From: Edaphobacter lichenicola
Lineage (GTDB): Bacteria > Acidobacteriota > Terriglobia > Terriglobales > Acidobacteriaceae
Assembly (NCBI RefSeq): GCF_025264645.1
Contig: NZ_CP073696.1
Location: 4,898,001 to 4,962,000, forward strand
Direction: 5' to 3'
DNA length: 64,000 bases
Shown here: positions 1 to 64,000 of the stretch, one piece after another
How positions within the stretch are numbered: position 1 is the first letter of the stretch
Layout: each line of letters opens with the position of its first letter
The notes under the pieces: generated by a model
Seen by the model: the letters and a program-made list of their open reading frames with translations, nothing else
Told to the model about the DNA's origin: nothing
Database searches by the model: none
Made by a program: the position numbers and the translations under genes

Positions 1-1004
1 ACGATGGCTCCGAACTGCGACTTGAGACCCTTGACGAGCGTGCCGGAGTCCGAGCCTTCAGGGGCTACGATGGCCGTAGCTGCTGCGGCTTCGTTGCCTG
101 CGGGCGCGAAGAGTTTGAGGCCGAGCGCGGTAGCTGCGGCGCGGGTCATGGCGGCGCAGGTGATCGCGTTGTCGACTAGTTTGACGCGGCCTGCGGCGAG
201 GTCACCTTCCGGCTTTTCGGGCGTCGCGGCTTGCGCGGCGATGTAGTTCAACGCTGCGCCCAGGGCTGCGATGAGCGCCACTGATGGCGTGTAGGCTGAT
301 TCGCCCTTCGCGGCGTTCTTGCGCTCCTTGCGGAGGTCGAAGTAGTAGCGCGGGTTGTACGTTGCCTCCATGCGATCCCAGGCGCGGGCGCTGACGGCGA
401 GGTAGCTGAGACCCGGGGGAATCATCACAGCCTTCTGCGAGCCGCCGATGAGGACGTCGATGCCCCAGCCATCCATGTCGAGGTGCGAGGTGCCGAGGCC
501 GGTGATGCCGTCCACGATGAGGAGTGCTTCGGACTTTTCCTGCTTGAGCAGGTTGGCGATGGCTTCGATGTCGTGGCGGACGCCCGTGGAGGACTCGGTA
601 GCCTGGACGAAGACGGCGCGGGTCTCGAGCTTGAGCGCGGCCTTGACCTCATCGATGGAGAAGGTGCTGCCGTAGGGTGCGCTGACGACATCGACGTGGC
701 AGCCGAAGGCCTTGGTGATGCCGGTCCAGCGCTCGCCGAACTTGCCTGCGGTGAGGACGAGCACGCGGTCGCCGGGAGAGGTTAGGTTCGAGACGGCGGC
801 TTCCATCGCGCCCGAACCGCTGCTCGAAAGGATGATGACGTCGTTCTTGGTGCCGACAAACTCTTTGAGCTGAGAGAGGACGCGGGTATACATCGCGCGG
901 AACTCAGGGGTGCGGTGGTGGATATCGGCCGCGGCCATGGCGAACTGCGCGGCGGGGAGGAGGGGGGTCGGTCCAGGGGTGAAGAGGCGCGTTTTGCGGA
1001 TCAT
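1..1004 (-). CDS. Class V aminotransferase (alanine/serine-glyoxylate type), 3' end outside window
   Basis: PLP-dependent fold-type I aminotransferase that moves an amino group to or from glyoxylate or a similar keto acid in the cytoplasm. Read on the minus strand from ATG at 1004, the protein opens with FTPGPTPLLP, the family's typical N-terminus. It carries HHRTPEF and the PLP-lysine segment GGSQKAVMIPPGL, where Lys191 should form the Schiff base. About 334 codons are present and the reading frame runs off the window edge, so the C-terminal tens of residues are missing. Related enzymes annotated as phosphoserine aminotransferase or soluble hydrogenase small subunit look alike, so the substrate is not fixed by sequence. 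Confidence 0.9.
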   Translation of the reverse strand, partial: MIRKTRLFTPGPTPLLPAAQFAMAAADIHHRTPEFRAMYTRVLSQLKEFVGTKNDVIILSSSGSGAMEAAVSNLTSPGDRVLVLTAGKFGERWTGITKAFGCHVDVVSAPYGSTFSIDEVKAALKLETRAVFVQATESSTGVRHDIEAIANLLKQEKSEALLIVDGITGLGTSHLDMDGWGIDVLIGGSQKAVMIPPGLSYLAVSARAWDRMEATYNPRYYFDLRKERKNAAKGESAYTPSVALIAALGAALNYIAAQAATPEKPEGDLAAGRVKLVDNAITCAAMTRAAATALGLKLFAPAGNEAAAATAIVAPEGSDSGTLVKGLKSQFGAI

Positions 1005-1093
1005 ACGATTATTGTAGCGAGTCACGCGCGCGAAGCATGAGGAAGTAAGAACTACTTATAATGAGGAGTTGATTTGACGGAGACGAGGGAACG

Positions 1094-1561
1094 ATGACGA
1101 TTGGCGAGAAGATTCAGACGGATATTGTGGTAGCGATGAAGGCCAAGGATGAGCACAGGCTGACGACGCTGCGGATGGTGAAGTCGGCGCTGAAGAACAA
1201 AGAGATCGATAAGCGCGAGAAGCTGACAGATGCCGAGGAGTCGCAGATTTTGACCACGCTGATTAAGCAGCGGAAGGAGTCGGTGGAGTCGTTCACCAAG
1301 GGTGGCAGGCCGGAGCTGGCGGAGAAGGAGCAAGTGGAGATCGGGATGATCGAAGGCTATCTGCCGCAGGCCGCAGGGGAAGATGTCATTCGCGGCGTGG
1401 TGCAGGGGGCGATTCACACGTTATCTGAAGGTGGAAGCAAGCCCGGGCCAAAGGAGATGGGTGCGGTGATGAAGGTTGTGCAGCAGAGAATTCTTGCCGA
1501 TGGGTTACGCGCAGATGGCAAGCTGGTCAGCGAGATCGTGAAGGCCGAACTGGCGAAGTAG
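1094..1561 (+). CDS. GatB/YqeY domain protein
   Basis: Small soluble all-helical protein of the YqeY family, related to the C-terminal tRNA-binding domain of amidotransferase subunit GatB. It contains the family's hallmark stretches LRMVKSALKNKEID, IKQRKESVESF and IEGYLPQ, and its 155 residues match the usual length of about 150. Free-standing YqeY is thought to bind tRNA or assist amidotransfer, but its precise role is not settled. It stands alone, 90 bp from the divergent aminotransferase start, and has its own ATG. Confidence 0.92.
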   Translation: MTIGEKIQTDIVVAMKAKDEHRLTTLRMVKSALKNKEIDKREKLTDAEESQILTTLIKQRKESVESFTKGGRPELAEKEQVEIGMIEGYLPQAAGEDVIRGVVQGAIHTLSEGGSKPGPKEMGAVMKVVQQRILADGLRADGKLVSEIVKAELAK

Positions 1562-1735
1562 TTTGCTCGCCGTCGCCTCCTGCTTAGGCAGGGATTCGCA
1601 GATAGGTTTGGATCTCGTACTTTTTTGATGACAGATTTTTGATGGCAGAAAGAACTGATCTTTGGTCCTAGCGCGGAGCAAGAGAAACTGAGCGATAACG
1701 AAGAAAGCGTAGATTTCATAAGCAGGGACTTCTCG

Positions 1736-2194
1736 ATGACGAGCCCTCCTGTCAAGCCGCACAAATCGGAAGACTCTCTACCGCTGCCCGCGGCAACAGC
1801 CGGGATGAATGTCGTTGTCGCCTGGTCGAGCTTTCTCTTCGTACTGCTGCAGAGTGTTTGTACGTTCTTTACTGCTCTTGACGGTCTTCGGGTTTTGATC
1901 GGAGTGGGTGCACTGACCAGCATCGTCGGGGCCGCAAAGTTCTGGGACAAGTTTCATACGGACTGGATTCGAGTGCCAATGGTGGGATTTGCGCTTGCCG
2001 GCGCGCTCTTGAATCTGATTGTCCTGGCGCACGTGCGCTATCTTCGCAACCGGCCTGCCTCGCAGTGGCGCCAGAAGCCGCTGACGCGTGGGAAGATTCG
2101 GAAAGAGCGAGTGCAACTTGTTCTGTCGCTTGCCACGCTGGTTCTTGTTGCGGTGGAAGAGATAACGCATCTGCGTACGTTTCATCACTTCTAG
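1736..2194 (+). CDS. Small membrane protein, unknown function
   Basis: I do not recognise this 152-residue protein. Hydrophobic stretches around residues 24-45 (MNVVVAWSSFLFVLLQSVCT), 52-66, 83-103 and 127-142 suggest three to four membrane helices. A proline-rich polar N-terminus and a basic loop (QWRQKPLTRGKIRKERVQ) lie on either side of them. Histidines cluster at the C-terminus. It ends 12 bp before the converging glycosyltransferase gene. Membrane location is inferred from hydropathy only. Confidence 0.65.
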   Translation: MTSPPVKPHKSEDSLPLPAATAGMNVVVAWSSFLFVLLQSVCTFFTALDGLRVLIGVGALTSIVGAAKFWDKFHTDWIRVPMVGFALAGALLNLIVLAHVRYLRNRPASQWRQKPLTRGKIRKERVQLVLSLATLVLVAVEEITHLRTFHHF

Positions 2195-2206
2195 GTAAAT
2201 GTAGAT

Positions 2207-3169
2207 TTATCGTCTTGACCGGTCGAATGTGGCATCGGCGATCTCGATGTTCTTAACGATCTCTTCGGGTGAGGGCCAGCCCTCGAGGACTGAGTCTGAC
2301 ATGTAGGAAGGATGAGGCCGATAGCCTCGCGGCGTGCTCTTTGCTTCGATGGGGATGGTGGCAGGAGGGAGCCACTCCCGGATGCCGGATGTGCGAACGA
2401 CCGGCAACGTGCGGCAGCGCAGGATGGCCGCGAGGTGCATGGGGCCTGAGTCATTGACGATGACATAGGAGCTTGCGCGGAAGGCGTCAACGAGCGGTTG
2501 ATTGATGAGACGCTGAACGTCTGTCTCGGCGATTCCTGCAGGAAGTGAGTCTCCCGGCGCTGCGACGATCTGGACGCGGCAGATGCTGGAGAGCAGTTCG
2601 ACCAATCTCGCCACATGCGGATATTGTTTTGAACGCCACTGCGCTCCAACATGCAGGGTGACCAGCGGCGAAGGTGGTTCGGGAAGCTTGTGTTCGTAAA
2701 AGCTCTGCACCTGTTGCCAGGGAACGGAGGCGATAGAGGCCCATGCGCGGTAGCGATTTCTTACCGGAAGCCAACTCTTCGCGTAGGGTATGTCCAACAG
2801 CGCGGAGCGGCGCGCGGCGAAGGCCAGCCAGCCCGTTGATTGGACGGAGGCTCTGGGAAAAAGCTTTCTCGCAGCGATGGTGTCCCTGATGTCGCCTCGT
2901 ATGCTCGCTACGTGTGTCGCCGATGTCGAGAGCACTGGCAACGAGCCCGAATCCCAGCGCCCCTTTCGGCTGCGATCAACATAGCTCAGGTCAGCAGCAA
3001 TCAGCTCGGGAGCCGTACCTCCCTCCGTCACTGCGCGGATGAGATCGTGCCAGCGCGAGTTGCAGGCCAGCACGAGCCGAGCGGGGTCTTGCAGTGCGAT
3101 CGCCGTAGCGATGAGAGCGTCTCCCATGCTCCATGGCTCAAATAAAATCAGCTTCCTGGCGTCGGTCAC
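2207..3169 (-). CDS. Glycosyltransferase family 9 (heptosyltransferase-like)
   Basis: GT-B fold transferase of the ADP-heptose:LPS heptosyltransferase family, which adds a sugar to the growing lipopolysaccharide core or a related surface glycan. The N-terminal strand ILFEPWSMGDALIATAIAL and the donor-site motif NDSGPMHLAA near the C-terminus are diagnostic, and HVGAQWRSKQYP corresponds to the HPGASxxxKxWP motif. I chose a GTG start at 3169 because GGAG sits 7 bases upstream; reading on to a TTG at 3214 would add residues not expected in the family. No other LPS core genes are adjacent. The acceptor is unknown. Confidence 0.85.
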   Translation of the reverse strand: MTDARKLILFEPWSMGDALIATAIALQDPARLVLACNSRWHDLIRAVTEGGTAPELIAADLSYVDRSRKGRWDSGSLPVLSTSATHVASIRGDIRDTIAARKLFPRASVQSTGWLAFAARRSALLDIPYAKSWLPVRNRYRAWASIASVPWQQVQSFYEHKLPEPPSPLVTLHVGAQWRSKQYPHVARLVELLSSICRVQIVAAPGDSLPAGIAETDVQRLINQPLVDAFRASSYVIVNDSGPMHLAAILRCRTLPVVRTSGIREWLPPATIPIEAKSTPRGYRPHPSYMSDSVLEGWPSPEEIVKNIEIADATFDRSRR

Positions 3170-3253
3170 ACGGGATCGCTCCAAGCGATGAACAGTCTCT
3201 ATGGTTATAAACAATTCTCTGAGTCGGGAAGCGGAGAATTGTTTACCAGCCGC

Positions 3254-5107
3254 CTAGCGCGAGGGCCGCGACCAGTTGAACTCCGTTCCAGCCATGATGG
3301 TGCGGCCCTGCAATGGTACGTCTGGAATCTCCTGGTAGCCCGTGTTGCTGAGATTCAGCAGACGCAGATAAGGTCGCACATGTCCCGTGTTGCGGGAGAG
3401 CGCGATGTCCCACAGTGGGTAGGCGGTGTGCTGGGTGCGTTGAACGACGTTCACCTGGGTGCGTGCTGCGATCTGATGGAAGGTACCGCTCCAGGCAAAT
3501 AATGCGTTTTGCGCTGCGTAGTTGTAGGCGTACTCGGAGATGAGGTTGGGTGGGGGCGAAGCCGCATGGGCGGCAGTGTAGCTGAACTGCAACTGCTGTG
3601 TGGTGGTCAGTCTGAGGCGGGCAGTTGCTTCGGCTCCAGTGATGTTGAGGTTCTGAATGTTGACGGCCTGGTAGGGCTCGGCGAAGGTGAGTGCGTCCGT
3701 GGCGAGAGCAAGTTTTGAGTAGTCGATGGTGTCTTTTTGCTGCAGGCGGAAGCCGGTCGCGGTGAGGGTCAAGCGGCCGTTCGTTGGTGACCAGTCAAGT
3801 CCAGCCTCATAGCTCCACGAAGACTCGGGTTTGAGGTTTGGATTGCCGATGGTCGTGGGGTCGGAGTAGTAGAGGTCGACGTAGGTAGGGAGCCGGAAGC
3901 CATGACCAGCGGCGGCTCGCAGTCGAGTCGTACGAGTGAGCGTATATGCAGCGGCGACAGAGGGTGAGAAGACCGAACCGTTGCTGCTGAGGATCTCTTC
4001 GCGAGCCCCGATGGAGAGGGAGAAGCGGCCAAGCGCACGGAGGCTGAGGTTGGCGTAGCCGGCGCCTTGGTTACGAGCATGATCGCCGAGCGAGTTCGAG
4101 TGGATGCTGTCGCCGTCGGCTTCGAGGCCGTAGGAGAGAGTGATGTTGGAGCCAAGCGCGTCGGCTCGGCGCAAAGCACCCTCGTAGCTGGTGGTGATGT
4201 GGTTGTTCTCGTAGATGTCGGGCTGGTCGACGAAGAGGACGTAGAGATCGGTGTGGCGTCGGTAGCCGAAGCTCGCCGCAGTCTGTTGGCCGAGCTGTTG
4301 CTGAATGCTGGCGAACCAGCCCTTGGTGCGCTCCCAGGATGGATACGGGCCGTAGAAGAGGTTGGCACCGTAGGGACGGTCGCTTGTGGCGAGGAGGATA
4401 TCCGTGGTGCCGGGCTTGAGGCTGAGCCATGTCTCCGATGCCAGAGCGTTCGAGGAGTAGTTGCGATCTGCAATGAAGCCGTCGGAGGTGTCGCGGCTTC
4501 CGGTGAGCTGCTCGGCGACGGGGCCATCTATGTACGAGGCGCGGAGGTGCTGCTCGATGGAACCGTAGCTTCCGCCTCCGGCGCTCGCGATGATGTTGAG
4601 GCCCGGAGCAGGTGGCTGAGTGAGGAGGTTGACCGCGCCACCGATTGCATCAGAGCCGTAAAACGTGCTGCCGGAGCCGTGGAGGATGTCGATTCGTGTG
4701 ACGGCGTCGAGGGGGACAGGGATGTCGAGATTCAGGTGGCCTGTCTCAGGATCGTTGATGCGGAGGCCGTTGAGCAGGATAAGAGATTGCTCGAAGGTGG
4801 TGCCGCGGATGGAGAGATCCGCCTGAACGCCGTTGGCTGCGCGTGCCTGCAGGTTGAGCGAGGGATCCTGCCGGAGGAGATCGACGACGCTGTTCGAGAC
4901 GAGTGGCTGATCGCGCGGAGAGATGAGGTTGACGGAGCGGTTGCTCTCGGCGAGAGGCAGCGGTTCGAGCGTGGTGGTGACGGAGATGCTCTGCGCGACG
5001 GGGTCAATGGATGCGTTCGTCGGCTTCGATGTGGTGCCTGATGGCTCCATGGGTTGCTGAGCGAAGGCGCTGGTGAGGCAAAGCAGGGAGAGGAGATATT
5101 TTTTCAT
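3254..5107 (-). CDS. TonB-dependent outer-membrane receptor (BtuB/CirA-like)
   Basis: Outer-membrane gated channel that imports a scarce ligand, such as a siderophore, cobalamin or a small carbohydrate, using energy from TonB. The order is signal peptide (MKKYLLSLLCLTSAFAQQ), plug domain at about residues 55-165 with DLLRQDPSLNLQARAANGVQ, LSIRGTTFEQSLILLNG and GSGSTFYGSDAIGGAVNLLT, then a beta-barrel to the end. Its 617 residues suit the compact BtuB/CirA class. The barrel keeps the HGFRLPTYVDLYYSDPTTIG segment typical of these receptors. It is divergent from a MarR regulator across a strong palindrome, suggesting regulated expression. No cobalamin riboswitch is visible in the 143-bp upstream gap, so the ligand is open. 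Confidence 0.9.
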   Translation of the reverse strand: MKKYLLSLLCLTSAFAQQPMEPSGTTSKPTNASIDPVAQSISVTTTLEPLPLAESNRSVNLISPRDQPLVSNSVVDLLRQDPSLNLQARAANGVQADLSIRGTTFEQSLILLNGLRINDPETGHLNLDIPVPLDAVTRIDILHGSGSTFYGSDAIGGAVNLLTQPPAPGLNIIASAGGGSYGSIEQHLRASYIDGPVAEQLTGSRDTSDGFIADRNYSSNALASETWLSLKPGTTDILLATSDRPYGANLFYGPYPSWERTKGWFASIQQQLGQQTAASFGYRRHTDLYVLFVDQPDIYENNHITTSYEGALRRADALGSNITLSYGLEADGDSIHSNSLGDHARNQGAGYANLSLRALGRFSLSIGAREEILSSNGSVFSPSVAAAYTLTRTTRLRAAAGHGFRLPTYVDLYYSDPTTIGNPNLKPESSWSYEAGLDWSPTNGRLTLTATGFRLQQKDTIDYSKLALATDALTFAEPYQAVNIQNLNITGAEATARLRLTTTQQLQFSYTAAHAASPPPNLISEYAYNYAAQNALFAWSGTFHQIAARTQVNVVQRTQHTAYPLWDIALSRNTGHVRPYLRLLNLSNTGYQEIPDVPLQGRTIMAGTEFNWSRPSR

Positions 5108-5136
5108 GAGGTGAAGCCGGTCGCCTGTGGTTTCAA

Positions 5137-5157
5137 ATTCATGCAGCCTGCATGAAT
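5137..5157. promoter_or_regulatory. Perfect palindrome between TonB receptor and MarR gene, candidate operator
   Basis: ATTCATGCA-GCC-TGCATGAAT: two 9-bp arms around a 3-bp spacer, followed at once by a second dyad, GATG-TTTT-CATC. It lies in the 143-bp gap between the divergent TonB receptor and MarR starts. A perfect dyad of this size fits a winged-helix dimer such as MarR. Binding is inferred, not shown. Confidence 0.6.
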
Positions 5158-5250
5158 GATGTTTTCATCATCTGCCAGCAGCGGATGAGACGGGAGCTAA
5201 TTTGGTGTCGCCATAAATAGTTGAATCTGTAAACTAGTCCTGAGGTCGCC

Positions 5251-5709
5251 ATGCGGATAGAAGCGTTTTTGCAGCAGAGCCCCGTCTTTCAGGCTAATCG
5301 AATCGCACGGAGGATGGATGCTTCTCTCAATCTCATCTTGCAGAACGAAGAGGTGACTCTGCTTGAAGCGCTGGTGCTCGCCGCAATCTTCTTCGAGAAG
5401 CGCGGGCAGATCAAGCCGTCGGCCTTAGCGGAGGCGTTCCAGACGACGCGGGGTAATGTGAGTCATTGCATCTCGTCGCTGGAGGCAAAGGGCCTGGTGC
5501 AGCGCCAGATCGACCATGACGATGCTCGTGCGGTGCAGCTGGTGCTGCGGCCACTGGGCAGGAAACGTGCAGTGCGCGTGGTGGGGATTCTCGATCGAAT
5601 GCAACGGCGCTTCGAAGATGGGATCGGCGCGGCAAAGCTAGAGACCATGCTCGCGCAGATGACGGCGGTGGAGGAGCTTTGTACACGGATGGCTGCTGCC
5701 GGACGCTGA
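5251..5709 (+). CDS. MarR-family transcriptional regulator
   Basis: Dimeric winged-helix regulator of 152 residues. The recognition region IKPSALAEAFQTTRGNVSHCISSLEAKGLVQR is followed by the wing, with the HDDARAVQLVL stretch typical of MarR proteins (D-R-R/A type), and a C-terminal dimerisation helix. The ATG at 5251 follows GAGGT at normal spacing. It is divergent from the TonB receptor and probably binds the palindrome at 5137-5157, controlling itself and perhaps the receptor. The ligand is unknown. Confidence 0.88.
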   Translation: MRIEAFLQQSPVFQANRIARRMDASLNLILQNEEVTLLEALVLAAIFFEKRGQIKPSALAEAFQTTRGNVSHCISSLEAKGLVQRQIDHDDARAVQLVLRPLGRKRAVRVVGILDRMQRRFEDGIGAAKLETMLAQMTAVEELCTRMAAAGR

Positions 5710-5797
5710 GCTTTCTTCTCTAAGTCGACGAAGACGCCGTCCGACTGGCTTTTCCAGTATTAATCGAATGTTCGATGAATTGAGGAGGGAGCGACCA

Positions 5798-6223
5798 ATG
5801 ATTGCCGAGACAGTTTGGACGAAGGAGATGGAGTTTGAAGGGCACTCCGAAAGTGGTCACAACCTCGTCTTCGATGCCGGTGCCCGGCACGCCAACGGCC
5901 CTTCCCCAATGGAGGCGGTGCTGATGGCTCTTTGCAGTTGCACATCCGTCGACGTCGTTTCGATCCTCAAAAAGAAGCGCGAGCCCCTGACCAGGCTTAC
6001 TGTGTCTGCAACCGCTGAACAGTCGGCTGCGCCGCCTCGGGTGTTTACGAGGATTATGCTGACTTACCTGATTGGCGGTGCGGTCTCAAAGAAGGCTGCC
6101 GAAGATGCGGTTGAACTCTCTAAGAATAAGTACTGTTCGGTCTCGAAGATGCTGGAGAAGGCCGCCCAGATCGACTTCAGGATCGAATACGCGAACGATC
6201 CTGGCGTGGACGTCTCAAGCTAG
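5798..6223 (+). CDS. OsmC/Ohr-family peroxiredoxin-like protein
   Basis: Small cytoplasmic protein of the OsmC superfamily, whose members reduce organic hydroperoxides with a pair of cysteines. The conserved helix is ANGPSPMEAVLMALCSCTSVDV with Cys46 and Cys48; Cys113 lies in KYCSVSKML and is the usual second redox cysteine. A strong Shine-Dalgarno (AGGAGGGAG, 5782-5790) fixes the start at 5798 rather than at the in-frame ATG at 5768, and gives 141 residues. The sequence is closer to the YhfA-like subgroup than to Ohr. It follows the MarR gene by 88 bp on the same strand, so MarR control of a peroxide-defence gene is possible. Confidence 0.88.
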   Translation: MIAETVWTKEMEFEGHSESGHNLVFDAGARHANGPSPMEAVLMALCSCTSVDVVSILKKKREPLTRLTVSATAEQSAAPPRVFTRIMLTYLIGGAVSKKAAEDAVELSKNKYCSVSKMLEKAAQIDFRIEYANDPGVDVSS

Positions 6224-6230
6224 TAGGGGT

Positions 6231-6926
6231 TTATTCGCGGATGATTTTGACGAAGATTCCGTCGGGAAGGATTGCGCCCCCGAGGACGTGCACCACACCA
6301 TCTTTGGTGAAGCCACGGAGCATGGCGTCGGCCTTCTCGTAGGGGTTGGGCGGGGCTTCGGATTTGGTCGGATAAGGGGTCACCTTGAGCGGAGCCGGAG
6401 CAGGCTGGCCCGAAGCCGAAGTGCGGACGTCGCTGCTGTTACCGCGGCGCATTCCGCGATCCATGGCCTCATTCGCAAGCCGGTCGGCGTCCTTGTTTTT
6501 GTGGCGCAGGGCGTGGCTGATCTCGAATCCTTCAAGTCTAGCGATGCGGCGTTTTGCCTCCTCGAAGAGCGGCTTTAGGTCGGGGCTTTTGACCTGGTAT
6601 TTGCCTTGAATCTGCTTGACCATCAGCTCCGAATCGCTGACCACGCGCAGGCGGGGGTAGTTATGGTCGAGCGCGTACTGAAGGCAGCCCAGCAGGCCGG
6701 AGTACTCCGCGTAGTTGTTGGTTCGCATGCCGAGAAACTCGGACAGTTCAGCCAAGACAACGCCTTCGTCGTTCTGGATGAGGGCGCCGTAGCCGGAGGG
6801 CCCTGGGTTGCCGCGGGCTCCGCCGTCGCAGTGGGCGTTGATCCAGCCGGATTGCTGGGTTCGGGGGGTGGCTGGCGCTGGGGATTCGGCAAACAGGCTG
6901 GGGGCGGCGGTCGAACGGGAAGGCAT
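6231..6926 (-). CDS. Ribonuclease HI family protein
   Basis: RNase H-fold nuclease that cuts the RNA strand of RNA-DNA hybrids. The domain covers about residues 28-155: AHCDGGARGNPGPSGYGALI supplies the first catalytic Asp, NNYAEYSGLLGCLQYAL the Glu, VVSDSELMVKQI the second Asp, and NKDADRLANEAMD the last. This is the archaeal/plant-like short RNase HI type (ARGNPGP, SDSELMV), not the E. coli RnhA type. A low-complexity Pro/Ala/Ser N-terminus and a C-terminal extension of about 75 residues rich in Pro and Lys flank the domain. The tail's role is unknown. Confidence 0.92.
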   Translation of the reverse strand: MPSRSTAAPSLFAESPAPATPRTQQSGWINAHCDGGARGNPGPSGYGALIQNDEGVVLAELSEFLGMRTNNYAEYSGLLGCLQYALDHNYPRLRVVSDSELMVKQIQGKYQVKSPDLKPLFEEAKRRIARLEGFEISHALRHKNKDADRLANEAMDRGMRRGNSSDVRTSASGQPAPAPLKVTPYPTKSEAPPNPYEKADAMLRGFTKDGVVHVLGGAILPDGIFVKIIRE

Positions 6927-7104
6927 TGGGTGAGTTTACCGGATGCCGACCCGGAGAAAACAGGGTAACCCCTGTGCTCACCTTTCCTAAGTTCGCAGGT
7001 CTACTTGAATGTAAAACGATTTCCTGACCTCCGGAGTCAGACTGATGAATGCAGATGCTGCTGGATTGGACCTTGGCGGAGAGCTGTCTTCTTCGCTCGC
7101 TGTA

Positions 7105-7130
7105 GGAACTGGAAAACGGCGAATTAGTCC
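7105..7130 (+). promoter_or_regulatory. Candidate ECF-type promoter upstream of the sigma factor gene
   Basis: GGAACT at 7105-7110 and GTCC at 7127-7130, separated by 16 bp, resemble the GGAAC / GTC boxes recognised by many group ECF sigma factors. The element lies about 50 bp before the chosen ATG at 7180, so autoregulation is plausible. It also argues against translation starting at the in-frame ATG at 7045. The call rests on motif resemblance only. Confidence 0.4.
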
Positions 7131-7179
7131 GTTTGCCGCGGGACTTTTAGGCGTCAGGCCGATAGAATCATTGCCAGCA

Positions 7180-7836
7180 ATGGCAAAGGCAGCAGCCCAA
7201 TCCGGAACCAGAAACGGCGGCAAACTGACCCAGGCGCAGCTCGACGCGCGGGCTCAGCAGCGAACCGAAGACGATGAACTGATCCGCGAGGCCCAGAAGG
7301 GGCACCGGACCGCCTTCGATGCGCTGGTGCGGCGATACGACCAGTCGGTGTTGAGACTGGCGCTGCATATGCTTGGAAATGAGCAGGATGCGCAGGATGT
7401 TCACCAGGAGGCCTTCATCAAGGCGTACCGCCACCTGGGAAACTTCCGGTTCGAATGCAGCTTCTACACCTGGCTCTATCGGATTGTTACAAACCTTTGC
7501 CTGGACCAACTCCGCCGGCGCAAGAGCCGCAGGGAAGATCCGGCAACGGTGCTGGATGCCAGTGGCGATGAGATGGATCTGATGGCCAATATCACGGACG
7601 ACCGGGCGATGGCGAACCCGGGACGCGAGTTGGACCGGAAGGTGATGAGCGAACGGATCAGCGACGCCCTCAGCACGCTGACTCCGCGGGAACGAACGGT
7701 CTTCGAGCTGAAGCACTACCAGGGGCTGAAGCTCAGGACCATCGGCGAGATGTTGAGCACGACCGAAGAGACTGCCAAGAATACCTTGTTCAGGGCCACG
7801 CGGAAGTTGCGGGCCAATCTGGCAGGGCTTCGATAA
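7180..7836 (+). CDS. ECF RNA polymerase sigma factor (RpoE-like)
   Basis: Alternative sigma factor of 218 residues that directs RNA polymerase to a stress regulon. Region 2 is evident in AFDALVRRYDQSVLRLALHM, QDAQDVHQEAFIKAYRHL and SFYTWLYRIVTNLCLDQLRRR; region 4 is ALSTLTPRERTVFELKHYQG and LRTIGEMLSTTEETAKNTLF. An in-frame ATG at 7045 would add 45 residues, but ATG 7180 is preferred because region 2 starts soon after it and a candidate ECF promoter lies between the two. The next gene is its likely anti-sigma factor, followed by a PDZ protein, as in rpoE-rse loci. Confidence 0.92.
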   Translation: MAKAAAQSGTRNGGKLTQAQLDARAQQRTEDDELIREAQKGHRTAFDALVRRYDQSVLRLALHMLGNEQDAQDVHQEAFIKAYRHLGNFRFECSFYTWLYRIVTNLCLDQLRRRKSRREDPATVLDASGDEMDLMANITDDRAMANPGRELDRKVMSERISDALSTLTPRERTVFELKHYQGLKLRTIGEMLSTTEETAKNTLFRATRKLRANLAGLR

Positions 7837-7936
7837 GAGTGTTCGTAGTGAAGTGGAACGTTGTGATTGGCGAAAGGGCGAACTTAAAGACCCCGCCTAG
7901 AACAAGAAAAACTTTGAGGCTGGTTGAGGTAAGACA

Positions 7937-8896
7937 ATGAAGTGTGAGAGCGCAAGAGACTGCATCGTTCTATTGAAGTATGGCGAGCTGCCTGACGAAC
8001 TGGCAGGAACGCTGGAACAGCATCTGATGAACTGCGAGGGTTGCTCCGCAGAGCTGGACGCGTTCCAGGAATTTGAAGAACATCTGGCTGCATTGCCCGT
8101 GCTGGAGCCTTCTCCGAATCTGCTGGCTCAATCAAGGATGCGGCTGGATGACGCGCTGGACATGATCCCGCCGCGTGGTTTTCTGGCTCAACTGAGGACA
8201 AATGTTTATCGATGGATAGGGCACGTGCAGAGCGCGCCAGCGCTGGCGACGCTGCTGCTGGGCGTTGGCTTTCTCGCCGGAAACTTTACGTTGCGGTACC
8301 AGGTGGCACATGCGCCAAAGCCTGCGCCGGTTGTGACAGTAACTCACCCTGACAGCGTGATCGCAAATGTCACCGGGATCGTGCAGACACCGAACTCGGA
8401 GCTGGTGCAGGTGAACTACAACAGGGTCACTCCGGAGACGATGGAAGGGTCGCTCGATAGTCCGGAGATTCGCAAGCTGTTGATGGTGGGAACGAGCGCC
8501 GCTGCAACCCCCGGAGTACGAATGAACTCCGTCTCGCTGCTGACGAGCGAGTGCATGGCGGGGCATGAGTGCCAGTCATCAACGGATGGCAAAGGGATTC
8601 GTCATGCACTGATGGTGTCGCTGCGCTATGATCAGGACGCCGGAGTGAGGATGAAGGCGCTTGAGGGATTGCAGCGATACGTCGCGCAGGACACGCATGT
8701 GCGTGATGCGGTACTCGAGGCTGTAGCAAATGATGCGGACCCGCAGGTGCGGCAGACTGCGATCGGTGTGCTCGGCCCAGTACAGTCAGACTCGAGCGTA
8801 CGGCAGGTGTTGCGAACGGTCTCGACGCAGGATGCAAATCCTTATATTCGAACTGCGTCGTACCAGGCACTGCAGGGCTCTCCAAATATTCAGTAG
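7937..8896 (+). CDS. Zinc-finger anti-sigma factor with C-terminal HEAT-like repeats
   Basis: Putative membrane anti-sigma factor paired with the upstream ECF sigma gene 100 bp away. The N-terminal zf-HC2 domain contains the H-x3-C-x2-C motif HLMNCEGC and should hold the sigma factor in the cytoplasm. A membrane helix follows at about residues 97-116 (ALATLLLGVGFLAGNFTLRY). The remaining 200 residues lie beyond the membrane and end in two or three HEAT-like helical repeats (GVRMKALEGLQRYV, QVRQTAIGVLGPV, YIRTASYQALQG). HEAT repeats commonly mediate protein contacts, so this tail may be the sensing or scaffold part. The function is inferred from domains and position. Confidence 0.82.
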   Translation: MKCESARDCIVLLKYGELPDELAGTLEQHLMNCEGCSAELDAFQEFEEHLAALPVLEPSPNLLAQSRMRLDDALDMIPPRGFLAQLRTNVYRWIGHVQSAPALATLLLGVGFLAGNFTLRYQVAHAPKPAPVVTVTHPDSVIANVTGIVQTPNSELVQVNYNRVTPETMEGSLDSPEIRKLLMVGTSAAATPGVRMNSVSLLTSECMAGHECQSSTDGKGIRHALMVSLRYDQDAGVRMKALEGLQRYVAQDTHVRDAVLEAVANDADPQVRQTAIGVLGPVQSDSSVRQVLRTVSTQDANPYIRTASYQALQGSPNIQ

Positions 8897-8956
8897 GTGC
8901 GGGAACGGGGTCCGCGTGGTCGCTTCATGTGAAAGCGCCAGGATGAGGGAATAAAG

Positions 8957-9955
8957 ATGAAACACCGCAGGTCGTTCGGAGTCGTAGCACTGATCGCGGG
9001 AGTAGCTGTTCTGGATGGGGGACAGGTTCTGCACGCCGCACAGATGGCCTCGGATTTTGGACCGCAGATGGTTGCGATGATGTTGGGTGGGTCGCATGCG
9101 CATGTCGCACAGGGATATCTCGGAGTGGTGGCCCGGGACATCAGCGACGACCAGCTTGGAACGTTGAAGCTCAAAGAGACTAAGGGCGCGGAGATCATCG
9201 ACCTTGACCATGATGGCCCTGCCTGCAAGGCGGGCATGCGCGTCCACGATGTGATCCTCCAGATGAACGGCCAGGCGGTCGACGACTGGGAAGATTTGAA
9301 GCGAATGTTGCGGGACCAGCCGGTGGGACGAACGGTAAGTTTCCTGATCAGCCGCGATGGACAGACCCAGACGATGTCGATGGCGATGGCGGATCGCCAG
9401 ATGGTAGGGCTGCAAGCCTGGGAGCAGCATTACACCGTACCCGCTCCGGGTGAAGGCCTGTCCGGTTCTGTGAAGAATGGAGTGCCAGGAAATAGTTTTA
9501 TGGGATCGTCACCGTCGAGCAGCGTGACGCCTACGCCGAAGGGTCATCGAGAGGTGCTTGCGATGAGTATGATTCTCAATTCGTCCTACACCGGCGCTCA
9601 GCTCGAAGTCATGGGACCTCAACTGGCAGACTACTTCGGTTCAGAAGGTGGCGCTGGTCTGCTGGTGCGTAGCGTCGACACCAACAGCCCGGCAGAGGAA
9701 GCCGGTATGAAGGCGGGAGATGTTGTGATCCGTATAAACTCCATCGCCGTATCGAGCGGAACAGAGTGGACCAAGACGGTTCACGACAACAAGGGGAAGC
9801 CAGTGCCCGTCGTAGTGATTCGCGACAAGCATGAGCAGACCTTGACGCTGACGCCGGACGGGAAGAAGCGGTCAAGCGCAAAGCCGGCGTTCGGCCTCGA
9901 AGATTTCTTCGAAGGCACGACCGAGTACACCAGGGAGCTGCTGGCCAAGTTATAA
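8957..9955 (+). CDS. Exported protein with two PDZ domains, no protease domain
   Basis: Periplasmic or surface protein of 332 residues. An N-terminal signal-like segment (SFGVVALIAGVAVLDGGQVLHA) precedes PDZ 1 (about residues 55-140: GYLGVVARDI, DGPACKAGMRVHDVILQMNG) and PDZ 2 (about 225-300: NSPAEEAGMKAGDVVIRINS). Unlike DegP/DegS it has no trypsin-like catalytic domain between signal and PDZ. It is the third gene after sigma and anti-sigma, 60 bp downstream, and is closed by a terminator, so all three probably form one unit. By analogy with RseB/DegS loci it may bind exposed C-termini and report envelope stress to the anti-sigma factor. Confidence 0.82.
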   Translation: MKHRRSFGVVALIAGVAVLDGGQVLHAAQMASDFGPQMVAMMLGGSHAHVAQGYLGVVARDISDDQLGTLKLKETKGAEIIDLDHDGPACKAGMRVHDVILQMNGQAVDDWEDLKRMLRDQPVGRTVSFLISRDGQTQTMSMAMADRQMVGLQAWEQHYTVPAPGEGLSGSVKNGVPGNSFMGSSPSSSVTPTPKGHREVLAMSMILNSSYTGAQLEVMGPQLADYFGSEGGAGLLVRSVDTNSPAEEAGMKAGDVVIRINSIAVSSGTEWTKTVHDNKGKPVPVVVIRDKHEQTLTLTPDGKKRSSAKPAFGLEDFFEGTTEYTRELLAKL

Positions 9956-9978
9956 GGTGGCGATGTAAACCGACGAAG

Positions 9979-10000
9979 TGGCGCCTCGGGCGCCATTTTT
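9979..10000 (+). terminator. Rho-independent terminator of the sigma/anti-sigma/PDZ unit
   Basis: TGGCGCC-TCG-GGCGCCA hairpin (7-bp perfect stem, 3-nt loop) followed directly by five T. It lies 23 bp after the PDZ gene stop. An ATG at 9978 inside this hairpin opens a longer frame for the next gene, which is therefore not its real start. Confidence 0.85.
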
Positions 10001-10031
10001 ATTGGACACAGGAAGCAGGAGTGTGCGATTG

Positions 10032-10529
10032 ATGATTCGCCGTTGTGACGACCGCGATTTCGAACAGATTTGCACGATCATCAACGATGGGGCGCAGGCG
10101 TATCGAGGGATTATCCCAGAGGATCGCTGGTCGGAACCCTATATGTCGCGAGAAAAGCTGCAGCATGAGATCGACGAGGGTGTCGCCTTCTGGGGGTTCG
10201 AAGAGACCGGTTCGATCGCCGGTGTGATGGGTCTTCAACTGGTCCAGGACGTCACTCTGATTCGACACGCCTACGTTCGTACGAGCAGTCAGAAGCAGGG
10301 CATCGGGGCACAGCTACTCTTTCATCTTCGGGATCGAGCAATAGGTCCGGTATTGATTGGCACTTGGGCGGCGGCCTCGTGGGCGATTCGTTTCTACGAG
10401 CGACACGGCTTCCACATCGTTGATAACCAGGAGAAAGATCGCCTTCTAAAAAAGTACTGGAGCGTGCCTGAGCGCCAGATTGAGACGTCTGTGGTCCTGG
10501 CCGACAAGAGATGGAGAGCGATGAAATAG
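10032..10529 (+). CDS. GNAT-family N-acetyltransferase
   Basis: Acyl-CoA-dependent acetyltransferase of 165 residues. The acetyl-CoA site is SSQKQGIGAQLLFHL, the Q/R-x-x-G-x-G/A motif A, preceded by strand IRHAYV and followed by WAIRFYERHGFHIV, the usual motif B. The start at 10032 is chosen because AGGAG ends 10 bases upstream and the longer frame would begin inside the terminator hairpin. It overlaps the extended frame of the next gene by 19 bp but not that gene's chosen start. The substrate is unknown. Confidence 0.88.
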   Translation: MIRRCDDRDFEQICTIINDGAQAYRGIIPEDRWSEPYMSREKLQHEIDEGVAFWGFEETGSIAGVMGLQLVQDVTLIRHAYVRTSSQKQGIGAQLLFHLRDRAIGPVLIGTWAAASWAIRFYERHGFHIVDNQEKDRLLKKYWSVPERQIETSVVLADKRWRAMK

Positions 10530-10624
10530 AAAGTGTGTCCGAAGCGCCTTTGGCAAGCCTAAAGGCAGCCTTTTCAGACAAAACGAGCCCCCGGGCGCAA
10601 CGATTCGATATACTTGAAAGTGAT

Positions 10625-11689
<1,065 letters not shown>

Positions 11690-11698
11690 AGGTGGGCC

Positions 11699-12010
11699 AT
11701 GAGTACATCGAAGCGGACGGGAGCTGAGCAACGGGTCAAACTGACCGACGAGCAGATTCACCTGATCGCCAAAGCTCTGTCTGACTCGCGACGATACGAC
11801 CTGCTACGGCAGATTGGAAGCAGTGCGAGCTCAATGCCGTGCACTGCGATTCAGGAGCTGCATCCCGTAAGCGCACCCACGTTGTCTCACCACATGAAGG
11901 AGCTCGAGACAGCTGGGCTGGTGCGTGCGGTGCGTGAAGGAAAGTTCGTCAGCTACACGCTGCGACGGGACATCCTGCAGGCATACACCGACGCTCTCGC
12001 CGAGATCTAG
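11699..12010 (+). CDS. ArsR-family winged-helix regulator
   Basis: Dimeric repressor of 103 residues. The helix-turn-helix is APTLSHHMKELETAGLVRAV, with wing EGKFVSYTLRR. It lacks the metal-binding ELCVCDL signature of the arsenite-sensing members, and only one Cys (PCTAIQEL) precedes the recognition helix. It lies 9 bp behind the radical SAM gene, so the two are almost certainly co-transcribed and may be co-regulated. Its stop codon is shared, through the palindrome CTAG, with the stop of convergent purF. Confidence 0.88.
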   Translation: MSTSKRTGAEQRVKLTDEQIHLIAKALSDSRRYDLLRQIGSSASSMPCTAIQELHPVSAPTLSHHMKELETAGLVRAVREGKFVSYTLRRDILQAYTDALAEI

Positions 12011-13509
12011 GCTGTCGTCACCGCCGGCAGAATCTCCGATACATCCACCCATTGCGTCGGATAGTCCCCGGTATAACAGGCCGTACAGAAGCTCCCCGGC
12101 GACAACCCATCCGGCGGCTCCCCCTTTGTGCAGGAGTGCGTCAGCCCCACCAGCGACAGGTATGCCAGCGAATCCGCCTCAACAAACTCGCAGATCTCCG
12201 CGATGGATTTATTCGCAGCAATCAGGTCCTTCTTCGAAGGCGTATCGACCCCATAGAAACAAGGCGAAATCGTCGGTGGACACGAGATACGCAGATGCAC
12301 CTCTGTCGCTCCCGCGGCTCGCACCATCCGCACAATCTTCCGTGAGGTTGTCCCGCGAATGATCGAGTCATCGATCAGGATCACGCGCTTACCTTCCAGC
12401 AGACTTCGCATCGGATTCAGCTTCATCCTCACGCCGAAGTCGCGCACCCTCTGCTCCGGCTGAATAAACGTGCGGCCAACATAGTGATTTCGAATCAGCC
12501 CGAAGTTGAATGGTATCCCCGACTCAGCCGCATATCCAATCGCCGCCGTCACACCCGAGTCCGGCACCGGCACAATCAAATCCGCAGGCACACCCGATTC
12601 CCGCGCCAACTGCCGCCCCATCTCCTCGCGCGACTGCTGCACCCACCGCCCGTAGATCTTCGAGTCGGGCCGCGCAAAGTAAACATGCTCAAACACGCAG
12701 CTCGCCTGCTCCGTCGTGGTGTTGAAGTAGCGGCTCGTCACACCATCTTCCGACACCATCACCAGCTCGCCCGGCTTCACATCGCGCTCATACTTCGCAT
12801 GCAGCAGGTCGAACGCGCACGTCTCGCTCGCAAACACGAACGTATCCGGCGCGCCGTCCTTGCCTTCAATCCTGCCCATCGCGAGTGGCCGAAAGCCATG
12901 CGGATCGCGCGCCGCAAAGATGCGGTTCCGCGTCATCATGACAATCGAAAACGCTCCCTGCACCTGCGTCAGGGCCTCCGCCATGCAATCAATCAGCGTG
13001 TTCTTCGTCGAGTGCGCGATTAACTGAATGATGATCTCGGAGTCCGACGTCGTCTGAAAGATCGCTCCATCGCGTTCGAGCCGCTCCTTCGCCGTCCCCA
13101 GGTTGATTAGGTTGCCATTATGCGCAATCGCAATCAGACCCTTCGTACTTTCGACCGAGATCGGCTGCGCGTTCAGCAGCGCCGAATCTCCCGTCGTCGA
13201 GTAACGTGTATGCCCAATCGCAATATGCCCCGGCAGCTTCCCCAGCACGTCATCGGTGAAGATCTCCGACACGAGACCCATGCCTTTGATGTCGTTCACC
13301 TGCTGCCCATCCGCGCTCGCAATCCCCGCCGACTCCTGCCCGCGATGCTGCAGCGCATACAGACCCCAGTACGTCATGCGCGCGGCATCCGGATGGCCGT
13401 ACACCGCCATCACACCGCACTCTTCGCGCAGTTTATCGAACGGCGTACCGTCTTCCTCGTCTTCCAAATCTTCCACCGGATGATTCTGCAGCTCGAGAAG
13501 TTTATCCAT
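12007..13509 (-). CDS. purF: Amidophosphoribosyltransferase
   Basis: First committed enzyme of purine synthesis; it transfers ammonia from glutamine to PRPP to give phosphoribosylamine. A propeptide of about 30 residues (FDKLREE) precedes the catalytic Cys in ECGVMAVYGH, so maturation by cleavage is expected. The NTN glutaminase domain (QHRGQESAG, HNGNL) spans about residues 31-260. The phosphoribosyltransferase domain has the PRPP loop VILIDDSIIRGTT. C-terminal Cys residues in HSCTKG and SFCTACYTGDYP are those that bind a 4Fe-4S cluster in the Bacillus-type enzyme. Its ATG shares one base with the purL stop, showing translational coupling. Confidence 0.96.
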   Translation of the reverse strand: MDKLLELQNHPVEDLEDEEDGTPFDKLREECGVMAVYGHPDAARMTYWGLYALQHRGQESAGIASADGQQVNDIKGMGLVSEIFTDDVLGKLPGHIAIGHTRYSTTGDSALLNAQPISVESTKGLIAIAHNGNLINLGTAKERLERDGAIFQTTSDSEIIIQLIAHSTKNTLIDCMAEALTQVQGAFSIVMMTRNRIFAARDPHGFRPLAMGRIEGKDGAPDTFVFASETCAFDLLHAKYERDVKPGELVMVSEDGVTSRYFNTTTEQASCVFEHVYFARPDSKIYGRWVQQSREEMGRQLARESGVPADLIVPVPDSGVTAAIGYAAESGIPFNFGLIRNHYVGRTFIQPEQRVRDFGVRMKLNPMRSLLEGKRVILIDDSIIRGTTSRKIVRMVRAAGATEVHLRISCPPTISPCFYGVDTPSKKDLIAANKSIAEICEFVEADSLAYLSLVGLTHSCTKGEPPDGLSPGSFCTACYTGDYPTQWVDVSEILPAVTTA

Positions 13510-16028
13510 TACGCCGTCACCACCTCATCGGCCAACTGCTCTTCCAACGCCCCCGCCCACGATCCCTTCAGTGCAGCAACCGGCTCATCGATCACCGTTG
13601 CTCCATTGATCGAAATCTCAAAGTTGGCCGTGGTCACTTCGCCCAACGGAGCCATCCACACCTTAGGATGATCGGCGAGCACAGTTCGGATCGCTTCAAG
13701 ATGATCTTCGTCCGTCGAAATAATCACCGACGATCCGATCTCGCTAAAGAATCGTTCCTTCAATGCGAACGGTTCCGCCTCGGACACAGTCATCGAAACA
13801 CGCAATCCCAACTCCCGCGGAAAGCAAGCCTTGGCCATCGAAACGACCGATCCGCCATCCGAAATATCGGTAGCCGAGGCCAGCAGACCATGTTCTGAAA
13901 GCGCAACGAGGGCCTTGTGCAGCGCTGCTTCCTCCGTCAGATCCAGCACAGGGGGCGTGCCCCACAACTCATGGAGAATCGTCTTCGCATACTCGGTCGA
14001 ACCAAACTCGCGCCGAATATTCCGTCCTGCGCCCTGAAACGCCGAAAGGAAGAGAACCTTGTCCCCAGCCTTCCGGAACGCAGACGGTACAGCCTTCGTC
14101 ACGTCTTCGATAATTCCGACGATGCCAATCACCGGAGTCGGATAGATCCCCTCACCCTTGGTCTCGTTGTAGAGCGAGACATTCCCACCCGTCACCGGCG
14201 TTCCCAGCGCAATGCAAGCCTCTGCGATCCCGTCGATCGCCTGCGAAAGCTGTGCCATGATCTCTGGTTTCTCCGGATTCCCGAAGTTCAAACAGTTCGT
14301 AGCCGACACCGGCAACGCGCCGGTGCAAGCGACCTTCCTCGCCGCCTCAGCGACTGCATGCATCGCACCCAGCTTCGGGTCGAGATAGGTCCATCGCCCA
14401 TTTCCTGCGAGCGCCATCGCAAGGCCGCGATCACCCTTCACCATGCTCGTAAACTCGTGTGAGTCATCCGGTGCAACCACAGGGTTCGCCGCATCTTGAT
14501 TGTTGGTCGAGAGCGTCGCCTCGCCCTGCGGAGTCGAAGAAGCTACCAGATCGGCAAGCTTACCCAGAAGTCCATGATGACGTGGCGCGCCGGAAAACTT
14601 CGCCGTGCCCTTGATCCGCATCACGCCGGCCTCACCACCCGGCCCTTGCACGGTGTTGGTCTGCACCATCGAGTCATACTGCTCGAAGACCCAACGCTTA
14701 TCGCAGATGTTCGCGGCTGCCAGAAGCTTCTTCAGATCAGCCGTATAGTCTCGCGAGCTGTTCAGCACTTCGATCAAATGTGCCGGAGCATCGAGCGGCA
14801 CCGGAGCCTTCCACACGCCCACCGGCCGGTGATACAGCGGAGCATCATCGGTCAGGCTGCGATTCGGAATATCCGCGACCAACTCTCCGTGATGCGTGAT
14901 CACCATATTCGGCTTCTCCGTCACTACGCCAACGATCGAAGCATCCAGCCCCCACTTCGCGAACACATCCAGAACCTCTTGCGCACGCGGCTTGTCAGCC
15001 ACCAGCAGCATGCGCTCCTGCGACTCCGACAGCATGAGATCGTAGCTCGACATGCTGGTCTCGCGCTGCGGCACAAGATCCAACTCCACCGTCAGGCCAA
15101 GATCCCCGCGAGCACCCATCTCGCACGTCGAGCAGGTCAGCCCTGCCGCACCCATATCCTGAATCCCCAGCACCGCGCCGGTCGCCATCGCCTCAAGGCA
15201 AGCCTCCAGCAGCAGCTTCTCCAGAAACGGATCGCCCATCTGCACATTCGGTCGCTTCTGTTCCGAGCCCTCGGTGAACTCTTCCGAGGCCATCGTGGCT
15301 CCGTGAATTCCATCGCGGCCCGTCTTGGCTCCGACATAGATCACAGGATTGCCCACGCCCGTAGCCTTCGCATAAAAAATCTCGTCACGACGGACGAGAC
15401 CAAGCGCAAACGCATTCAGCAATGGGTTGCCCGAGTAACAGTTCTCGAACCGCGTCTCGCCACCAAGATTCGGCACACCAAAACAGTTTCCGTATCCAGC
15501 GACACCATGCACCACGCCAGTCGTGATCTGGTGGTTTCTGCGCCGCAGCGCCTCATCAGGTTCAGCTTCATCCAGCGGCCCGAATCGCAGCGAATCCATT
15601 ACCGCCAGTGGCCGAGCATTCATCGTGAAGATGTCCCGCAGAATTCCACCCACACCTGTGGCTGCGCCCTGGTACGGCTCGATGTACGAAGGATGATTGT
15701 GTGACTCAATCTTGAACGCACAAGCCCATCCATCACCTACGTCGATGATGCCTGCATTCTCTCCCGGCCCCTGCACTACGCTTCCCGGACCACTCGTTCT
15801 CTCACCGCGAGTCGGCAGCCGCTTCAGGTGCACACGCGATGATTTGTACGAGCAGTGCTCCGACCACATCACAGAAAAAATCCCTAACTCAGTCAGGGAT
15901 GGGGTGCGTCCAAGCGCTGCTTCAATGCGCGTGTACTCGTCCGGAGTGATGCTGTGCTGCTTGAGCAGCGCCGGAGTAATGGTAGCTGGCGTGGGGACTT
16001 GGGCTTGCTGGGCTTGCAGATTTGGCAT
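13509..16028 (-). CDS. purL: Phosphoribosylformylglycinamidine synthase subunit PurL (long form)
   Basis: ATP-dependent synthase that turns FGAR into FGAM with ammonia from PurQ. The catalytic-site motif [20 protein letters not shown], the ATP/Mg loop [12 protein letters not shown] and the C-terminal [12 protein letters not shown] are all present. At 839 residues it is longer than the usual small PurL of about 740. Part of the excess is an insert at about residues 477-530, between MRIKGT and [13 protein letters not shown], rich in Ser, Thr, Gln and Asn. It is the gene directly before purF, overlapping it by one base. purS and purQ are not in the window. Confidence 0.95.
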
Positions 16029-16081
16029 GGCTCGCTATTAAGATTGTCGCACGCTCAGAGCCTCACCGCGACCATTGCACC

Positions 16082-16996
16082 TCACCGCCGCTCCAGTGCC
16101 GCCCTGTCCCACTTGGCCGCATCGGCAGCGGCAGCGTACGAGCTATCCAGAAACTCCATGATCGCCTGCTCAGGCGAAGCCAGCGCCCGCACCGCGTCAT
16201 ACTTGAAGATGAACTCTCCCAAGGCTTTATCCCACCCCGCAGCCTCTGGACGAATCTTCGCCTCGGACAGCCCATCCGGCACAGGAGCCGCGTAGCAATA
16301 GAACGCCGCCGCCCCATACCCACCGTTCCCCGGCCAGAAACCAGCGCTGATCACCTCATGCGAATAGGCCTCCCGCTGAATCAAATCGGCTCCCGGCCTC
16401 GGCGGAGCCACACGCCCCGAAAACCGGGTCACCGCGAGATCAAAGCTGCCCCAGAAAAAATGAACCGGGCTAACCTTCCCCAGAAATCCCGTCCCCCAGC
16501 CGCGAAACACCTTCTCCGCGCGCACCAGCACCTGCCAGAACCGGTGCGCATACTCTGGGTCATACGACTTATGCTCCGTATCGATATCAAAGCGGATCGG
16601 ATCAGCTACCTCCACCGGCATCGGCATAATCTTCACCCCCACACCAAGCTCCTGCAGGCACTTCTGATACTCCTTAAAAAAATCCGCCACCGTCCGCGCC
16701 TTCAACTTCACCCTCTGAATCGCACCCGATCCCATCCTCAAGTGCAGTTCATGCGCCACAAAATCGAACTCGATATCCAGCACATCGTTCCCATACGCCA
16801 TCGCCGAGGTCCCCAGCCCCCGCGCCGTCACATACAGCGGCACATTCCACCAGTGGTTCTGCAGCGGAGTCAGCGCCAGCCGCGTCTTCCCCACGATCTG
16901 CGTCCACATGTGCAGCGTATTCGCCGTGTCCGCCCACGCCTCCCACGGCAACTCAGGCCATGCCGTAACCTTCATTCCAGTCTCGATTCCAGCCAT
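16082..16996 (-). CDS. DUF5996 family protein
   Basis: Conserved protein of 304 residues without established function. The N-terminal block WPELPWEAWADTANTLH-WTQIVGKTRL and the later NHWWNVPLYVTARGL, HLRMGSGAIQRVKLK, VHFFWGSFDLAVTRFSGR and PGNGGYGAAAFYCYAAP are characteristic of this domain family. It has no signal peptide or membrane helix, so it is likely cytoplasmic. AGGAGG lies 6 bases before the ATG. It is 53 bp upstream of purL and 53 bp downstream of the preceding gene in a leftward run, so it may be co-transcribed with the purine genes without being functionally linked. Confidence 0.85.
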   Translation of the reverse strand: MAGIETGMKVTAWPELPWEAWADTANTLHMWTQIVGKTRLALTPLQNHWWNVPLYVTARGLGTSAMAYGNDVLDIEFDFVAHELHLRMGSGAIQRVKLKARTVADFFKEYQKCLQELGVGVKIMPMPVEVADPIRFDIDTEHKSYDPEYAHRFWQVLVRAEKVFRGWGTGFLGKVSPVHFFWGSFDLAVTRFSGRVAPPRPGADLIQREAYSHEVISAGFWPGNGGYGAAAFYCYAAPVPDGLSEAKIRPEAAGWDKALGEFIFKYDAVRALASPEQAIMEFLDSSYAAAADAAKWDRAALERR

Positions 16997-17049
16997 TGCA
17001 GCACCTCCTGAACGCGTCTAGGAACAATACTGCGCAATCGGTACTTTCA

Positions 17050-18201
17050 TCAATTTTGCTGTCGAACCGCCCGAAGATTCTCTTCGGTTGCTGGAACCGT
17101 CGTGCAGGCGCCGTCCGTAAAGAAATACGAGCCACCTTCAAGCAGGATCACCTTATTTCCAGGCTTTGCTAGCGAGGCCACTCGATTTGGTGCCATATGC
17201 TCGCTCACTTCGCTGTAACTCAACATAGGAAGTTCACGACCGACATCCTGAGGAACTCCCTTGATTGGAACAACAGAACGCAGTTGAATGAGTCGTCCAA
17301 GAGGCTCCGTCGGATCAACGCGTGCCGAGGCAACCTCGGCTGTCGCAATCCAGGAGGCATGCTCTGCGTAGGATCGGACGATGCGTTCTGGACAAGGAAC
17401 AGGTCCTCGAAGTCTTGCCATACTTGTCTCTCGAATCTGACGATCAGCGGTCAGAGCGTCGGGTATAAGTTGTTTAGCCGTTTCGCAGCCCCGATAGCTC
17501 TGCAGGCAAGTCAGATTCGGATGCAGTGCAACGCGTTTTAGCTCTCCTGAAGCAGCCGGGGCAAAAACCACTCTTTGAGCCAAATCCCCCCAGTTGTCGA
17601 AGATACGTTCGACCCAAAAATCGAAATTCTCATCATGAGGCCGACCTTCCATAAATATCTTCGCCTTAGGAGGTGCGGCGATTACTCTCAGCATGATCGA
17701 ATCCCTCCCGGCATGACTCGTCGCGGCGATTTCGTAATTCCAATATTCCACTAGCCCATCACAGAAGGTGAGACTTAGACTCGTCTCGCGTTCTTCGAAT
17801 CCAATCATCCTAAAAATAGATACGACTACCCACCCGCTGTGCGTCTTTTGTATGATCCAGTTCAATTTGTTCGATTGCAGAATCCAGAGCAGCCATCTTG
17901 GTGAACCCGTCGTCCCACCCATCACGCAATCAGGATTCTTGTTACACAGATAAAAATAACCAGAAGTAGCGGGAACGGGTTTCAACTCAGGAATCGAAGC
18001 GAGAACCTCAGCACGCGAAGTCCGTCCCACCTCGATCTTGGCAAGCTGATCAAGCCGCACTTGCACCCCTTGGGCAAAATGCTTGCGCTGCTGGTGCGCT
18101 GCTACCACCATCGCGCCGTAAAGCAGGCACCCTAGAGCCAAACACCAAGCTACGACTCGGAAAAAGCCTCGCATTTCAAATCGCTGCCTCTTACTCAACA
18201 T
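17050..18201 (-). CDS. Hypothetical membrane-anchored protein, 383 aa
   Basis: Not recognised. One N-terminal membrane helix (FFRVVAWCLALGCLLYGAMVVAA, about residues 13-35) follows a basic start, leaving a large extracytoplasmic domain. There are scattered cysteines (CNKNPDC, CLQSYRGCE, PCPERI) that could pair as disulfides outside the membrane. ATG 18201 is the only reasonable start. It lies between dut and the DUF5996 gene at spacings of about 50 bp on both sides. No motif suggests an enzyme. Confidence 0.6.
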   Translation of the reverse strand: MLSKRQRFEMRGFFRVVAWCLALGCLLYGAMVVAAHQQRKHFAQGVQVRLDQLAKIEVGRTSRAEVLASIPELKPVPATSGYFYLCNKNPDCVMGGTTGSPRWLLWILQSNKLNWIIQKTHSGWVVVSIFRMIGFEERETSLSLTFCDGLVEYWNYEIAATSHAGRDSIMLRVIAAPPKAKIFMEGRPHDENFDFWVERIFDNWGDLAQRVVFAPAASGELKRVALHPNLTCLQSYRGCETAKQLIPDALTADRQIRETSMARLRGPVPCPERIVRSYAEHASWIATAEVASARVDPTEPLGRLIQLRSVVPIKGVPQDVGRELPMLSYSEVSEHMAPNRVASLAKPGNKVILLEGGSYFFTDGACTTVPATEENLRAVRQQN

Positions 18202-18251
18202 GGCATATCCTCGCAGAGGCGATTCTCACACAAATTCGCTACTTTAGATTC

Positions 18252-18710
18252 CTACTTCCCCGTACTCCCGAACCCCTTCGCGCCCCGCGGAGCCTCCACC
18301 AACTCACTCACCTCGTCAAACTCCGCCTCGATCCTCCGCACGATCCTCAGCTGTGCAATGCGATCTCCAGCCTTGACCTCCACCGCCGCGCCGCTCAGAT
18401 TCGTCACCACCACCTTGATCTCCCCGCGATATCCCGGATCGATCACCCCTGCCAGCGTCGTCACCCCACGCATCGCCAGCCCCGAACGATCCTCCACCAG
18501 CGCCCCGTGCGTCGACGGGAACTCCAACGCAATCCCGGTCGCAACGGCCATCGTCGCCCCCGCCTCCAGCAACGCCGCATCCACGGCATAAAGATCCGCC
18601 GCCAAATCACCAAACGCCCCCACATGCGCATACCGCGGCAACTCCGCGTCCGGCCGCAGTTTCAGCACCTTTATCCTCACCGGACCCTGCCCGCCTACAA
18701 CTTCTGTCAT
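18252..18710 (-). CDS. dut: Deoxyuridine 5'-triphosphate nucleotidohydrolase
   Basis: Trimeric dUTPase that hydrolyses dUTP to dUMP and pyrophosphate, keeping uracil out of DNA and feeding dTMP synthesis. All five motifs are visible: AADLYAVD (1), EDRSGLAMRG (2), GVIDPGYRGEIKV (3, with the catalytic Asp and base-binding Tyr), GDRIAQLRI (4) and RGAKGFGSTGK (5). The start at 18710 gives 152 residues, the normal length; an upstream in-frame extension to 18815 would add unmatched sequence. It is first in a leftward run leading through two less known genes to purL-purF. Confidence 0.95.
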   Translation of the reverse strand: MTEVVGGQGPVRIKVLKLRPDAELPRYAHVGAFGDLAADLYAVDAALLEAGATMAVATGIALEFPSTHGALVEDRSGLAMRGVTTLAGVIDPGYRGEIKVVVTNLSGAAVEVKAGDRIAQLRIVRRIEAEFDEVSELVEAPRGAKGFGSTGK

Positions 18711-18872
18711 CCCAAGTCTCTCCCTGTGGACATCCCGTCTTTCTCTATTGTTACCATTGCCATACCGATCAACCGAATCGCGCATCCAACAGAGCAGCCC
18801 CGGACGGTATACCACCTTTGGGGGAGAATCTCCGGATCATTTTCCGGCTTTTCCTCGGCTTCACAGCGTCCA

Positions 18873-19388
18873 ATGAAACGCGAGGGACGTATAGCCATGC
18901 AGTGCACACATCAACAGGAGAGTCTTATTGTGGCCTTGAACGCTGAGCAGATGACTGCAACTCCTTTTCGCCGTCCAACCGATCCGTCGCCAACCGTCTG
19001 GCTCGAGCGTCTGATCGACAATGGCACACTCTATGTTCCACAAAACCTGACCACATCTCAGTTCGCCATCCTGCAAGCGATCATCATCCTGATCGCGCGC
19101 CCCGGCTCCAACTACGTCGCATCCCGCCTTGACGCCGCCCTCACCACCAGCGCCACCGAAGCCTCATCCCGCCCCCCCCACCCCATCGCCTTCGACTACC
19201 GGCTTGGCCTCGACGAGATCGAAACCATCTCCCGCACCCGCACCGGCTATGGGTTCACAGAGCTTCCCCTCGAGCTCCAGGAGGCCATCCTCAGCCTTAT
19301 CTGCACCCGCGACATCGTCTCCCGCAAACTCGACCTCGCCCTCTGGCTCGAAGACCTCCAGGCCCACACCCTGGCGCTTGCAGCGTAG
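18873..19388 (+). CDS. Gluconate 2-dehydrogenase subunit 3-like protein (weak match)
   Basis: Protein of 171 residues from ATG 18873 (ATG 18897 also possible), divergent from dut. The sequence ends in YRLGLDEIETISRTRTGYGF, FTELPLELQEAILSLI and a helical tail. The order polar N-terminus, LTTSQFAILQAIIILIARP helix, then GL..ie....GYGF..L....QE.IL resembles gluconate 2-dehydrogenase subunit 3, a small partner of periplasmic FAD-dependent sugar dehydrogenases. I see no Tat signal and no dehydrogenase or cytochrome partner beside it, so the assignment is tentative and it may simply be a conserved hypothetical. Confidence 0.5.
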   Translation: MKREGRIAMQCTHQQESLIVALNAEQMTATPFRRPTDPSPTVWLERLIDNGTLYVPQNLTTSQFAILQAIIILIARPGSNYVASRLDAALTTSATEASSRPPHPIAFDYRLGLDEIETISRTRTGYGFTELPLELQEAILSLICTRDIVSRKLDLALWLEDLQAHTLALAA

Positions 19389-19470
19389 TCGTTACGCACT
19401 CGCAAGCCGCGGTCGAACTCATTGCGACGAGCAGATAGCAGGATTCAACTCCCGCTACCTGCTCTCATCC

Positions 19471-19974
19471 TTAGTGCGATTCATCCGCGCTCGGCCCATA
19501 GATCGCCGGCACCTTCGCCTCATTCAGCCGCAGATACACCGTAAGCTGCCCCCGATGATGCGCCAGGTGACTCAGCGCGCCATTCGAGATCGTGAAATAA
19601 CGCGGTCCCTCCGACAGCACCTGCGAGTCCATCTTCAGCCGCCACGTCTTCATCAGGTGTTCCTCCGTCGTGTTCTCCAGCGCCTTACGCGATGCCGCCA
19701 GACCGCTCTCCAGCGCCGCCAGCAACTCCGCCCGCGTCGCCAAAGCCTTCGTCTGAAATGCCTTCCCGTTCCCGTTCAGATCGAGCTCATCATAGTCGAT
19801 CATCACCGCAACCCATCCCGGCATCGTCGCGACCAGCGCCGCCAGCTTGCCCAGCTCCATCGACTTCTCATGCGGCTTCCATCCGTTCTGTCCCTCAGGA
19901 ACCCGCTCAATCGCCTTCCGTGACGCCTCTGCTTCGCTCTCCAACTGCTCCAGAAAATATCGCTTGAACTCCAT
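19471..19974 (-). CDS. DinB-superfamily protein
   Basis: Four-helix-bundle protein of 167 residues of the DinB/YfiT-like superfamily, several members of which bind a divalent metal through three histidines and act as thiol S-transferases. The C-terminal block LSHLAHHRGQLTVYLRLNEA followed by VPAIYGPSADE is the signature; its histidines would be metal ligands. AGGAGG lies 7 bases before ATG 19974, so the longer frame to 20127 is rejected. It is divergent from a WYL-type regulator across 121 bp, the usual arrangement for a regulated target. Confidence 0.85.
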   Translation of the reverse strand: MEFKRYFLEQLESEAEASRKAIERVPEGQNGWKPHEKSMELGKLAALVATMPGWVAVMIDYDELDLNGNGKAFQTKALATRAELLAALESGLAASRKALENTTEEHLMKTWRLKMDSQVLSEGPRYFTISNGALSHLAHHRGQLTVYLRLNEAKVPAIYGPSADESH

Positions 19975-20025
19975 CGCACTGCCTCCTGTGAGGCCGTCAG
20001 GCCTGACAATCGCAAAGGTAGTTGC

Positions 20026-20035
20026 GCATATATGC
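20026..20035. promoter_or_regulatory. Palindrome between DinB and WYL-regulator genes, candidate operator
   Basis: GCATATATGC, a perfect 10-bp palindrome. A related half-symmetric site, TTGTCATATATCAA, begins 7 bp further on at 20042. Both share CATATAT and lie in the 121-bp divergent gap. Binding by the adjacent regulator is inferred from position alone. Confidence 0.35.
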
Positions 20036-20095
20036 CATCTGTTGTCATATATCAAAAATAACTTTATTCCTGAACAGAAGAGGAGAGAGCCCAAT

Positions 20096-21061
20096 ATGAA
20101 ATCCGATCGCCTTCTCTCCTCACTCATGCTGCTTCAGGCTCACGGCCGCCTCTCCACACGCGAGATCGCCGAGCGCCTCGAGGTCTCCCACCGCACCGCG
20201 CATCGCGATATGGAGGCCCTCTGCCTCGCGGGCATTCCACTCATCGCCCATCGCGGCGCAAGCGGCGGTTGGGAGCTGCAAAAAGGTTGGCGCACCAAAG
20301 TCCCCGGCCTCGACGACGCCGAACTCCAGGCCCTCCTCATGGCTCAGCCAAGCGCGCTCGGAGACCGCAAACTCACCGCAGCCGCTCAGCGCGCCTTCGA
20401 CAAGCTCATGGCCTCCATGCCAACCTCCATGCGCCTCCACGCCGACTCCATCCGCGCCCGCCTTCACATCGACCCCACCGGCTGGCGGCCCTCCAACGAA
20501 GATCTCTCCATGCTCCCCATCGTGCAGGACGCCCTCGCCCGCGACTGCAAACTGACCCTCCTCTACACCCGCACCGACGGAGACACCAACACCCGAACCG
20601 TCGACCCGCTCGGCATCGTCTGCAAACAAACCGTCTGGTATCTCATCGCCCGGACGGCCGAAGGCACCCGCACCTACCGCGTCTCTCGCATGCGTGAAGC
20701 CGTCGTCCTCGCGCTACCATTCGCGCGACCACTAAACTTCGATCTCGCCACCTACTGGAAGCAGAGCACCGCCAAACTCAAAGACCGCCAGCACCCCGTC
20801 ACCACCACGCTGGCACTCACCGACGAAGGCGTTGTCTCCATCGAACGCTGGTGCCCGATGGTTCCCGTACTCGACCATCGCGCATTACGCACCCTGCACA
20901 AGGGCTGGCGTCTCTTTCACGTCGAGTTCGAAAACTACCAGCAGGCTCGCTTCGTCGTCCTCGGCCTAGGCTCTCGCGCAGCAGCCATCGCACCACCCGA
21001 CCTCCGCAAAGAGATCAAAGCCGAACTACGCCGCATGCACCGCGCCAACAACGCAAAATAA
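20096..21061 (+). CDS. YafY-type HTH/WYL-domain transcriptional regulator
   Basis: Regulator of 321 residues. The N-terminal DeoR-like HTH is LSTREIAERLEVSHRTAHRDM with LIAHRGASGGWEL as the wing. The C-terminal WYL domain includes VDPLGIVCKQTVWYLIARTA (the WYL motif appears as WYL) and the WCX tail. WYL domains are thought to sense nucleic-acid or nucleotide ligands. AGGAG 11 bases upstream sets the start at 20096. It probably regulates itself and the divergent DinB gene. Confidence 0.9.
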   Translation: MKSDRLLSSLMLLQAHGRLSTREIAERLEVSHRTAHRDMEALCLAGIPLIAHRGASGGWELQKGWRTKVPGLDDAELQALLMAQPSALGDRKLTAAAQRAFDKLMASMPTSMRLHADSIRARLHIDPTGWRPSNEDLSMLPIVQDALARDCKLTLLYTRTDGDTNTRTVDPLGIVCKQTVWYLIARTAEGTRTYRVSRMREAVVLALPFARPLNFDLATYWKQSTAKLKDRQHPVTTTLALTDEGVVSIERWCPMVPVLDHRALRTLHKGWRLFHVEFENYQQARFVVLGLGSRAAAIAPPDLRKEIKAELRRMHRANNAK

Positions 21062-21088
21062 CGAGCACCGGACTTCACACAAACGAAA

Positions 21089-21859
21089 CTAACGCTTCCG
21101 CATCCTCAAACTCTGCCAGCTCCCGTCAGTCGTCCACCCACCGTCAACAGCCAGCGCGTGCCCATTCACGAACCCGCTCTGCTCCGGCTCAGCTAAAAAC
21201 AGAATCGCCCTCGCGATATCCTCCGGCGAGGCAAATCGACCCATCGGGTTCACCCCTTCAATATCCGCATCGTTGTACCCACCGCCCGCCTGGTCTGCGA
21301 CATCCATCTCCGTCTTCACCCACCCCGGACACACCGCATTGCACCTCACCCCGCGTCCACCCCACTCCGCTGCCAGCGTGCGCGTCAGCCCGATCAATCC
21401 ATGCTTCGAAGCGTTGTAGGCCGAACGATCCGCAATCCCCACCAGCCCGGCAATCGAAGCAACGTTCACGATGCTCCCGCTCTTCTGCTCCAGCATCATC
21501 GCGCCAAACGCCTTCGCCAGCAAAAACGGAGCCAGCAGATTCACCTGCAACACGCGCAAAAACGCCTTCCCATCGACAGCCTCTGCCGGCGCAATAAAGC
21601 TGATCCCGGCGTTGTTCACCAGCACATCCACGCGTCCCCACCGCGAGCGCACCACCTCCACCGCTCGTTCCACCACACCCTCGTCAGAAATATCCCCCAA
21701 CACCTCCTCCGCCTCGCCACCCGCCGCCCTCACCGCAGCCAGCGTCGCCGTACAAGCCTGCATATCCATCAGCAGCAACTCAAATCCAGCCGCCGCCAAA
21801 ACCTCCGCCGTCCTCCGCCCAATCCCCTGCGCCGCCCCGGTAATAATCGCAATCTTCAT
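21089..21859 (-). CDS. Short-chain dehydrogenase/reductase (SDR)
   Basis: NAD(P)-dependent oxidoreductase of the classical SDR family, 256 residues. The cofactor loop is TGAAQGIG (TGxxxGxG), followed by LVNNAGIS, the catalytic Ser in IVNVASIAGL and Tyr/Lys in SAYNASKHGL (YxxxK). VCPGWVKTEM and a C-terminal NGHALAVDGGW complete the fold. ATG 21859 is used; a TTG at 21865 is an alternative. The substrate is unknown. It is convergent with the WYL-regulator gene. Confidence 0.92.
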   Translation of the reverse strand: MKIAIITGAAQGIGRRTAEVLAAAGFELLLMDMQACTATLAAVRAAGGEAEEVLGDISDEGVVERAVEVVRSRWGRVDVLVNNAGISFIAPAEAVDGKAFLRVLQVNLLAPFLLAKAFGAMMLEQKSGSIVNVASIAGLVGIADRSAYNASKHGLIGLTRTLAAEWGGRGVRCNAVCPGWVKTEMDVADQAGGGYNDADIEGVNPMGRFASPEDIARAILFLAEPEQSGFVNGHALAVDGGWTTDGSWQSLRMRKR

Positions 21860-21950
21860 GCCCAAAGATTACTGCATGCATCTTTTGCGAGACTTGTCGG
21901 GTTGCTACACACTACCCCATTTATCGGTAGTAACCTTGGAGCAAACTGAT

Positions 21951-22083
21951 TTAGCCCTTTTGCTGTCCTTCCATAGCTTGCTGAAAGACCTTGTCCACGT
22001 AACCCTCCGAGATCGACCCGTTACCATCTGCAGCGGGTAATAAATCGGAGCGTAGAACGCGTCAATCGCGGCCTCGAGATCCA
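21951..22083 (-). pseudogene. Remnant of a TetR-family regulator C-terminus, frameshifted
   Basis: Minus-strand reading gives LDLEAAIDAFYAPIYYPLQM, then VTG, and after a one-base shift ISEGYVDKVFQQAMEGQQKG and a stop. This is the conserved end of the ligand domain of TetR/AcrR regulators (DLEAAIDAFYAPIYYRL ... VD.VF). One base appears to be lost near 22017 in GGTCGATCTC, and everything upstream of LDLE (the whole HTH and most of the ligand domain) is gone, replaced by the start of the alpha/beta hydrolase gene on the other strand. It cannot make a functional protein. Confidence 0.75.
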
Positions 22084-22095
22084 AGGACAAACGAT

Positions 22096-22941
22096 ATGAG
22101 CACCTACACCCATCACACCGCACCGACCCAGTTCGTCGAAGCCAATGGCGTCCGATTCGCCTATCGCCGCTTCGGCAAGAACGAAGGCATACCCCTCGTT
22201 TTTATTCCACATATCCTCGGCAACTTGGATAGCTGGGACCCGTTTGTGACCGACGGCCTCGCGCAGAACCGCGAAGTGATCCTCTTCAACAATGCCGGTG
22301 TCGCCAGTTCCAGCGGCGAGGTTCCCACGACCTTCGCCGATATGGCCAAGACCGCAGGGGTCTTCATCGATGCGCTCGGCCTCACGGAGGTCGACGTCCT
22401 GGGCTTCTCGATCGGCTCCATGATCGCGCAGAACGTCGCTATGCAACGACCTGACCTCGTCCGCAAGCTCGTGATCGTCGGTAGCGGCCCGCGCAATGGA
22501 GACGGCATCCCATTGACACCGGAATCGCAGAAGATCTTCACCAACAAGTATGGCAATCTCGACGACTTCTGGATCGACGGCTTCTTCACCGCGTCACCTG
22601 AGAGCCAGGCTGCCGGACGAGCGTTCTTGATGCGCAGGGACGCCCGCGTGGAAGACCGCGATGTTGCCATCGGCGAAAAGGTGCAGCCTGCGCAGTTTGC
22701 TGCCCTTCAGGAGTGGGGCAAGCCGGTTGGAGAACGTTTCGCGTATTTGCAAGACATCAAGATGCCCGTACTAGTTGTCGGCGGCAAGTCCGACATCATC
22801 TTCTACACCATCAACTCGTTCTATCTTGAGCAGAACCTGCCGAACGCGCAGCTCATTCTTTACCCGGATGCCGCCCACGGCTCTCTGTTTCAGTATCCAG
22901 AGCTGTTCGTCGAGCATACGAGCTTGTTTCTGCGAGGCTAA
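22096..22941 (+). CDS. Alpha/beta hydrolase
   Basis: Alpha/beta-fold hydrolase of 281 residues. The nucleophile elbow is GFSIGSM (G-x-S-x-G), preceded by HILGNLDSWDPF with the oxyanion region and VILFNNAGVASSSG. The acid is probably the Asp in VVGGKSDIIF and the base the His in DAAHGSLFQ. It resembles haloperoxidase/epoxide-hydrolase-like members, often found beside a TetR regulator. Here only a decayed TetR fragment adjoins it, 12 bp upstream on the opposite strand. AAGGA lies in front of the ATG. The substrate is unknown. Confidence 0.9.
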   Translation: MSTYTHHTAPTQFVEANGVRFAYRRFGKNEGIPLVFIPHILGNLDSWDPFVTDGLAQNREVILFNNAGVASSSGEVPTTFADMAKTAGVFIDALGLTEVDVLGFSIGSMIAQNVAMQRPDLVRKLVIVGSGPRNGDGIPLTPESQKIFTNKYGNLDDFWIDGFFTASPESQAAGRAFLMRRDARVEDRDVAIGEKVQPAQFAALQEWGKPVGERFAYLQDIKMPVLVVGGKSDIIFYTINSFYLEQNLPNAQLILYPDAAHGSLFQYPELFVEHTSLFLRG

Positions 22942-23047
22942 GTCCGGTAGTTAGCTCGATCGTGATACGTAGGTACCGGAAAACGCGCTTCGCGGAAGTC
23001 TCGTTGCTGGCACGGCGAAGTCGGCACGCTCATCAGACAGGAAATGT

Positions 23048-23074
23048 CATCATTCCGAGCGCAGCGCAGAATCC
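23048..23074 (-). repeat. Dispersed GATTC...GGAATGA repeat, copy D
   Basis: On the minus strand the copy reads GGATTCTGCGCTGCGCTCGG followed by AATGATGA, a shorter-stemmed cousin of the copies at 30336, 33581 and 37757. The common parts are GATTC on the left and GGAATGA on the right, with a variable GC-rich middle. It lies in the hydrolase-rplU gap. Confidence 0.5.
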
Positions 23075-23288
23075 CTCTATTTGTCTTTGCTGTTGCATGC
23101 TGTCGTACCGTCGTCACTGCGCCAACCCACGTAGTGACGGCAAATCCTGTCAACCCCCAACCACCACAAAACCCGCTCCAGACTTGGGTTTTCACGTTGC
23201 GCATCTACCCCAACCAACCCGATACAATGTAAGAAGGGAAGCAAAACACGTTAAAAACCTCTCCGTTGAACTTTGGAGCTAAGGTCAA

Positions 23289-23402
23289 TGGAATCTATAT
23301 TTTGCACGTAACACATCTGGAATCTGTATTTTGCAGACTGTCCCGTTCCGCAAACCAATGCAGTGAAAGGACTTACACGCAAAATACCCCCAAGGGGTGG
23401 GG
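23289..23402. repeat. TATTTTGC/GCAAAATA intergenic repeat cluster
   Basis: Two 18-bp near-identical direct repeats, TGGAATCTATATTTTGCA (23289-23306) and TGGAATCTGTATTTTGCA (23318-23335), are spaced 29 bp apart. An inverted GCAAAATA (23379-23386) follows, then CCCCCAAGGGG and a run of seven G. The layout suggests a degenerate palindromic intergenic element; no coding potential is seen. Confidence 0.5.
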
Positions 23403-23670
23403 GGGCAGACCGAACGAAATGGAGCCCACAACGGCATCAATCGTTGACCCCGTCCAAGGAACGCGATACACTCATTAAGTTTGGCGCTGCAGCTCTTTGT
23501 GTCTTCACCTCAAGAGTTGCAGGGACGACAGGCCTAAGCCCGGCGGTCAGAAATCAGACTGCGATGGCTTGACCGGTTGGCTTACTGTAGTGCTCCTGTA
23601 TGCGCCCATGCAGCACAATCTATTTTGAAGGAAGCGGCCAGCTCCACGCGACCCGCTTGAGGTTCTAGTC

Positions 23671-23997
23671 ATGTACGCAGTCATCCGCACCGGCGGCAAA
23701 CAGTATCTGGTCTCTCCTGGCGAGAAGTTGAAGATTGAAACCACCGCCCACGAGAACGGCAACATCGAGTTCTCTGACATCCTCGCCGTCAGCGGCGAAG
23801 CCGGCAAGTTCGAGTCCGACCTCACCGGAGCCAAGGTTCTCGCCTCTGTCGTCGGCGAAGGCCGCGGCGAAAAGATCCTCGTCTTCAAGCTCAAGCGCAA
23901 GAAGCAGTACAAGAAGATGCAGGGCCACCGCCAGAACTTCGTTGAAGTCAAAATCAACGAGATTCTCGTCAACGGCAAGAGCTTCAAGGAAGCATAA
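23671..23997 (+). CDS. rplU: 50S ribosomal protein L21
   Basis: Large-subunit ribosomal protein that binds 23S rRNA near L20. MYAVIRTGGKQYLVSPGEKL, the KILVFKLKRKKQYKKMQGHRQ basic stretch and VKINEI are the family signatures, and 108 residues is normal. GAGG precedes the ATG by 8 bases. It forms the usual operon with rpmA 88 bp downstream. Confidence 0.97.
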   Translation: MYAVIRTGGKQYLVSPGEKLKIETTAHENGNIEFSDILAVSGEAGKFESDLTGAKVLASVVGEGRGEKILVFKLKRKKQYKKMQGHRQNFVEVKINEILVNGKSFKEA

Positions 23998-24085
23998 AAG
24001 AGCTTCTCAAGAAGGTTTAGTTTTCCCGAATTTCAAGATTCAGTGAGCGCAAAGGCCCAGAGGGCAGCGCGAAAGAGGCAATCGA

Positions 24086-24361
24086 ATGGCACATAAAAAA
24101 GGTTTAGGTTCTTCCAAAAACGGCCGCGACTCAAACGCCCAGCGGCTTGGAGTCAAGGTATTCGGTGGTCAGACGATCCTCGGCGGCGGCATCATCGTCC
24201 GTCAGCGTGGCACCCCGCTCAAGCCCGGCGCCAACGTCGGTCGCGGCAAGGACGACACCCTCTTCGCCAAGGTCAACGGTATCGTCCGCTTCCAGGACAA
24301 GGGCCAGCAGGGCCGCTTCGTCAACGTCGATCCAGCCGAACTGACATCAGTTCCCGTCTAA
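24086..24361 (+). CDS. rpmA: 50S ribosomal protein L27
   Basis: Large-subunit protein whose N-terminus reaches the peptidyl-transferase centre. [29 protein letters not shown] and [13 protein letters not shown] are diagnostic. It starts directly with MAHKKG, so no N-terminal cleavage sequence of the Firmicutes type is present. It has 91 residues, slightly longer than the E. coli protein. It is the second gene of the rplU-rpmA operon and is followed by a strong terminator. Confidence 0.97.
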
Positions 24362-24400
24362 CGCACCACAAATCACCATAGAGTCACCACAAATTTGCAC

Positions 24401-24428
24401 AAAAAACCCTGCCTCGGCAGGGTTTTTT
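24401..24428 (+). terminator. Strong Rho-independent terminator after rpmA
   Basis: AAAAAACCCTGCC-TC-GGCAGGGTTTTTT: a 13-bp perfect stem ending in six T. The A-run before it makes it usable on both strands. Between it and the zinc-ribbon gene at 24662 no gene is seen. Confidence 0.93.
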
Positions 24429-24661
24429 CACGCCAAAATGCATTCGGAGATCACAACTTCGCAACCAAAGCCGCTCGTCTCGGGATCACTGTCCAGCCTG
24501 CAGGGCTTTCGTGCGCTCAGAGAGTGAGTTCGAAAGTTCTCGAGGGGGTTCCGCACAAACTCCGACGTTGAATCGGTCAAACGGCCGACGTTGTGATTCT
24601 GGATCTCTAGCCCTCGCACGCATCGCTCTTGTGGGCGATCCGAGATTCCGAAGCTGATCGC

Positions 24662-25087
24662 CTAGAACCGCGGACCTTGCGCTGCGGCGACCATAAGCTC
24701 GACGCCCGGCGTAGGACGCTCGCCTGTTGTACCGGCGACCATCTCAGTGGTAGCTGCTGCGGTAACCAAAGCTCCTGTCGTCGGAGCGCGCTTGCTCTGG
24801 AAGCACTGCCGGCAGAGTACCGGTCGCCCCTGAGTCGGCTTGAACGGCACCGTCGTCTCAATGCCGCACTCGGAGCACTCCGTGCGAGTCTCAGTGCGTG
24901 ACAGGCCAGCAGCGGCAGGCCCCATGCCCGCCTTCAGACCGACACCGGAGCGCTTGGACTTACACGGTTTACACCGCTTCGGATCGTTCTTGAACTGCTT
25001 GTCGAAGAAAAAAAGCTGTTCCCCGGCGGTAAAGATGAACTCTCCGCCACAGTCTGCGCAGGTTAAAAGCCGATCGAGAAATTCCAT
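24662..25087 (-). CDS. Double zinc-ribbon protein, unknown function
   Basis: Protein of 141 residues with two C-x2-C...C-x2-C zinc ribbons: Cys10/Cys13 with Cys39/Cys42, and Cys71/Cys74 with Cys92/Cys95. The second ribbon has VPFKPTQGRPVLCRQCFQ, typical of small CxxC zinc-binding proteins that accompany translation or transcription genes. The C-terminal 45 residues are low-complexity Ala/Thr. GGGAGA precedes the ATG. It lies between rpmA and rpsU. A nucleic-acid role is plausible but not shown by sequence. Confidence 0.8.
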   Translation of the reverse strand: MEFLDRLLTCADCGGEFIFTAGEQLFFFDKQFKNDPKRCKPCKSKRSGVGLKAGMGPAAAGLSRTETRTECSECGIETTVPFKPTQGRPVLCRQCFQSKRAPTTGALVTAAATTEMVAGTTGERPTPGVELMVAAAQGPRF

Positions 25088-25303
25088 GCCGCTTCTCCCG
25101 TCTTACGGAAAGGAGGAACACCCTAGGGGGAAGATCGTGACATCGCCAAGGGGTCTACCTTTGCTGATGATCGTTACTTCTTGGATCTGAAGGGGGCCCG
25201 GAAACGCGACTTCGTGGAATCAATTTGCCGGTCAATGTGGGCCGATGGTCAGGCTCTCTCTGCCGGGGCCAGTCGATGGCGGGAGTCCATCTCTGGCAGT
25301 TCA

Positions 25304-25349
25304 GGCGGCCGTCTCTTCAAACTCTGAAGATGAGGAAGAGACGACCGCC
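25304..25349. repeat. Long inverted repeat downstream of rpsU
   Basis: GGCGGCCGTCTCTTC at 25304-25318 pairs with GAAGAGACGACCGCC at 25335-25349 around a 16-nt loop; 14 of 15 positions match. It lies 18 bp past the rpsU stop on that gene's strand, without a T-run, so it is a stabilising 3' hairpin or a weak terminator rather than a classical one. Confidence 0.6.
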
Positions 25350-25367
25350 GTGGTTATAGAGCTGGAA

Positions 25368-25565
25368 CTAATCCTGCTCCTTACGGACTTTCTTGCGATT
25401 GCGTTTGCGAGCTAGTGCTTCTTTCACTCGTTTCTTCTCACCTGGTTTCAGATAAAAAGAATGACGCTTGACTTCCTTGATAATGTCTTCGGTCTGCACC
25501 TTGCGCTTAAAGCGTCGTAGGGCATTCTCAAGGGGTTCGCCTTCTTGTACTCGAACCTCTGCCAA
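25368..25565 (-). CDS. rpsU: 30S ribosomal protein S21, TTG start
   Basis: Small-subunit protein needed for start-site selection on mRNA. The 65-residue product begins (M)AEVRVQEGEPLENALRRF and continues with the S21 signature TEDIIKEVKRHSFYLKPGEK before a basic tail. No ATG or GTG is available: the frame starts at TTG (25565-25563) with GGAGGT 8 bases upstream, an excellent Shine-Dalgarno. Reading on to an upstream ATG would add about 175 residues foreign to S21. A TTG start on a protein that itself promotes initiation is noteworthy. Confidence 0.93.
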   Translation of the reverse strand: MAEVRVQEGEPLENALRRFKRKVQTEDIIKEVKRHSFYLKPGEKKRVKEALARKRNRKKVRKEQD

Positions 25566-25718
25566 GAAAAATACACCTCCAAACAGTCCCAATGGGGATA
25601 GTCCTAGAATACGCCCCTTTGCGACCAAAAACACATAAATCGATAGTAACTTGCAGCCTGAACCGATCTGAGGACAGCAATCTGAAAACTTTTGCATGTG
25701 CGGCGTAAAATCTGCATC

Positions 25719-26240
25719 ATGATTCGGATTTATAACGGAAGCAAACCAATTTTCCCGCCAAGTTGTTATATCGACGCGTCGGCCCAGGTTATCGGCGATG
25801 TAATTCTCGGTGAGCAGTCGAGTGTATGGATGAACGCAGTCATTCGAGGCGATGTAAATGCCATCCGAATTGGCGCGAGGAGCAACGTACAGGACTGTGC
25901 AGTGCTTCATGGGATGCGACACCTTTATCCAGTGATTGTGGGGGAGATGGTAACGATCGGTCACAATGCTACCGTGCACGGGTGCGTGTTGGAGGACGCT
26001 GTTCTGATTGGCATCGGCGCAACCATCCTGAATGATGCTCGTATTGGTGAGGGCTCGATTATCGCGGCTGGAGCGGTGATTCCCGAACATATGGTGATCC
26101 CCCCTAACTCGTTGGTTGCCGGCGTTCCGGGCAAGATACGGCGCACGCTCGGAGATGACGACCGGGCAATGATCCTCAAGTACGCACAGAACTACCTGGA
26201 CTACACCGCGATCTATCTGGCGGAGACGGCTGGCACGTAA
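25719..26240 (+). CDS. Gamma-class carbonic anhydrase family protein
   Basis: Left-handed beta-helix (hexapeptide-repeat) trimer of the gamma-carbonic anhydrase/YrdA family, 173 residues. The start MIRIYNGSKP matches the family's usual N-terminus. Repeats run from IDASAQVIGDVILG to LVAGVPGKIRR. The three zinc-ligand histidines are present in CAVLHGM and TIGHNATVHGC. Many family members bind zinc without demonstrated CO2 hydration, so activity is likely but not certain. It is divergent from rpsU by 153 bp and 30 bp upstream of hisS, possibly co-transcribed with it. Confidence 0.92.
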   Translation: MIRIYNGSKPIFPPSCYIDASAQVIGDVILGEQSSVWMNAVIRGDVNAIRIGARSNVQDCAVLHGMRHLYPVIVGEMVTIGHNATVHGCVLEDAVLIGIGATILNDARIGEGSIIAAGAVIPEHMVIPPNSLVAGVPGKIRRTLGDDDRAMILKYAQNYLDYTAIYLAETAGT

Positions 26241-26270
26241 ATCCGGCTCCGTTTCGCTACACTGGTAGGG

Positions 26271-27563
26271 ATGGCTACTTTGAAGGCAGTACGCGGGACT
26301 CGGGATCTTTTACCTCCGGAGACCGCGCTTTGGAACTATGTTGAAGCTACAGCTCGGGCTGTCTTCGCACGTTATGGGTTTGGGGAGATTCGGACGCCGA
26401 TCTTTGAGGATACGGCGTTGTTCGCGCGTGGTGTGGGCGAGGAGACGGATATTGTCTCCAAGGAGATGTATACCTGGGAAGATCGTGCGCGAGCTGATAG
26501 CGATAGTGCGCAGAGCCTGACGTTGCGGCCGGAGAATACGGCTGGGGTTGTACGCGCGTACATCGAGCACAAGCTTGCTGATACTGGGATGCTGCAGAAG
26601 CTGTTCTACATCGGGCCGCAGTTCCGGCGGGAGCGGCCGCAGCGCGGACGATATCGGCAGTTCTGGCAGATTGGGGCTGAGGTGCTTGGTCCTGCTTGGT
26701 CGGGCGCTGATAGCGCGCTGCGCGATGCTGAGGTTCTGGAGATGCTTTCTACCTTCCTGAACGAGTTGGGCGTGAAGGGATGGAAGCTGGAGGTAAACTC
26801 GGTTGGTTCGTCGACGGATCGGCCGAAGTACATCGCTGCGCTGCGTGAGGCTTTGGCTCCGGTGAAAGATCGGATGAGTGTGGACAATCAGCGGAGGGCG
26901 GAGACGAATCCGCTTCGCGTGCTGGACTCGAAGGATGCTGGCGATCAGGAGATCATCAACGGTCTGCCGAAGATCGCGGACTTCCTGGATGATGCGAGTA
27001 AGGAGCACTTTGCTCAGGTACTTTCGGCGCTCGATGCTTGTGGAGTTGCTTACACGGTGAATCCGCGGTTAGTGCGCGGTTTGGATTACTACACAAGGAC
27101 GACGTTCGAGTTCACTGTGCCTGATGGAAGCGGTTTGGGCACGCAGAACGCTCTGCTTGGCGGTGGAAGATACGACGGATTGTCGGAGATGCTTGGTGGA
27201 CCGAAGGCTCCTGGAATCGGGTTTGCGATTGGGGAAGATCGGTTGATCCTTACGCTTCAGGCGCAGGAATCTGCGGCTGTTGCGCGGAAGCTCGATGCGT
27301 TCGTCGCTCCGATGGGAGTTGGGCAGAATGCTGCCGCGCTTGCGCTTGCGCAGGAGCTTCGTCGATCAGGGCTTTCGGTTGAGGTTGGAGATGGAAGTTT
27401 CCGGCTGAAGAAGTCCTTCGAAGCTGCCGATAAGCTCGCTCGGAGAATGGTGATTGTGGGTGAAGATGAGGTTTCGTCGGGTATTCTGACGGTTAAAGAC
27501 TTTAGTGCTGGCGAGCAGACGAAGGTTCCTCGCGCCGAACTTGCTGTATTTCTGCGCGCTTAG
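26271..27563 (+). CDS. hisS: Histidyl-tRNA synthetase
   Basis: Class II aminoacyl-tRNA synthetase charging tRNA-His. KAVRGTRDLLPPE is the family N-terminus. Motif 2 is FYIGPQFRRERPQRGRYRQF, the HisA motif is LVRGLDYYTRTTFEF, and motif 3 is GFAIGEDRLIL. The C-terminal anticodon-binding domain begins near DAFVAPMGVGQNAAALALAQ. 430 residues is the usual length. It is followed 61 bp later by aspS, a common pairing. Confidence 0.97.
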   Translation: MATLKAVRGTRDLLPPETALWNYVEATARAVFARYGFGEIRTPIFEDTALFARGVGEETDIVSKEMYTWEDRARADSDSAQSLTLRPENTAGVVRAYIEHKLADTGMLQKLFYIGPQFRRERPQRGRYRQFWQIGAEVLGPAWSGADSALRDAEVLEMLSTFLNELGVKGWKLEVNSVGSSTDRPKYIAALREALAPVKDRMSVDNQRRAETNPLRVLDSKDAGDQEIINGLPKIADFLDDASKEHFAQVLSALDACGVAYTVNPRLVRGLDYYTRTTFEFTVPDGSGLGTQNALLGGGRYDGLSEMLGGPKAPGIGFAIGEDRLILTLQAQESAAVARKLDAFVAPMGVGQNAAALALAQELRRSGLSVEVGDGSFRLKKSFEAADKLARRMVIVGEDEVSSGILTVKDFSAGEQTKVPRAELAVFLRA

Positions 27564-27624
27564 TGGATCTGCATCCTGATTAGCTCCTTGCGAGCGACTT
27601 CGATTTTTGAAAGTGAATGAGATC

Positions 27625-29517
27625 ATGTTGGATTTTTTAGGTAGTTTGCAGCGGACCCAGATGTGCGGCGAGCTTCGTGTGGAGCAGGATGGTCAGGAAG
27701 TTGTCCTGATGGGTTGGGTTAACCGTCGCCGCGATCATGGCAATCTCATCTTTCTCGATATGCGGGACCGGAGCGGAATTACTCAGGTCGTACTCGACAA
27801 AGAGGTGTCCGGCGAAGCGCATGCTAAGGCTGAAGCTGCGCGGTCGGAGTACGTTGTTGCCGTGAAGGGCAAGGTTCGGCGGCGCGGTGCTGGCCTTGAG
27901 AACCCCAATATGCCGACTGGCGCGATCGAGGTGGTGGCGAGCGAGTTGCTGCTGCTGAACGAGGCGAAGACTCCTCCTTTTTCTCCGGCGGATGATGCGA
28001 TTGCGAACGAAGAGGTTCGGTTGAAGTATCGGTATCTCGACCTTCGGCGGACGGAGATGCAGCATAACTTTGCGCTGCGCAGCAGAGTTGCGATGGCGAT
28101 TCGCAACTACCTTGTCGAGCAGGGATTTCTTGAGATTGAGACTCCTTTCATGACGCGGTCTACGCCTGAGGGAGCGCGTGATTATCTTGTTCCGAGCAGG
28201 GTTCATGCTGGGAGCTTCTATGCGTTGCCGCAATCGCCACAGATCTTCAAGCAGATCCTGATGATCTCGGGGTTCGATAAGTACTTTCAGATTGCTCGCT
28301 GCTTCCGTGATGAAGATCTTCGTGCGGACCGGCAGCCGGAGTTTACGCAGATCGACCTTGAGATGAGCTTTCCCCAGCAGGAGAAGGTGTTTCGCGTGGT
28401 CGAGGGTTTTCTGACTGCTGCGTTCAAGACGGCTTCGATCTCTTTGACGACTCCTTTCGTGCAGATGACTTATGACGATGCGATCAAGAACTATGGGATC
28501 GATAAGCCGGATATGCGGCTGCCGCCTATGGTTTCGTTGACTGACGAGTTGACGCCTGAGTTGCGCGAGACGTTGAAGATTGAGAAGGAGCTGCCGGTGC
28601 TTGGGTTCTCGATTCCCAAGGCGGGTGGGTTGAGTGGGACGCAGAAGCGTGGGCTGGTGGAGGAGATTCGGGCTACGTTTGGCGATTGCGGTCTCGACTT
28701 TCTGGATGTAGCTCGGTTGAAGACGAACGAAGCGTTTGCTCCGCTGGCTTCTGCGATTGAAGGTAAGTTGAAATCTGTGGATCCCACCCTTTCCGATAAG
28801 ACCGGAAAGGATGGGGCACCCGATCTTTCTGCGGCTTCTGGCTCTGGTGTCGCTGACGATCTGATCATTGTTGTTACTCCTAAACTTGGGACGCCGGCTA
28901 AGTGGAACTTCGATCCGCAGTGGATCTATAAGCGGGTTGGTGCGTTGCGGTTGCAGCTTGCTGCGAAGTTCGCTGACAAACATGGACGATTTGTGAAGAC
29001 TGGCACTGAGGCTGATTACAAGTTTCTTTGGGTCACCGACTTCCCGATGTATGAGTGGGATGAGGAGACCAAGGTCTGGAATGCGGCGCATCATCCGTTT
29101 ACTTCGCCGCATGAAGAGGACATCAAGTCGGGCAAGCTGACCAGCGATAAGGGCGCGGTGCGGGCGTTGGCGTATGACATCGTGCTGAATGGAACGGAGC
29201 TTGGTTCGGGCTCGATTCGTATTCACCGGCAGGATGTGCAGGCGGAGATCTTCCGGTCGCTGGGCATGTCGGACGCAGAGGCGAAGGAGCGATTTGGCTT
29301 CTTCCTCGATGCGTTGGAGTACGGCACGCCTCCGCATGGCGGCATTGCGTTGGGGCTTGATCGGATTGTGATGATTCTTGCTGGAGCGACAAGCCTCCGT
29401 GAGGTGATTGCGTTTCCGAAGACGGCGAAGGCGATCGACCTGATGGTCGATGCGCCTACACCGGTGAGCGATCAGCAGATGCGTGAGCTGCATCTGAAGA
29501 CTGTGACTCGGGGCTAA
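27625..29517 (+). CDS. aspS: Aspartyl-tRNA synthetase, bacterial type, with palindrome-encoded insert
   Basis: Class II synthetase charging tRNA-Asp, and possibly tRNA-Asn if GatCAB is present. The order is OB-fold anticodon domain (MCGELRVEQ, VLMGWVNRRRDHGNLIFLDM), catalytic motif 2 (FQIARCFRDEDLRADRQPEFTQ split across the core), a GAD insertion domain at about residues 285-420, then motif 3 (GGIALGLDRIVMIL). ATG 27625 matches the family start MLDFLG; TTG 27607 and GTG 27613 lie just upstream. Within the GAD domain, residues at about 385-400 (DPTLSDKTGKDGAPD) are encoded by a palindromic repeat that also occurs between genes at 34678, so this is an in-frame insertion. Confidence 0.96.
   Translation: MLDFLGSLQRTQMCGELRVEQDGQEVVLMGWVNRRRDHGNLIFLDMRDRSGITQVVLDKEVSGEAHAKAEAARSEYVVAVKGKVRRRGAGLENPNMPTGAIEVVASELLLLNEAKTPPFSPADDAIANEEVRLKYRYLDLRRTEMQHNFALRSRVAMAIRNYLVEQGFLEIETPFMTRSTPEGARDYLVPSRVHAGSFYALPQSPQIFKQILMISGFDKYFQIARCFRDEDLRADRQPEFTQIDLEMSFPQQEKVFRVVEGFLTAAFKTASISLTTPFVQMTYDDAIKNYGIDKPDMRLPPMVSLTDELTPELRETLKIEKELPVLGFSIPKAGGLSGTQKRGLVEEIRATFGDCGLDFLDVARLKTNEAFAPLASAIEGKLKSVDPTLSDKTGKDGAPDLSAASGSGVADDLIIVVTPKLGTPAKWNFDPQWIYKRVGALRLQLAAKFADKHGRFVKTGTEADYKFLWVTDFPMYEWDEETKVWNAAHHPFTSPHEEDIKSGKLTSDKGAVRALAYDIVLNGTELGSGSIRIHRQDVQAEIFRSLGMSDAEAKERFGFFLDALEYGTPPHGGIALGLDRIVMILAGATSLREVIAFPKTAKAIDLMVDAPTPVSDQQMRELHLKTVTRG
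28783..28816 (+). repeat. REP-like palindrome inside aspS coding sequence
   Basis: CCCACCCTTTCC (28783-28794), a 9-nt loop, then GGAAAGGATGGGG (28804-28816). The arms pair with one mismatch (CCCAC versus CCCAT). The intergenic palindrome at 34678-34710 has the same CCCACCCTT/AAGGATGGG arms and the same mismatch, so both belong to one family. It is in frame and has no stop. Confidence 0.75.
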
Positions 29518-29548
29518 CTGCTTTCAAGTGCTCACTGCTAAGTGCCCA

Positions 29549-29692
29549 CTGCGCGTGGGGCGGTCACTTCGTGACTTGTATACCGGCTTCGCCATGGGCC
29601 TCCCGTTGGTCGGCAGTAGAGATTTCACCGCGACCAGCGGGAGCGCCAGCCGAAGGGGTATATGCGTCACGAAGTGACCGCTGCCCGCGCAG
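29549..29692. repeat. Long imperfect hairpin element after aspS
   Basis: A 144-bp element that folds back along nearly its whole length. The outer arms CTGCGCG/CGCGCAG and the perfect 16-bp arms GCGGTCACTTCGTGAC (29560) / GTCACGAAGTGACCGC (29666) are followed inwards by TATACC..CTTCG / CGAAG..GGTATA and CTCCCGTTGGTCG / CGACCAGCGGGAG. It is far larger than a terminator and carries no gene, resembling a MITE-like or large REP unit. It sits 31 bp beyond the aspS stop. Confidence 0.75.
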
Positions 29693-29705
29693 GGCGCCTT
29701 CTTTT

Positions 29706-30170
29706 CTATTCGTCTTCTTCTTCTTCTTCTTCGAAGGCGGCTACTTCATCGTATTGATCGTTGATATCGACGTTGGCCCCCGATTGCGCGAGGTCAAGGC
29801 CCTCCGGGCTGGATTCAACATCACGGACAACTTTAGGTGCGTAGGGTTTGGCGTTAAGACTGGCAGCGTTTTGAGAGGCTAGTTGCAGGCCGTAGAGCAA
29901 GGCAGTGGCGCGACGGATATCGAGATTGCCAGTGGCCAGAGCGTTGATGACAGTCGAGAGTGCGACCTGAACGGACTCGCGGTCTTCGAGCGTCGATAGC
30001 TCGACGTGCTGGCCTGGCATGAGGTAGCCGCGGGCGGCACCGGTGTAGCGAAACTTCTCGTGGCTTTGGTGGAGACGGGAGTGGAAGTAGCACCACTGCT
30101 GGCCGGTGAGAGCTGGAGCCTGGCATTGAAGGCCGTTCGTCTTGATGTGACGGCAGAGCGGGTATTGCAT
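29706..30170 (-). CDS. Cys/His-finger protein with acidic tail, unknown function
   Basis: Protein of 154 residues. The N-terminal 30 residues hold a C-x9-C-x10-C-x2-H pattern: Cys6, Cys16, Cys27, His30 in LCRHIKTNGLQC and GQQWCYFH. That spacing equals the plant WRC finger and also resembles the CxxxTRxGxxC...CxxHGG motif seen in some bacterial and phage proteins. The middle (about 60-105, LSTLEDRESVQVALSTVINA) is helical and the C-terminus ends in an acidic run. AAGGAG lies 7 bases before the ATG, so translation looks real. Zinc and nucleic-acid binding are inferences; I know no function for the family. Confidence 0.75.
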   Translation of the reverse strand: MQYPLCRHIKTNGLQCQAPALTGQQWCYFHSRLHQSHEKFRYTGAARGYLMPGQHVELSTLEDRESVQVALSTVINALATGNLDIRRATALLYGLQLASQNAASLNAKPYAPKVVRDVESSPEGLDLAQSGANVDINDQYDEVAAFEEEEEEDE

Positions 30171-30217
30171 TGGTCTTCTCCTTGGGGGGTGCCCCCCCGG
30201 TTATCTCTTAAAAGTTC

Positions 30218-30291
30218 AATGGTTGCAGCGACTTAGCGAAATAGGTCTCGCTAAATTCGTGCAACCATTAGGGTTGTAGCTAAATTCGTGC
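30218..30291. repeat. Nested hairpin with direct repeats
   Basis: Outer arms AATGGTTGCA (30218) and TGCAACCATT (30260) pair perfectly over 10 bp. Inside them TTAGCGA (30233) pairs with TCGCTAA (30248). The segment GCTAAATTCGTGC occurs at 30250 and again at 30279. No associated gene is visible. Confidence 0.5.
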
Positions 30292-30335
30292 CAGCAAAGG
30301 GCTTATGGCAATTTCATTAGTTAAAAACTACAAAC

Positions 30336-30358
30336 GCAGATTCCCTTCGGAATGACAA
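30336..30358 (+). repeat. Dispersed GCAGATTCC...GGAATGACAAACAA repeat, copy A
   Basis: GCAGATTCCCTTCGGAATGA followed by CAAACAA. The inner ATTCC/GGAAT arms pair around a 4-nt loop. It is nearly identical to copy B at 33581, including the flanking CAAAC before and CAAACAA after. Confidence 0.65.
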
Positions 30359-30440
30359 ACAAAAACGAATGCGGCTGCGCCTTTACATCAATACCAACTT
30401 CGGCGTTGCTTTAACCTCCATTTTCTGGGGTAAACAGAAA

Positions 30441-30467
30441 CCCCGGCCTGCGCCGGGGCTCTTTTTG
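30441..30467 (+). terminator. Terminator-like hairpin, no clear gene upstream
   Basis: CCCCGGC-CTGC-GCCGGGG followed by CTCTTTTT. The stem is 7 bp of G:C. The nearest upstream plus-strand gene is aspS, 900 bp away, so it may end read-through or an unseen small RNA, or shield the GH63 promoter. A closely similar hairpin ends the porin gene at 54660. Confidence 0.6.
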
Positions 30468-30729
30468 ATCTCTCTATCTAGTGTAACGAATTGGATATAA
30501 CTCATACGCCACGCGATTCTCCTTGATTGGCGCGGGTTTTATGCGTTTGGGGGGTTGACAAGATTTTTGATTGGAGAAGGTGTGGGGTAACCGCGACTCT
30601 GCCAAGGGATGGGCGGTGAAGGTGGCTTACTTCGCTTGTGGTGTGTTGGGGGGTAGGATGTGGTGACACGCTGCGTACGTTCGCGTGTTCGGGCCACGTT
30701 CGTTCGCTGGACAGATGTCGGTGGAGGGG

Positions 30730-33519
30730 ATGATGACTGAGGAGAAGAAGCGGCTCGATGCGGAGCGTGACAAGTCCGTTCCATGGAAGAAGTGGGGCCC
30801 CTACCTGAGCGAGCGGCAGTGGGGGACGGTGCGTGAGGACTACAGCGAGGACGGCAATGCGTGGGACTACTTTACGCATGACCAGGCGAGGTCGCGGGCG
30901 TACCGGTGGGGTGAGGATGGGCTTGCGGGAGTCAGCGACGATCACCAGGTGCTATGCTTCGCGATGGCGCTGTGGAACGGGAAGGACCCGATTCTGAAGG
31001 AGCGGCTGTTCGGGTTGACGAACAGCGAGGGGAATCATGGCGAGGATGTGAAGGAGTACTACTTCTATCTGGATAGCACGCCGACGCACTCGTACATGAA
31101 GTATCTGTACAAGTATCCGCAGGGTGCTTATCCGTATGAGGACCTGAAGCAAACCAACCGGGAGCGGGGGCGTGGGGGGCCGGAGTATGAGCTGTTGGAT
31201 ACGGGGATATTCAACGAGGACCGGTACTTCGACGTGTTTGTGGAGTATGCGAAGGCGGGTGCGGAGGATCTGGGGATCAAGATCAGCGTGGCGAATCGCG
31301 GGCCGGAGGCGGCGACGCTGCATGTGTTGCCGACGGTGTGGTTTCGCAATACGTGGATGTGGTCGGATCCTGGCAGTAAGCCGGAGTTGGCGGGGAAGCA
31401 GGGCAAGGATTTCAGCGTGATCTCGGCGCACCATACGGACCCGATCTTTGCGGAGTCGCTGGCTGATTACAGTCTGTATTGCGAGGGTGATGCTCCGCTG
31501 TTGTTTACCGAGAATGAGAGCAATAACGAGAAGCTGTTTGGGACGAAGAATGGTTCGCCGTATGTGAAGGACGCGTTTCACGAGTACGTGATTCATGGCA
31601 AGAAGGATGCGGTGAATTCGGCGCTGGAGGGGACGAAGGCGGCTCCGCATTACGTGTTGACGGTGGGACCGGGCGAGACGAAGGCGGTGCGTTTGCGCCT
31701 GGTGCGGTCGGGTGCGGAGAAGGAGACGAAGCCGTTTGCGAAGTTCGATGAGTTGTTTGCGACGCGGTTGAAGGAGGCAGATGAGTTCTACGACTGGGTT
31801 GCGCCGACGAAGGTGAAGGCGGATCCGGATCGCGCGCTGGTGATGCGGCAGGCGATGGCGGGAATGTTGTGGAGTAAGCAGTATTTTTACTACGACCTGA
31901 ATGTATGGCTGCGGGAGCACAATGTCGGGCCGTGGAGCGATCCGGCGACTCGTCTGAAGGTGAGGAACGGCGAGTGGTTTCACATGTACAACAACGACAT
32001 TATTTCGATGCCGGATAAGTGGGAGTATCCGTGGTATGCGGCGTGGGACCTGGCGTTTCATATGCTGGCGTTTCAGACGGTCGATCCGGACTTTGCGAAG
32101 GATCAGCTGCAGATGATATTGCGGAATGATTATCTGCACCCGAACGGACAGATACCGGCGTACGAGTGGAACTTCAGCGACACGAATCCGCCGGTGCATG
32201 CGTATGCGACCATGCAGATTTATCTGAGTGACAAGGAGCGGAACGGCAAGGGTGACCTAGAGTTTTTGACGTATGCGTTTTCGAAGCTGCTGGTGAACTT
32301 TACGTGGTGGCTGAATCGGAAGGACCGGTCGGGGAACAATTTGTTTGAGGGAGGTTTTCTGGGGCTGGACAACATCGGGGTGTTCGATCGGAGTGCGCCG
32401 CTGCCGGGGGGTGGGTATCTGGAACAGGCGGATGGGACGGCGTGGATGGTGTTTTATAGCCAGCAGATGCTGCGGATTGCGGTGGAGCTGGCGCTGCACT
32501 TTCCGTCGTTCGAGGAGTTTGTGGGCAAGTTTTTTGAGCATACGATGTGGATCGCCGGGGCGATGGATCGGCTGGGCAAACACGGCGATACGATGTGGGA
32601 CGACGAGGATGGGTTTTTCTATGACGTGCTGCGTCTGCCGGATGGGCAGGCGTTTCGCATGAAGGTGCGATCGATGGTGGGGTTGTTGCCGCTGACTGCG
32701 GTGGCGATCTTTGAAGATGATGTGCTGGAGAAGCTGCCGAATTTTCGCGCGCAGGCGAAGGATTTTTTGATGCGGCATCCTGAGCTGGCGGCAAATCTGC
32801 ATATGCCATCGGAGAAGGGGCTGTCGGGCAGGCGGCTGCTGGCTACGGTGAATGAGGACAAGCTAAGGCGCATTCTGACGAAGATGCTGGATGAGAACGA
32901 GTTTTTGGGGCCGCATGGGATTCGGGCGCTGTCGCGTTATCACGTGGATCATCCGTTTGTGTTCAATCTGAATGGGCAGGAGTCGCGGGTTGGGTATGTG
33001 CCGGGGGACTCGGATAGCGGGATGTTTGGCGGGAACTCGAATTGGCGAGGGCCGGTGTGGATGCCGGTGAACTTCCTGCTGTATACGTCGTTGCTGCGGC
33101 TTGGGGCGTACTACGGGGACAACTTCAAGATAGAGTGCCCGACGGGTTCGGGGAAGATGATGACTCTGTTTGAAGTGGGAATGATGCTGGGTGAGCGGTT
33201 GATCGGGACGTTTACCAAGGACAGCTCGGGCAGGCGGCCGGTGTTTGGGAGTATGGAGAAGTTTCAGACGGATCCGCATTGGCGGGACAATGTTCTTTTT
33301 TACGAGTACTTCCATGGCGATACCGGGGCGGGCGTTGGGGCCAGTCATCAGACGGGATGGACGGGGTGCATCGCGCGGGTTATCCAGGCGAACGGTGCTT
33401 TTGAGGCGAAGAATCTCGCCGAGCACGATGTGGAGCGAGTTGCGATACGGCTTGGACAGGGCCAGGACAGGAAGACTTCCGAACTTGTGGCGGCGAATGC
33501 TGCTGCGGCGACGAAGTAG
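30730..33519 (+). CDS. GH63-family glucosidase/mannosylglycerate hydrolase-like glycoside hydrolase
   Basis: Inverting alpha-glycosidase with an (alpha/alpha)6 barrel, about 929 residues. The N-terminus WKKWGPYLSERQWGTVREDY and the block SRAYRWGEDGLAGVSDDHQ are typical of the bacterial GH63 group. The barrel includes YAAWDLAFHMLAFQTVDP, in which the Asp of AAWD is the usual general acid, LHPNGQIPAYEWNFSD, NSNWRGPVWMPVNFLL and GASHQTGWTG near the end. No signal peptide is seen, so it acts in the cytoplasm, probably on alpha-glucosides or glucosylglycerate-type solutes. The start is uncertain: ATGs at 30730 and 30733 follow GGAGGGG closely, and 30685 and 30715 are also in frame. Confidence 0.85.
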   Translation: MMTEEKKRLDAERDKSVPWKKWGPYLSERQWGTVREDYSEDGNAWDYFTHDQARSRAYRWGEDGLAGVSDDHQVLCFAMALWNGKDPILKERLFGLTNSEGNHGEDVKEYYFYLDSTPTHSYMKYLYKYPQGAYPYEDLKQTNRERGRGGPEYELLDTGIFNEDRYFDVFVEYAKAGAEDLGIKISVANRGPEAATLHVLPTVWFRNTWMWSDPGSKPELAGKQGKDFSVISAHHTDPIFAESLADYSLYCEGDAPLLFTENESNNEKLFGTKNGSPYVKDAFHEYVIHGKKDAVNSALEGTKAAPHYVLTVGPGETKAVRLRLVRSGAEKETKPFAKFDELFATRLKEADEFYDWVAPTKVKADPDRALVMRQAMAGMLWSKQYFYYDLNVWLREHNVGPWSDPATRLKVRNGEWFHMYNNDIISMPDKWEYPWYAAWDLAFHMLAFQTVDPDFAKDQLQMILRNDYLHPNGQIPAYEWNFSDTNPPVHAYATMQIYLSDKERNGKGDLEFLTYAFSKLLVNFTWWLNRKDRSGNNLFEGGFLGLDNIGVFDRSAPLPGGGYLEQADGTAWMVFYSQQMLRIAVELALHFPSFEEFVGKFFEHTMWIAGAMDRLGKHGDTMWDDEDGFFYDVLRLPDGQAFRMKVRSMVGLLPLTAVAIFEDDVLEKLPNFRAQAKDFLMRHPELAANLHMPSEKGLSGRRLLATVNEDKLRRILTKMLDENEFLGPHGIRALSRYHVDHPFVFNLNGQESRVGYVPGDSDSGMFGGNSNWRGPVWMPVNFLLYTSLLRLGAYYGDNFKIECPTGSGKMMTLFEVGMMLGERLIGTFTKDSSGRRPVFGSMEKFQTDPHWRDNVLFYEYFHGDTGAGVGASHQTGWTGCIARVIQANGAFEAKNLAEHDVERVAIRLGQGQDRKTSELVAANAAAATK

Positions 33520-33580
33520 GCGAATTTTCTCCGAGATAGCGGGGCGCTGGCAATTTTTTTAATAGGGTAGAGGTTGCAAA

Positions 33581-33605
33581 CGCAGATTCCCTTCGGGAAT
33601 GACAA
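33581..33605 (+). repeat. Dispersed GCAGATTCC...GGAATGACAAACAA repeat, copy B
   Basis: GCAGATTCCCTTCGGGAATG followed by ACAAACAA. The arms ATTCCC/GGGAAT make a perfect 6-bp stem with a 3-nt loop. It lies between the convergent GH63 and rhomboid genes. Confidence 0.65.
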
Positions 33606-33686
33606 ACAAGAAGCAAAGGCGCTCTACGCCAACGACTGCATTGCTCTAGTTCATCCAGTGCCTTTGCTAATTTATTCAGCGCTTGG

Positions 33687-34514
33687 CTAGTTCATCCAGC
33701 GCTTGTCGTTGGGGTTCTTGCGGAGTTCGTCGGGGTCGACGTAGCGGCCGTCCTTGTCGAAGTGGACTTCGCGGTTCTGCTTGCGCATGTAGACTTCGAA
33801 CTTACGCGCGGCGCGGCGGCGCTTCCAGCGGTAGTAGTTGTTGCGGATGCCGAAGTAGCGCTCGCTGAATCCGAAGGCGATGCCGCGACGTGGAGCGAAC
33901 TTGACGTAGAGTGCGCCGAAGAGCGCTCCGGAGAGCTGGAGGAGCGCGCCGAAGCTGTCGGCCTGTTTGAGCAACATGGCGATGGCGATGAGGATGTAGA
34001 TCGCGACCATGTACTTGGCCTTGATGCGAAGGACAAACCAGAGGAGAAACTCCTGGTCGCCGAAGATCATGGCGATGGCGACGAGCAGGCCGAAGATGCC
34101 GGCCCATGCTCCGGTGGCGACGACGTCGGGGCGCAGGCCGAGGACATGAGTGAAGGAGATGGCGGAGGCGAGGAGCGCGCCGCCGATGACGGAGGTGAGG
34201 TAGAGCTCGCCGAGCCAGCGACCGCCGAAGGAGGGTTCTAGGAGCGAACCGGTGAACCAGAGGGTGAGCATGCCAAAGAGGATGCCGATGATGCCCTGTT
34301 CGACGAAGGAGTAGGTGAGGAGTTGCCAGACTTCGCCGTGCGCGACGGCGAGTGGTTCGAGCAGGAGATGGCCGAAGAGGACGGCTTCGAGTTGCGGAGA
34401 GAGCCAGCGCAGGAGGAGCAGGCCAAAGAAGGCTCCGACGTTCAGGAGAATGAGCTTGCGAGTGGTGCCTTGAAAGGCTGGCAGGCTAAGCGAGATGGGA
34501 CCGGAGCGGGGCAT
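33687..34514 (-). CDS. Rhomboid-fold membrane protein lacking the catalytic Ser and His (pseudoprotease)
   Basis: Six-helix rhomboid-like membrane protein of 275 residues. Typical rhomboid landmarks are present: GEVWQLLTYSFVEQG with the loop before helix 2, GILFGMLTLWFTGSLLEP, and helix 4 in GAWAGIFGLL. Active rhomboids have GxSGxxFG there; here the serine position is Trp137. In helix 6, where AHLGGxxxG carries the catalytic His, this protein reads LQLSGALFG with Gln193. Both catalytic residues are therefore replaced, 56 residues apart as expected. A cytosolic C-terminal tail of about 55 basic/charged residues (RWKRRRAARKF) follows. It is probably a non-proteolytic rhomboid relative that binds membrane clients. 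Confidence 0.82.
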   Translation of the reverse strand: MPRSGPISLSLPAFQGTTRKLILLNVGAFFGLLLLRWLSPQLEAVLFGHLLLEPLAVAHGEVWQLLTYSFVEQGIIGILFGMLTLWFTGSLLEPSFGGRWLGELYLTSVIGGALLASAISFTHVLGLRPDVVATGAWAGIFGLLVAIAMIFGDQEFLLWFVLRIKAKYMVAIYILIAIAMLLKQADSFGALLQLSGALFGALYVKFAPRRGIAFGFSERYFGIRNNYYRWKRRRAARKFEVYMRKQNREVHFDKDGRYVDPDELRKNPNDKRWMN

Positions 34515-34657
34515 TGGGTACTTTCTTATTTGACCACAGGCGATGGTGTGTGGAGATGACAGCGACGGAAAATCGGGTGACAGGGGAGCGCGATCGTGGG
34601 ATGTTTGGGCGCGTGGTTTGTAGTGTTAGACGTGGCCGCTGACGGAATGGAGGACGG

Positions 34658-34710
34658 TTCGCGCGTAGCGCGAATAACCCACCCTTCATGATGAATCCAT
34701 GAAGGATGGG
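34658..34710. repeat. Tandem hairpins; second one shares its arms with the palindrome in aspS
   Basis: First hairpin TTCGCGC-GTA-GCGCGAA (34658-34674). Three bases later comes CCCACCCTTCATG (34678-34690), a 7-nt loop, and CATGAAGGATGGG (34698-34710). The second has the same CCCACCCTT/AAGGATGGG arms and internal mismatch as the element in aspS. It is a bipartite REP-like unit between the rhomboid gene start and the end of the M28 peptidase gene. Confidence 0.75.
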
Positions 34711-34755
34711 CCATCCGTAGTTGTTTGATCACCCTAAATTGATCGGGCGGCCCCA

Positions 34756-36321
34756 TTACTGGTTTGTCGATGGCTTTGTTGGTGGGGCGGCGGGCCGGTT
34801 GCCGCGGTCGGGCGTTGGCAGGACGGCGATGCTGCGATGGCCTGCGGGGTCGACGGAGCGGACGCCGAAGACGACGTTGTCTTTGGAGACCGCGAGTTTG
34901 AGGGTGTGGGCGGGGCCGGCAGAGGCGAAGTCGGTCCAGATGGGCTGGTCTGCGGCGCGCCAGACGACCTCGTAGGTGGTGTTGGCGGGAGCGCCGGTTG
35001 GGGCCTCCCAGGTGAGCTCGGAGTTGTTGTCGAGGGCGGTTGTGAGGATGTGGACGTTTTGCGGGGTGCCGGGAGCGGAAGCCAGGGTGGCGAGGGTGGC
35101 GGCGTTTAGGCGAGTGACGTTGGCGACGTAGTTGAAGTCGACGTATTGGAGGAGGTCGCCGTACTGGATGCCGTTTTCGACGCGGACGTTCTGATGCTGG
35201 TGGTCGAAGTTTTCGGCCCACTCGGTGAAGCGGACGGCGGCGAAGCCCTCCTGGTTGAAGCTGGTGTGGTCGCCGCCGCGGAGGAAGCGGTCGCGACGGA
35301 AGATGAGGACGGGGTGGAAGGCTGGAATCAATCGCATCGCCATGTTGTGTGGGCGACCGGGCGCAGTGGCACCGCCGAGGCGCTGCGAGGAGGTGCGGAA
35401 GTAGGTGGAGTCGACGTCGACGATGGCGCGTGCGAGCTCGCGAGAGGGGGAGTCGCCTTCGGCGCCAAGGTTTTGAATGGCGCGGATCTGGTCGGGGGTG
35501 GCGTTGGCTGGGATGCCTTCGGAGAAGACGCGGACTGCGGTCTTGTCCTGAATGTTGGGAGCGGTGGTGTTGCCGGGCGTGGTGTCGCCGCCGACGATGT
35601 CGTTGTTGAGGACGGCCTCGAGCTGCCAGTTCTCTGATTTAGCAAGTTTTGCGAGGTGGGCGCTGCCGTTGAGCCCCTGTTCTTCGCCGGCGACTGCGAC
35701 GAAGACGATGGTGCTGGGGAAGTTGAGTTTGCTGAGGACGCGGGCGGACTCGAGGGAGACGGCGACACCGCTGGCGTCGTCGTTGGCGCCGGGTGCGGGG
35801 TCGTGGGTGTTTGAGTTCAGCGTGTTGCGTGAGTCGTAGTGGCCGGTGACGAGGACCATGCGGGCTGCCTGGGCGGGGTCGGTGCCGCGGAGGATGGCAT
35901 AGACGTTGGTGATCTTCGTGGGTTTGGTGATGCGGGCGTTGGGAGCTGTGCTGGCGGGCTCGATGAAGTCGTCACGTTTTACTTCGAGGCAGTTGTTGCA
36001 GGCAGAGGAGATGCGTTTGAACTCGGACTCGATCCAGTCGGCTGCTGCGGAGACGCCGGTGCCTGGGGGCAGGTCGGTATCCATGCTGGAGAGGGTGCTG
36101 CGGTTGTTGAAGGAGACGAGCTTGGCGATGACGGCCTGGATGCTGGTGGGTGAGACCTGCTGGAGGGCGGCGGCGATGGAAGGATCGGCTGGGGCCGGGG
36201 TGATGGGGTTGCCAGTGGGGAGAGGTTGTTGCGCGTGAAGGAGGCCAGCGGTGAGGACGGAGGCGGCAACGATGCGTGAGACAGGTCGTAGACGAAGGTT
36301 GCGGGATGGTGCGGCGGTCAC
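34756..36321 (-). CDS. Exported M28-family metallopeptidase with C-terminal fibronectin-III-like domain
   Basis: Secreted zinc aminopeptidase-like enzyme, 521 residues. A signal peptide with core IVAASVLTAGLLHAQ leads it. The co-catalytic zinc ligands are visible in order: His in VTGHYDSR, Asp in PGANDDASGV, the catalytic/ligand Glu pair in VAVAGEEQGLNGS, Asp in NNDIVGGDTT and His in GGDHTSFN. After about residue 415 a beta-sandwich resembling fibronectin III (TPQNVHILTTALDNNSELTW, FGVRSVDPAGHRS) follows. I chose GTG at 36321 because AGGAGAG lies 5 bases upstream; the alternative is a TTG at 36360. It degrades peptides outside the cytoplasm. Confidence 0.88.
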   Translation of the reverse strand: MTAAPSRNLRLRPVSRIVAASVLTAGLLHAQQPLPTGNPITPAPADPSIAAALQQVSPTSIQAVIAKLVSFNNRSTLSSMDTDLPPGTGVSAAADWIESEFKRISSACNNCLEVKRDDFIEPASTAPNARITKPTKITNVYAILRGTDPAQAARMVLVTGHYDSRNTLNSNTHDPAPGANDDASGVAVSLESARVLSKLNFPSTIVFVAVAGEEQGLNGSAHLAKLAKSENWQLEAVLNNDIVGGDTTPGNTTAPNIQDKTAVRVFSEGIPANATPDQIRAIQNLGAEGDSPSRELARAIVDVDSTYFRTSSQRLGGATAPGRPHNMAMRLIPAFHPVLIFRRDRFLRGGDHTSFNQEGFAAVRFTEWAENFDHQHQNVRVENGIQYGDLLQYVDFNYVANVTRLNAATLATLASAPGTPQNVHILTTALDNNSELTWEAPTGAPANTTYEVVWRAADQPIWTDFASAGPAHTLKLAVSKDNVVFGVRSVDPAGHRSIAVLPTPDRGNRPAAPPTKPSTNQ

Positions 36322-36481
36322 GAAATCTCTCCTTATGTGGAAACCGAAGTGCTTTATCAATCGTATGCTTGACGAATGGGCGGGAGGGTCGCTAAATAAA
36401 TAAGTGGCGAGAGCGTCCGCAGGGATGTTCCTGTAATCCTATAGACGGGCGAGTGGGCCCAAAGACCCTGGAGGCATGATT

Positions 36482-36682
36482 ATGGCTGTTGTTTGTCCGG
36501 AGTGCGATAACCCGATTGTTGTCGATGTCGATGAAGTGGAAGAGGGCGAGACGGTGCAGTGCGACGAGTGCGGCATGGATCTGGAGATCGTCTCCGTGGA
36601 TCCGCTGGAGCTGGCGGCGGTCGACGATGCAGGGTATGACGATGAAGATACGACGCACGTTGCCGATGAAGAAGACGAGTAA
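36482..36682 (+). CDS. LysW-like small zinc-ribbon carrier protein
   Basis: Acidic protein of 66 residues with one zinc ribbon: Cys5/Cys8 (VCPECDNPIVVD) and Cys27/Cys30 (QCDECGMDLEIVSVDPLEL). This matches LysW, the carrier on whose C-terminal Glu lysine or ornithine precursors are built in the alpha-aminoadipate route of Thermus and archaea. LysW normally ends EDWGE; this protein has a longer tail ending ADEEDE, so it still ends in Glu but lacks the W-G. GGAGG at 36470-36474 fits ATG 36482 (7-base spacing) rather than 36476. No lysX, lysZ, lysY or lysJ homologue is nearby. It may serve another carrier or zinc role. Confidence 0.75.
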   Translation: MAVVCPECDNPIVVDVDEVEEGETVQCDECGMDLEIVSVDPLELAAVDDAGYDDEDTTHVADEEDE

Positions 36683-36720
36683 AGTGCGGCTATGGGTGGA
36701 GATAGCCGTATACTGAACCT

Positions 36721-37104
36721 ATGAAGCGCACCGATCTCTTGCTCCGTTTCGCCGGTAAGGTGATTTTCGCCTCTTGTCTTGTTTTGATTGGGGGGGCGGT
36801 TTTGCGTGGGGATGCAGCACGTGCACAACAGCGCGGGCCGACGCAACGCATCGTCCAGGGGAAGGTAGTCGATGGGGGCGGAGGGGCGATCAAAGGCGCG
36901 GTTGTGTACCTGAAGGACGATCACAGCCTTTCGGTGAAGAGCTTTTTCTCCGACGACGAGGGTGCCTATCGATTTGGCCAGCTGGCGCAGAATATCGACT
37001 ATGAGATCTGGGCGGAGAGCAATGGCAAGAAGAGCCCAGTGAAGACGATCAGCTCTTTTGATAGCAAGAACCAGTTTTATATCAACCTGAAGATAGAGAA
37101 GTAG
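36721..37104 (+). CDS. Exported carboxypeptidase-regulatory-like domain protein
   Basis: Protein of 127 residues. A signal peptide ([20 protein letters not shown]) precedes a single beta-sandwich of the carboxypeptidase regulatory-like type: [34 protein letters not shown] and [13 protein letters not shown]. Such domains are abundant in acidobacterial exported proteins and probably bind glycans or other surface proteins. It lies 38 bp behind the LysW-like gene and is likely co-transcribed with it. No enzyme domain is attached. Confidence 0.85.
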
Positions 37105-37122
37105 GTTGTCGTCATACACGAG

Positions 37123-37152
37123 ATGGCGCCGGATCGAGTGATCTGGCGCCAT
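37123..37152. terminator. Hairpin between convergent genes, probable bidirectional terminator
   Basis: ATGGCGCCGGATC-GAGT-GATCTGGCGCCAT, 13-bp arms with one mismatch, 19 bp after the exported-domain gene and 30 bp before the stop of the converging ferritin-like gene. The T-rich tail is weak (TTGTTGTG). Confidence 0.6.
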
Positions 37153-37181
37153 TGTTGTGTGCCTGTACGTGGTGGGGGTGG

Positions 37182-37661
37182 TTAGTCGGCGATGCCAGGG
37201 TTGGGTGGGTCGACGCCGAGAGCGGTGGCCAAGGCGATAAGGTGGTCCTGCTCCTGCATGAGGATCTCGCGGATGGACTCGCCGATGGCGAACTCATTGA
37301 GCTCGTCGCACTGCTTGACGCGGCGGCGGTAGTTGGCGATGGTTTCCTTTTCGTTTTCGAGGTCGAAGCGGAGCATGTCCTCGTTCTTGTCTGAGGTTCT
37401 GACGGGCTTGGGGATCACGGTGGGCATACCGCCGAGGTAGTCGATGTGGTTTGAGAGGGCGATGGCGTGGGCGAGCTCCTCGGTGGCGTGGACGGCGAGC
37501 TCGTCGGCGATGTTCATGTACTGCGCGCCTTTGAGGACCTGCGAGTAGTTGACGTAGGAGATGATGGCCTGATATTCGCGGGAGAGATCTTCGTTGAGAA
37601 GGTCGATGAGTTTTTCGCGGGTGAGGGGGGCGGCTGGTGCGGGTGCTTTTGCGGTGGGCAT
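37182..37661 (-). CDS. Ferritin-like diiron protein (bacterioferritin type)
   Basis: Four-helix bundle of 159 residues. Candidate diiron ligands are in LSREYQAIISYVNY (Glu), HATEELAHAIALSNHI (Glu, Glu, His) and LMQEQDHLIAL (Glu, His), the E...ExxH...E...ExxH pattern of ferritin-like proteins. The haem-ligand Met of true bacterioferritin is not evident. Role: iron storage or oxidation, or protection against oxidative damage. ATG 37661 is preferred; the longer frame reading on to 37817 runs through a dispersed repeat. Confidence 0.85.
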   Translation of the reverse strand: MPTAKAPAPAAPLTREKLIDLLNEDLSREYQAIISYVNYSQVLKGAQYMNIADELAVHATEELAHAIALSNHIDYLGGMPTVIPKPVRTSDKNEDMLRFDLENEKETIANYRRRVKQCDELNEFAIGESIREILMQEQDHLIALATALGVDPPNPGIAD

Positions 37662-37756
37662 GTCTTCTGTCTTCTCCGATGCTTTCTGCAGCTTTGTCTT
37701 CGTTTTGAGATGCAGAAACGGTAGGTGGAGTTTGTGAGAGGTGGAGGATGATGAAG

Positions 37757-37783
37757 GCAGATTCCTCTTCGCTGCGGAATGAC
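37757..37783 (+). repeat. Dispersed GGCAGATTCC...CGGAATGACAA repeat, copy C
   Basis: GGCAGATTCCTCTTCGCTGC followed by GGAATGACAAGCAA. It has the same ends as copies A and B with a longer middle. It lies between galU and the ferritin-like gene, close to a second hairpin, GGCTCAC-GTGCT-GTGAGCC (37811-37829). Confidence 0.6.
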
Positions 37784-37877
37784 AAGCAAAAGGGCAAAGG
37801 CTAAGGCGGCGGCTCACGTGCTGTGAGCCGGTTTGGGGGAGACTGTTTTTTGGTAGCGGCGTTTTGGAGATAAAGGA

Positions 37878-38768
37878 TTAGAGAGGGAAGGACTTTAACC
37901 AGCTGCGGAAGTCGGCGCCTAACTGTGGGTGTTTGAGGGCGAACTCTACTGTGGCGCGGAGGAAGCCTTGCTTGTCGCCGGCGTCGTGGCGCTTGCCCTG
38001 GTAGCTGAAGCCGTAGACTTTTTCGTGCTGGAGGAGGGCCATGATGCCGTCAGTGAGCTGGAGTTCTCCGCCTGCGCCGGGGGTAATGTGCTCGAGCATG
38101 TCGAAGATACGCGGGGTGAGGATGTAGCGGCCGATGATGGCGTTCTGTGAGGGTGCTTCTTCGGGTTTGGGCTTTTCGACCATGCTTTTGACGGCGAGAA
38201 GGCGCGGGTTTTTGGGGTCGGGGGTGCAGTCGAGGCAGCCGTAGTTCTGGATTGCGGGGCCTTCGACGACCTCGGAGCCGAGGATGCTGGATTGGGTCTC
38301 GTTGAAGGCTTCGACCATCTGCTTCATGCAGGGGATGGTGGCGTCGACGATGTCGTCGGGGAGGAGGACGGCGAAGGGTTCGTTGCCGACGAGCTCTTTG
38401 GCCATGAGGACGGCGTGACCGAGGCCGAGGGGTTCGGGCTGGCGGGTATAGGTGATTTTGGCGAGTTTGGTGACGGAGCGGGCGACTTCGAGGAGAGCGG
38501 TTTTATTTTTGGCGGCGAGAGAGGCTTCGAGCTCGGGGTTGCGGTCAAAGTGGTCTTCCATGGTGGTCTTGCCGCGGCCCGTGACGATGATGATCTCGGT
38601 GCAGCCTGCAGCGACGGCCTCTTCGATGCCGTATTGGATGAGAGGCTTGTCGACGAGGCAGAGCATCTCTTTGGGAGTGGCTTTGGTGGCGGGCAGGAAG
38701 CGAGTGCCCATGCCTGCGGCGGGGAAGACGGCTTTGCGAATTTTTTGGGAGGTCATGTTTTGTGTCAT
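37878..38768 (-). CDS. galU: UTP-glucose-1-phosphate uridylyltransferase
   Basis: Makes UDP-glucose from UTP and glucose 1-phosphate, the sugar donor for surface polysaccharides. KAVFPAAGMGTRFLPATKATPKEML is the nucleotide-binding N-terminus (shown here in part as AAGMGTRFLPATKA). EPLGLGHAVLMAKELVG and FAVLLPDDIV provide the active-site Asp, and EKPKPEEAPS and GRYILTP match GalU. 296 residues is normal. ATG 38768 follows AAGGA. GalU would support the glycosyltransferase and export genes elsewhere in the window. Confidence 0.96.
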   Translation of the reverse strand: MTQNMTSQKIRKAVFPAAGMGTRFLPATKATPKEMLCLVDKPLIQYGIEEAVAAGCTEIIIVTGRGKTTMEDHFDRNPELEASLAAKNKTALLEVARSVTKLAKITYTRQPEPLGLGHAVLMAKELVGNEPFAVLLPDDIVDATIPCMKQMVEAFNETQSSILGSEVVEGPAIQNYGCLDCTPDPKNPRLLAVKSMVEKPKPEEAPSQNAIIGRYILTPRIFDMLEHITPGAGGELQLTDGIMALLQHEKVYGFSYQGKRHDAGDKQGFLRATVEFALKHPQLGADFRSWLKSFPL

Positions 38769-38858
38769 CAATTCCTTGGATGCAAACAGGATTATAAGAA
38801 TGCTAGCAGGACAAGACGAATATCTGGATGACACGATTTGGTTGGGTAGAAAAGCTTA

Positions 38859-39197
38859 TTGGCGCGAGTGCTCGACTTGTATCTCTTCGAGGACGAACGT
38901 TGCCGCAATGTCGTCCGTTTCCTAGTCGACTCCAGAATCGATTTGCGAAAAAAGCAGATAATCATGCTGTCAGCGGAAGGTTTTAATCAATCTGACATTG
39001 CACGTCAGCTCGGAATCTCCCGCCCGGCAGTCTCAAAGACTGTCTCATCACAGGCCTTCAAAAAAAATTCTATGATGTACCGCTTTGGCCTTTGGTCACA
39101 TCTTCAATCAAAGCAACCGAATCTTCCGCTCGCCGCTGTATCACCCATCAAGCCGAGGCTCAAGCCCGTTCTCCGAAAACGGAGTTTCACGCAATAA
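38859..39197 (+). CDS. Small helix-turn-helix protein, start unclear
   Basis: Product of 112 residues with a clear HTH: MLSAEGFNQSDIARQLGISR followed by PAVSKTVS, similar to sigma region 4 or resolvase-type helices. The frame has only a TTG (38859) or GTG (38868) start and no good Shine-Dalgarno. Another frame immediately upstream from ATG 38800 reads MLAGQDEYLDDTIWLGRKAY, which looks protein-like and could have been joined to this one by a -1 shift near 38868. The C-terminal third is basic. It may be a functional small regulator or the decayed end of a larger gene. Confidence 0.45.
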   Translation: MARVLDLYLFEDERCRNVVRFLVDSRIDLRKKQIIMLSAEGFNQSDIARQLGISRPAVSKTVSSQAFKKNSMMYRFGLWSHLQSKQPNLPLAAVSPIKPRLKPVLRKRSFTQ

Positions 39198-39364
39198 CCG
39201 GATCGAAGTCGCCGCACACCCGACTTTACGAGAAACTCTATCAATTTAAGCACTGCAATGGTGCAGGGCGGTTGGAGATGCCGTCAATTTTCAGGGCAGA
39301 AGTCGAGACTTCCCGGCGTTTGTGGGTCTTAATTGCTGTGCCGTCTGCTGCCAGGGGGGAATCC

Positions 39365-41457
39365 TTGAAATACTTTTTCTTGCTGTTGCTTGCACTGGTG
39401 TTTGTGTTCTCTGCCATGAGTGTTCTCTGTCAAGATGCCAATCCGCCCATCTATTCAGAGATTATCCCGATCTCATCCGGGCTTCCCTATGATCCGGGGA
39501 CGGATATCCAAAGGGATTTTTTCGCTCCAAACGGCAAGCGGATTGAGGTGCTGATCAAGGGTGGTCCGGTTGGCTCGGGGACCTACTCCGGCCTATACGG
39601 CAAGGGGAGACGCCCGACGCCTATTTCCCGGCTGTAGTTGAAGAAGCGGTGAAAGCAAAGGCCCATCATTTAGTGATTCCGAAAGATGTCTATGCTTTTC
39701 ACGGCCCGGAGCTGTGTACGGACACTAAATCTCCTTCATGCAATCTGCCTACAAGTTGCAATGCGAGCTTGTACTACAACTGCCAGCCGCATTGGACGAT
39801 CGGTCAGTATCCGCAAGGGCAGGTAACAGTGCCCGACAGCGTCTCCGATCTCGACATTGATTTCAGCGGCTCGGAACTTGATTTCAGCGCTCCGGTCATT
39901 GGCATCTGGATTCTCGAGGCCCAGAGGCTGCGCCTCAGAAACTTCATGGTTGATTGGCCCTCGCTGCCCATTGCCTCGCTTGGCAGAATTGTTGCCGATC
40001 CTGACAACCCGGGCCACAACGCACTGGTTCTTGATCAGCAGTATCCCGTGACCGACCGCTTTCAAGGTGGGCCGGTGCAGATACAGGCAGTGGACCTCTG
40101 GGACGATGGTGATAAATCGACGGACCCTCCCGGGATCTTCGATCCGAAGGCGAATAATAACTTCGAGACTTACTTCATCTTCGGCAATGCGCCTCAGCCA
40201 ACCTACGTCGGCAAGACGTCTGCCGGCGAACACACTTTCTCCTGCGAGTCCTGTCATTTTCGGAACAGTCCGACTGACCCGTCCTGCAGTTTCTTTAATG
40301 GGTGTGCCAACTTCGATAACTTTACTCCGGACTCGCGTGTTGTTGTCCGGCACTATACCTATAACGGCTTTGCATTCTTGGTTAACTGGTCCAATGACAT
40401 CAACTTCGAAAACGTGAAGCTTCGCACAGGACCTGGCATCGGATTCTCTGTGTCGAGCAATGGCGGATATCGAGGCTTCCGAATAGCTAACTCCGAGATC
40501 AAGCGCGGGCCAGGGCGGCTGATATCGACCGCGTCTGACGCCATCGATATCAGTATGAAGGCTGACTTCATCGTGGAAGGCAACGACGTCGGCTACCAAG
40601 GCGACGACAGCCTTGCCATCTATCCCACCACCTCAGCGATCACTAGCGTGAGTGGATCGCAGATTGTTGTACCCGCCGTTTGCGATCCCGACCCGATGGA
40701 CGAACCTATCTCCGGCGATGCGCTTGCCTTCTTCGACCAGAACTTCGTTTACAAGGGGACTGCACACGTTCTCGCCGCCCAGGGAGCCTTTTGCGCCAAC
40801 ACGCTCAGCTTGACCCTCGACCATGCAATTGCCAAGCTTAACAATGCTGACCATCTTCTCGATCTTACCCAGCAGCCATCGGCAAGATATCTCGTCCGTG
40901 GCAATGTAATGCATGAATGCCGTTGCCACGGCGTTCTTGTGGATGCGCCCTATGGGTCGATCGACCATAACGTTTACTTCCGCAATTCGGTTGGCGCAAT
41001 CCAGTTCGACGGTGGCTCCGGTCAGGGACCTGGCGCAACCAACCTTTCTTTCACACACAATGTTGTGACTGAGCCCGGGCAATGGACCGAGCAATATGGC
41101 GCGATCTCCATGGTCGCGCCAACGGCCGACGGAAGCATCATCGCAGAGCCTGTCTTCGACAAAATTAAGATCGAAAACAACCTCATTGAGAAGACGCCAG
41201 GGCCGGCGATCATCGTCACGTCGGGGAGTAACTTCTCAATTGGCCCTAATCAAATTATCGACTCCAATCAGACACAGACCTCACCGACAACTTACGGCAC
41301 TCTATCAACCCTCGACTCGATCCTCGTCTACCAGTCCAGCGATGGTACTGTGTGCGAAGGTCACAGAAAAGACGGAACCACTGGACCCACCGGAATTGAT
41401 CCGACCGACCACAAGGTTGTGGTTGACTACGCTTGTGACTGGAACCACGTCTGGTGA
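39365..41457 (+). pseudogene. Exported right-handed beta-helix (pectate-lyase-like) protein, broken by one frameshift
   Basis: A signal peptide (KYFFLLLLALVFVFSAMSVL) and about 80 residues are read from TTG 39365, which follows AGGGGGG. They end in a premature stop after GSGTYSGLYGKG. In the next frame GETPDAYFPAVVEEAVKAKA continues without a break into a 600-residue parallel beta-helix (repeated N-x-F-x-F turns; GFRIANSEIKRGPGRLI, VRGNVMHECRCHGVLVDAPY, NLSFTHNVVTEPG). One G lost from the AAGGGGAG run at 39602-39609 would explain it. The intact form would be a secreted carbohydrate-binding or lyase protein. It may be a real mutation, a sequencing slip at a homopolymer, or programmed slippage. 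Confidence 0.75.
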
Positions 41458-41622
41458 TCGAGCGGGTAGCCGGGACTGGCTCGCAGATTGCTACGACTTC
41501 ACGGGCTACTTTGAATCGATCCGACAGCCTAGAGGATCGGTACCGCTAAAAGCACATGGCAGGTGCGATTCTGGATTTACAACAAATCGCCGACGAGCGA
41601 CGAGCTGAAGTAGCGGAACTTA

Positions 41623-43485
41623 TTAATAGGCGGGCGGAAAGCCGATCGTTTGGACGATGGCGCGGTAGTGCGGGTCAGTGTGGAGTGAGTCGAAAGAGGT
41701 GTCGCTCTGGATATCGAGGATTGGCGGGGCGTGCTGGCGCAGACACTCATCGAGATAAGCGAAGGCTTGAGGCTTATCTCCCAGCTGAGCGTAGATTGAG
41801 GCGAACTGATAGGGGGAGACGTACCTCTTCTGTGACTCAGCTTTGTATTCGTCGATGTACCAGTGAAGGACGGCCTTATGTCCGCCGCGCTCGAACGCCT
41901 GGTGGATCGACTCGACTGTCGGGTTGTTCCATAGGACCAAGGCCTTTTCCAGGGCCTGTTCGGATTCTTTGTCCATATGCTTGCCGCGATAGGCCTCGCT
42001 GAGGATAAACCAGAGGATGGGATCGGGATGAGCTTCGACGCGCTGCTTCGCGTCAGTGATGGCGTCATCGAAGTGCCGAGCTGTGAGATAGGCGTAAGCC
42101 ATCGCCCATGGGTTGGCGAAGGGGTCGATCTCCATGGCTCTGCGCTCCATCTCGATGCCCTCCTGATAGCGGTTCTGTTGAATGAGAAGCTTGCTTCGGA
42201 GGTGGAAGGCGAGGGCATGTTTGGGATCGAGCTCGATGGCGCGGTTCGCCTCGTTAAGAGCAGCGTCGAGGTTCCAGTCGGTAATCCAATATTTTGCTGC
42301 GGCGAAGGCGACGTGACCTTCGGGGAGTGATGGGTCGAGCTCGACGGCTTTTTGGGCTGCGGCGACGGAGAGTGGGAGCGCCTGGCGGGGATCGAGGTAG
42401 GAGTCCATGGCGCCCGCTCCATAGTAGGAAGAGAGGCCGGCCCAGGCGAGGGCGTAATCCGGCTCGAGCTGGGTGGCCTGGAGGAAGTACTTGCCGGAGT
42501 CAGGATTGTTGCCGGAGTACCAGAGGAAGTTGCCGCGCAGGTAAGCATCGTGCGCGGCGGGGTTGATGTACCTGGGCCGCGTAGCGGTCGAGGTGGCTGT
42601 GCTATGGGTAACGGCGGCGATGGAACGGGCGGCGTCCTGGGGTATGTTGACGGTGTCGTCGGGGCCGCGGTTATAGCTCTCGGCCCATAGGTGGGTGTCG
42701 GTGGGGGCGTAGATGAGCTGAACGGTCATGTGGAGGTTGTCGCCGGTGCGGGCGAGCGAGCCCTCGAGGATGCCGTCGACGCCAAGCTGACGGGCGATCT
42801 CAGGCAGCGGGCGGTGGGCGCCTTTGAACTGCATGACGGAGGTACGAGAGATGATGCGGAGGTTGGAGTCCTTGGCGAGCATGGTTGTGAGCTCGTCGGT
42901 CATGCCGTCGGCGAGGTAGTTCTGCGAGGGATCGCCGGAGAGGTTGTCGAGTGGGAGGACGGCAATGGAGGTGATGGGCTGCCGCGTGGGGTGTCCACGA
43001 ACGCTATGGGCTCCGAAGGCGGCAATCCCGGTGAGGATGACGGCCGAAACCGAGACGGAAATCCAGAGGCGGTGTGGCCATGCCGGGGTGTGAGTGGGCA
43101 CGACCGGTTGTGGAATGAAAGCCTCGGGCTGGGTGGTTTCTCCGGGCAGGGGTATCGGTTCGGGTTTGGGCGTGACGCCGATGAAGCGGTAGCCCTTGCC
43201 TGTGACGGTCTGGAGGAAGCGCGGGCTCTCGGGGTCTTCGCGGAGAGCATGGCGAATCTTGCGGACGGCAGTATTGATGCCGTGTTCGGTGTCGACGAAG
43301 ACTTCGGAGGGCCAGAGGAGCTGGGCGATTTCGGCGCGGGCGACGAGGCGGCCGTCGGAGGAGGCGAGGAGTATGAGGAGCTCCATGGGTTGGCGCTCGA
43401 GTCGCAAAGGAATGCCTTTGCGGCGCAGCTCGAAGCGCTCGCAGTCCAGTTCGAACTCGCCGAACTCGAAGGTGCCGGCAGTCAC
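41623..43485 (-). CDS. Membrane winged-helix (CadC-like) regulator with TolB-like and TPR domains
   Basis: One-component membrane regulator of 620 residues. Residues about 5-105 form an OmpR/PhoB-type winged helix (LRLERQPMELLILLASSDGR, VDTEHGINTAVRKIRHALRE, TVTGKGYRFIG). A Pro-rich linker and one membrane helix follow (WISVSVSAVILTGIAAFGAH). Then comes a TolB N-terminal-like domain (SIAVLPLDNLSGDPSQNYLA, GMTDELTTMLAK, GVDGILEGSLARTGDNLHM) and at least six TPR-like helical pairs to the C-terminus. It starts at GTG 43485 behind GAGG. This architecture is common in acidobacteria; the signal is unknown. Confidence 0.9.
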   Translation of the reverse strand: MTAGTFEFGEFELDCERFELRRKGIPLRLERQPMELLILLASSDGRLVARAEIAQLLWPSEVFVDTEHGINTAVRKIRHALREDPESPRFLQTVTGKGYRFIGVTPKPEPIPLPGETTQPEAFIPQPVVPTHTPAWPHRLWISVSVSAVILTGIAAFGAHSVRGHPTRQPITSIAVLPLDNLSGDPSQNYLADGMTDELTTMLAKDSNLRIISRTSVMQFKGAHRPLPEIARQLGVDGILEGSLARTGDNLHMTVQLIYAPTDTHLWAESYNRGPDDTVNIPQDAARSIAAVTHSTATSTATRPRYINPAAHDAYLRGNFLWYSGNNPDSGKYFLQATQLEPDYALAWAGLSSYYGAGAMDSYLDPRQALPLSVAAAQKAVELDPSLPEGHVAFAAAKYWITDWNLDAALNEANRAIELDPKHALAFHLRSKLLIQQNRYQEGIEMERRAMEIDPFANPWAMAYAYLTARHFDDAITDAKQRVEAHPDPILWFILSEAYRGKHMDKESEQALEKALVLWNNPTVESIHQAFERGGHKAVLHWYIDEYKAESQKRYVSPYQFASIYAQLGDKPQAFAYLDECLRQHAPPILDIQSDTSFDSLHTDPHYRAIVQTIGFPPAY

Positions 43486-43847
43486 AGTGGCGGAGACCTC
43501 TTGCCGCGAAAGTATACGCGGCAGACAACTATTGGAACAACGGAGGTTAGCGGTTCAGAGAAAGTTCACCTCATCTTTACCTCGGCTTCCTTGCGCTAAT
43601 GGGCGCACGAAGGTCTGCTGATCTGAGTACGGAGGCACAGTGGCCTTCCGAAGAGGGCCGCTCGGGGGCCGAAGGTGTGATTCGGGGAGGGTTCTGAAGG
43701 TTTCTGCGAATGCAGTATTGGGCGGACGGCACATATCACCGGCGCTGGCTTGCTGCGGATTTATCAGTGATTGAAAGCGCAGTTTCGTAAGAGTTCCGTC
43801 ACGACGGCGGAGCACTAACTGGATGTCGCAAAACAGGAGGGAACACG
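43486..43847 (+). other. 362-bp divergent promoter region, nothing recognised
   Basis: It separates the winged-helix regulator from the ScyD-like gene. Short GGCC-rich self-complementary stretches occur near 43645-43675, but there is no clear operator, promoter box or small gene. Confidence 0.5.
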
Positions 43848-44984
43848 ATGAGCAGGAATCGAATCTTTGGAATGGTCTGCGCAGTGTTGGGTATGTGCAT
43901 AGGCGATGTGTGTGACGTGAATGCGCAACTGCCGCCGGTGCCGGCAGGTGCGACAGCAGTTGCGCAGGGTTTGTTCGGCCCGCGGGGAATAAAGTTTGGA
44001 CCGGACGGAGACCTCTATGTAGCTCTCTCGGGGCCGGGCGGAACGAACAGCACGGTAGATATATGCCCCCAACTGCAGGTTGCGGTAGCCGTGGGAGGAC
44101 CGTATACGAACGGCAACACGGCGAGCATCGTGAAGGTAGACAAGCGCGGAAATGTAACGACTGTAGCGACGGGATTTCCCTCGGGGCTAAGCAAGAGGCC
44201 CGATGTGAACGGCCTAGCGGACGTAGCCTTTCTGGACGGCGAGTTATATGCCGTCACGGCGGGCGGAGGATGTTCGCACGGATCGACGCTGCCGAACATG
44301 GTGGCGAAGGTGGACGCGAAGACGGGCCACTGGACGATTCTGGCGAACTTGAGCGAGGCGGTCGCGGCACATCCCTCCGCGGTTATGGCTCCGGACTTTG
44401 AGGCGGATGGTGTCTTCTACAGCATGCTCGCCGACCATGGAAAGCTTTATACGGTGGAGGCGAACCATGGGCAGATTTGGTCGGTAACGACAACCGGCCA
44501 AGTGGAAATGGTCACCGATATCTCGAAAGCCGAAGGGCACATCGTTCCTACCGCGGCGGTCGCGAGCGAGGACGGCTTAATTGTGGGTAACCTCGGGCTG
44601 TTTCCGATCACGCCGGACTCGTCCATCCTCATGACCCTGAAGCCCAGGTTCATCGATTGGCTATTGGGTTCGATCGATCCGTGGCTACCGGAGCCGATGA
44701 ATGTTACAGGCACCTCATCGCCCGGACTGACCACTGTTGTGAGCATGGCCTGGGGGCCGGATGGCGCCTTATATGTTCTCGAGCTATCGGCGGCGCCGGG
44801 ACTTCCCACGCCGGGTGCCGGCAAGGTCGTGCGCGTGCGTGGCCGCGGCATGGCTGAGGATGTGATCACGGGCTTGTCCGTGCCAACCGGGATGACCTTT
44901 GGTCCGGACGGAGCACTTTATATTTCGAACTGGGGTGCGGCAGATGCGCCGGTCGGCCAGATACTCCGGTTCAGTGTACGGTGA
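43848..44984 (+). CDS. Exported ScyD/ScyE-family beta-propeller protein
   Basis: Secreted protein of 378 residues. A signal peptide (FGMVCAVLGMCIGDVCDVNA) is followed by NHL-like propeller blades: GPRGIKFGPDGDLYVALSGP, TASIVKVDKRGNVTTVATGF, GVFYSMLADHGKLYTVEANH, VSMAWGPDGALYVLELSA, GMTFGPDGALYISNWG. The match is to the ScyD/ScyE family, named after cyanobacterial scytonemin genes but widespread in bacteria without that pigment. AGGAGGG precedes the ATG. Its partner and substrate are unknown. Divergence from the winged-helix regulator suggests it could be a target. Confidence 0.85.
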   Translation: MSRNRIFGMVCAVLGMCIGDVCDVNAQLPPVPAGATAVAQGLFGPRGIKFGPDGDLYVALSGPGGTNSTVDICPQLQVAVAVGGPYTNGNTASIVKVDKRGNVTTVATGFPSGLSKRPDVNGLADVAFLDGELYAVTAGGGCSHGSTLPNMVAKVDAKTGHWTILANLSEAVAAHPSAVMAPDFEADGVFYSMLADHGKLYTVEANHGQIWSVTTTGQVEMVTDISKAEGHIVPTAAVASEDGLIVGNLGLFPITPDSSILMTLKPRFIDWLLGSIDPWLPEPMNVTGTSSPGLTTVVSMAWGPDGALYVLELSAAPGLPTPGAGKVVRVRGRGMAEDVITGLSVPTGMTFGPDGALYISNWGAADAPVGQILRFSVR

Positions 44985-45192
44985 GGATATCACTGTTATC
45001 GAGAATGCCGCAGTCTCGGTTTATACAAATCTGGCGGATAGACCAAGCCATCCGAAATTGTCGCGAACATGGTTTCCCGGGTAGGAATCATCGACGCGTC
45101 ATTTCGTAGTTGAGAAACCAACTTGGCTGGCCTGCCAAGGGCATATTCAGCGGGTAATGGCGCTCTTGTTTCAAACGAAAAACTCGCTGTGT

Positions 45193-45882
45193 CTACGGGA
45201 AGCAGCGCGCACGATTGCAATGAATCGCAATCATTCCGTCATGAGCAGGGATGGCAAAGACGTGATCTAACGATGGAACGATCCAATCAGCCTCCACCAG
45301 GGCATCGATCTGGTGCGAGGACAAAACCGCAAGCGTCTTGCAACCCGCGGCCTTGCCTGCCTTGATTCCAGCCGGGCTATCTTCGATGACCAGGCATTCC
45401 GATGGTTCCAGACCCAACTTCCTGGCACCCAGTTCGTACGGCTCTGGATCGGGCTTGCCACGGGATACATCGTCAGCGCTAACAAGATTGTGAGGCACGG
45501 TAATCCCTGCGAACTGAAGCCTGGTCATCGCCAAACGCCCTGGAGCGGAAGTGACGATCGCCCAAGAGCGCGTTGGAAGCGCTGCAAGAAGTGCTGCGGC
45601 ACCTGGCAGCGCGGAGGTTCCGCTCGGGTCTTCCGCATCAAAGTCCTCGAGCCGCCTGAGCTCAACATAGGGATCAAGATCGGGCCGAAGCGCACGAACT
45701 GTATCGACAGCGCGTCTTCCGTGTGTGGAATGAATAGAGAAACTGCCCTCCATGTCGTGAAGCTGCGCCCAGCGCAACCAGCATCGTTCGTCCGAAGCAG
45801 TCGAATCAACGAGCACCCCATCCATGTCAAAGAGCGCGCCGCGCACATACAAGGTTACGTTTGTTGGAGGGTCGTTCACCAT
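45193..45882 (-). CDS. HAD-superfamily hydrolase (sugar-phosphatase/beta-phosphoglucomutase-like)
   Basis: Phosphatase of 229 residues. Motif I is GALFDMDGVLVDSTA (DxDG with both catalytic Asp), motif II is the Ser/Thr in AIVTSAPGRL, motif III is GKPDPEPYELGARKL and motif IV is LVIEDSPAGIKAGKAAGC. The cap is the small helical C1 type. It resembles sugar-phosphate phosphatases such as YfbT/DOG1. The start is one of several close codons (ATG 45882 or 45891, TTG 45930). It is convergent with the ScyD-like gene. Confidence 0.9.
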   Translation of the reverse strand: MVNDPPTNVTLYVRGALFDMDGVLVDSTASDERCWLRWAQLHDMEGSFSIHSTHGRRAVDTVRALRPDLDPYVELRRLEDFDAEDPSGTSALPGAAALLAALPTRSWAIVTSAPGRLAMTRLQFAGITVPHNLVSADDVSRGKPDPEPYELGARKLGLEPSECLVIEDSPAGIKAGKAAGCKTLAVLSSHQIDALVEADWIVPSLDHVFAIPAHDGMIAIHCNRARCFP

Positions 45883-45930
45883 GCCTCTCATTGTCCCATT
45901 CTTGGTTCTCTGAGAGCGAAGTTTCCGCAA

Positions 45931-46243
45931 ACGCCTTTTCCATGCAGAAGTTACATGGACGCTTCAGTAGAACGAACTCAGAGAGCTAGTATCGATTCAG
46001 TCGTCATAACTGTTGCGTACAGTCAGTATGGAGTGACCGTCGCCGATGCGCCGACCGTGGGTTAGGCTGTGAGTTCAGAAGGAAGCGGGAGGGAGCCGGT
46101 CACGTCGGAATGCCCGATTTGGTATCCGGTGCATTTTGACCTGGAGCCTCCCCCAATGCCCTCGTTCCGTGGGTCTAATAATCTCCTATTGCATTCCCAT
46201 AGAGAATGTGGGATGTTACCTATGGCTATCAAATAGGAGCAAC
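45931..46243 (+). other. 313-bp divergent region between HAD and PadR genes
   Basis: No gene is seen. The right end holds an inverted-repeat cluster, described separately, that covers the PadR Shine-Dalgarno. The left part shows nothing specific. Confidence 0.5.
46183..46239 (+). promoter_or_regulatory. Inverted repeats overlapping the padR ribosome-binding site
   Basis: CTCCTATT (46183-46190) pairs perfectly with AATAGGAG (46232-46239), and the second arm contains the AGGAG Shine-Dalgarno of the PadR gene. Between them lies a bulged dyad CAT-T-CCCATA-GAGAA-TGTGGGATG. This could be a PadR operator in DNA, or a hairpin that hides the ribosome-binding site in RNA. Confidence 0.45.
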
Positions 46244-46588
46244 ATGAGCGGCAATAAAGCAGACGTCTGGCAAGGCACCCTGGCACTCATGGTGCTCAAA
46301 ACCTTGGAAGCTATGGGACCATTGCACGGCTATGGAATTGCCCGCCGCATTGAGCAGACAAGCGGCGATCTCCTGTCGTTAAACTACGGAACGCTGTATC
46401 CGGCTCTGTTGAAACTCGAACAGGAGGGGGCGATCTCCGCGGAGTGGGGCGCATCGGAGAACAACCGTAAGGCCAAGTTCTATAACCTCACCCGCGCGGG
46501 GCGAAGGCAACTTCAGAAAGAGGCGCGAGACTGGGAGCAGGCCACGGCCATCCTTGCTCGTTTCCTCTCTCCCGCCAAGGAGGCATAA
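46244..46588 (+). CDS. PadR-family transcriptional regulator
   Basis: Winged-helix regulator of 114 residues. WQGTLALMVLKTLEAMGPLHGYGIARRIEQ, seen here as LKTLEAMGPLHGYGIARRI, and LNYGTLYPALLKLEQEGAI are the PadR signature, with wing NNRKAKFYNLTRAGRR. AGGAG 5 bases upstream fixes ATG 46244. Its stop overlaps the next ATG (TAATG), so it is translationally coupled to the ADOP permease, the standard acidobacterial arrangement in which PadR probably controls the permease gene. Confidence 0.93.
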   Translation: MSGNKADVWQGTLALMVLKTLEAMGPLHGYGIARRIEQTSGDLLSLNYGTLYPALLKLEQEGAISAEWGASENNRKAKFYNLTRAGRRQLQKEARDWEQATAILARFLSPAKEA

Positions 46589-49266
46589 TGCGAAAGCTAA
46601 GAGCGTTGTGGCAGCGGCTGTGCGGCACCTTCAATGCAATCCAAGCGGACAGAAAGTTCGCTGACGAATTGGAAAGTCATCTTCAGATGCACATGGATGA
46701 CAACCTCCGCGCAGGTATGAGCCCACAGGAAGCCCGGCGGCAGGCGCTTATTCGACTGGGTGGGATCGACCAGACCCGGCAGGCGTATCGTGAAAGGCAA
46801 ACGCTACCCTGGATTGAGCCGTTCTGGCAGGATATTCGCTTCGGTCTGCGGATGCTGTGGAAGAGTCCGGCGTTTACTGCCATAGCTGTTATTACCCTGG
46901 CGCTTGGGATCGGCGCCCACACCGCGATCTTCTCGATCGTCAATGGAGTGCTCCTTAACCCTCTTCCATTTCCACATCCGGAACAACTCGTGATCCTGCA
47001 CGCGAGCAAGGAAAACTTCGAATTCGGCTCGGTCTCCTACCCGAACTTTCAGGATTGGCAGAAGAGTAACCACTCATTTTCGTCGATGGCGCTCTCACGC
47101 GGGTATAACTTCAGCCTTACCGGCACGGGCGAAGCGGAACAGCTAAATGGTCAATTTATGACCTCCGGCTTTTTTGAGACGCTGGGTGTGAAGCCGATAC
47201 TTGGTCGCACGTTTACGCAGGCGGAAGAGCAGCCCAGTGCAGAGCCAGTCGTACTGATCAGCGAGAGCCTGTGGAAACGGAAGTTTGGAGCGTCATCGGA
47301 GGTACTGAACAAGAGAATCTCGCTTGAGGGAAGAAGCTACGCGATCATCGGTGTGATCCCAGCGAGCTTCCATCTTGCCGTGCGGACTTTGGCCAGCCGG
47401 GATGTCTACGTTCCGATCGGGCAATGGAGAAATCCGGCGCTTACCGACCGTGGCGCTGGAATGGGAATGCGCGGGATTGCCCGGCTCAGACTGGGCGTGA
47501 GCATCGAGCAGGCAAACGCCGACATGGCGCGGGTCTCGCAGAATCTGGCCAGCGCCTTTCCCGATGCAGACAAAGGCGTCAGCGCGAAGCTGGTCCCGCT
47601 AAAGGAGCAGTTGGTTGGCAACGTTCGGCCCTTTCTTGTCGTCTTGATGGCCGCCGTGGGTTTCGTGCTGCTCATCGCTTGCGTCAATGTGGCCAGCCTT
47701 ATGCTCGCGCGTTCAACCAGCCGCACGCGAGAGTTCGCCGTACGCACTGCACTCGGAGCAAGCCGGCTGCGGATGATCCGCCAGCTCCTTACAGAGAGTC
47801 TTCTACTCGCTTTCGTAGGCGGTGCGCTTGGACTCATGATCGCCCTGTGGGCAACGCATACCGGCCTGAGGCTTCTTCCCGAAGCGTTGCCGCGCGCCGA
47901 GGAGATTGGGGTGGATCTTCGCGTACTTCTCTTCACCATGGCCCTATCGCTTCTGACCGGAACTCTATTCGGCCTGATCCCAGCGCTTAAAACATCTCAC
48001 GTAGATCCCCACACGGCGCTGAAAGAAGGTGGGCGTGGCGCGAGCGGCACACGTCATCCTGCGCAAAGTGCATTCGTCATTGCGGAGATGGCCATAGCGC
48101 TTGTGCTGCTGGCCGGTGCAGGCCTGATGGTCCGCAGCCTCAAGCAGCTATGGAGCGTCGACCCCGGCTTTAATCCCCGAAACGTGTTCATCTTCGGCTA
48201 TACGCTTCCGCCGTCGATGATCAACGGAAACCCCGGCGCTATACGGGCCGCCTACCGTAACTTCGATCAAGAGATTGCTATGATCCCCGGCGTAGAAGCA
48301 GTGTCACAATCATGGGGTGGCTTGCCCATGGAGGGAGACGACGATGCCTCATTTTGGCTCGACGGGCAGCCCAGGCCAACCAATACCAACGAGATGAGCA
48401 TGACTCTCGTCTACAACGTAGGACCCGATTACGCGAAGGCCATGGGAGTTTCGCTGAAACGCGGAAGATTCTTCACCGTACACGACGATGAGAGATCACC
48501 ACTCGTCGGCGTGATCGACGAGGTCTTTGCTAAGAAGTACTTTCCCGATCAGAATCCCATCGGCAAACGCGTTGTCCTCAACGACGGCGCGAGAAAGATG
48601 GAGATCGTTGGCGTCGTCGGACATGTGAATCAGTGGGGACTCGATGCGGATGACGACAACCCGTTGCGTGTGCAGCTCTACACCTCATGGATGCAAACCC
48701 CAGACGATTTTGTGCGCCTTGCTCCGTCTGGAATTGATGCCGTGGTGCGGTACACGGGTAATCTCACCAACGTATCGGATGCGATTCGCCACAATGTCCA
48801 GCGGAGGAGTAGCGAGCAGATCCTCTACGACGCCCACACCATGGAGAGTTCCATCTCGGACTCCTTGGCGGAGCGCCGCTTTGCCATGATCCTTCTCGCC
48901 ATATTCGCTGGGCTGGCACTGTTGTTGGCCGGCATCGGTATCTACGGAGTGATCGCGTACCTTGTCGAGCAGCGCACCCAGGAGATCGGGATTCGCATGG
49001 CGCTCGGCGCACAGCGCGCAGAGGTGGCGCGCCTGATGCTTTGGGAAGGCACCCGGCTGGCCCTCATGGGTGTCGCGATTGGAGTCGCCGCCGGATTGGC
49101 GCTCACGCGGCTCATGACAAAGATGATCTACGGTGTCAGCGCCACCGACCCTCTCACGTTTTCTGGAGTTGCGATGGTTTTGATGCTGGTCGCGATTGCG
49201 GCCTGCTATTTCCCAGCGCGAAAAGCATCTCGATTAGATCCGATACAGTCACTGCGTTCGGAATAG
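46588..49266 (+). CDS. ADOP-type ABC permease (MacB/FtsX-like)
   Basis: Acidobacterial duplicated orphan permease, 892 residues. A short N-terminal domain (FADELESHLQMHMDDNLRAG, SPQEARRQALIRLGG) is followed by two FtsX/MacB permease halves. Membrane helices begin at FTAIAVITLALGIGAHTAIF and recur at FLVVLMAAVGFVLLIACVNV, MALSLLTGTLFGLIPAL and FAMILLAIFAGLALLLAGIG; a MacB-like periplasmic domain lies in each half. The ends of the halves carry RTREFAVRTALGASR and RTQEIGIRMALGAQR. No ATPase is encoded beside it, hence orphan. It probably exports a lipophilic compound or works as a mechanotransmitter with an ATPase elsewhere. Confidence 0.93.
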   Translation: MRKLRALWQRLCGTFNAIQADRKFADELESHLQMHMDDNLRAGMSPQEARRQALIRLGGIDQTRQAYRERQTLPWIEPFWQDIRFGLRMLWKSPAFTAIAVITLALGIGAHTAIFSIVNGVLLNPLPFPHPEQLVILHASKENFEFGSVSYPNFQDWQKSNHSFSSMALSRGYNFSLTGTGEAEQLNGQFMTSGFFETLGVKPILGRTFTQAEEQPSAEPVVLISESLWKRKFGASSEVLNKRISLEGRSYAIIGVIPASFHLAVRTLASRDVYVPIGQWRNPALTDRGAGMGMRGIARLRLGVSIEQANADMARVSQNLASAFPDADKGVSAKLVPLKEQLVGNVRPFLVVLMAAVGFVLLIACVNVASLMLARSTSRTREFAVRTALGASRLRMIRQLLTESLLLAFVGGALGLMIALWATHTGLRLLPEALPRAEEIGVDLRVLLFTMALSLLTGTLFGLIPALKTSHVDPHTALKEGGRGASGTRHPAQSAFVIAEMAIALVLLAGAGLMVRSLKQLWSVDPGFNPRNVFIFGYTLPPSMINGNPGAIRAAYRNFDQEIAMIPGVEAVSQSWGGLPMEGDDDASFWLDGQPRPTNTNEMSMTLVYNVGPDYAKAMGVSLKRGRFFTVHDDERSPLVGVIDEVFAKKYFPDQNPIGKRVVLNDGARKMEIVGVVGHVNQWGLDADDDNPLRVQLYTSWMQTPDDFVRLAPSGIDAVVRYTGNLTNVSDAIRHNVQRRSSEQILYDAHTMESSISDSLAERRFAMILLAIFAGLALLLAGIGIYGVIAYLVEQRTQEIGIRMALGAQRAEVARLMLWEGTRLALMGVAIGVAAGLALTRLMTKMIYGVSATDPLTFSGVAMVLMLVAIAACYFPARKASRLDPIQSLRSE

Positions 49267-49331
49267 AAGACTCGAGGTGGAAACATGAGCACCGTGTATG
49301 CCGCTGAGCGGTCCTTTGGTTAAGTGAAGGA

Positions 49332-49425
49332 GAGTTAGCCGCCAAACTGGAAAGCTGTCTGCAGATTCAGGTCGACGACAACTTGCGCCTGGGCATAGCT
49401 CTCGTGTCTGCTGCGGCAGTTGATT
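49332..49425 (+). pseudogene. Fragment of a second ADOP permease N-terminus
   Basis: The plus-strand frame reads ELAAKLESCLQIQVDDNLRL then GIA, matching the ADOP N-terminal block (F-A-D-E-L-E-S-H-L-Q-M-H-x-D-D-N-L-R-A-G in the intact neighbour) before homology fades. No start or downstream permease remains. It lies 65 bp behind the intact ADOP gene, so it is the stump of a former tandem copy. Confidence 0.65.
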
Positions 49426-49466
49426 CGTATTCTCAATTGTCAACAACAGACCAATGCACTCATTGA

Positions 49467-49677
49467 GGCGATGTTCGGCATGAAGAGGAAGTCAAGAACC
49501 TCGTCGACAAGACGATCGCTCGTTTCGGTCGCCTCGACATCGCCGTCAATAATGCTGGCATAGAAGGCGTAATCGGTTTGGCTGCCGACGTCACCGTTGA
49601 GAACTACAAGTCGATCTTCGACACCAACGTCCTTGGCGTGCTGCTTAGCATGAAGTACGAAATCCGCGCCATGCAGG
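49467..49677 (+). pseudogene. Internal fragment of an SDR oxidoreductase
   Basis: GDVRHEEEVKNLVDKTIARF then GRLDIAVNNAGIEG and SIFDTNVLGVLLSMKYEI. This is the middle of a classical SDR, with the NNAG motif, but the N-terminal cofactor loop TGxxxGxG and the catalytic YxxxK are both absent. It is cut at both ends, by the ADOP remnant on the left and the tRNA 3' end 54 bp to the right. Confidence 0.8.
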
Positions 49678-49730
49678 ACCGACCACCCATGCTGCGTGGC
49701 GCTCGAAGCAGGCCTTCTATGCCATTATTT

Positions 49731-49806
<76 letters not shown>

Positions 49807-50216
49807 GACAATGACACACCAGCACCCGATCTGCCGGAGCGGGTGGTTGGCGTTTGGCAGAACTTCGTTACCAGTACGCTTGCCCGAGAGTGGAGTTTAC
49901 TCGAAGGCGTGTTCTTGCTGTCTCAGGTGTGGGATGGACAGTTCTGCGAGATGAGGCTGCTGCTGTGTCCTCGATTCTTACGATGGTGAAGTGTCCACTC
50001 CTGATTCGCCAAGTCCTATTTGTATTGTATGACGCAGAGAGTGGAGCACACAAAATGATTGGGACAGACGGGACTTGTTGGCGCTGATCTGGTTGCTCAG
50101 ATCCAAGGGGACAAGGGGAGCGGAGGCCGTCCTTCGATTATCGATTGACGGCTTCTCCTGCTCGTTCCATACGCCGATGCGGTTCACTTGTTCTCAGCCG
50201 TGACGCCGGCTAAGCA
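49807..50216 (+). other. 410-bp stretch with no recognised feature
   Basis: It separates the tRNA from htpG. Short frames on both strands lack protein character and ribosome-binding sites. The tRNA promoter should lie in the first 60 bp, reading leftwards. I see no repeat or remnant I can name. Confidence 0.5.
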
Positions 50217-52082
<1,866 letters not shown>

Positions 52083-52189
52083 ATCATCTATTATCGCCAA
52101 AGACAGAGGTGGATTGGCAACTCCGGCTATATGATTGCCAAGAGCGTCCGCGTCTTCTAGTCGAGGATGCTCGCTGGAGTGTACTCCCT

Positions 52190-52600
52190 ATGCCCAAGCT
52201 CTACACACCACGTGAAGCGGCCCAAGTGCTAGGCGTCAGCTATGCATCGCTGAAGCAGTGGATCTATAACGGAAAATTGAAGAGTGTTCAAACCGCGGGT
52301 GGCCATCATCGGATCCCCGAGGCCGAAATCGATCGCATGTTGCCGCGGGCTGCCGTTAAGGGTAAGCCGGAGAAGACACGTCGCATGTATCGGCGCGTAA
52401 GCGGGCGAAATCAGTTGACCGGACGAATTACCGAGATCAAGGTCAACGGCTTGCTTGCCCAAATTACGTTGTCGGTTTCAGGCCAACACATCACCTCCAT
52501 TATTACGGCGGATGCAGTGCGGGAGTTGCGGCTGAAGACTGGACAGCTCGCCGTCGCTCTCATCAAATCGACCGAAGTCATGATCGTCCTACCCGACTAG
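52190..52600 (+). CDS. HTH-TOBE (Mop) domain regulator
   Basis: Protein of 136 residues with an N-terminal MerR/excisionase-type helix-turn-helix (LYTPREAAQVLGVSYASLKQ, AGGHHRIPEAEIDRML). A single TOBE/Mop domain follows (GRNQLTGRITEIKVNGLLAQ, GQLAVALIKSTEVMIVL), which in related proteins binds molybdate or tungstate. This HTH-plus-one-Mop layout differs from ModE, which has a winged helix and two Mop units. No modABC genes are in the window. A porin gene lies 247 bp downstream on the same strand and could be a target. Confidence 0.85.
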   Translation: MPKLYTPREAAQVLGVSYASLKQWIYNGKLKSVQTAGGHHRIPEAEIDRMLPRAAVKGKPEKTRRMYRRVSGRNQLTGRITEIKVNGLLAQITLSVSGQHITSIITADAVRELRLKTGQLAVALIKSTEVMIVLPD

Positions 52601-52847
52601 ATCCCGTTGACAATAACGGTTTAATTCGTTTAGATCGAATAGTGTTCTTGCTGGGGCGGGAACCGAAGGATAATTTGCGCCTTCGTCTGACAAGAGATCT
52701 GCCGTTCCATCCTCAGCACTTTTCGATTTGAAGTGAGTTGCTGCAACCGGGCTGTGCTGCAATGCCGGCGGATCAAATGCCGCGTGCAAACAGGCTCGAG
52801 ATAAACAATTCCCTAAAACCAATTCACTGAATACTTATGAGGCCGCA

Positions 52848-54632
52848 ATGAAACTCACAGTCTTACGTTTATCAATGCTCGTGGCCTCCCTGTGGTGGCT
52901 GTGCTCCGTTTCTGCAGGAGCGCAGACATCCGCGACCTTGTCTGGCAGGGTCACGGATTCAACGGGGAGTGTCGTTGCGGGAGCGACTGTGACCGCGAAC
53001 AACCTTGACACAGGAGCATCGCAGACCGCTGTCACAAGCGGAGCGGGTCAATATGAGATGGTTGCGGTTCCCGTCGGACGCTATGAGGTCCGCGCCGCAA
53101 AGCAGGGGTTCGCGGATGAAGCGCGTACGGTAATCAGCCTGGCGGTTGGCAAGGATGCCGCGGTCGACATTCGGATGCAGGTGAAGACCTCTGACGCCTG
53201 CGTGAGCGGCCACGAGTTTGCCGCCACCGATTGCGCGCTGACCTGGCACGGCATCACGCTGTACGGTGCGTATGATGTTGGCGGCGGCTGGGTCAGCCAC
53301 GGCCTCCCGGAAAACGGCTACAACTATGAAGGCGCCTCTCTGGTGAATCGAAACGGCTATCAGCATCGATTCCTCATCGCACCGAACAACCTGCAACAGA
53401 CGGGTCTTGGCATCAGGGGCAAGGAAGAGTTTCTGCCTGGCTGGTCCGTTGTGTTCAACGCTTCAACTGGCATCAATCCGCAGTCCGGCCTGCTCGCCGA
53501 CGCGTCGAAGACCCAGATCATTAACAACGGCCTTCCGAGGGCCAGCTATTCGTACACCATCGACGGGGCGCGCGCGGGCCAACCGTTCAATGACGAAATC
53601 TATGGCGGTATATCGTCCACGCACTTCGGCACGCTGACCTTCGGTCGTCAGCGCGCGCTCGGTACCGATGCGATGCTCCAGTATGATCCGGGCGGCGGCG
53701 GCTATGCCTTTTCGTACATTGGGTATAACGGCACGATGGCCGGCGGCGGCGATACCGAGGACAGCCGTTGGGACTCCGCCCTGAAGTATCGCCTGACCTA
53801 TGGCCCGGCGCATTTCGGCGCGATGTATAAATTCGCCGATGGTTCCGGCGGCTGTTTTTCGGCCTCCGCAACATGGACTGCGGCGAACTGTACGCCGGAG
53901 TCGGCGCATAACAACGCCTATGGATTCGATCTTGGCGGAGAGCACGGCAAGTTGTCTGCGGACTTTCTCTTTCAGCATTACAACCAGGCGATCAGCGTAT
54001 TGAATCCCTTGCTGGGACCTCAAAGTCCTACGCAGCCGTATCAGTCGACCACAAACAGCATCAATACAAATCCCATCACCGGGGTCAATTTGATCGACCC
54101 GGCCAACACGTTATATGGCATTGTGACCGATAACAACGGCGTTATCGGCGCCGTTAAATATACTTGGAATCCGTTCAAGTTCTATGCCGGCTACGAATAC
54201 GTCTGGCAGAACAATCCGGTGAACCCGTTGGGTGTGGGCGCCTCAGACCAGGGCGGTTACAACCTGAGCGGGGTTGAAGATAACAATCTTGACTCTGAAA
54301 AGTTGCTGCAGATTTGGTGGACGGGTGTGAAGTACACCTACCGCAGCAAAACCGACTTCACTTTCGCCTGGTATCAACAACGGCAGAACGACTTCCGTTT
54401 TCCGAAGGAATGCGATGCCGTGGCCGGCTTCCGCGCTTCCTGCGCGGGCACCCTCAACGAGGTGTCAGGCTATGCGGATCATCACTTCACCAAGCGTTTC
54501 GACGTTTTTGCCGGAATTGCGTACTCCTACGTGAGCGGCGGTCTGGCCATCGCCATTCCTCATGGCCCGGGCGTTCCTTATCACTACGACAATAACCTTG
54601 CTCCGACGATCGGTGGTCGTTTCGCCTTCTGA
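52848..54632 (+). CDS. Outer-membrane porin with N-terminal carboxypeptidase-regulatory-like domain
   Basis: Exported protein of 594 residues. A signal peptide (MLVASLWWLCSVSAGAQ) is followed by a beta-sandwich domain at about 30-105 (ATLSGRVTDSTGSVVAGATV, GRYEVRAAKQGFADEART), a linker with two cysteines (SDACVSGHEFAATDCAL), then a general porin barrel. The barrel begins ITLYGAYDVGGGWVSHGLPE and continues with GIRGKEEFLPGWSVVFN and FGTLTFGRQRALGTDAM. It ends in FAF, the terminal Phe of beta-barrels. The barrel resembles proteobacterial porins, whereas the N-terminal domain is the kind found on acidobacterial TonB-like proteins, so this is a fusion. A strong terminator follows. Confidence 0.87.
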   Translation: MKLTVLRLSMLVASLWWLCSVSAGAQTSATLSGRVTDSTGSVVAGATVTANNLDTGASQTAVTSGAGQYEMVAVPVGRYEVRAAKQGFADEARTVISLAVGKDAAVDIRMQVKTSDACVSGHEFAATDCALTWHGITLYGAYDVGGGWVSHGLPENGYNYEGASLVNRNGYQHRFLIAPNNLQQTGLGIRGKEEFLPGWSVVFNASTGINPQSGLLADASKTQIINNGLPRASYSYTIDGARAGQPFNDEIYGGISSTHFGTLTFGRQRALGTDAMLQYDPGGGGYAFSYIGYNGTMAGGGDTEDSRWDSALKYRLTYGPAHFGAMYKFADGSGGCFSASATWTAANCTPESAHNNAYGFDLGGEHGKLSADFLFQHYNQAISVLNPLLGPQSPTQPYQSTTNSINTNPITGVNLIDPANTLYGIVTDNNGVIGAVKYTWNPFKFYAGYEYVWQNNPVNPLGVGASDQGGYNLSGVEDNNLDSEKLLQIWWTGVKYTYRSKTDFTFAWYQQRQNDFRFPKECDAVAGFRASCAGTLNEVSGYADHHFTKRFDVFAGIAYSYVSGGLAIAIPHGPGVPYHYDNNLAPTIGGRFAF

Positions 54633-54659
54633 TCGTTTCTGGCAACGTCAAAAAAAATG

Positions 54660-54687
54660 AGCCCCGGTGGGTGCCGGGGCTCTTTCT
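54660..54687 (+). terminator. Rho-independent terminator after porin gene
   Basis: AGCCCCGG-TGGGTG-CCGGGGCT followed by CTTTCT; 8-bp perfect stem, 27 bp beyond the stop. An A-run precedes it, giving some bidirectional character for the converging PEP-CTERM gene. Confidence 0.85.
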
Positions 54688-54740
54688 GCGGATCACTGAT
54701 TCGATCATGAGTGACTTATCTTTGCGGCACGACGCGCTGG

Positions 54741-55343
54741 CTAGGTGCGTCGGTTGCTGACCTTCATCCATCCTTGCCGGAAGAAGAAAAGGCCTGCCAT
54801 CATCACACCGGTAGCGAAGAGAAGAAGCGAATCCGGCTCCGGGGTTATACCGACGACTCCGGTTCCTGTACCGAAAGCAGCCGCAGTCGGGCCAGTCTCT
54901 GCGATGAAGAAAAACTGACCGGGGGCGATTCCCGAGCCGCCTGAGAAGCTGAGAAGGTACTGAGTCTCGGCCTGGTTCAGGGAGCAAGACGAGGAGCCAA
55001 ACAGACTCAACGCAGGTGTGGTATCGCACGTTGGAGTTTGACCGTTGAGGAAATTAATGAAGTCGTTGGGGTCCTTGGGATTTGTCGAGTTGTCAAAGAC
55101 AAGGCTCAAGCTCGTAAAGGTCGAGTCCGTGTCGTTAAATCCCGTAAAGCATGCGGTCGCTTTGATGATCTGGGGACAAGCACTGAATGTAACCGCGAAT
55201 GGGTCAGTGTTGTCGATGGAGGTGTAGTTGAGCTGCTGCGGTGGATCCAGAACACTCATGTGGAAGTCAATGTCATCCGCCAAAGCGAGACGAGAGAATC
55301 CGCAGAACAGGGCCAGGACAAAAATGGCGCGAAGATATTTCAT
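54741..55343 (-). CDS. PEP-CTERM sorting-domain protein
   Basis: Exported protein of 200 residues. A signal peptide (LRAIFVLALFCGFSRLALA) leads a beta-rich body with four cysteines in two pairs (ACPQIIKATACF, CDTT...SSCSL). The C-terminus is the tripartite sorting signal TPEPDSLLLFATGVMMAGLF followed by FFRQG. PEP-CTERM proteins are processed by exosortase and usually belong to biofilm or exopolysaccharide systems. GGAGGAA 6 bases upstream sets ATG 55343. Its specific role is unknown. Confidence 0.9.
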   Translation of the reverse strand: MKYLRAIFVLALFCGFSRLALADDIDFHMSVLDPPQQLNYTSIDNTDPFAVTFSACPQIIKATACFTGFNDTDSTFTSLSLVFDNSTNPKDPNDFINFLNGQTPTCDTTPALSLFGSSSCSLNQAETQYLLSFSGGSGIAPGQFFFIAETGPTAAAFGTGTGVVGITPEPDSLLLFATGVMMAGLFFFRQGWMKVSNRRT

Positions 55344-56155
55344 GCTGTATTCCTCCGGAGATTTGCACGTACATTTGGAATCACAGTGGGCCAAGGAGCG
55401 ACTTCAGAATTGCAGATCAGACAGGAGTTGTAGCCGGTCAATATTGCCTAACGGATGCACGTCCCGTGCCAAAGGAAATGGTTGAATATTCAGCGAACTC
55501 CATCCGTTACGTATCGCAAATGCGCAAAAACCTGCACACTGAAAGGAAGTATTGTTGTATGCATCAATTGCAGCGATGTGATTGATTCTGATTTTTTGCC
55601 GAATCAGACAAGGCGACTGGCGATACAAGTTGCTTCGACTTCGTGGTAACGCAATTGAACTGCGGCTTTTTGCGAGATACCGCGACCGACGCTGGGATCG
55701 GCACAATGTTCAAAGGCGGGAGAGAGCGTCCACGCGACCGCATTGTGAGGCGGTCCGTTAAGCTGCTGGAGACGCGAGCAGGCGACGTTGACATTCCAAC
55801 ATCGGTCGCGTAGCCTGCGGAACAAGAATCCCCCACGTGCTTCGCCCTTATTGGACCAGGACTTTGGCCGCATCCTGCACGTTGGAAAGGGTTTCGTCGA
55901 AGCTCTCTGAATTGGGCTGGCAGATAAAACGAGCAGGGGCGGGCGGATAGGATGACGATGTTGCTGCCCCTGTAACTGGCTTCTGGTTTGTGCCGATTGC
56001 GATGCACGGCTTATCACAGCTTGCGTGGCGGGCGGCCAGATTCCTGTTTCCGGATCTCAGGTTGTGTCGGTTTGTAGACGAATGTAGTGCTGGCAGTCAC
56101 CGGTCGAAGGACTGAATTAACCCAGGTAATGGATCATCCGATCTCGAGAGTAGCT
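55344..56155 (+). other. About 810 bp between divergent genes, no gene recognised
   Basis: Frames up to about 147 codons exist on the minus strand but have shadow-like composition (Arg/Ser/Pro-rich), no Shine-Dalgarno and no motif. Promoters for the PEP-CTERM gene and the receptor phosphatase must be here. I see no repeats. A decayed gene is possible but I cannot name one. Confidence 0.5.
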
Positions 56156-58222
56156 ATGCGTTATGCAGGAACTTCGATTGTGTTGCTGCTGCTCTTCAGC
56201 CTGACGGCTGGATTGCATGGACAGGATACTAAGGCTGCCGCCGCAGGAGCGGTCCAGCTTGAGGCGACGCTGGGGGATGGCACGGTTGAACTCTCGGGGC
56301 CATGGAAGTTTCATACCGGTGATGATCTTGCGTGGGCTGAGCAGGACTATGACGATTCAAGCTGGGGAACGATTGACGTAACTCCGCCGGCTGGATCGGA
56401 GAACGTCGAGCTTGGGACGAGCGGTTACATTCCTGGCTGGACAGGGAGCGGCTATCCGAACTACGCCGGCTATGCATGGTATCGGCTAAGAATCAACGTG
56501 CGGAGCTCCCACGGCAGGCTTGCCATCAAGATGCCGGACAGCGCAGACGACGCGTATCAGGTTTACGTGAATGGCAAGCTCATCGGAGAGCTTGGCGATT
56601 TTACCGCGAAAGGGGTGACCGCTTACAGCACGGTGCCGAGGTCGTTCCGACTGCCGCGCGATCTTCGTAGCGGCCCAATGACGATCGCAGTGCGGATGTG
56701 GATGGACAGTGCGACTCCGTTCCTCAGTCCGGACGCTGGTGGAATGCATGAGCCGCCTGTTCTGGGACATGCGGGAGTCATTTCGACTTTGATTCAGCTT
56801 GACTGGGACGATACTGCACATGCAGTTGGCAGCGGCTTCCTCGAGATTTTCATTCTTATGCTCGCGTGGGCGGTCGCTGTAAGTCTTTTGTGGATGGATC
56901 GCTCGGAGCCCGCCTATCTCTGGCTGAGCCTGGTGTGTGCGGTGACGATTCTGGAGAACAGCGTCGTTCTCATCGTGAACTTTGCCACCTGGATCTCGCT
57001 GACGCCCGGGGTCGTCTTGCAGACCGTGATCATCGGTCCGATTCGAATTGGGCTTTGGGTGATCTTCTGGGCATATTGGTTTCGAATCGCCAGGATGGCA
57101 TGGATCCACCGAATTGTGTGGAGTTTGGTTCTTCTGACGATAATCTGCACGGCCATGCTGCGTGCCCCGCTGTATGGTACGCGGATTCCCGTACATGCAG
57201 CCATTTATCTCTCGCCTATTCTGCTTGGACTGCAGCTGGCGTTCGTTATTCTGCTCTTCGTGATCACGGTTCGAGGCATTGTTAAGCAGAGGACCGAGGG
57301 TTGGCTTGCTTTGCCCGCAGTGCTTCTGGTTGCCCTATCGCTCTATCAAGTCAATCTGCATTTGTTCCACATACGCACCCGTTTCGATGTCTTTGGATTC
57401 AACTTCCAGCTCGGCACGATTGCGACGATTCTCTCGATCTTTCTCATTACGGTTATGTTGCTGCGGCGCTTTTTGTATACGCAACGAAAGCGGGAGCAGT
57501 GGAAGGCGGAGATCGAACAGGCGCGACAGGTGCAGCACGTCCTTATCCCAGAGGAGTTGCCGACGGTGTCTGGTTTCGCTATCGAGAGCGAGTATCGTCC
57601 AGCGCGCGAAGTTGGCGGAGACTTCTTTCAGATTCTTCCGCAGACTGACGATGGAAGCGTATTGATTATTGTCGGCGACGTGACGGGAAAGGGGTTGCAG
57701 GCCGGCATGCTTGTTGCGTTGATCGTTGGCGCTGTCCGCACCGCTGTGCAATATCACTCCGATCCACTGATATTGATGAACAGCTTGAACGACCGTTTAT
57801 GGGGTCGTGGCCGCGCGAGTGCGACGTGCCTCATACTGCGAATCACCAAGGACGGACAGGTAACACTGGCGAATGCGGGTCATCTCCCGCCTTACCTCAA
57901 TGGTGCAGAGGTCCCGATGGAGGGCTCACTTCCGATCGGAGTAATACCAGGGGCGGATTTCTTTGTGACGCATTTTTCGATGGCGCCCGGAGACACGTTG
58001 ATGTTGATGTCCGATGGTGTCGCGGAGGCGCAGGATCAACACAAGGAGCTGTTCGGGTTTGAACGCATCGAGGAGATGCTGAAGAAACCGATCTCAGCGG
58101 CTGCACTTGCAGCCGCGGCCGAGGCCTTCGGTCAAGAAGACGACATCCTAGTCCTGCGGATCCAACGCGATCCGCGGACTCAGAGCTCTCTCGATACAAG
58201 ATCGATTGTTGCGGTCACATAG
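56156..58222 (+). CDS. Membrane receptor SpoIIE/RsbU-type protein phosphatase
   Basis: PP2C-like phosphatase that should dephosphorylate an anti-anti-sigma STAS protein. The order is signal segment (AGTSIVLLLLFSLTAGLHGQ), an extracytoplasmic beta-sandwich at about residues 40-190 like a galactose-binding jelly roll (GPWKFHTGDDLAWAEQDYDD, YAWYRLRINVR, YQVYVNGKLIGELGDF), seven or eight membrane helices to about 440, a short coiled linker, then the SpoIIE domain. The metal-binding Asp residues are in REVGGDFFQ, IVGDVTGKGLQAGM, LMSDGVAEAQD and GQEDDILVL. The build recalls 7TMR-DISM receptors. ATG 56156 follows GAGAG; ATG 56129 is in frame upstream. It is convergent with the STAS-kinase-phosphatase operon. 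Confidence 0.88.
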   Translation: MRYAGTSIVLLLLFSLTAGLHGQDTKAAAAGAVQLEATLGDGTVELSGPWKFHTGDDLAWAEQDYDDSSWGTIDVTPPAGSENVELGTSGYIPGWTGSGYPNYAGYAWYRLRINVRSSHGRLAIKMPDSADDAYQVYVNGKLIGELGDFTAKGVTAYSTVPRSFRLPRDLRSGPMTIAVRMWMDSATPFLSPDAGGMHEPPVLGHAGVISTLIQLDWDDTAHAVGSGFLEIFILMLAWAVAVSLLWMDRSEPAYLWLSLVCAVTILENSVVLIVNFATWISLTPGVVLQTVIIGPIRIGLWVIFWAYWFRIARMAWIHRIVWSLVLLTIICTAMLRAPLYGTRIPVHAAIYLSPILLGLQLAFVILLFVITVRGIVKQRTEGWLALPAVLLVALSLYQVNLHLFHIRTRFDVFGFNFQLGTIATILSIFLITVMLLRRFLYTQRKREQWKAEIEQARQVQHVLIPEELPTVSGFAIESEYRPAREVGGDFFQILPQTDDGSVLIIVGDVTGKGLQAGMLVALIVGAVRTAVQYHSDPLILMNSLNDRLWGRGRASATCLILRITKDGQVTLANAGHLPPYLNGAEVPMEGSLPIGVIPGADFFVTHFSMAPGDTLMLMSDGVAEAQDQHKELFGFERIEEMLKKPISAAALAAAAEAFGQEDDILVLRIQRDPRTQSSLDTRSIVAVT

Positions 58223-58238
58223 AGGATCTTGTTCGCGG

Positions 58239-58604
58239 CTATTCAAATCCGGCGCAAGCGGTGGCTTCGTCGGGAAACAGTTTGGTGTATTTTGTGATGC
58301 CGACCATGGTGAAGACCTTTTGGAAGTGTGGTGTCAGACCGAAAGTCTGGACGGTCTGGCCTTTCTGGCTGGCGGCGTAGAGTAGCTGGATGATGAGCGC
58401 GATGCCGCTGGAGTTGAGATATTCGACTTTGGAAAAGTCGAGCAGAATGCGCTTTGAGGTCTCGGGGGATAGGCCTCCGTATGTTCCGAGGACTGCGGGT
58501 TCGGAAGAGCTGGTAATGTCGCCCGCAAAACGGAGCACCGTGATGGGGTCGCCCGAAGCGCATTGGACCTGTTCCATTTTGACCTTGGTGCCTAACTCCG
58601 ACAT
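58239..58604 (-). CDS. STAS-domain anti-sigma factor antagonist (RsbV-like)
   Basis: Single STAS domain, 121 residues. ILLDFSKVEYLNSSGIALII carries the conserved Asp and the phosphorylatable Ser (Ser65/Ser66 in LNSSG), and GITKYTKLFPDEATAC is the usual end. When unphosphorylated it should bind the anti-sigma kinase and free a sigma factor. AAGGAG 6 bases upstream fixes ATG 58604. It is last in the operon GAF-phosphatase, kinase, STAS; its stop is 16 bp from that of the converging receptor phosphatase. Confidence 0.93.
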   Translation of the reverse strand: MSELGTKVKMEQVQCASGDPITVLRFAGDITSSSEPAVLGTYGGLSPETSKRILLDFSKVEYLNSSGIALIIQLLYAASQKGQTVQTFGLTPHFQKVFTMVGITKYTKLFPDEATACAGFE

Positions 58605-58615
58605 TTGTATCTCCT

Positions 58616-59059
58616 TCACTCTTCTGTCTTGTTTAAACGAATGACCAGTCGCGCATAGCTTCCGCTGGGAGGTGAGCTGACCCATTCTGCTTCATCGACC
58701 AGTGCCTGAATGAGAAACATTCCCATTCCGCGACTGGGTTCTTCCCCGTGCATCTTCTTGTCCATGTTCGGCGCATGGACGACACCTGGGGGACCCGTTC
58801 CCATGTCCAGCACCTTCACCTCCAACGAGGTCTCGTCCATCGAGAGGATGACGACGACGATCAGTGACTCGTCCAGTTTATTTCCATGTTCCATTGCGTT
58901 GATGCAGGCTTCGGCGATGGCGGTCTTGAGGTCTTCAATGCGCTCGGGAGCAAAACCCATCAGCTTCGCAACGCTGGAGGCGGTACTCATTGCGATTTTT
59001 TCAAAACCAAGCCGAGAAGGGAGACGCAGTTCGATGCTATTCACGTTCTTACCGTCCAC
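58616..59059 (-). CDS. Anti-sigma factor serine kinase (RsbW-like ATPase)
   Basis: GHKL-fold kinase of 147 residues that binds and inhibits a sigma factor and phosphorylates the STAS partner. The N box is IAEACINAMEHGNK, the G1 box VKVLDMGTGPPGV and the G2 box EEPSRGMGMFLIQALVDE. It lacks a histidine-kinase phosphoacceptor domain. It starts 8 bp after the upstream phosphatase gene and ends 11 bp before the STAS gene, so the three are one transcript. No matching sigma-B-type factor is in the window. Confidence 0.93.
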   Translation of the reverse strand: MDGKNVNSIELRLPSRLGFEKIAMSTASSVAKLMGFAPERIEDLKTAIAEACINAMEHGNKLDESLIVVVILSMDETSLEVKVLDMGTGPPGVVHAPNMDKKMHGEEPSRGMGMFLIQALVDEAEWVSSPPSGSYARLVIRLNKTEE

Positions 59060-59067
59060 TTCGCCTC

Positions 59068-60249
59068 CTACGGCTTCCTGCCAATTACAAGTGCGGTCAT
59101 ATCATCGGTCTGCGATTCCTGGTTGGAAAATGCGTCCAGTGCTTGCCAGATCGATTTCAAGGTACTTGGCGCGTCGACAGCGCGCGAGGCGCGGAAGGCC
59201 TCAAGAAGGCGATCCTGGCCGAATTCTTCGTTACCTTGAAAGACCTCAGTCATTCCGTCGGTGTAGATTAGCAGCTTCGCCTTATTGGACAGTACATATT
59301 TTTCTGCTCTGTAGGTAGAGAAAGGCAACATGCCTACGGGAGTGCCAGAGGCCTCAATCATCTCAGGCAGATCGCTGCCGTTGAGGAGAAAGCCGGGGTT
59401 GTGTCCAGCGTTCACTACTTCTAGGGTGTGGGTGGCGGGATCGAGACGAAGGAAGATCGAGGTGACATAACGACGGCGGGATTCCTCACCTTCGTTGTAG
59501 TGAAGGACGTTCATGTGAGTTGCGATTTCGACCAAGGACATTCCGGAGTTTGCGATGGCCCGGAGAGCGGAGCGGAACGAGCTGCCCACGAGTGCGGAGG
59601 CCAAACCCTTCCCGGCGACATCGGCCACTACGATCATGAGCTGTCCGGATGTCAGCTCGATAATATCCAAGTAGTCACCGCCTACCTCGTAACAAGTTTG
59701 CGATCGGCCGTCGATGCTGTAGCCGGCGATATTGGGAAAAGACTGGGGCAGAAGGCTTCGTTGAATGTCGCGAGCGCAGGCGAGATCCTGCTTTACGCGC
59801 TCCATGTCCAGGGTGCGCTCGTGATAGCGGGCATTTTCGATGGCGACTGCGGCCTGAGTGGCGAGGTGCTCGAGGAAATCCTGTTCGAAGAGAGAGAGAG
59901 GAGATCCGTCTCGTGTAATTACGACCATCTCGGTGAGGACTTCGCCTTTGCGGTCCAGTAAAGGGAAGCGAGAACATCCGCGTTTCGGATCGGATGAAGG
60001 CGGATGCAGAAGGAACCTTGGGGGAATGTCTCCATACGAGAAGGGGAAGGCGGTGAAGAAGGCGCCCGCCATCTCCAACTCGCGTACGGTGATCTGCAGC
60101 ACGGAGCGGAGGACGTGATCGAGCTCAATTGTGCTGTGAATCTTATGTGAGGTATCGAGCAACGCCTGCAACCGTGCAATCTGCTGTTGCAGATGGAGAC
60201 TGCTTTCCATTTCCATAAACCTAGCTTGCTCCTTCTTGTCTGGCCGCAT
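59068..60249 (-). CDS. GAF-domain SpoIIE/RsbU-type protein phosphatase
   Basis: Soluble phosphatase of 393 residues. An N-terminal coiled helix (QQQIARLQALLDTSHKIHST) leads to a GAF sensor domain at about 20-160 (FLEHLATQAAVAIENARYHE is its last helix). A linker with ACARDIQRSLLPQ precedes the PP2C-SpoIIE domain, whose metal Asp residues are in YEVGGDYLDI, VVADVAGKGLAS, IYTDGMTEVFQG and QTDDMTALVIG. It should activate the STAS protein encoded in the same operon in response to a cytoplasmic ligand. ATG 60249 is used; a TTG lies 6 bases further upstream. Confidence 0.92.
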   Translation of the reverse strand: MRPDKKEQARFMEMESSLHLQQQIARLQALLDTSHKIHSTIELDHVLRSVLQITVRELEMAGAFFTAFPFSYGDIPPRFLLHPPSSDPKRGCSRFPLLDRKGEVLTEMVVITRDGSPLSLFEQDFLEHLATQAAVAIENARYHERTLDMERVKQDLACARDIQRSLLPQSFPNIAGYSIDGRSQTCYEVGGDYLDIIELTSGQLMIVVADVAGKGLASALVGSSFRSALRAIANSGMSLVEIATHMNVLHYNEGEESRRRYVTSIFLRLDPATHTLEVVNAGHNPGFLLNGSDLPEMIEASGTPVGMLPFSTYRAEKYVLSNKAKLLIYTDGMTEVFQGNEEFGQDRLLEAFRASRAVDAPSTLKSIWQALDAFSNQESQTDDMTALVIGRKP

Positions 60250-60584
60250 GAACAATCATTTTTAGTCTGTCTCGACTGCTTTACGAGGAACACTGAATTG
60301 GCCGTTGTGCTGTCCCCAGGTGCAACAACAACAGAACAAGCTGAAGCGCATCGAATCGGTCGATTCTCGTCAATTTATGATTCTTTCAAGGGGATACCAT
60401 TATCGGCAGTTATTGAACAGAACAATCTGCCCACCATCCTACATGGGTGCTCCGGTCGATCGTCCTATGGCCGTTCTTCAGGGCACGCGGGGGCGCACGG
60501 TCGAATCGATCTCAAGGCTTGAACGTCGAGGGGTGAGGTCGAGCTGCGAACTTCTCCGCAGGAAGCCGCTGAGGGTGCAGGGCT
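60250..60584 (-). other. 335-bp promoter region of the partner-switching operon
   Basis: It is bounded by the GAF-phosphatase start and the stop of a small hydrophilic-protein gene on the same strand. No gene or repeat is recognised. Confidence 0.5.
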
Positions 60585-60809
60585 TTATTTTTTCCCAGCG
60601 GTTCCGGGGGTGATATTTGCATCCTCGGGCGCAGATGGGTTGATGTGACCCGAGCTGTTTTCTGGCGTGTTGGATTGAACTTTCGTCGGACCAGGGCCGC
60701 CCGTGGCTGGGTTATCGCCCTTGGGGCCGGACGGTTCGGTCGCGTGTTCCGGGTCTGGGTGTAGATGCTCGTAAGCAGATTGCTGGGACTTCTGATCGTT
60801 GGACGACAT
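60585..60809 (-). CDS. Small hydrophilic, probably disordered protein
   Basis: Protein of 74 residues rich in Pro, Gly, Asn, Ser, Glu and His without hydrophobic segments: MSSNDQKSQQSAYEHLHPDP, TEPSGPKGDNPATGGPGPTK. ATG 60809 follows AAAGGTGG at good spacing; the longer frame to 60872 lacks this. The composition resembles stress-induced hydrophilic proteins such as Con-10/KGG types, though the repeated KGG motif is absent. It is upstream of the stress-type partner-switching operon on the same strand, 335 bp away. Confidence 0.6.
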   Translation of the reverse strand: MSSNDQKSQQSAYEHLHPDPEHATEPSGPKGDNPATGGPGPTKVQSNTPENSSGHINPSAPEDANITPGTAGKK

Positions 60810-60972
60810 GTGGCCACCTTTCCAAGCTCGACTTCCATTGGAGATGGTGTAGGGGTCTGCAGTTGCCTGCATCTTTGCTATGCATCGGAAAGAGCGACCC
60901 TAAGCTCAGGCAGGCAATTTCTTAGACGCCGAGTTAGCTGGTTGTACCCCTATTAAGTCAGGAAGAAGCTCT

Positions 60973-62910
60973 CTAGTGCGTGAGCTTCAGATTCGGGGTC
61001 CAGGTAAGTTGAAGCCAGCCACTTTCGTTGTGCTGGTCTCCGTTCATGTAAGAGGGAATGATGAAGCGTTCGTATTGGGTGAATAGCTGGGCTGACCAGT
61101 TGCGACTCCACGAGAAAGAGGCATTGACGAAACCGTCGTTTATGGTGCCCCCGCCAGGGAGATAGATAGCGCTGATCTTGTTTTGCCGATACCCAGCTTC
61201 GACTCGAGTCCGGGCGGAGAACCAGTATCCGCTCCTGCCTTCGATGGCCCTGCCGTCGCGACCTACTGCATTTCCTAACAAAAAGCCCTTATTCAGGTTT
61301 GCATCGTGATACTGATTGTTGATGAAAAAGCGATCCCCCCCCTCATCGTGGCTTAGTTCGTTGGAACTGGCGGCCTCAACCCGGAGATCCATGTGCGACA
61401 GGAGAGGGAGTCGGGGAAAGTAGATGCCAGGACTCCAGACGACGCGACGAGGAGCATCAATGGGACTAGGCTCGTCATCGGCGTAGGAGTCAGCATAGAG
61501 TGTGACGTACTTCCGTAGACCGGGAACGTGGAGGAGAAAATCGAAGCCGCTCTTTCGATCGCCTGGGTCGTTACGCGTTCCATAGACGCTCGAGCCGGTA
61601 GAGTTGAAACTAAAGAGGTTTCTCTTCAGGCTTCCCAGCGTCATTGGATGACCGACACCCCATAAAATCGACCAGCGGGTAAAACCCATTTCAAGATACT
61701 GTCCGAAGGTGAAGTCTATCTTCGTACCGTTGTAGTAGGGTCGATTCGGTGATTGGTGGCCGGAGAGTTTGCCGAAGACAAAATCGAACCGGTAGGTCCC
61801 CAGGTTTGGAAGAAGCGGCAATAGATGCGGGCGTGTAGCGACAAACTGTAAGTTATAGGTGGGCTCTGCGTTGCTTGAGAACGAGAGAGGGCCAATCAGC
61901 GTCGGTCCCCAGTAGAGTTCCTGTTTTCCAAAGGATAGAGCGTTGCCGCCGAAGGCTACGCCTGCATATAACTCAATCGGCCTGACACGCTCGTAGGCGG
62001 AGGTTGCCAGAGACGCAGGATAGTCGTTGGGCAATCCATCCAGAGAGGCGATGAATTGGGCCTGGTCGTCGGATCGAGCCAGAGTGCCCGGATCGTGCTG
62101 CAACTCTTCGCGAGCATAGATGAAGTATCGCTTGTAGGTAGCGCGTCCGGAGAGCCCAGCGATCACGCTTGTGCCCCGCCCAAGCGGCCTGCCAAAATCA
62201 TTCCACCAGGTCTGGCCGAAGTGATAACTGTCGGCGATCGCCGGTCCTATGATGGCACCGTCGCGGTTATAGGCAGATTCCAAGACAACCGAATTGCTGT
62301 CTACAGGGTCTGCGAGTTCCCGATGCAGATCAGAGATAAGCAGCTCTGCCTGTTGATCCATAGCTTTGTTTCCGTTGTAGCGATTGACCTCGTTCTCTGC
62401 TTCAAGGAGTTGGCGTAGACATTCTTTGCGCGCCCAAGGGCGGATTAAGACGTTTTGAGTGGGGATATACCCCATGTCGGCAAGTCTTTCCAAAGCTGGA
62501 TAGATCCAGCTATCCATTGGCACATCGGTGGACCCAAGCTTGTCCGGATCAATAATTTCTGTCAGCTGCCGCCGGGTAGGACCATAAGGGAAGCCGGACT
62601 GGGCCGATGCGTGGGAGATATATAACGCGTCATGATCGCCATAGATCGACGACAGATTTCCAGCGTCCATCAAAGTCGCGTTCAAGGTTCCGTTCAGGAG
62701 CGGTGGCTTGATCAGAGTCGAAGGGACCGCATCAGCCTGAAGAATGAACGGCGAAGATTGCTGAAGGTGTGAAACTCCGAGAGCGGCGTATGAATGATTC
62801 GCAGAATTAGTCTCTGTCGCATCCTGAGCTAAACAAAGCCCTGCCGGCAATAGGGACAACCCAAAGACCATACCGATCAGTAGTTTTTTTGAGTTCGGGG
62901 TTGCTCTCAT
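60973..62910 (-). CDS. Capsule assembly Wzi-family outer-membrane protein
   Basis: Outer-membrane beta-barrel of 645 residues of the Wzi family, which in E. coli anchors capsular polysaccharide at the cell surface. A signal peptide (LLIGMVFGLSLLPAGLCLAQ) is followed at about 128-170 by the family block VPMDSWIYPALERLADMGYI with IRPWARKECLRQLL, and then many amphipathic strands (FGKQELYWGPTLIGPLSFS, SWSRNWSAQLFTQYE). It is longer than E. coli Wzi (about 480). It is divergent from a Wza-like gene, so a capsule or exopolysaccharide locus is likely to continue beyond the right edge. Confidence 0.88.
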   Translation of the reverse strand: MRATPNSKKLLIGMVFGLSLLPAGLCLAQDATETNSANHSYAALGVSHLQQSSPFILQADAVPSTLIKPPLLNGTLNATLMDAGNLSSIYGDHDALYISHASAQSGFPYGPTRRQLTEIIDPDKLGSTDVPMDSWIYPALERLADMGYIPTQNVLIRPWARKECLRQLLEAENEVNRYNGNKAMDQQAELLISDLHRELADPVDSNSVVLESAYNRDGAIIGPAIADSYHFGQTWWNDFGRPLGRGTSVIAGLSGRATYKRYFIYAREELQHDPGTLARSDDQAQFIASLDGLPNDYPASLATSAYERVRPIELYAGVAFGGNALSFGKQELYWGPTLIGPLSFSSNAEPTYNLQFVATRPHLLPLLPNLGTYRFDFVFGKLSGHQSPNRPYYNGTKIDFTFGQYLEMGFTRWSILWGVGHPMTLGSLKRNLFSFNSTGSSVYGTRNDPGDRKSGFDFLLHVPGLRKYVTLYADSYADDEPSPIDAPRRVVWSPGIYFPRLPLLSHMDLRVEAASSNELSHDEGGDRFFINNQYHDANLNKGFLLGNAVGRDGRAIEGRSGYWFSARTRVEAGYRQNKISAIYLPGGGTINDGFVNASFSWSRNWSAQLFTQYERFIIPSYMNGDQHNESGWLQLTWTPNLKLTH

Positions 62911-63218
62911 ACGGGGAGGTTCACGTTAAGGTTCGAGTCATCTGACACATGAATATCCATTGTAATTTTGAGCGTAAGATGTACGTGCTGCCTTACTCGA
63001 TCCTACTAGAAAAGAGCACAGATGGAAGCGATAGGAACGATGCTTCAAAATATCCGTTATGCTTAGAGTATCGAATGTAACGAGATCGACCTGACGTTCC
63101 GTGAGTCGTGGAAGGGTTTTAGCAGCAGATGAGCTTAATGCGAAGCGGTCGTGACTTTGATTGCAAAGGTGCAATGAACTGTAACTGCAAGAAATTTCAT
63201 TCAAGAGAATTGTTAGGG
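62911..63218 (+). other. 308-bp divergent promoter region between Wzi and Wza-like genes
   Basis: No small gene, operator-grade palindrome or terminator was recognised. Promoters for both divergent genes are expected here. Confidence 0.45.
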
Positions 63219-64000
63219 ATGACGGCCAAGGGGTGGTTCCGCGCTCTCCGTGTGTTGGTTCTGACGTGCATTGCTTGTTCGATTCCGTTGACGACACACG
63301 GACAATCGGCCCAGCCAAACGATAATCCTTTCGCTTCTCTTGGGCCAACTCAAAGCACGGCAACTCAAAACCCCCAGAGTCAGAGCTCGGGCTCAGATTC
63401 AACGAATCAGCAGCTTCCTCAGCTCCCCCAAACTCCGCAAGAGGGCACAACGATCAATGGAGTGCCGAACCTGGGCAACACGTCGTCCGATTCATCGACG
63501 GAACGTAATGGCCGTCGCGTGGGCCAGAATGCGTATGCTTACGAACCACCTGTTCCTCTTACGCCGTATCAGCGTCTGGTTGCGTCTTCCGTGGGAAAGG
63601 TGCTTCCGATCTACGGATCAACGTTGTTCAGTAATGTCCCGACGACATTTGCTCCGGTCGATCGTATTCCGGTGACGCCGGAGTATTTGATTGGACCAGG
63701 AGATGAACTGTTGGTCCGGCTTTGGGGACAGGTAACGCTGGATGGGCACTTTACTGTCGATCGTTCAGGGAACGTCTATCTTCCGCAGGTAGGTGCGATT
63801 CGTGTTGCAGGTATCCCATTTGCGAAGCTGACAGATTATCTTCGCGCTCAGATAGGGCGCACGTTTCGCAACTTCGATATCAACGTAAATATTGGGCAGT
63901 TGCGGTCCATTCAAATATTTATTGTGGGTGAAGCGAAGCGTCCTGGCAGCTACACGGTCAGTTCTCTCAGCACGCTTGTGAATGCACTGTTTGCCAGCGG
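63219..64000 (+). CDS. Polysaccharide export protein (Wza/SLBB type), 3' end outside window
   Basis: Outer-membrane or periplasmic export component, first 260 codons. A signal-like segment (LRVLVLTCIACSIPLTTHGQ) is followed by a long Gln/Ser/Thr/Pro-rich stretch (about 30-95). The polysaccharide biosynthesis/export domain follows: TPEYLIGPGDELLVRLWGQV, FTVDRSGNVYLPQVGAIRVA, LRAQIGRTFRNFDINVNI. A first SLBB domain starts at IFIVGEAKRPGSYTVSSLST, where the window ends. The signal segment has a Cys (CIACS), but a lipobox is not clear. With divergent Wzi and the PEP-CTERM protein it points to exopolysaccharide secretion. Confidence 0.9.
   Translation, partial: MTAKGWFRALRVLVLTCIACSIPLTTHGQSAQPNDNPFASLGPTQSTATQNPQSQSSGSDSTNQQLPQLPQTPQEGTTINGVPNLGNTSSDSSTERNGRRVGQNAYAYEPPVPLTPYQRLVASSVGKVLPIYGSTLFSNVPTTFAPVDRIPVTPEYLIGPGDELLVRLWGQVTLDGHFTVDRSGNVYLPQVGAIRVAGIPFAKLTDYLRAQIGRTFRNFDINVNIGQLRSIQIFIVGEAKRPGSYTVSSLSTLVNALFAS

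Follow-up and report, generated by a model that had tools for sequence, protein, structure and literature searches.

A predicted rhomboid pseudoprotease with a conserved cytosolic tail and its dyad-bearing positional orthologues in the Acidobacteriaceae

The rhomboid gene and its locus

In the window, by which we mean the whole 64,000-nucleotide stretch of DNA that was analyzed, a gene for a rhomboid-fold membrane protein found in soil Acidobacteriaceae lies directly downstream of an M28 peptidase gene that served as a marker of the locus. The features referred to below are the following:

33687..34514, reverse strand: rhomboid pseudoprotease gene, an open reading frame of 275 amino acids with an ATG start and a Pfam Rhomboid match
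33897..34469, reverse strand: membrane core, residues 16-206, with six TM helices and the L1 loop helices (from the AlphaFold2 model and its GlpG overlay)
33690..33881, reverse strand: cytosolic C-terminal tail, residues 212-275, with a basic helix at 212-245 that contains RWKRRRAARKFEVYM, and a Trp-Met-Asn end
34104..34106, reverse strand: codon of Trp137, the catalytic Ser position (column S in 33/33 class outgroup rows)
33936..33938, reverse strand: codon of Gln193, the catalytic His position (column H in 33/33 class outgroup rows)
34756..36360, reverse strand: M28 peptidase gene, directly upstream of the rhomboid gene and on the same strand (Pfam Peptidase_M28, 95 bits)
36721..37104, forward strand: small carboxypeptidase-regulatory-like gene, divergent, its product with a hydrophobic N-terminus (Pfam CarboxypepD_reg, 34.3 bits)

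The host genome, a single contig of 5.66 Mb, has two matches to the Rhomboid family, the second of which has GASG and the His and is without a tail of this kind. The nearest named relatives are strains of Edaphobacter lichenicola and of Granulicella, whose proteins are 86-90% identical. In all comparisons, proteins that keep both the Ser and the His columns were designated active and those with one or both missing were designated dead.

The M28 gene was found at the same place in 54 of the 89 dead and 28 of the 38 active loci, the carboxypeptidase-regulatory-like gene in 80/89 and 37/38, and one or both of these neighbors in 85/89 dead and 37/38 active family loci and in none of the seven class outgroup loci. 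For these counts identical rhomboids were counted once, and 18 dead loci and one active locus were set aside because their upstream part was short; before six doubled loci were removed, the last count stood at 89/93 dead and 38/39 active, with one unknown kept apart and 20 loci (19 dead, 1 active) set aside for a short upstream part. Since the dead and active loci share these neighbors, we regard the two forms as positional orthologues. Homologues at the same position that keep GxSG and the His do occur, in sister genera, an outcome that the sequence-only reading had counted against itself. The window protein is still without the dyad, and what these homologues establish is that the dyad was lost secondarily, in the course of the family's own history, not that the window protein is active.

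A rhomboid fold is predicted for the window protein

The 275-residue protein matched Pfam Rhomboid (PF01694) at 52.9 bits, against a cut-off of 22.6. A weaker second match, to DUF1751 (25.1 against a cut-off of 22), was partial (residues 62-146) and was also present in active relatives. DUF1751, which we take to be the TMEM115 type, differs from PF01694 in that it matched only in part and with a lower score, and this second match is probably a cross-match between related models. An AlphaFold2 model built on a 69-sequence alignment (pLDDT 86.5, pTM 0.75) has long helices at residues 16-38, 75-96, 98-120, 137-150, 166-183 and 187-206, and a tail helix at 212-245. The top Foldseek match of the model was GlpG (2xow, E 2.6e-5), to which VIA-align gave a Z of 18.1 (rmsd 3.0, 168 aligned) over model residues 14-215. 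The Z values were 16.9 for iRhom1 and 15.2 for iRhom2, and Derlin-1 gave 13.0, lower than GlpG, in a comparison at the level of the fold alone. The predicted model of a dyad-bearing relative, L152, is similar and has a tail helix of its own at 207-238. With the single protein as query phmmer found no PDB chains, and a profile gave GlpG matches that were weak (E 5e-4 to 0.3) and confined to the N-terminal half, so that the Ser/His register was not taken from that match and was set by alignment with relatives. The rhomboid fold claimed earlier from the sequence is borne out by the predicted structure overlaid on GlpG together with the Pfam score.

The active-site positions are substituted

In that register, W137 (in GAWAGIFG) occupies the Ser position of GxSG and Q193 (in LQLSGALFG) that of the His in TM6, as had been claimed from the sequence alone, and the invariant Ser and His of the class outgroup at these two columns confirm it. 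In the AlphaFold model W137 is the first residue of helix 137-150 and Q193 lies within helix 187-206. The GlpG residues compared were H145, H150, N154, S201 and H254, numbered as in PMC2989971, which describes the first three as non-essential for catalysis. By motif and alignment, the positions matching H145, H150 and N154 are E72, G77 and G81 in the window protein. All 40 active family rows have H at 72 and at 77, and at 81 they have N in 39 cases and K in one; in the class outgroup all five pocket positions read H, H, N, S, H in 33/33 rows.

The tree set contains 124 family rows, 40 active and 84 dead. Among the 24 rows of the genus with a readable site (a 25th, L025, is masked at 137 and was left out), position 137 is W in 20, Y in three and F in one, and position 193 is Q in 19, E in three, H in one and C in one. 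The 40-row clade around the window protein has W, Y or F at 137 in 34 rows and Q or E at 193 in 27, and its 17-row sister clade has them in 16/17 and 17/17, respectively. Over the whole of the window's dead group (67 rows) the entropy is 2.4-2.8 bits at positions 77, 81, 137 and 193. In the set used for the rhomboid tree a few members keep one dyad residue, the His only in four rows (one of them a broken gene) and the Ser only in two. The earlier suggestion that W and Q might be fixed while the protein stays under purifying selection therefore stands for the selection, described below, and fails for the fixation, given Y and F at 137 and E, H and C at 193. A Ser-His dyad elsewhere in the protein had been named as an outcome contrary to the assignment; no Ser or His column reached 90% in the 69-row alignment, and as such no alternative conserved dyad is apparent. 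By these tests of sequence and predicted fold the window protein is a pseudoprotease, that is, a rhomboid fold without the dyad that is kept by selection, for which we infer a function below.

The cytosolic tail is the most conserved part of the protein

Among 12 segments compared, segment 224-248 had the lowest entropy in active and dead rows alike, with means of 0.66 in active, 0.58 in window-type dead and 0.36 in other dead rows, compared with 0.96-1.79 for the TM segments. TM2, TM3, TM4 and TM6 are less conserved in the window type than in active rows, which is not the case for TM1 and TM5. The tail motif is kept in 131/132 dead family proteins, and a C-terminal end of the form [WR][MVIL][NH] was found in 124/132 dead and 39/41 active family proteins and in 35/39 class outgroup proteins, with none in four tail-less rhomboids. 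The sequence-only reading had drawn attention to a conserved basic cytosolic tail; its conservation was upheld, but active orthologues carry the tail too, so it does not set the dead form apart. Since it is nearly unchanged between active and dead relatives, the tail, rather than cutting, seems to be what the cell retains. Judged by its sequence, the C-terminal Trp-Val/Ile/Met-Asn end is a possible docking motif.

A Trp-Val/Ile/Met-Asn end is also common in class-level outgroups, for example L155-L184.

Distribution and selection

All 41 near relatives searched had a match to the gene (E up to 1e-3), as did 186/200 family genomes at E<=1e-12, 181 of the 186 with a single match, and an active query matched in 187/200 class genomes (E up to 1e-15). 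Class-level proteins outside the family had both S and H in 39/39 cases in the tail-end set and 33/33 in the tree set, as did 19/19 loci from outside the class. Because the outgroups in and beyond the class all have S and H, the dead state is a derived one that arose inside the family. In the tail-less second rhomboid, which had matches in 61/80 genomes, S and H are present in all of the best 30 loci, and by these sequences loss of the dyad is seen in the tailed rhomboid only. A viral origin was set aside, as no relative was found among the viral contigs searched (viral_contigs).

Values of dN/dS were computed for the window type only, between the window gene and 18 window-type relatives, and are rough, given that several pairs have dS near or above 1. 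For the whole gene they were 0.10-0.39 (17 defined, one saturated), for the core 0.11-0.44 (17 defined) and for the tail 0-0.26 (15 defined, three saturated). The window type is under purifying selection, in agreement with the earlier expectation, the whole-gene values being this low in 17 of the 18 comparisons. Three listed relatives (G137, G161 and G290) have in-frame stops, which are either assembly errors or real breaks.

One family genome, G293, is unusual in having two near-full-length rhomboid matches (C130:6535-7329 and C137:8352-9143).

The dead state arose more than once

The rhomboid tree was built from 158 of 212 rows with the catalytic columns excluded, leaving out tail-less rhomboids, fragments of fewer than 190 columns and rows at least 80% identical to a kept one. 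The dead rows formed the window's group, type B (12 rows on a long branch), type C (4 rows) and the single row L228, and one active row, L037, was placed either inside the window's group or branching at its base. A Dollo count gave six losses on the full tree, and 4-8 and 2-8 after weak forks were collapsed; L261, a broken His-only gene whose Ser column falls in a gap, was scored as unknown in this count and was excluded from the entropy set. A single clade of all dead rows was rejected (p 0.006), and a single clade of the window type with type B (p 0.70) or with type C (p 0.65) was not, the held tree scoring above the free quick tree in both of the latter tests. Since the rhomboid tree alone cannot settle the number of losses, we relied on host trees of the M28 neighbor and of rpoB.

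On the M28 tree (65 rows), the 31 window-type hosts formed one clade with support of 100. One clade of all dead hosts was rejected (p 4e-7), and one clade of the type-B hosts was likewise rejected (p 2e-4). This was a quick tree with 24 of its 62 inner branches open, in which split matches were joined and from which the host of L037 is absent because its M28 gene ends at a contig end. On the rpoB tree (26 hosts) the three window-type hosts formed one clade (100/100), and the nine type-B hosts fell in five places, at least four by the starred branches. One type-B clade was rejected on rpoB at p 1e-36, and at p 3e-65 on codon positions 1 and 2, and G133 (dead, type B) and G068 (active), which have the same genus code, were sisters at 100/100. 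Four of 30 hosts (three type B, one active) were without an rpoB match, and three rows had an odd letter make-up. Catalysis was thus given up more than once by orthologues at one locus, and in the window's lineage this was a decay in place, by substitutions in the pocket.

Type B carries a diverged core on the same kind of tail

Two type-B proteins were tested and each matched Pfam Rhomboid at 36 bits. In two same-genus pairs of a type-B and an active gene, the cores were 27% and 29% identical in residues and 43-44% in bases, and the tails 91% and 89% in residues and 80-82% in bases. By blastn, homology in B-active pairs was absent over the membrane core and came back from about residue 221-224 to the stop in 5/5 pairs. 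On the B side, M28 homology stopped 0-70 bases before the rhomboid start in four of the five, the fifth having no M28 match. In the control pairs (one B-B and two active-active) homology was continuous through the core. On this comparison of sequences, type B is likely to have arisen by a lateral exchange that involved either the core or the whole gene, the latter followed by recombination of the tail.

An origin of the type-B core outside the family but within the class was considered and set aside, the closest matches among 250 class genomes being rhomboids of the same family at 29-35% identity.

For type B alone, the pattern could also have come about if an old additional copy was formerly adjacent to the active one and different lineages then lost one or the other, with no exchange of cores. 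This would agree with the grouping of the type-B cores as one, with the family origin of their closest class matches and with the tail-DNA tree, on which one type-B clade was not rejected (p 0.155; 11 rows, nine active and two type C, were lost to the motif filter). It sits poorly with the break in homology over the core and its return at the tail in all five B-active pairs, when the controls run through, and with the fact that no type-B host was seen with both forms, the second matches in these hosts being weak (E 1e-6 to 1e-11) and ending before the tail; we consider it rather unlikely. A wider proposal, which we put forward tentatively and with less than even confidence, is that the conserved locus is a slot for exchangeable rhomboid cores (active, decayed or type B) on one docking tail, in which the machine would be constant, the client receptor would be swapped between lineages and proteolysis would be optional.

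Proposed function of the window protein

The reading toward which we lean, if only by a little, is that the gene product is a non-cleaving rhomboid-fold membrane adaptor whose core binds transmembrane clients and whose tail docks a conserved machine. Both roles, including the client binding already proposed in the sequence-only reading, are inferred. In the cytoplasmic membrane, the six-helix core would recognize the transmembrane segments of clients. The basic tail, which ends in Trp-Met/Val-Asn, would dock one conserved machine, for which the AAA protease FtsH, or the ribosome/insertion machinery, are candidates, and uncut clients would thereby be presented, held or extracted. An ancestral form would have done both, cutting and presenting, and the cutting half would have been dropped more than once in the Acidobacteriaceae, through pocket substitutions in the window's lineage and through a diverged core on the same kind of tail in type B.

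It may be instead that the tail is the working part and recruits a tail-binding factor, with the core a mere membrane anchor that handles no transmembrane clients. In all groups the tail segment shows much stronger conservation than the core, type-B and active cores share as little as 27-29% of residues when their tails share 89-91% (in the two same-genus pairs), and the lower conservation of TM2, TM3, TM4 and TM6 in the window type is also compatible with a core that serves chiefly as an anchor. Against this, the core of the window protein retains a complete rhomboid fold in the model, six helices are needless for a simple anchor, and the core is under purifying selection (0.11-0.44 in the 17 of 18 comparisons defined). 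Moreover, all dead rows have W63 and E93, and G135 is retained in 63/67 and 17/17 of them. We regard the anchor as an unlikely alternative to the adaptor.

The two remaining explanations are both very improbable. A slow neutral decay of the gene after the protease was lost would account for catalytic columns that are free to vary in the window's dead group (2.4-2.8 bits) and for the in-frame stops in three listed relatives, but not for a gene matched in 186/200 family genomes and single in 181, for dN/dS well below 1, or for a tail end kept in 124/132 and a tail motif in 131/132 dead proteins. Least probable of all is that the protein is still a protease, by way of other residues or with a partner. 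The intact rhomboid fold and the few members that keep one dyad residue (four rows with His only, two with Ser only) can be cited for it; the lack of any Ser or His column at 90% or more in 69 sequences, the joint loss of five pocket positions in the window protein and the aromatic residue (Trp, Tyr or Phe) that most of its group has at the Ser site argue against it.

Comparison with known rhomboids

The window protein shares with GlpG-type proteases (PF01694) the six-TM rhomboid fold, and orthologues at its locus carry the dyad, but it differs from them in having neither the Ser, the His nor the equivalents of H145, H150 and N154, and in having a basic tail of ~50-60 residues. As with iRhom1/2 and Derlin-1, which are eukaryotic, its sequence and model indicate a rhomboid fold without catalysis; in contrast to them it is bacterial, and its loss is traceable to active orthologues at the same locus. 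iRhoms carry a large iRhom homology domain, and no large iRhom domain is present in the window protein, which has 275 residues in all and only residues 39-74 between TM1 and TM2. That domain is named in PMC12615303.

The adaptor reading draws on YqgP (GluP) of B. subtilis which, according to PMC7231995, serves as an adaptor that brings MgtE to FtsH with no need for its own protease activity, in a role that requires an unoccupied active site; the same paper describes B. subtilis YdcA as inactive despite its active-site hallmarks and carries the authors' suggestion that rhomboid pseudoproteases could have arisen via such an adaptor role. As described there, YqgP is like the window protein in being a bacterial rhomboid with a non-catalytic adaptor role (for the window protein proposed by analogy) and a required extra cytosolic part, and unlike it in keeping the dyad, in needing a free active site and in having an extra domain that is N-terminal and metal-binding. 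In view of that need and of the bulky Trp137 at the Ser position, any clients of the window protein may bind elsewhere than in the old pocket.

The well-studied rhomboid pseudoproteases are eukaryotic, and their origin has been argued from distant comparisons. Among the titles and abstract openings listed from the open literature searched, none described a family of rhomboid pseudoproteases occurring naturally in bacteria, although earlier mention of inactive prokaryotic rhomboids is possible, and no paper on rhomboid intramembrane proteins of Acidobacteria was found there. Here a single bacterial family, with cultured strains among its members, has active and dead forms at the same locus, and one genus-level group alone contains both (active in G068, dead in G133). 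Which function survives catalytic loss is thereby directly testable, and conservation points to the cytosolic tail. A rhomboid annotation in Acidobacteriaceae genomes often does not mean a protease. The slot reading, if true, would make the locus a bacterial module for client recognition that can work with or without proteolysis.

Other observations at the locus

The small carboxypeptidase-regulatory-like protein encoded beside the M28 gene could be a client or former substrate of the rhomboid. In several family genomes rpoB lies ~9-11 kb from the rhomboid gene (G061 C26, G041 C4 and G090 C24). The window also contains a 154-residue open reading frame (29706-30170, reverse strand) with Cys and His near its start, an acidic end and no Pfam match, and relatives of it were found near the locus in five of 80 named loci (L075, L076, L078, L079 and L080).
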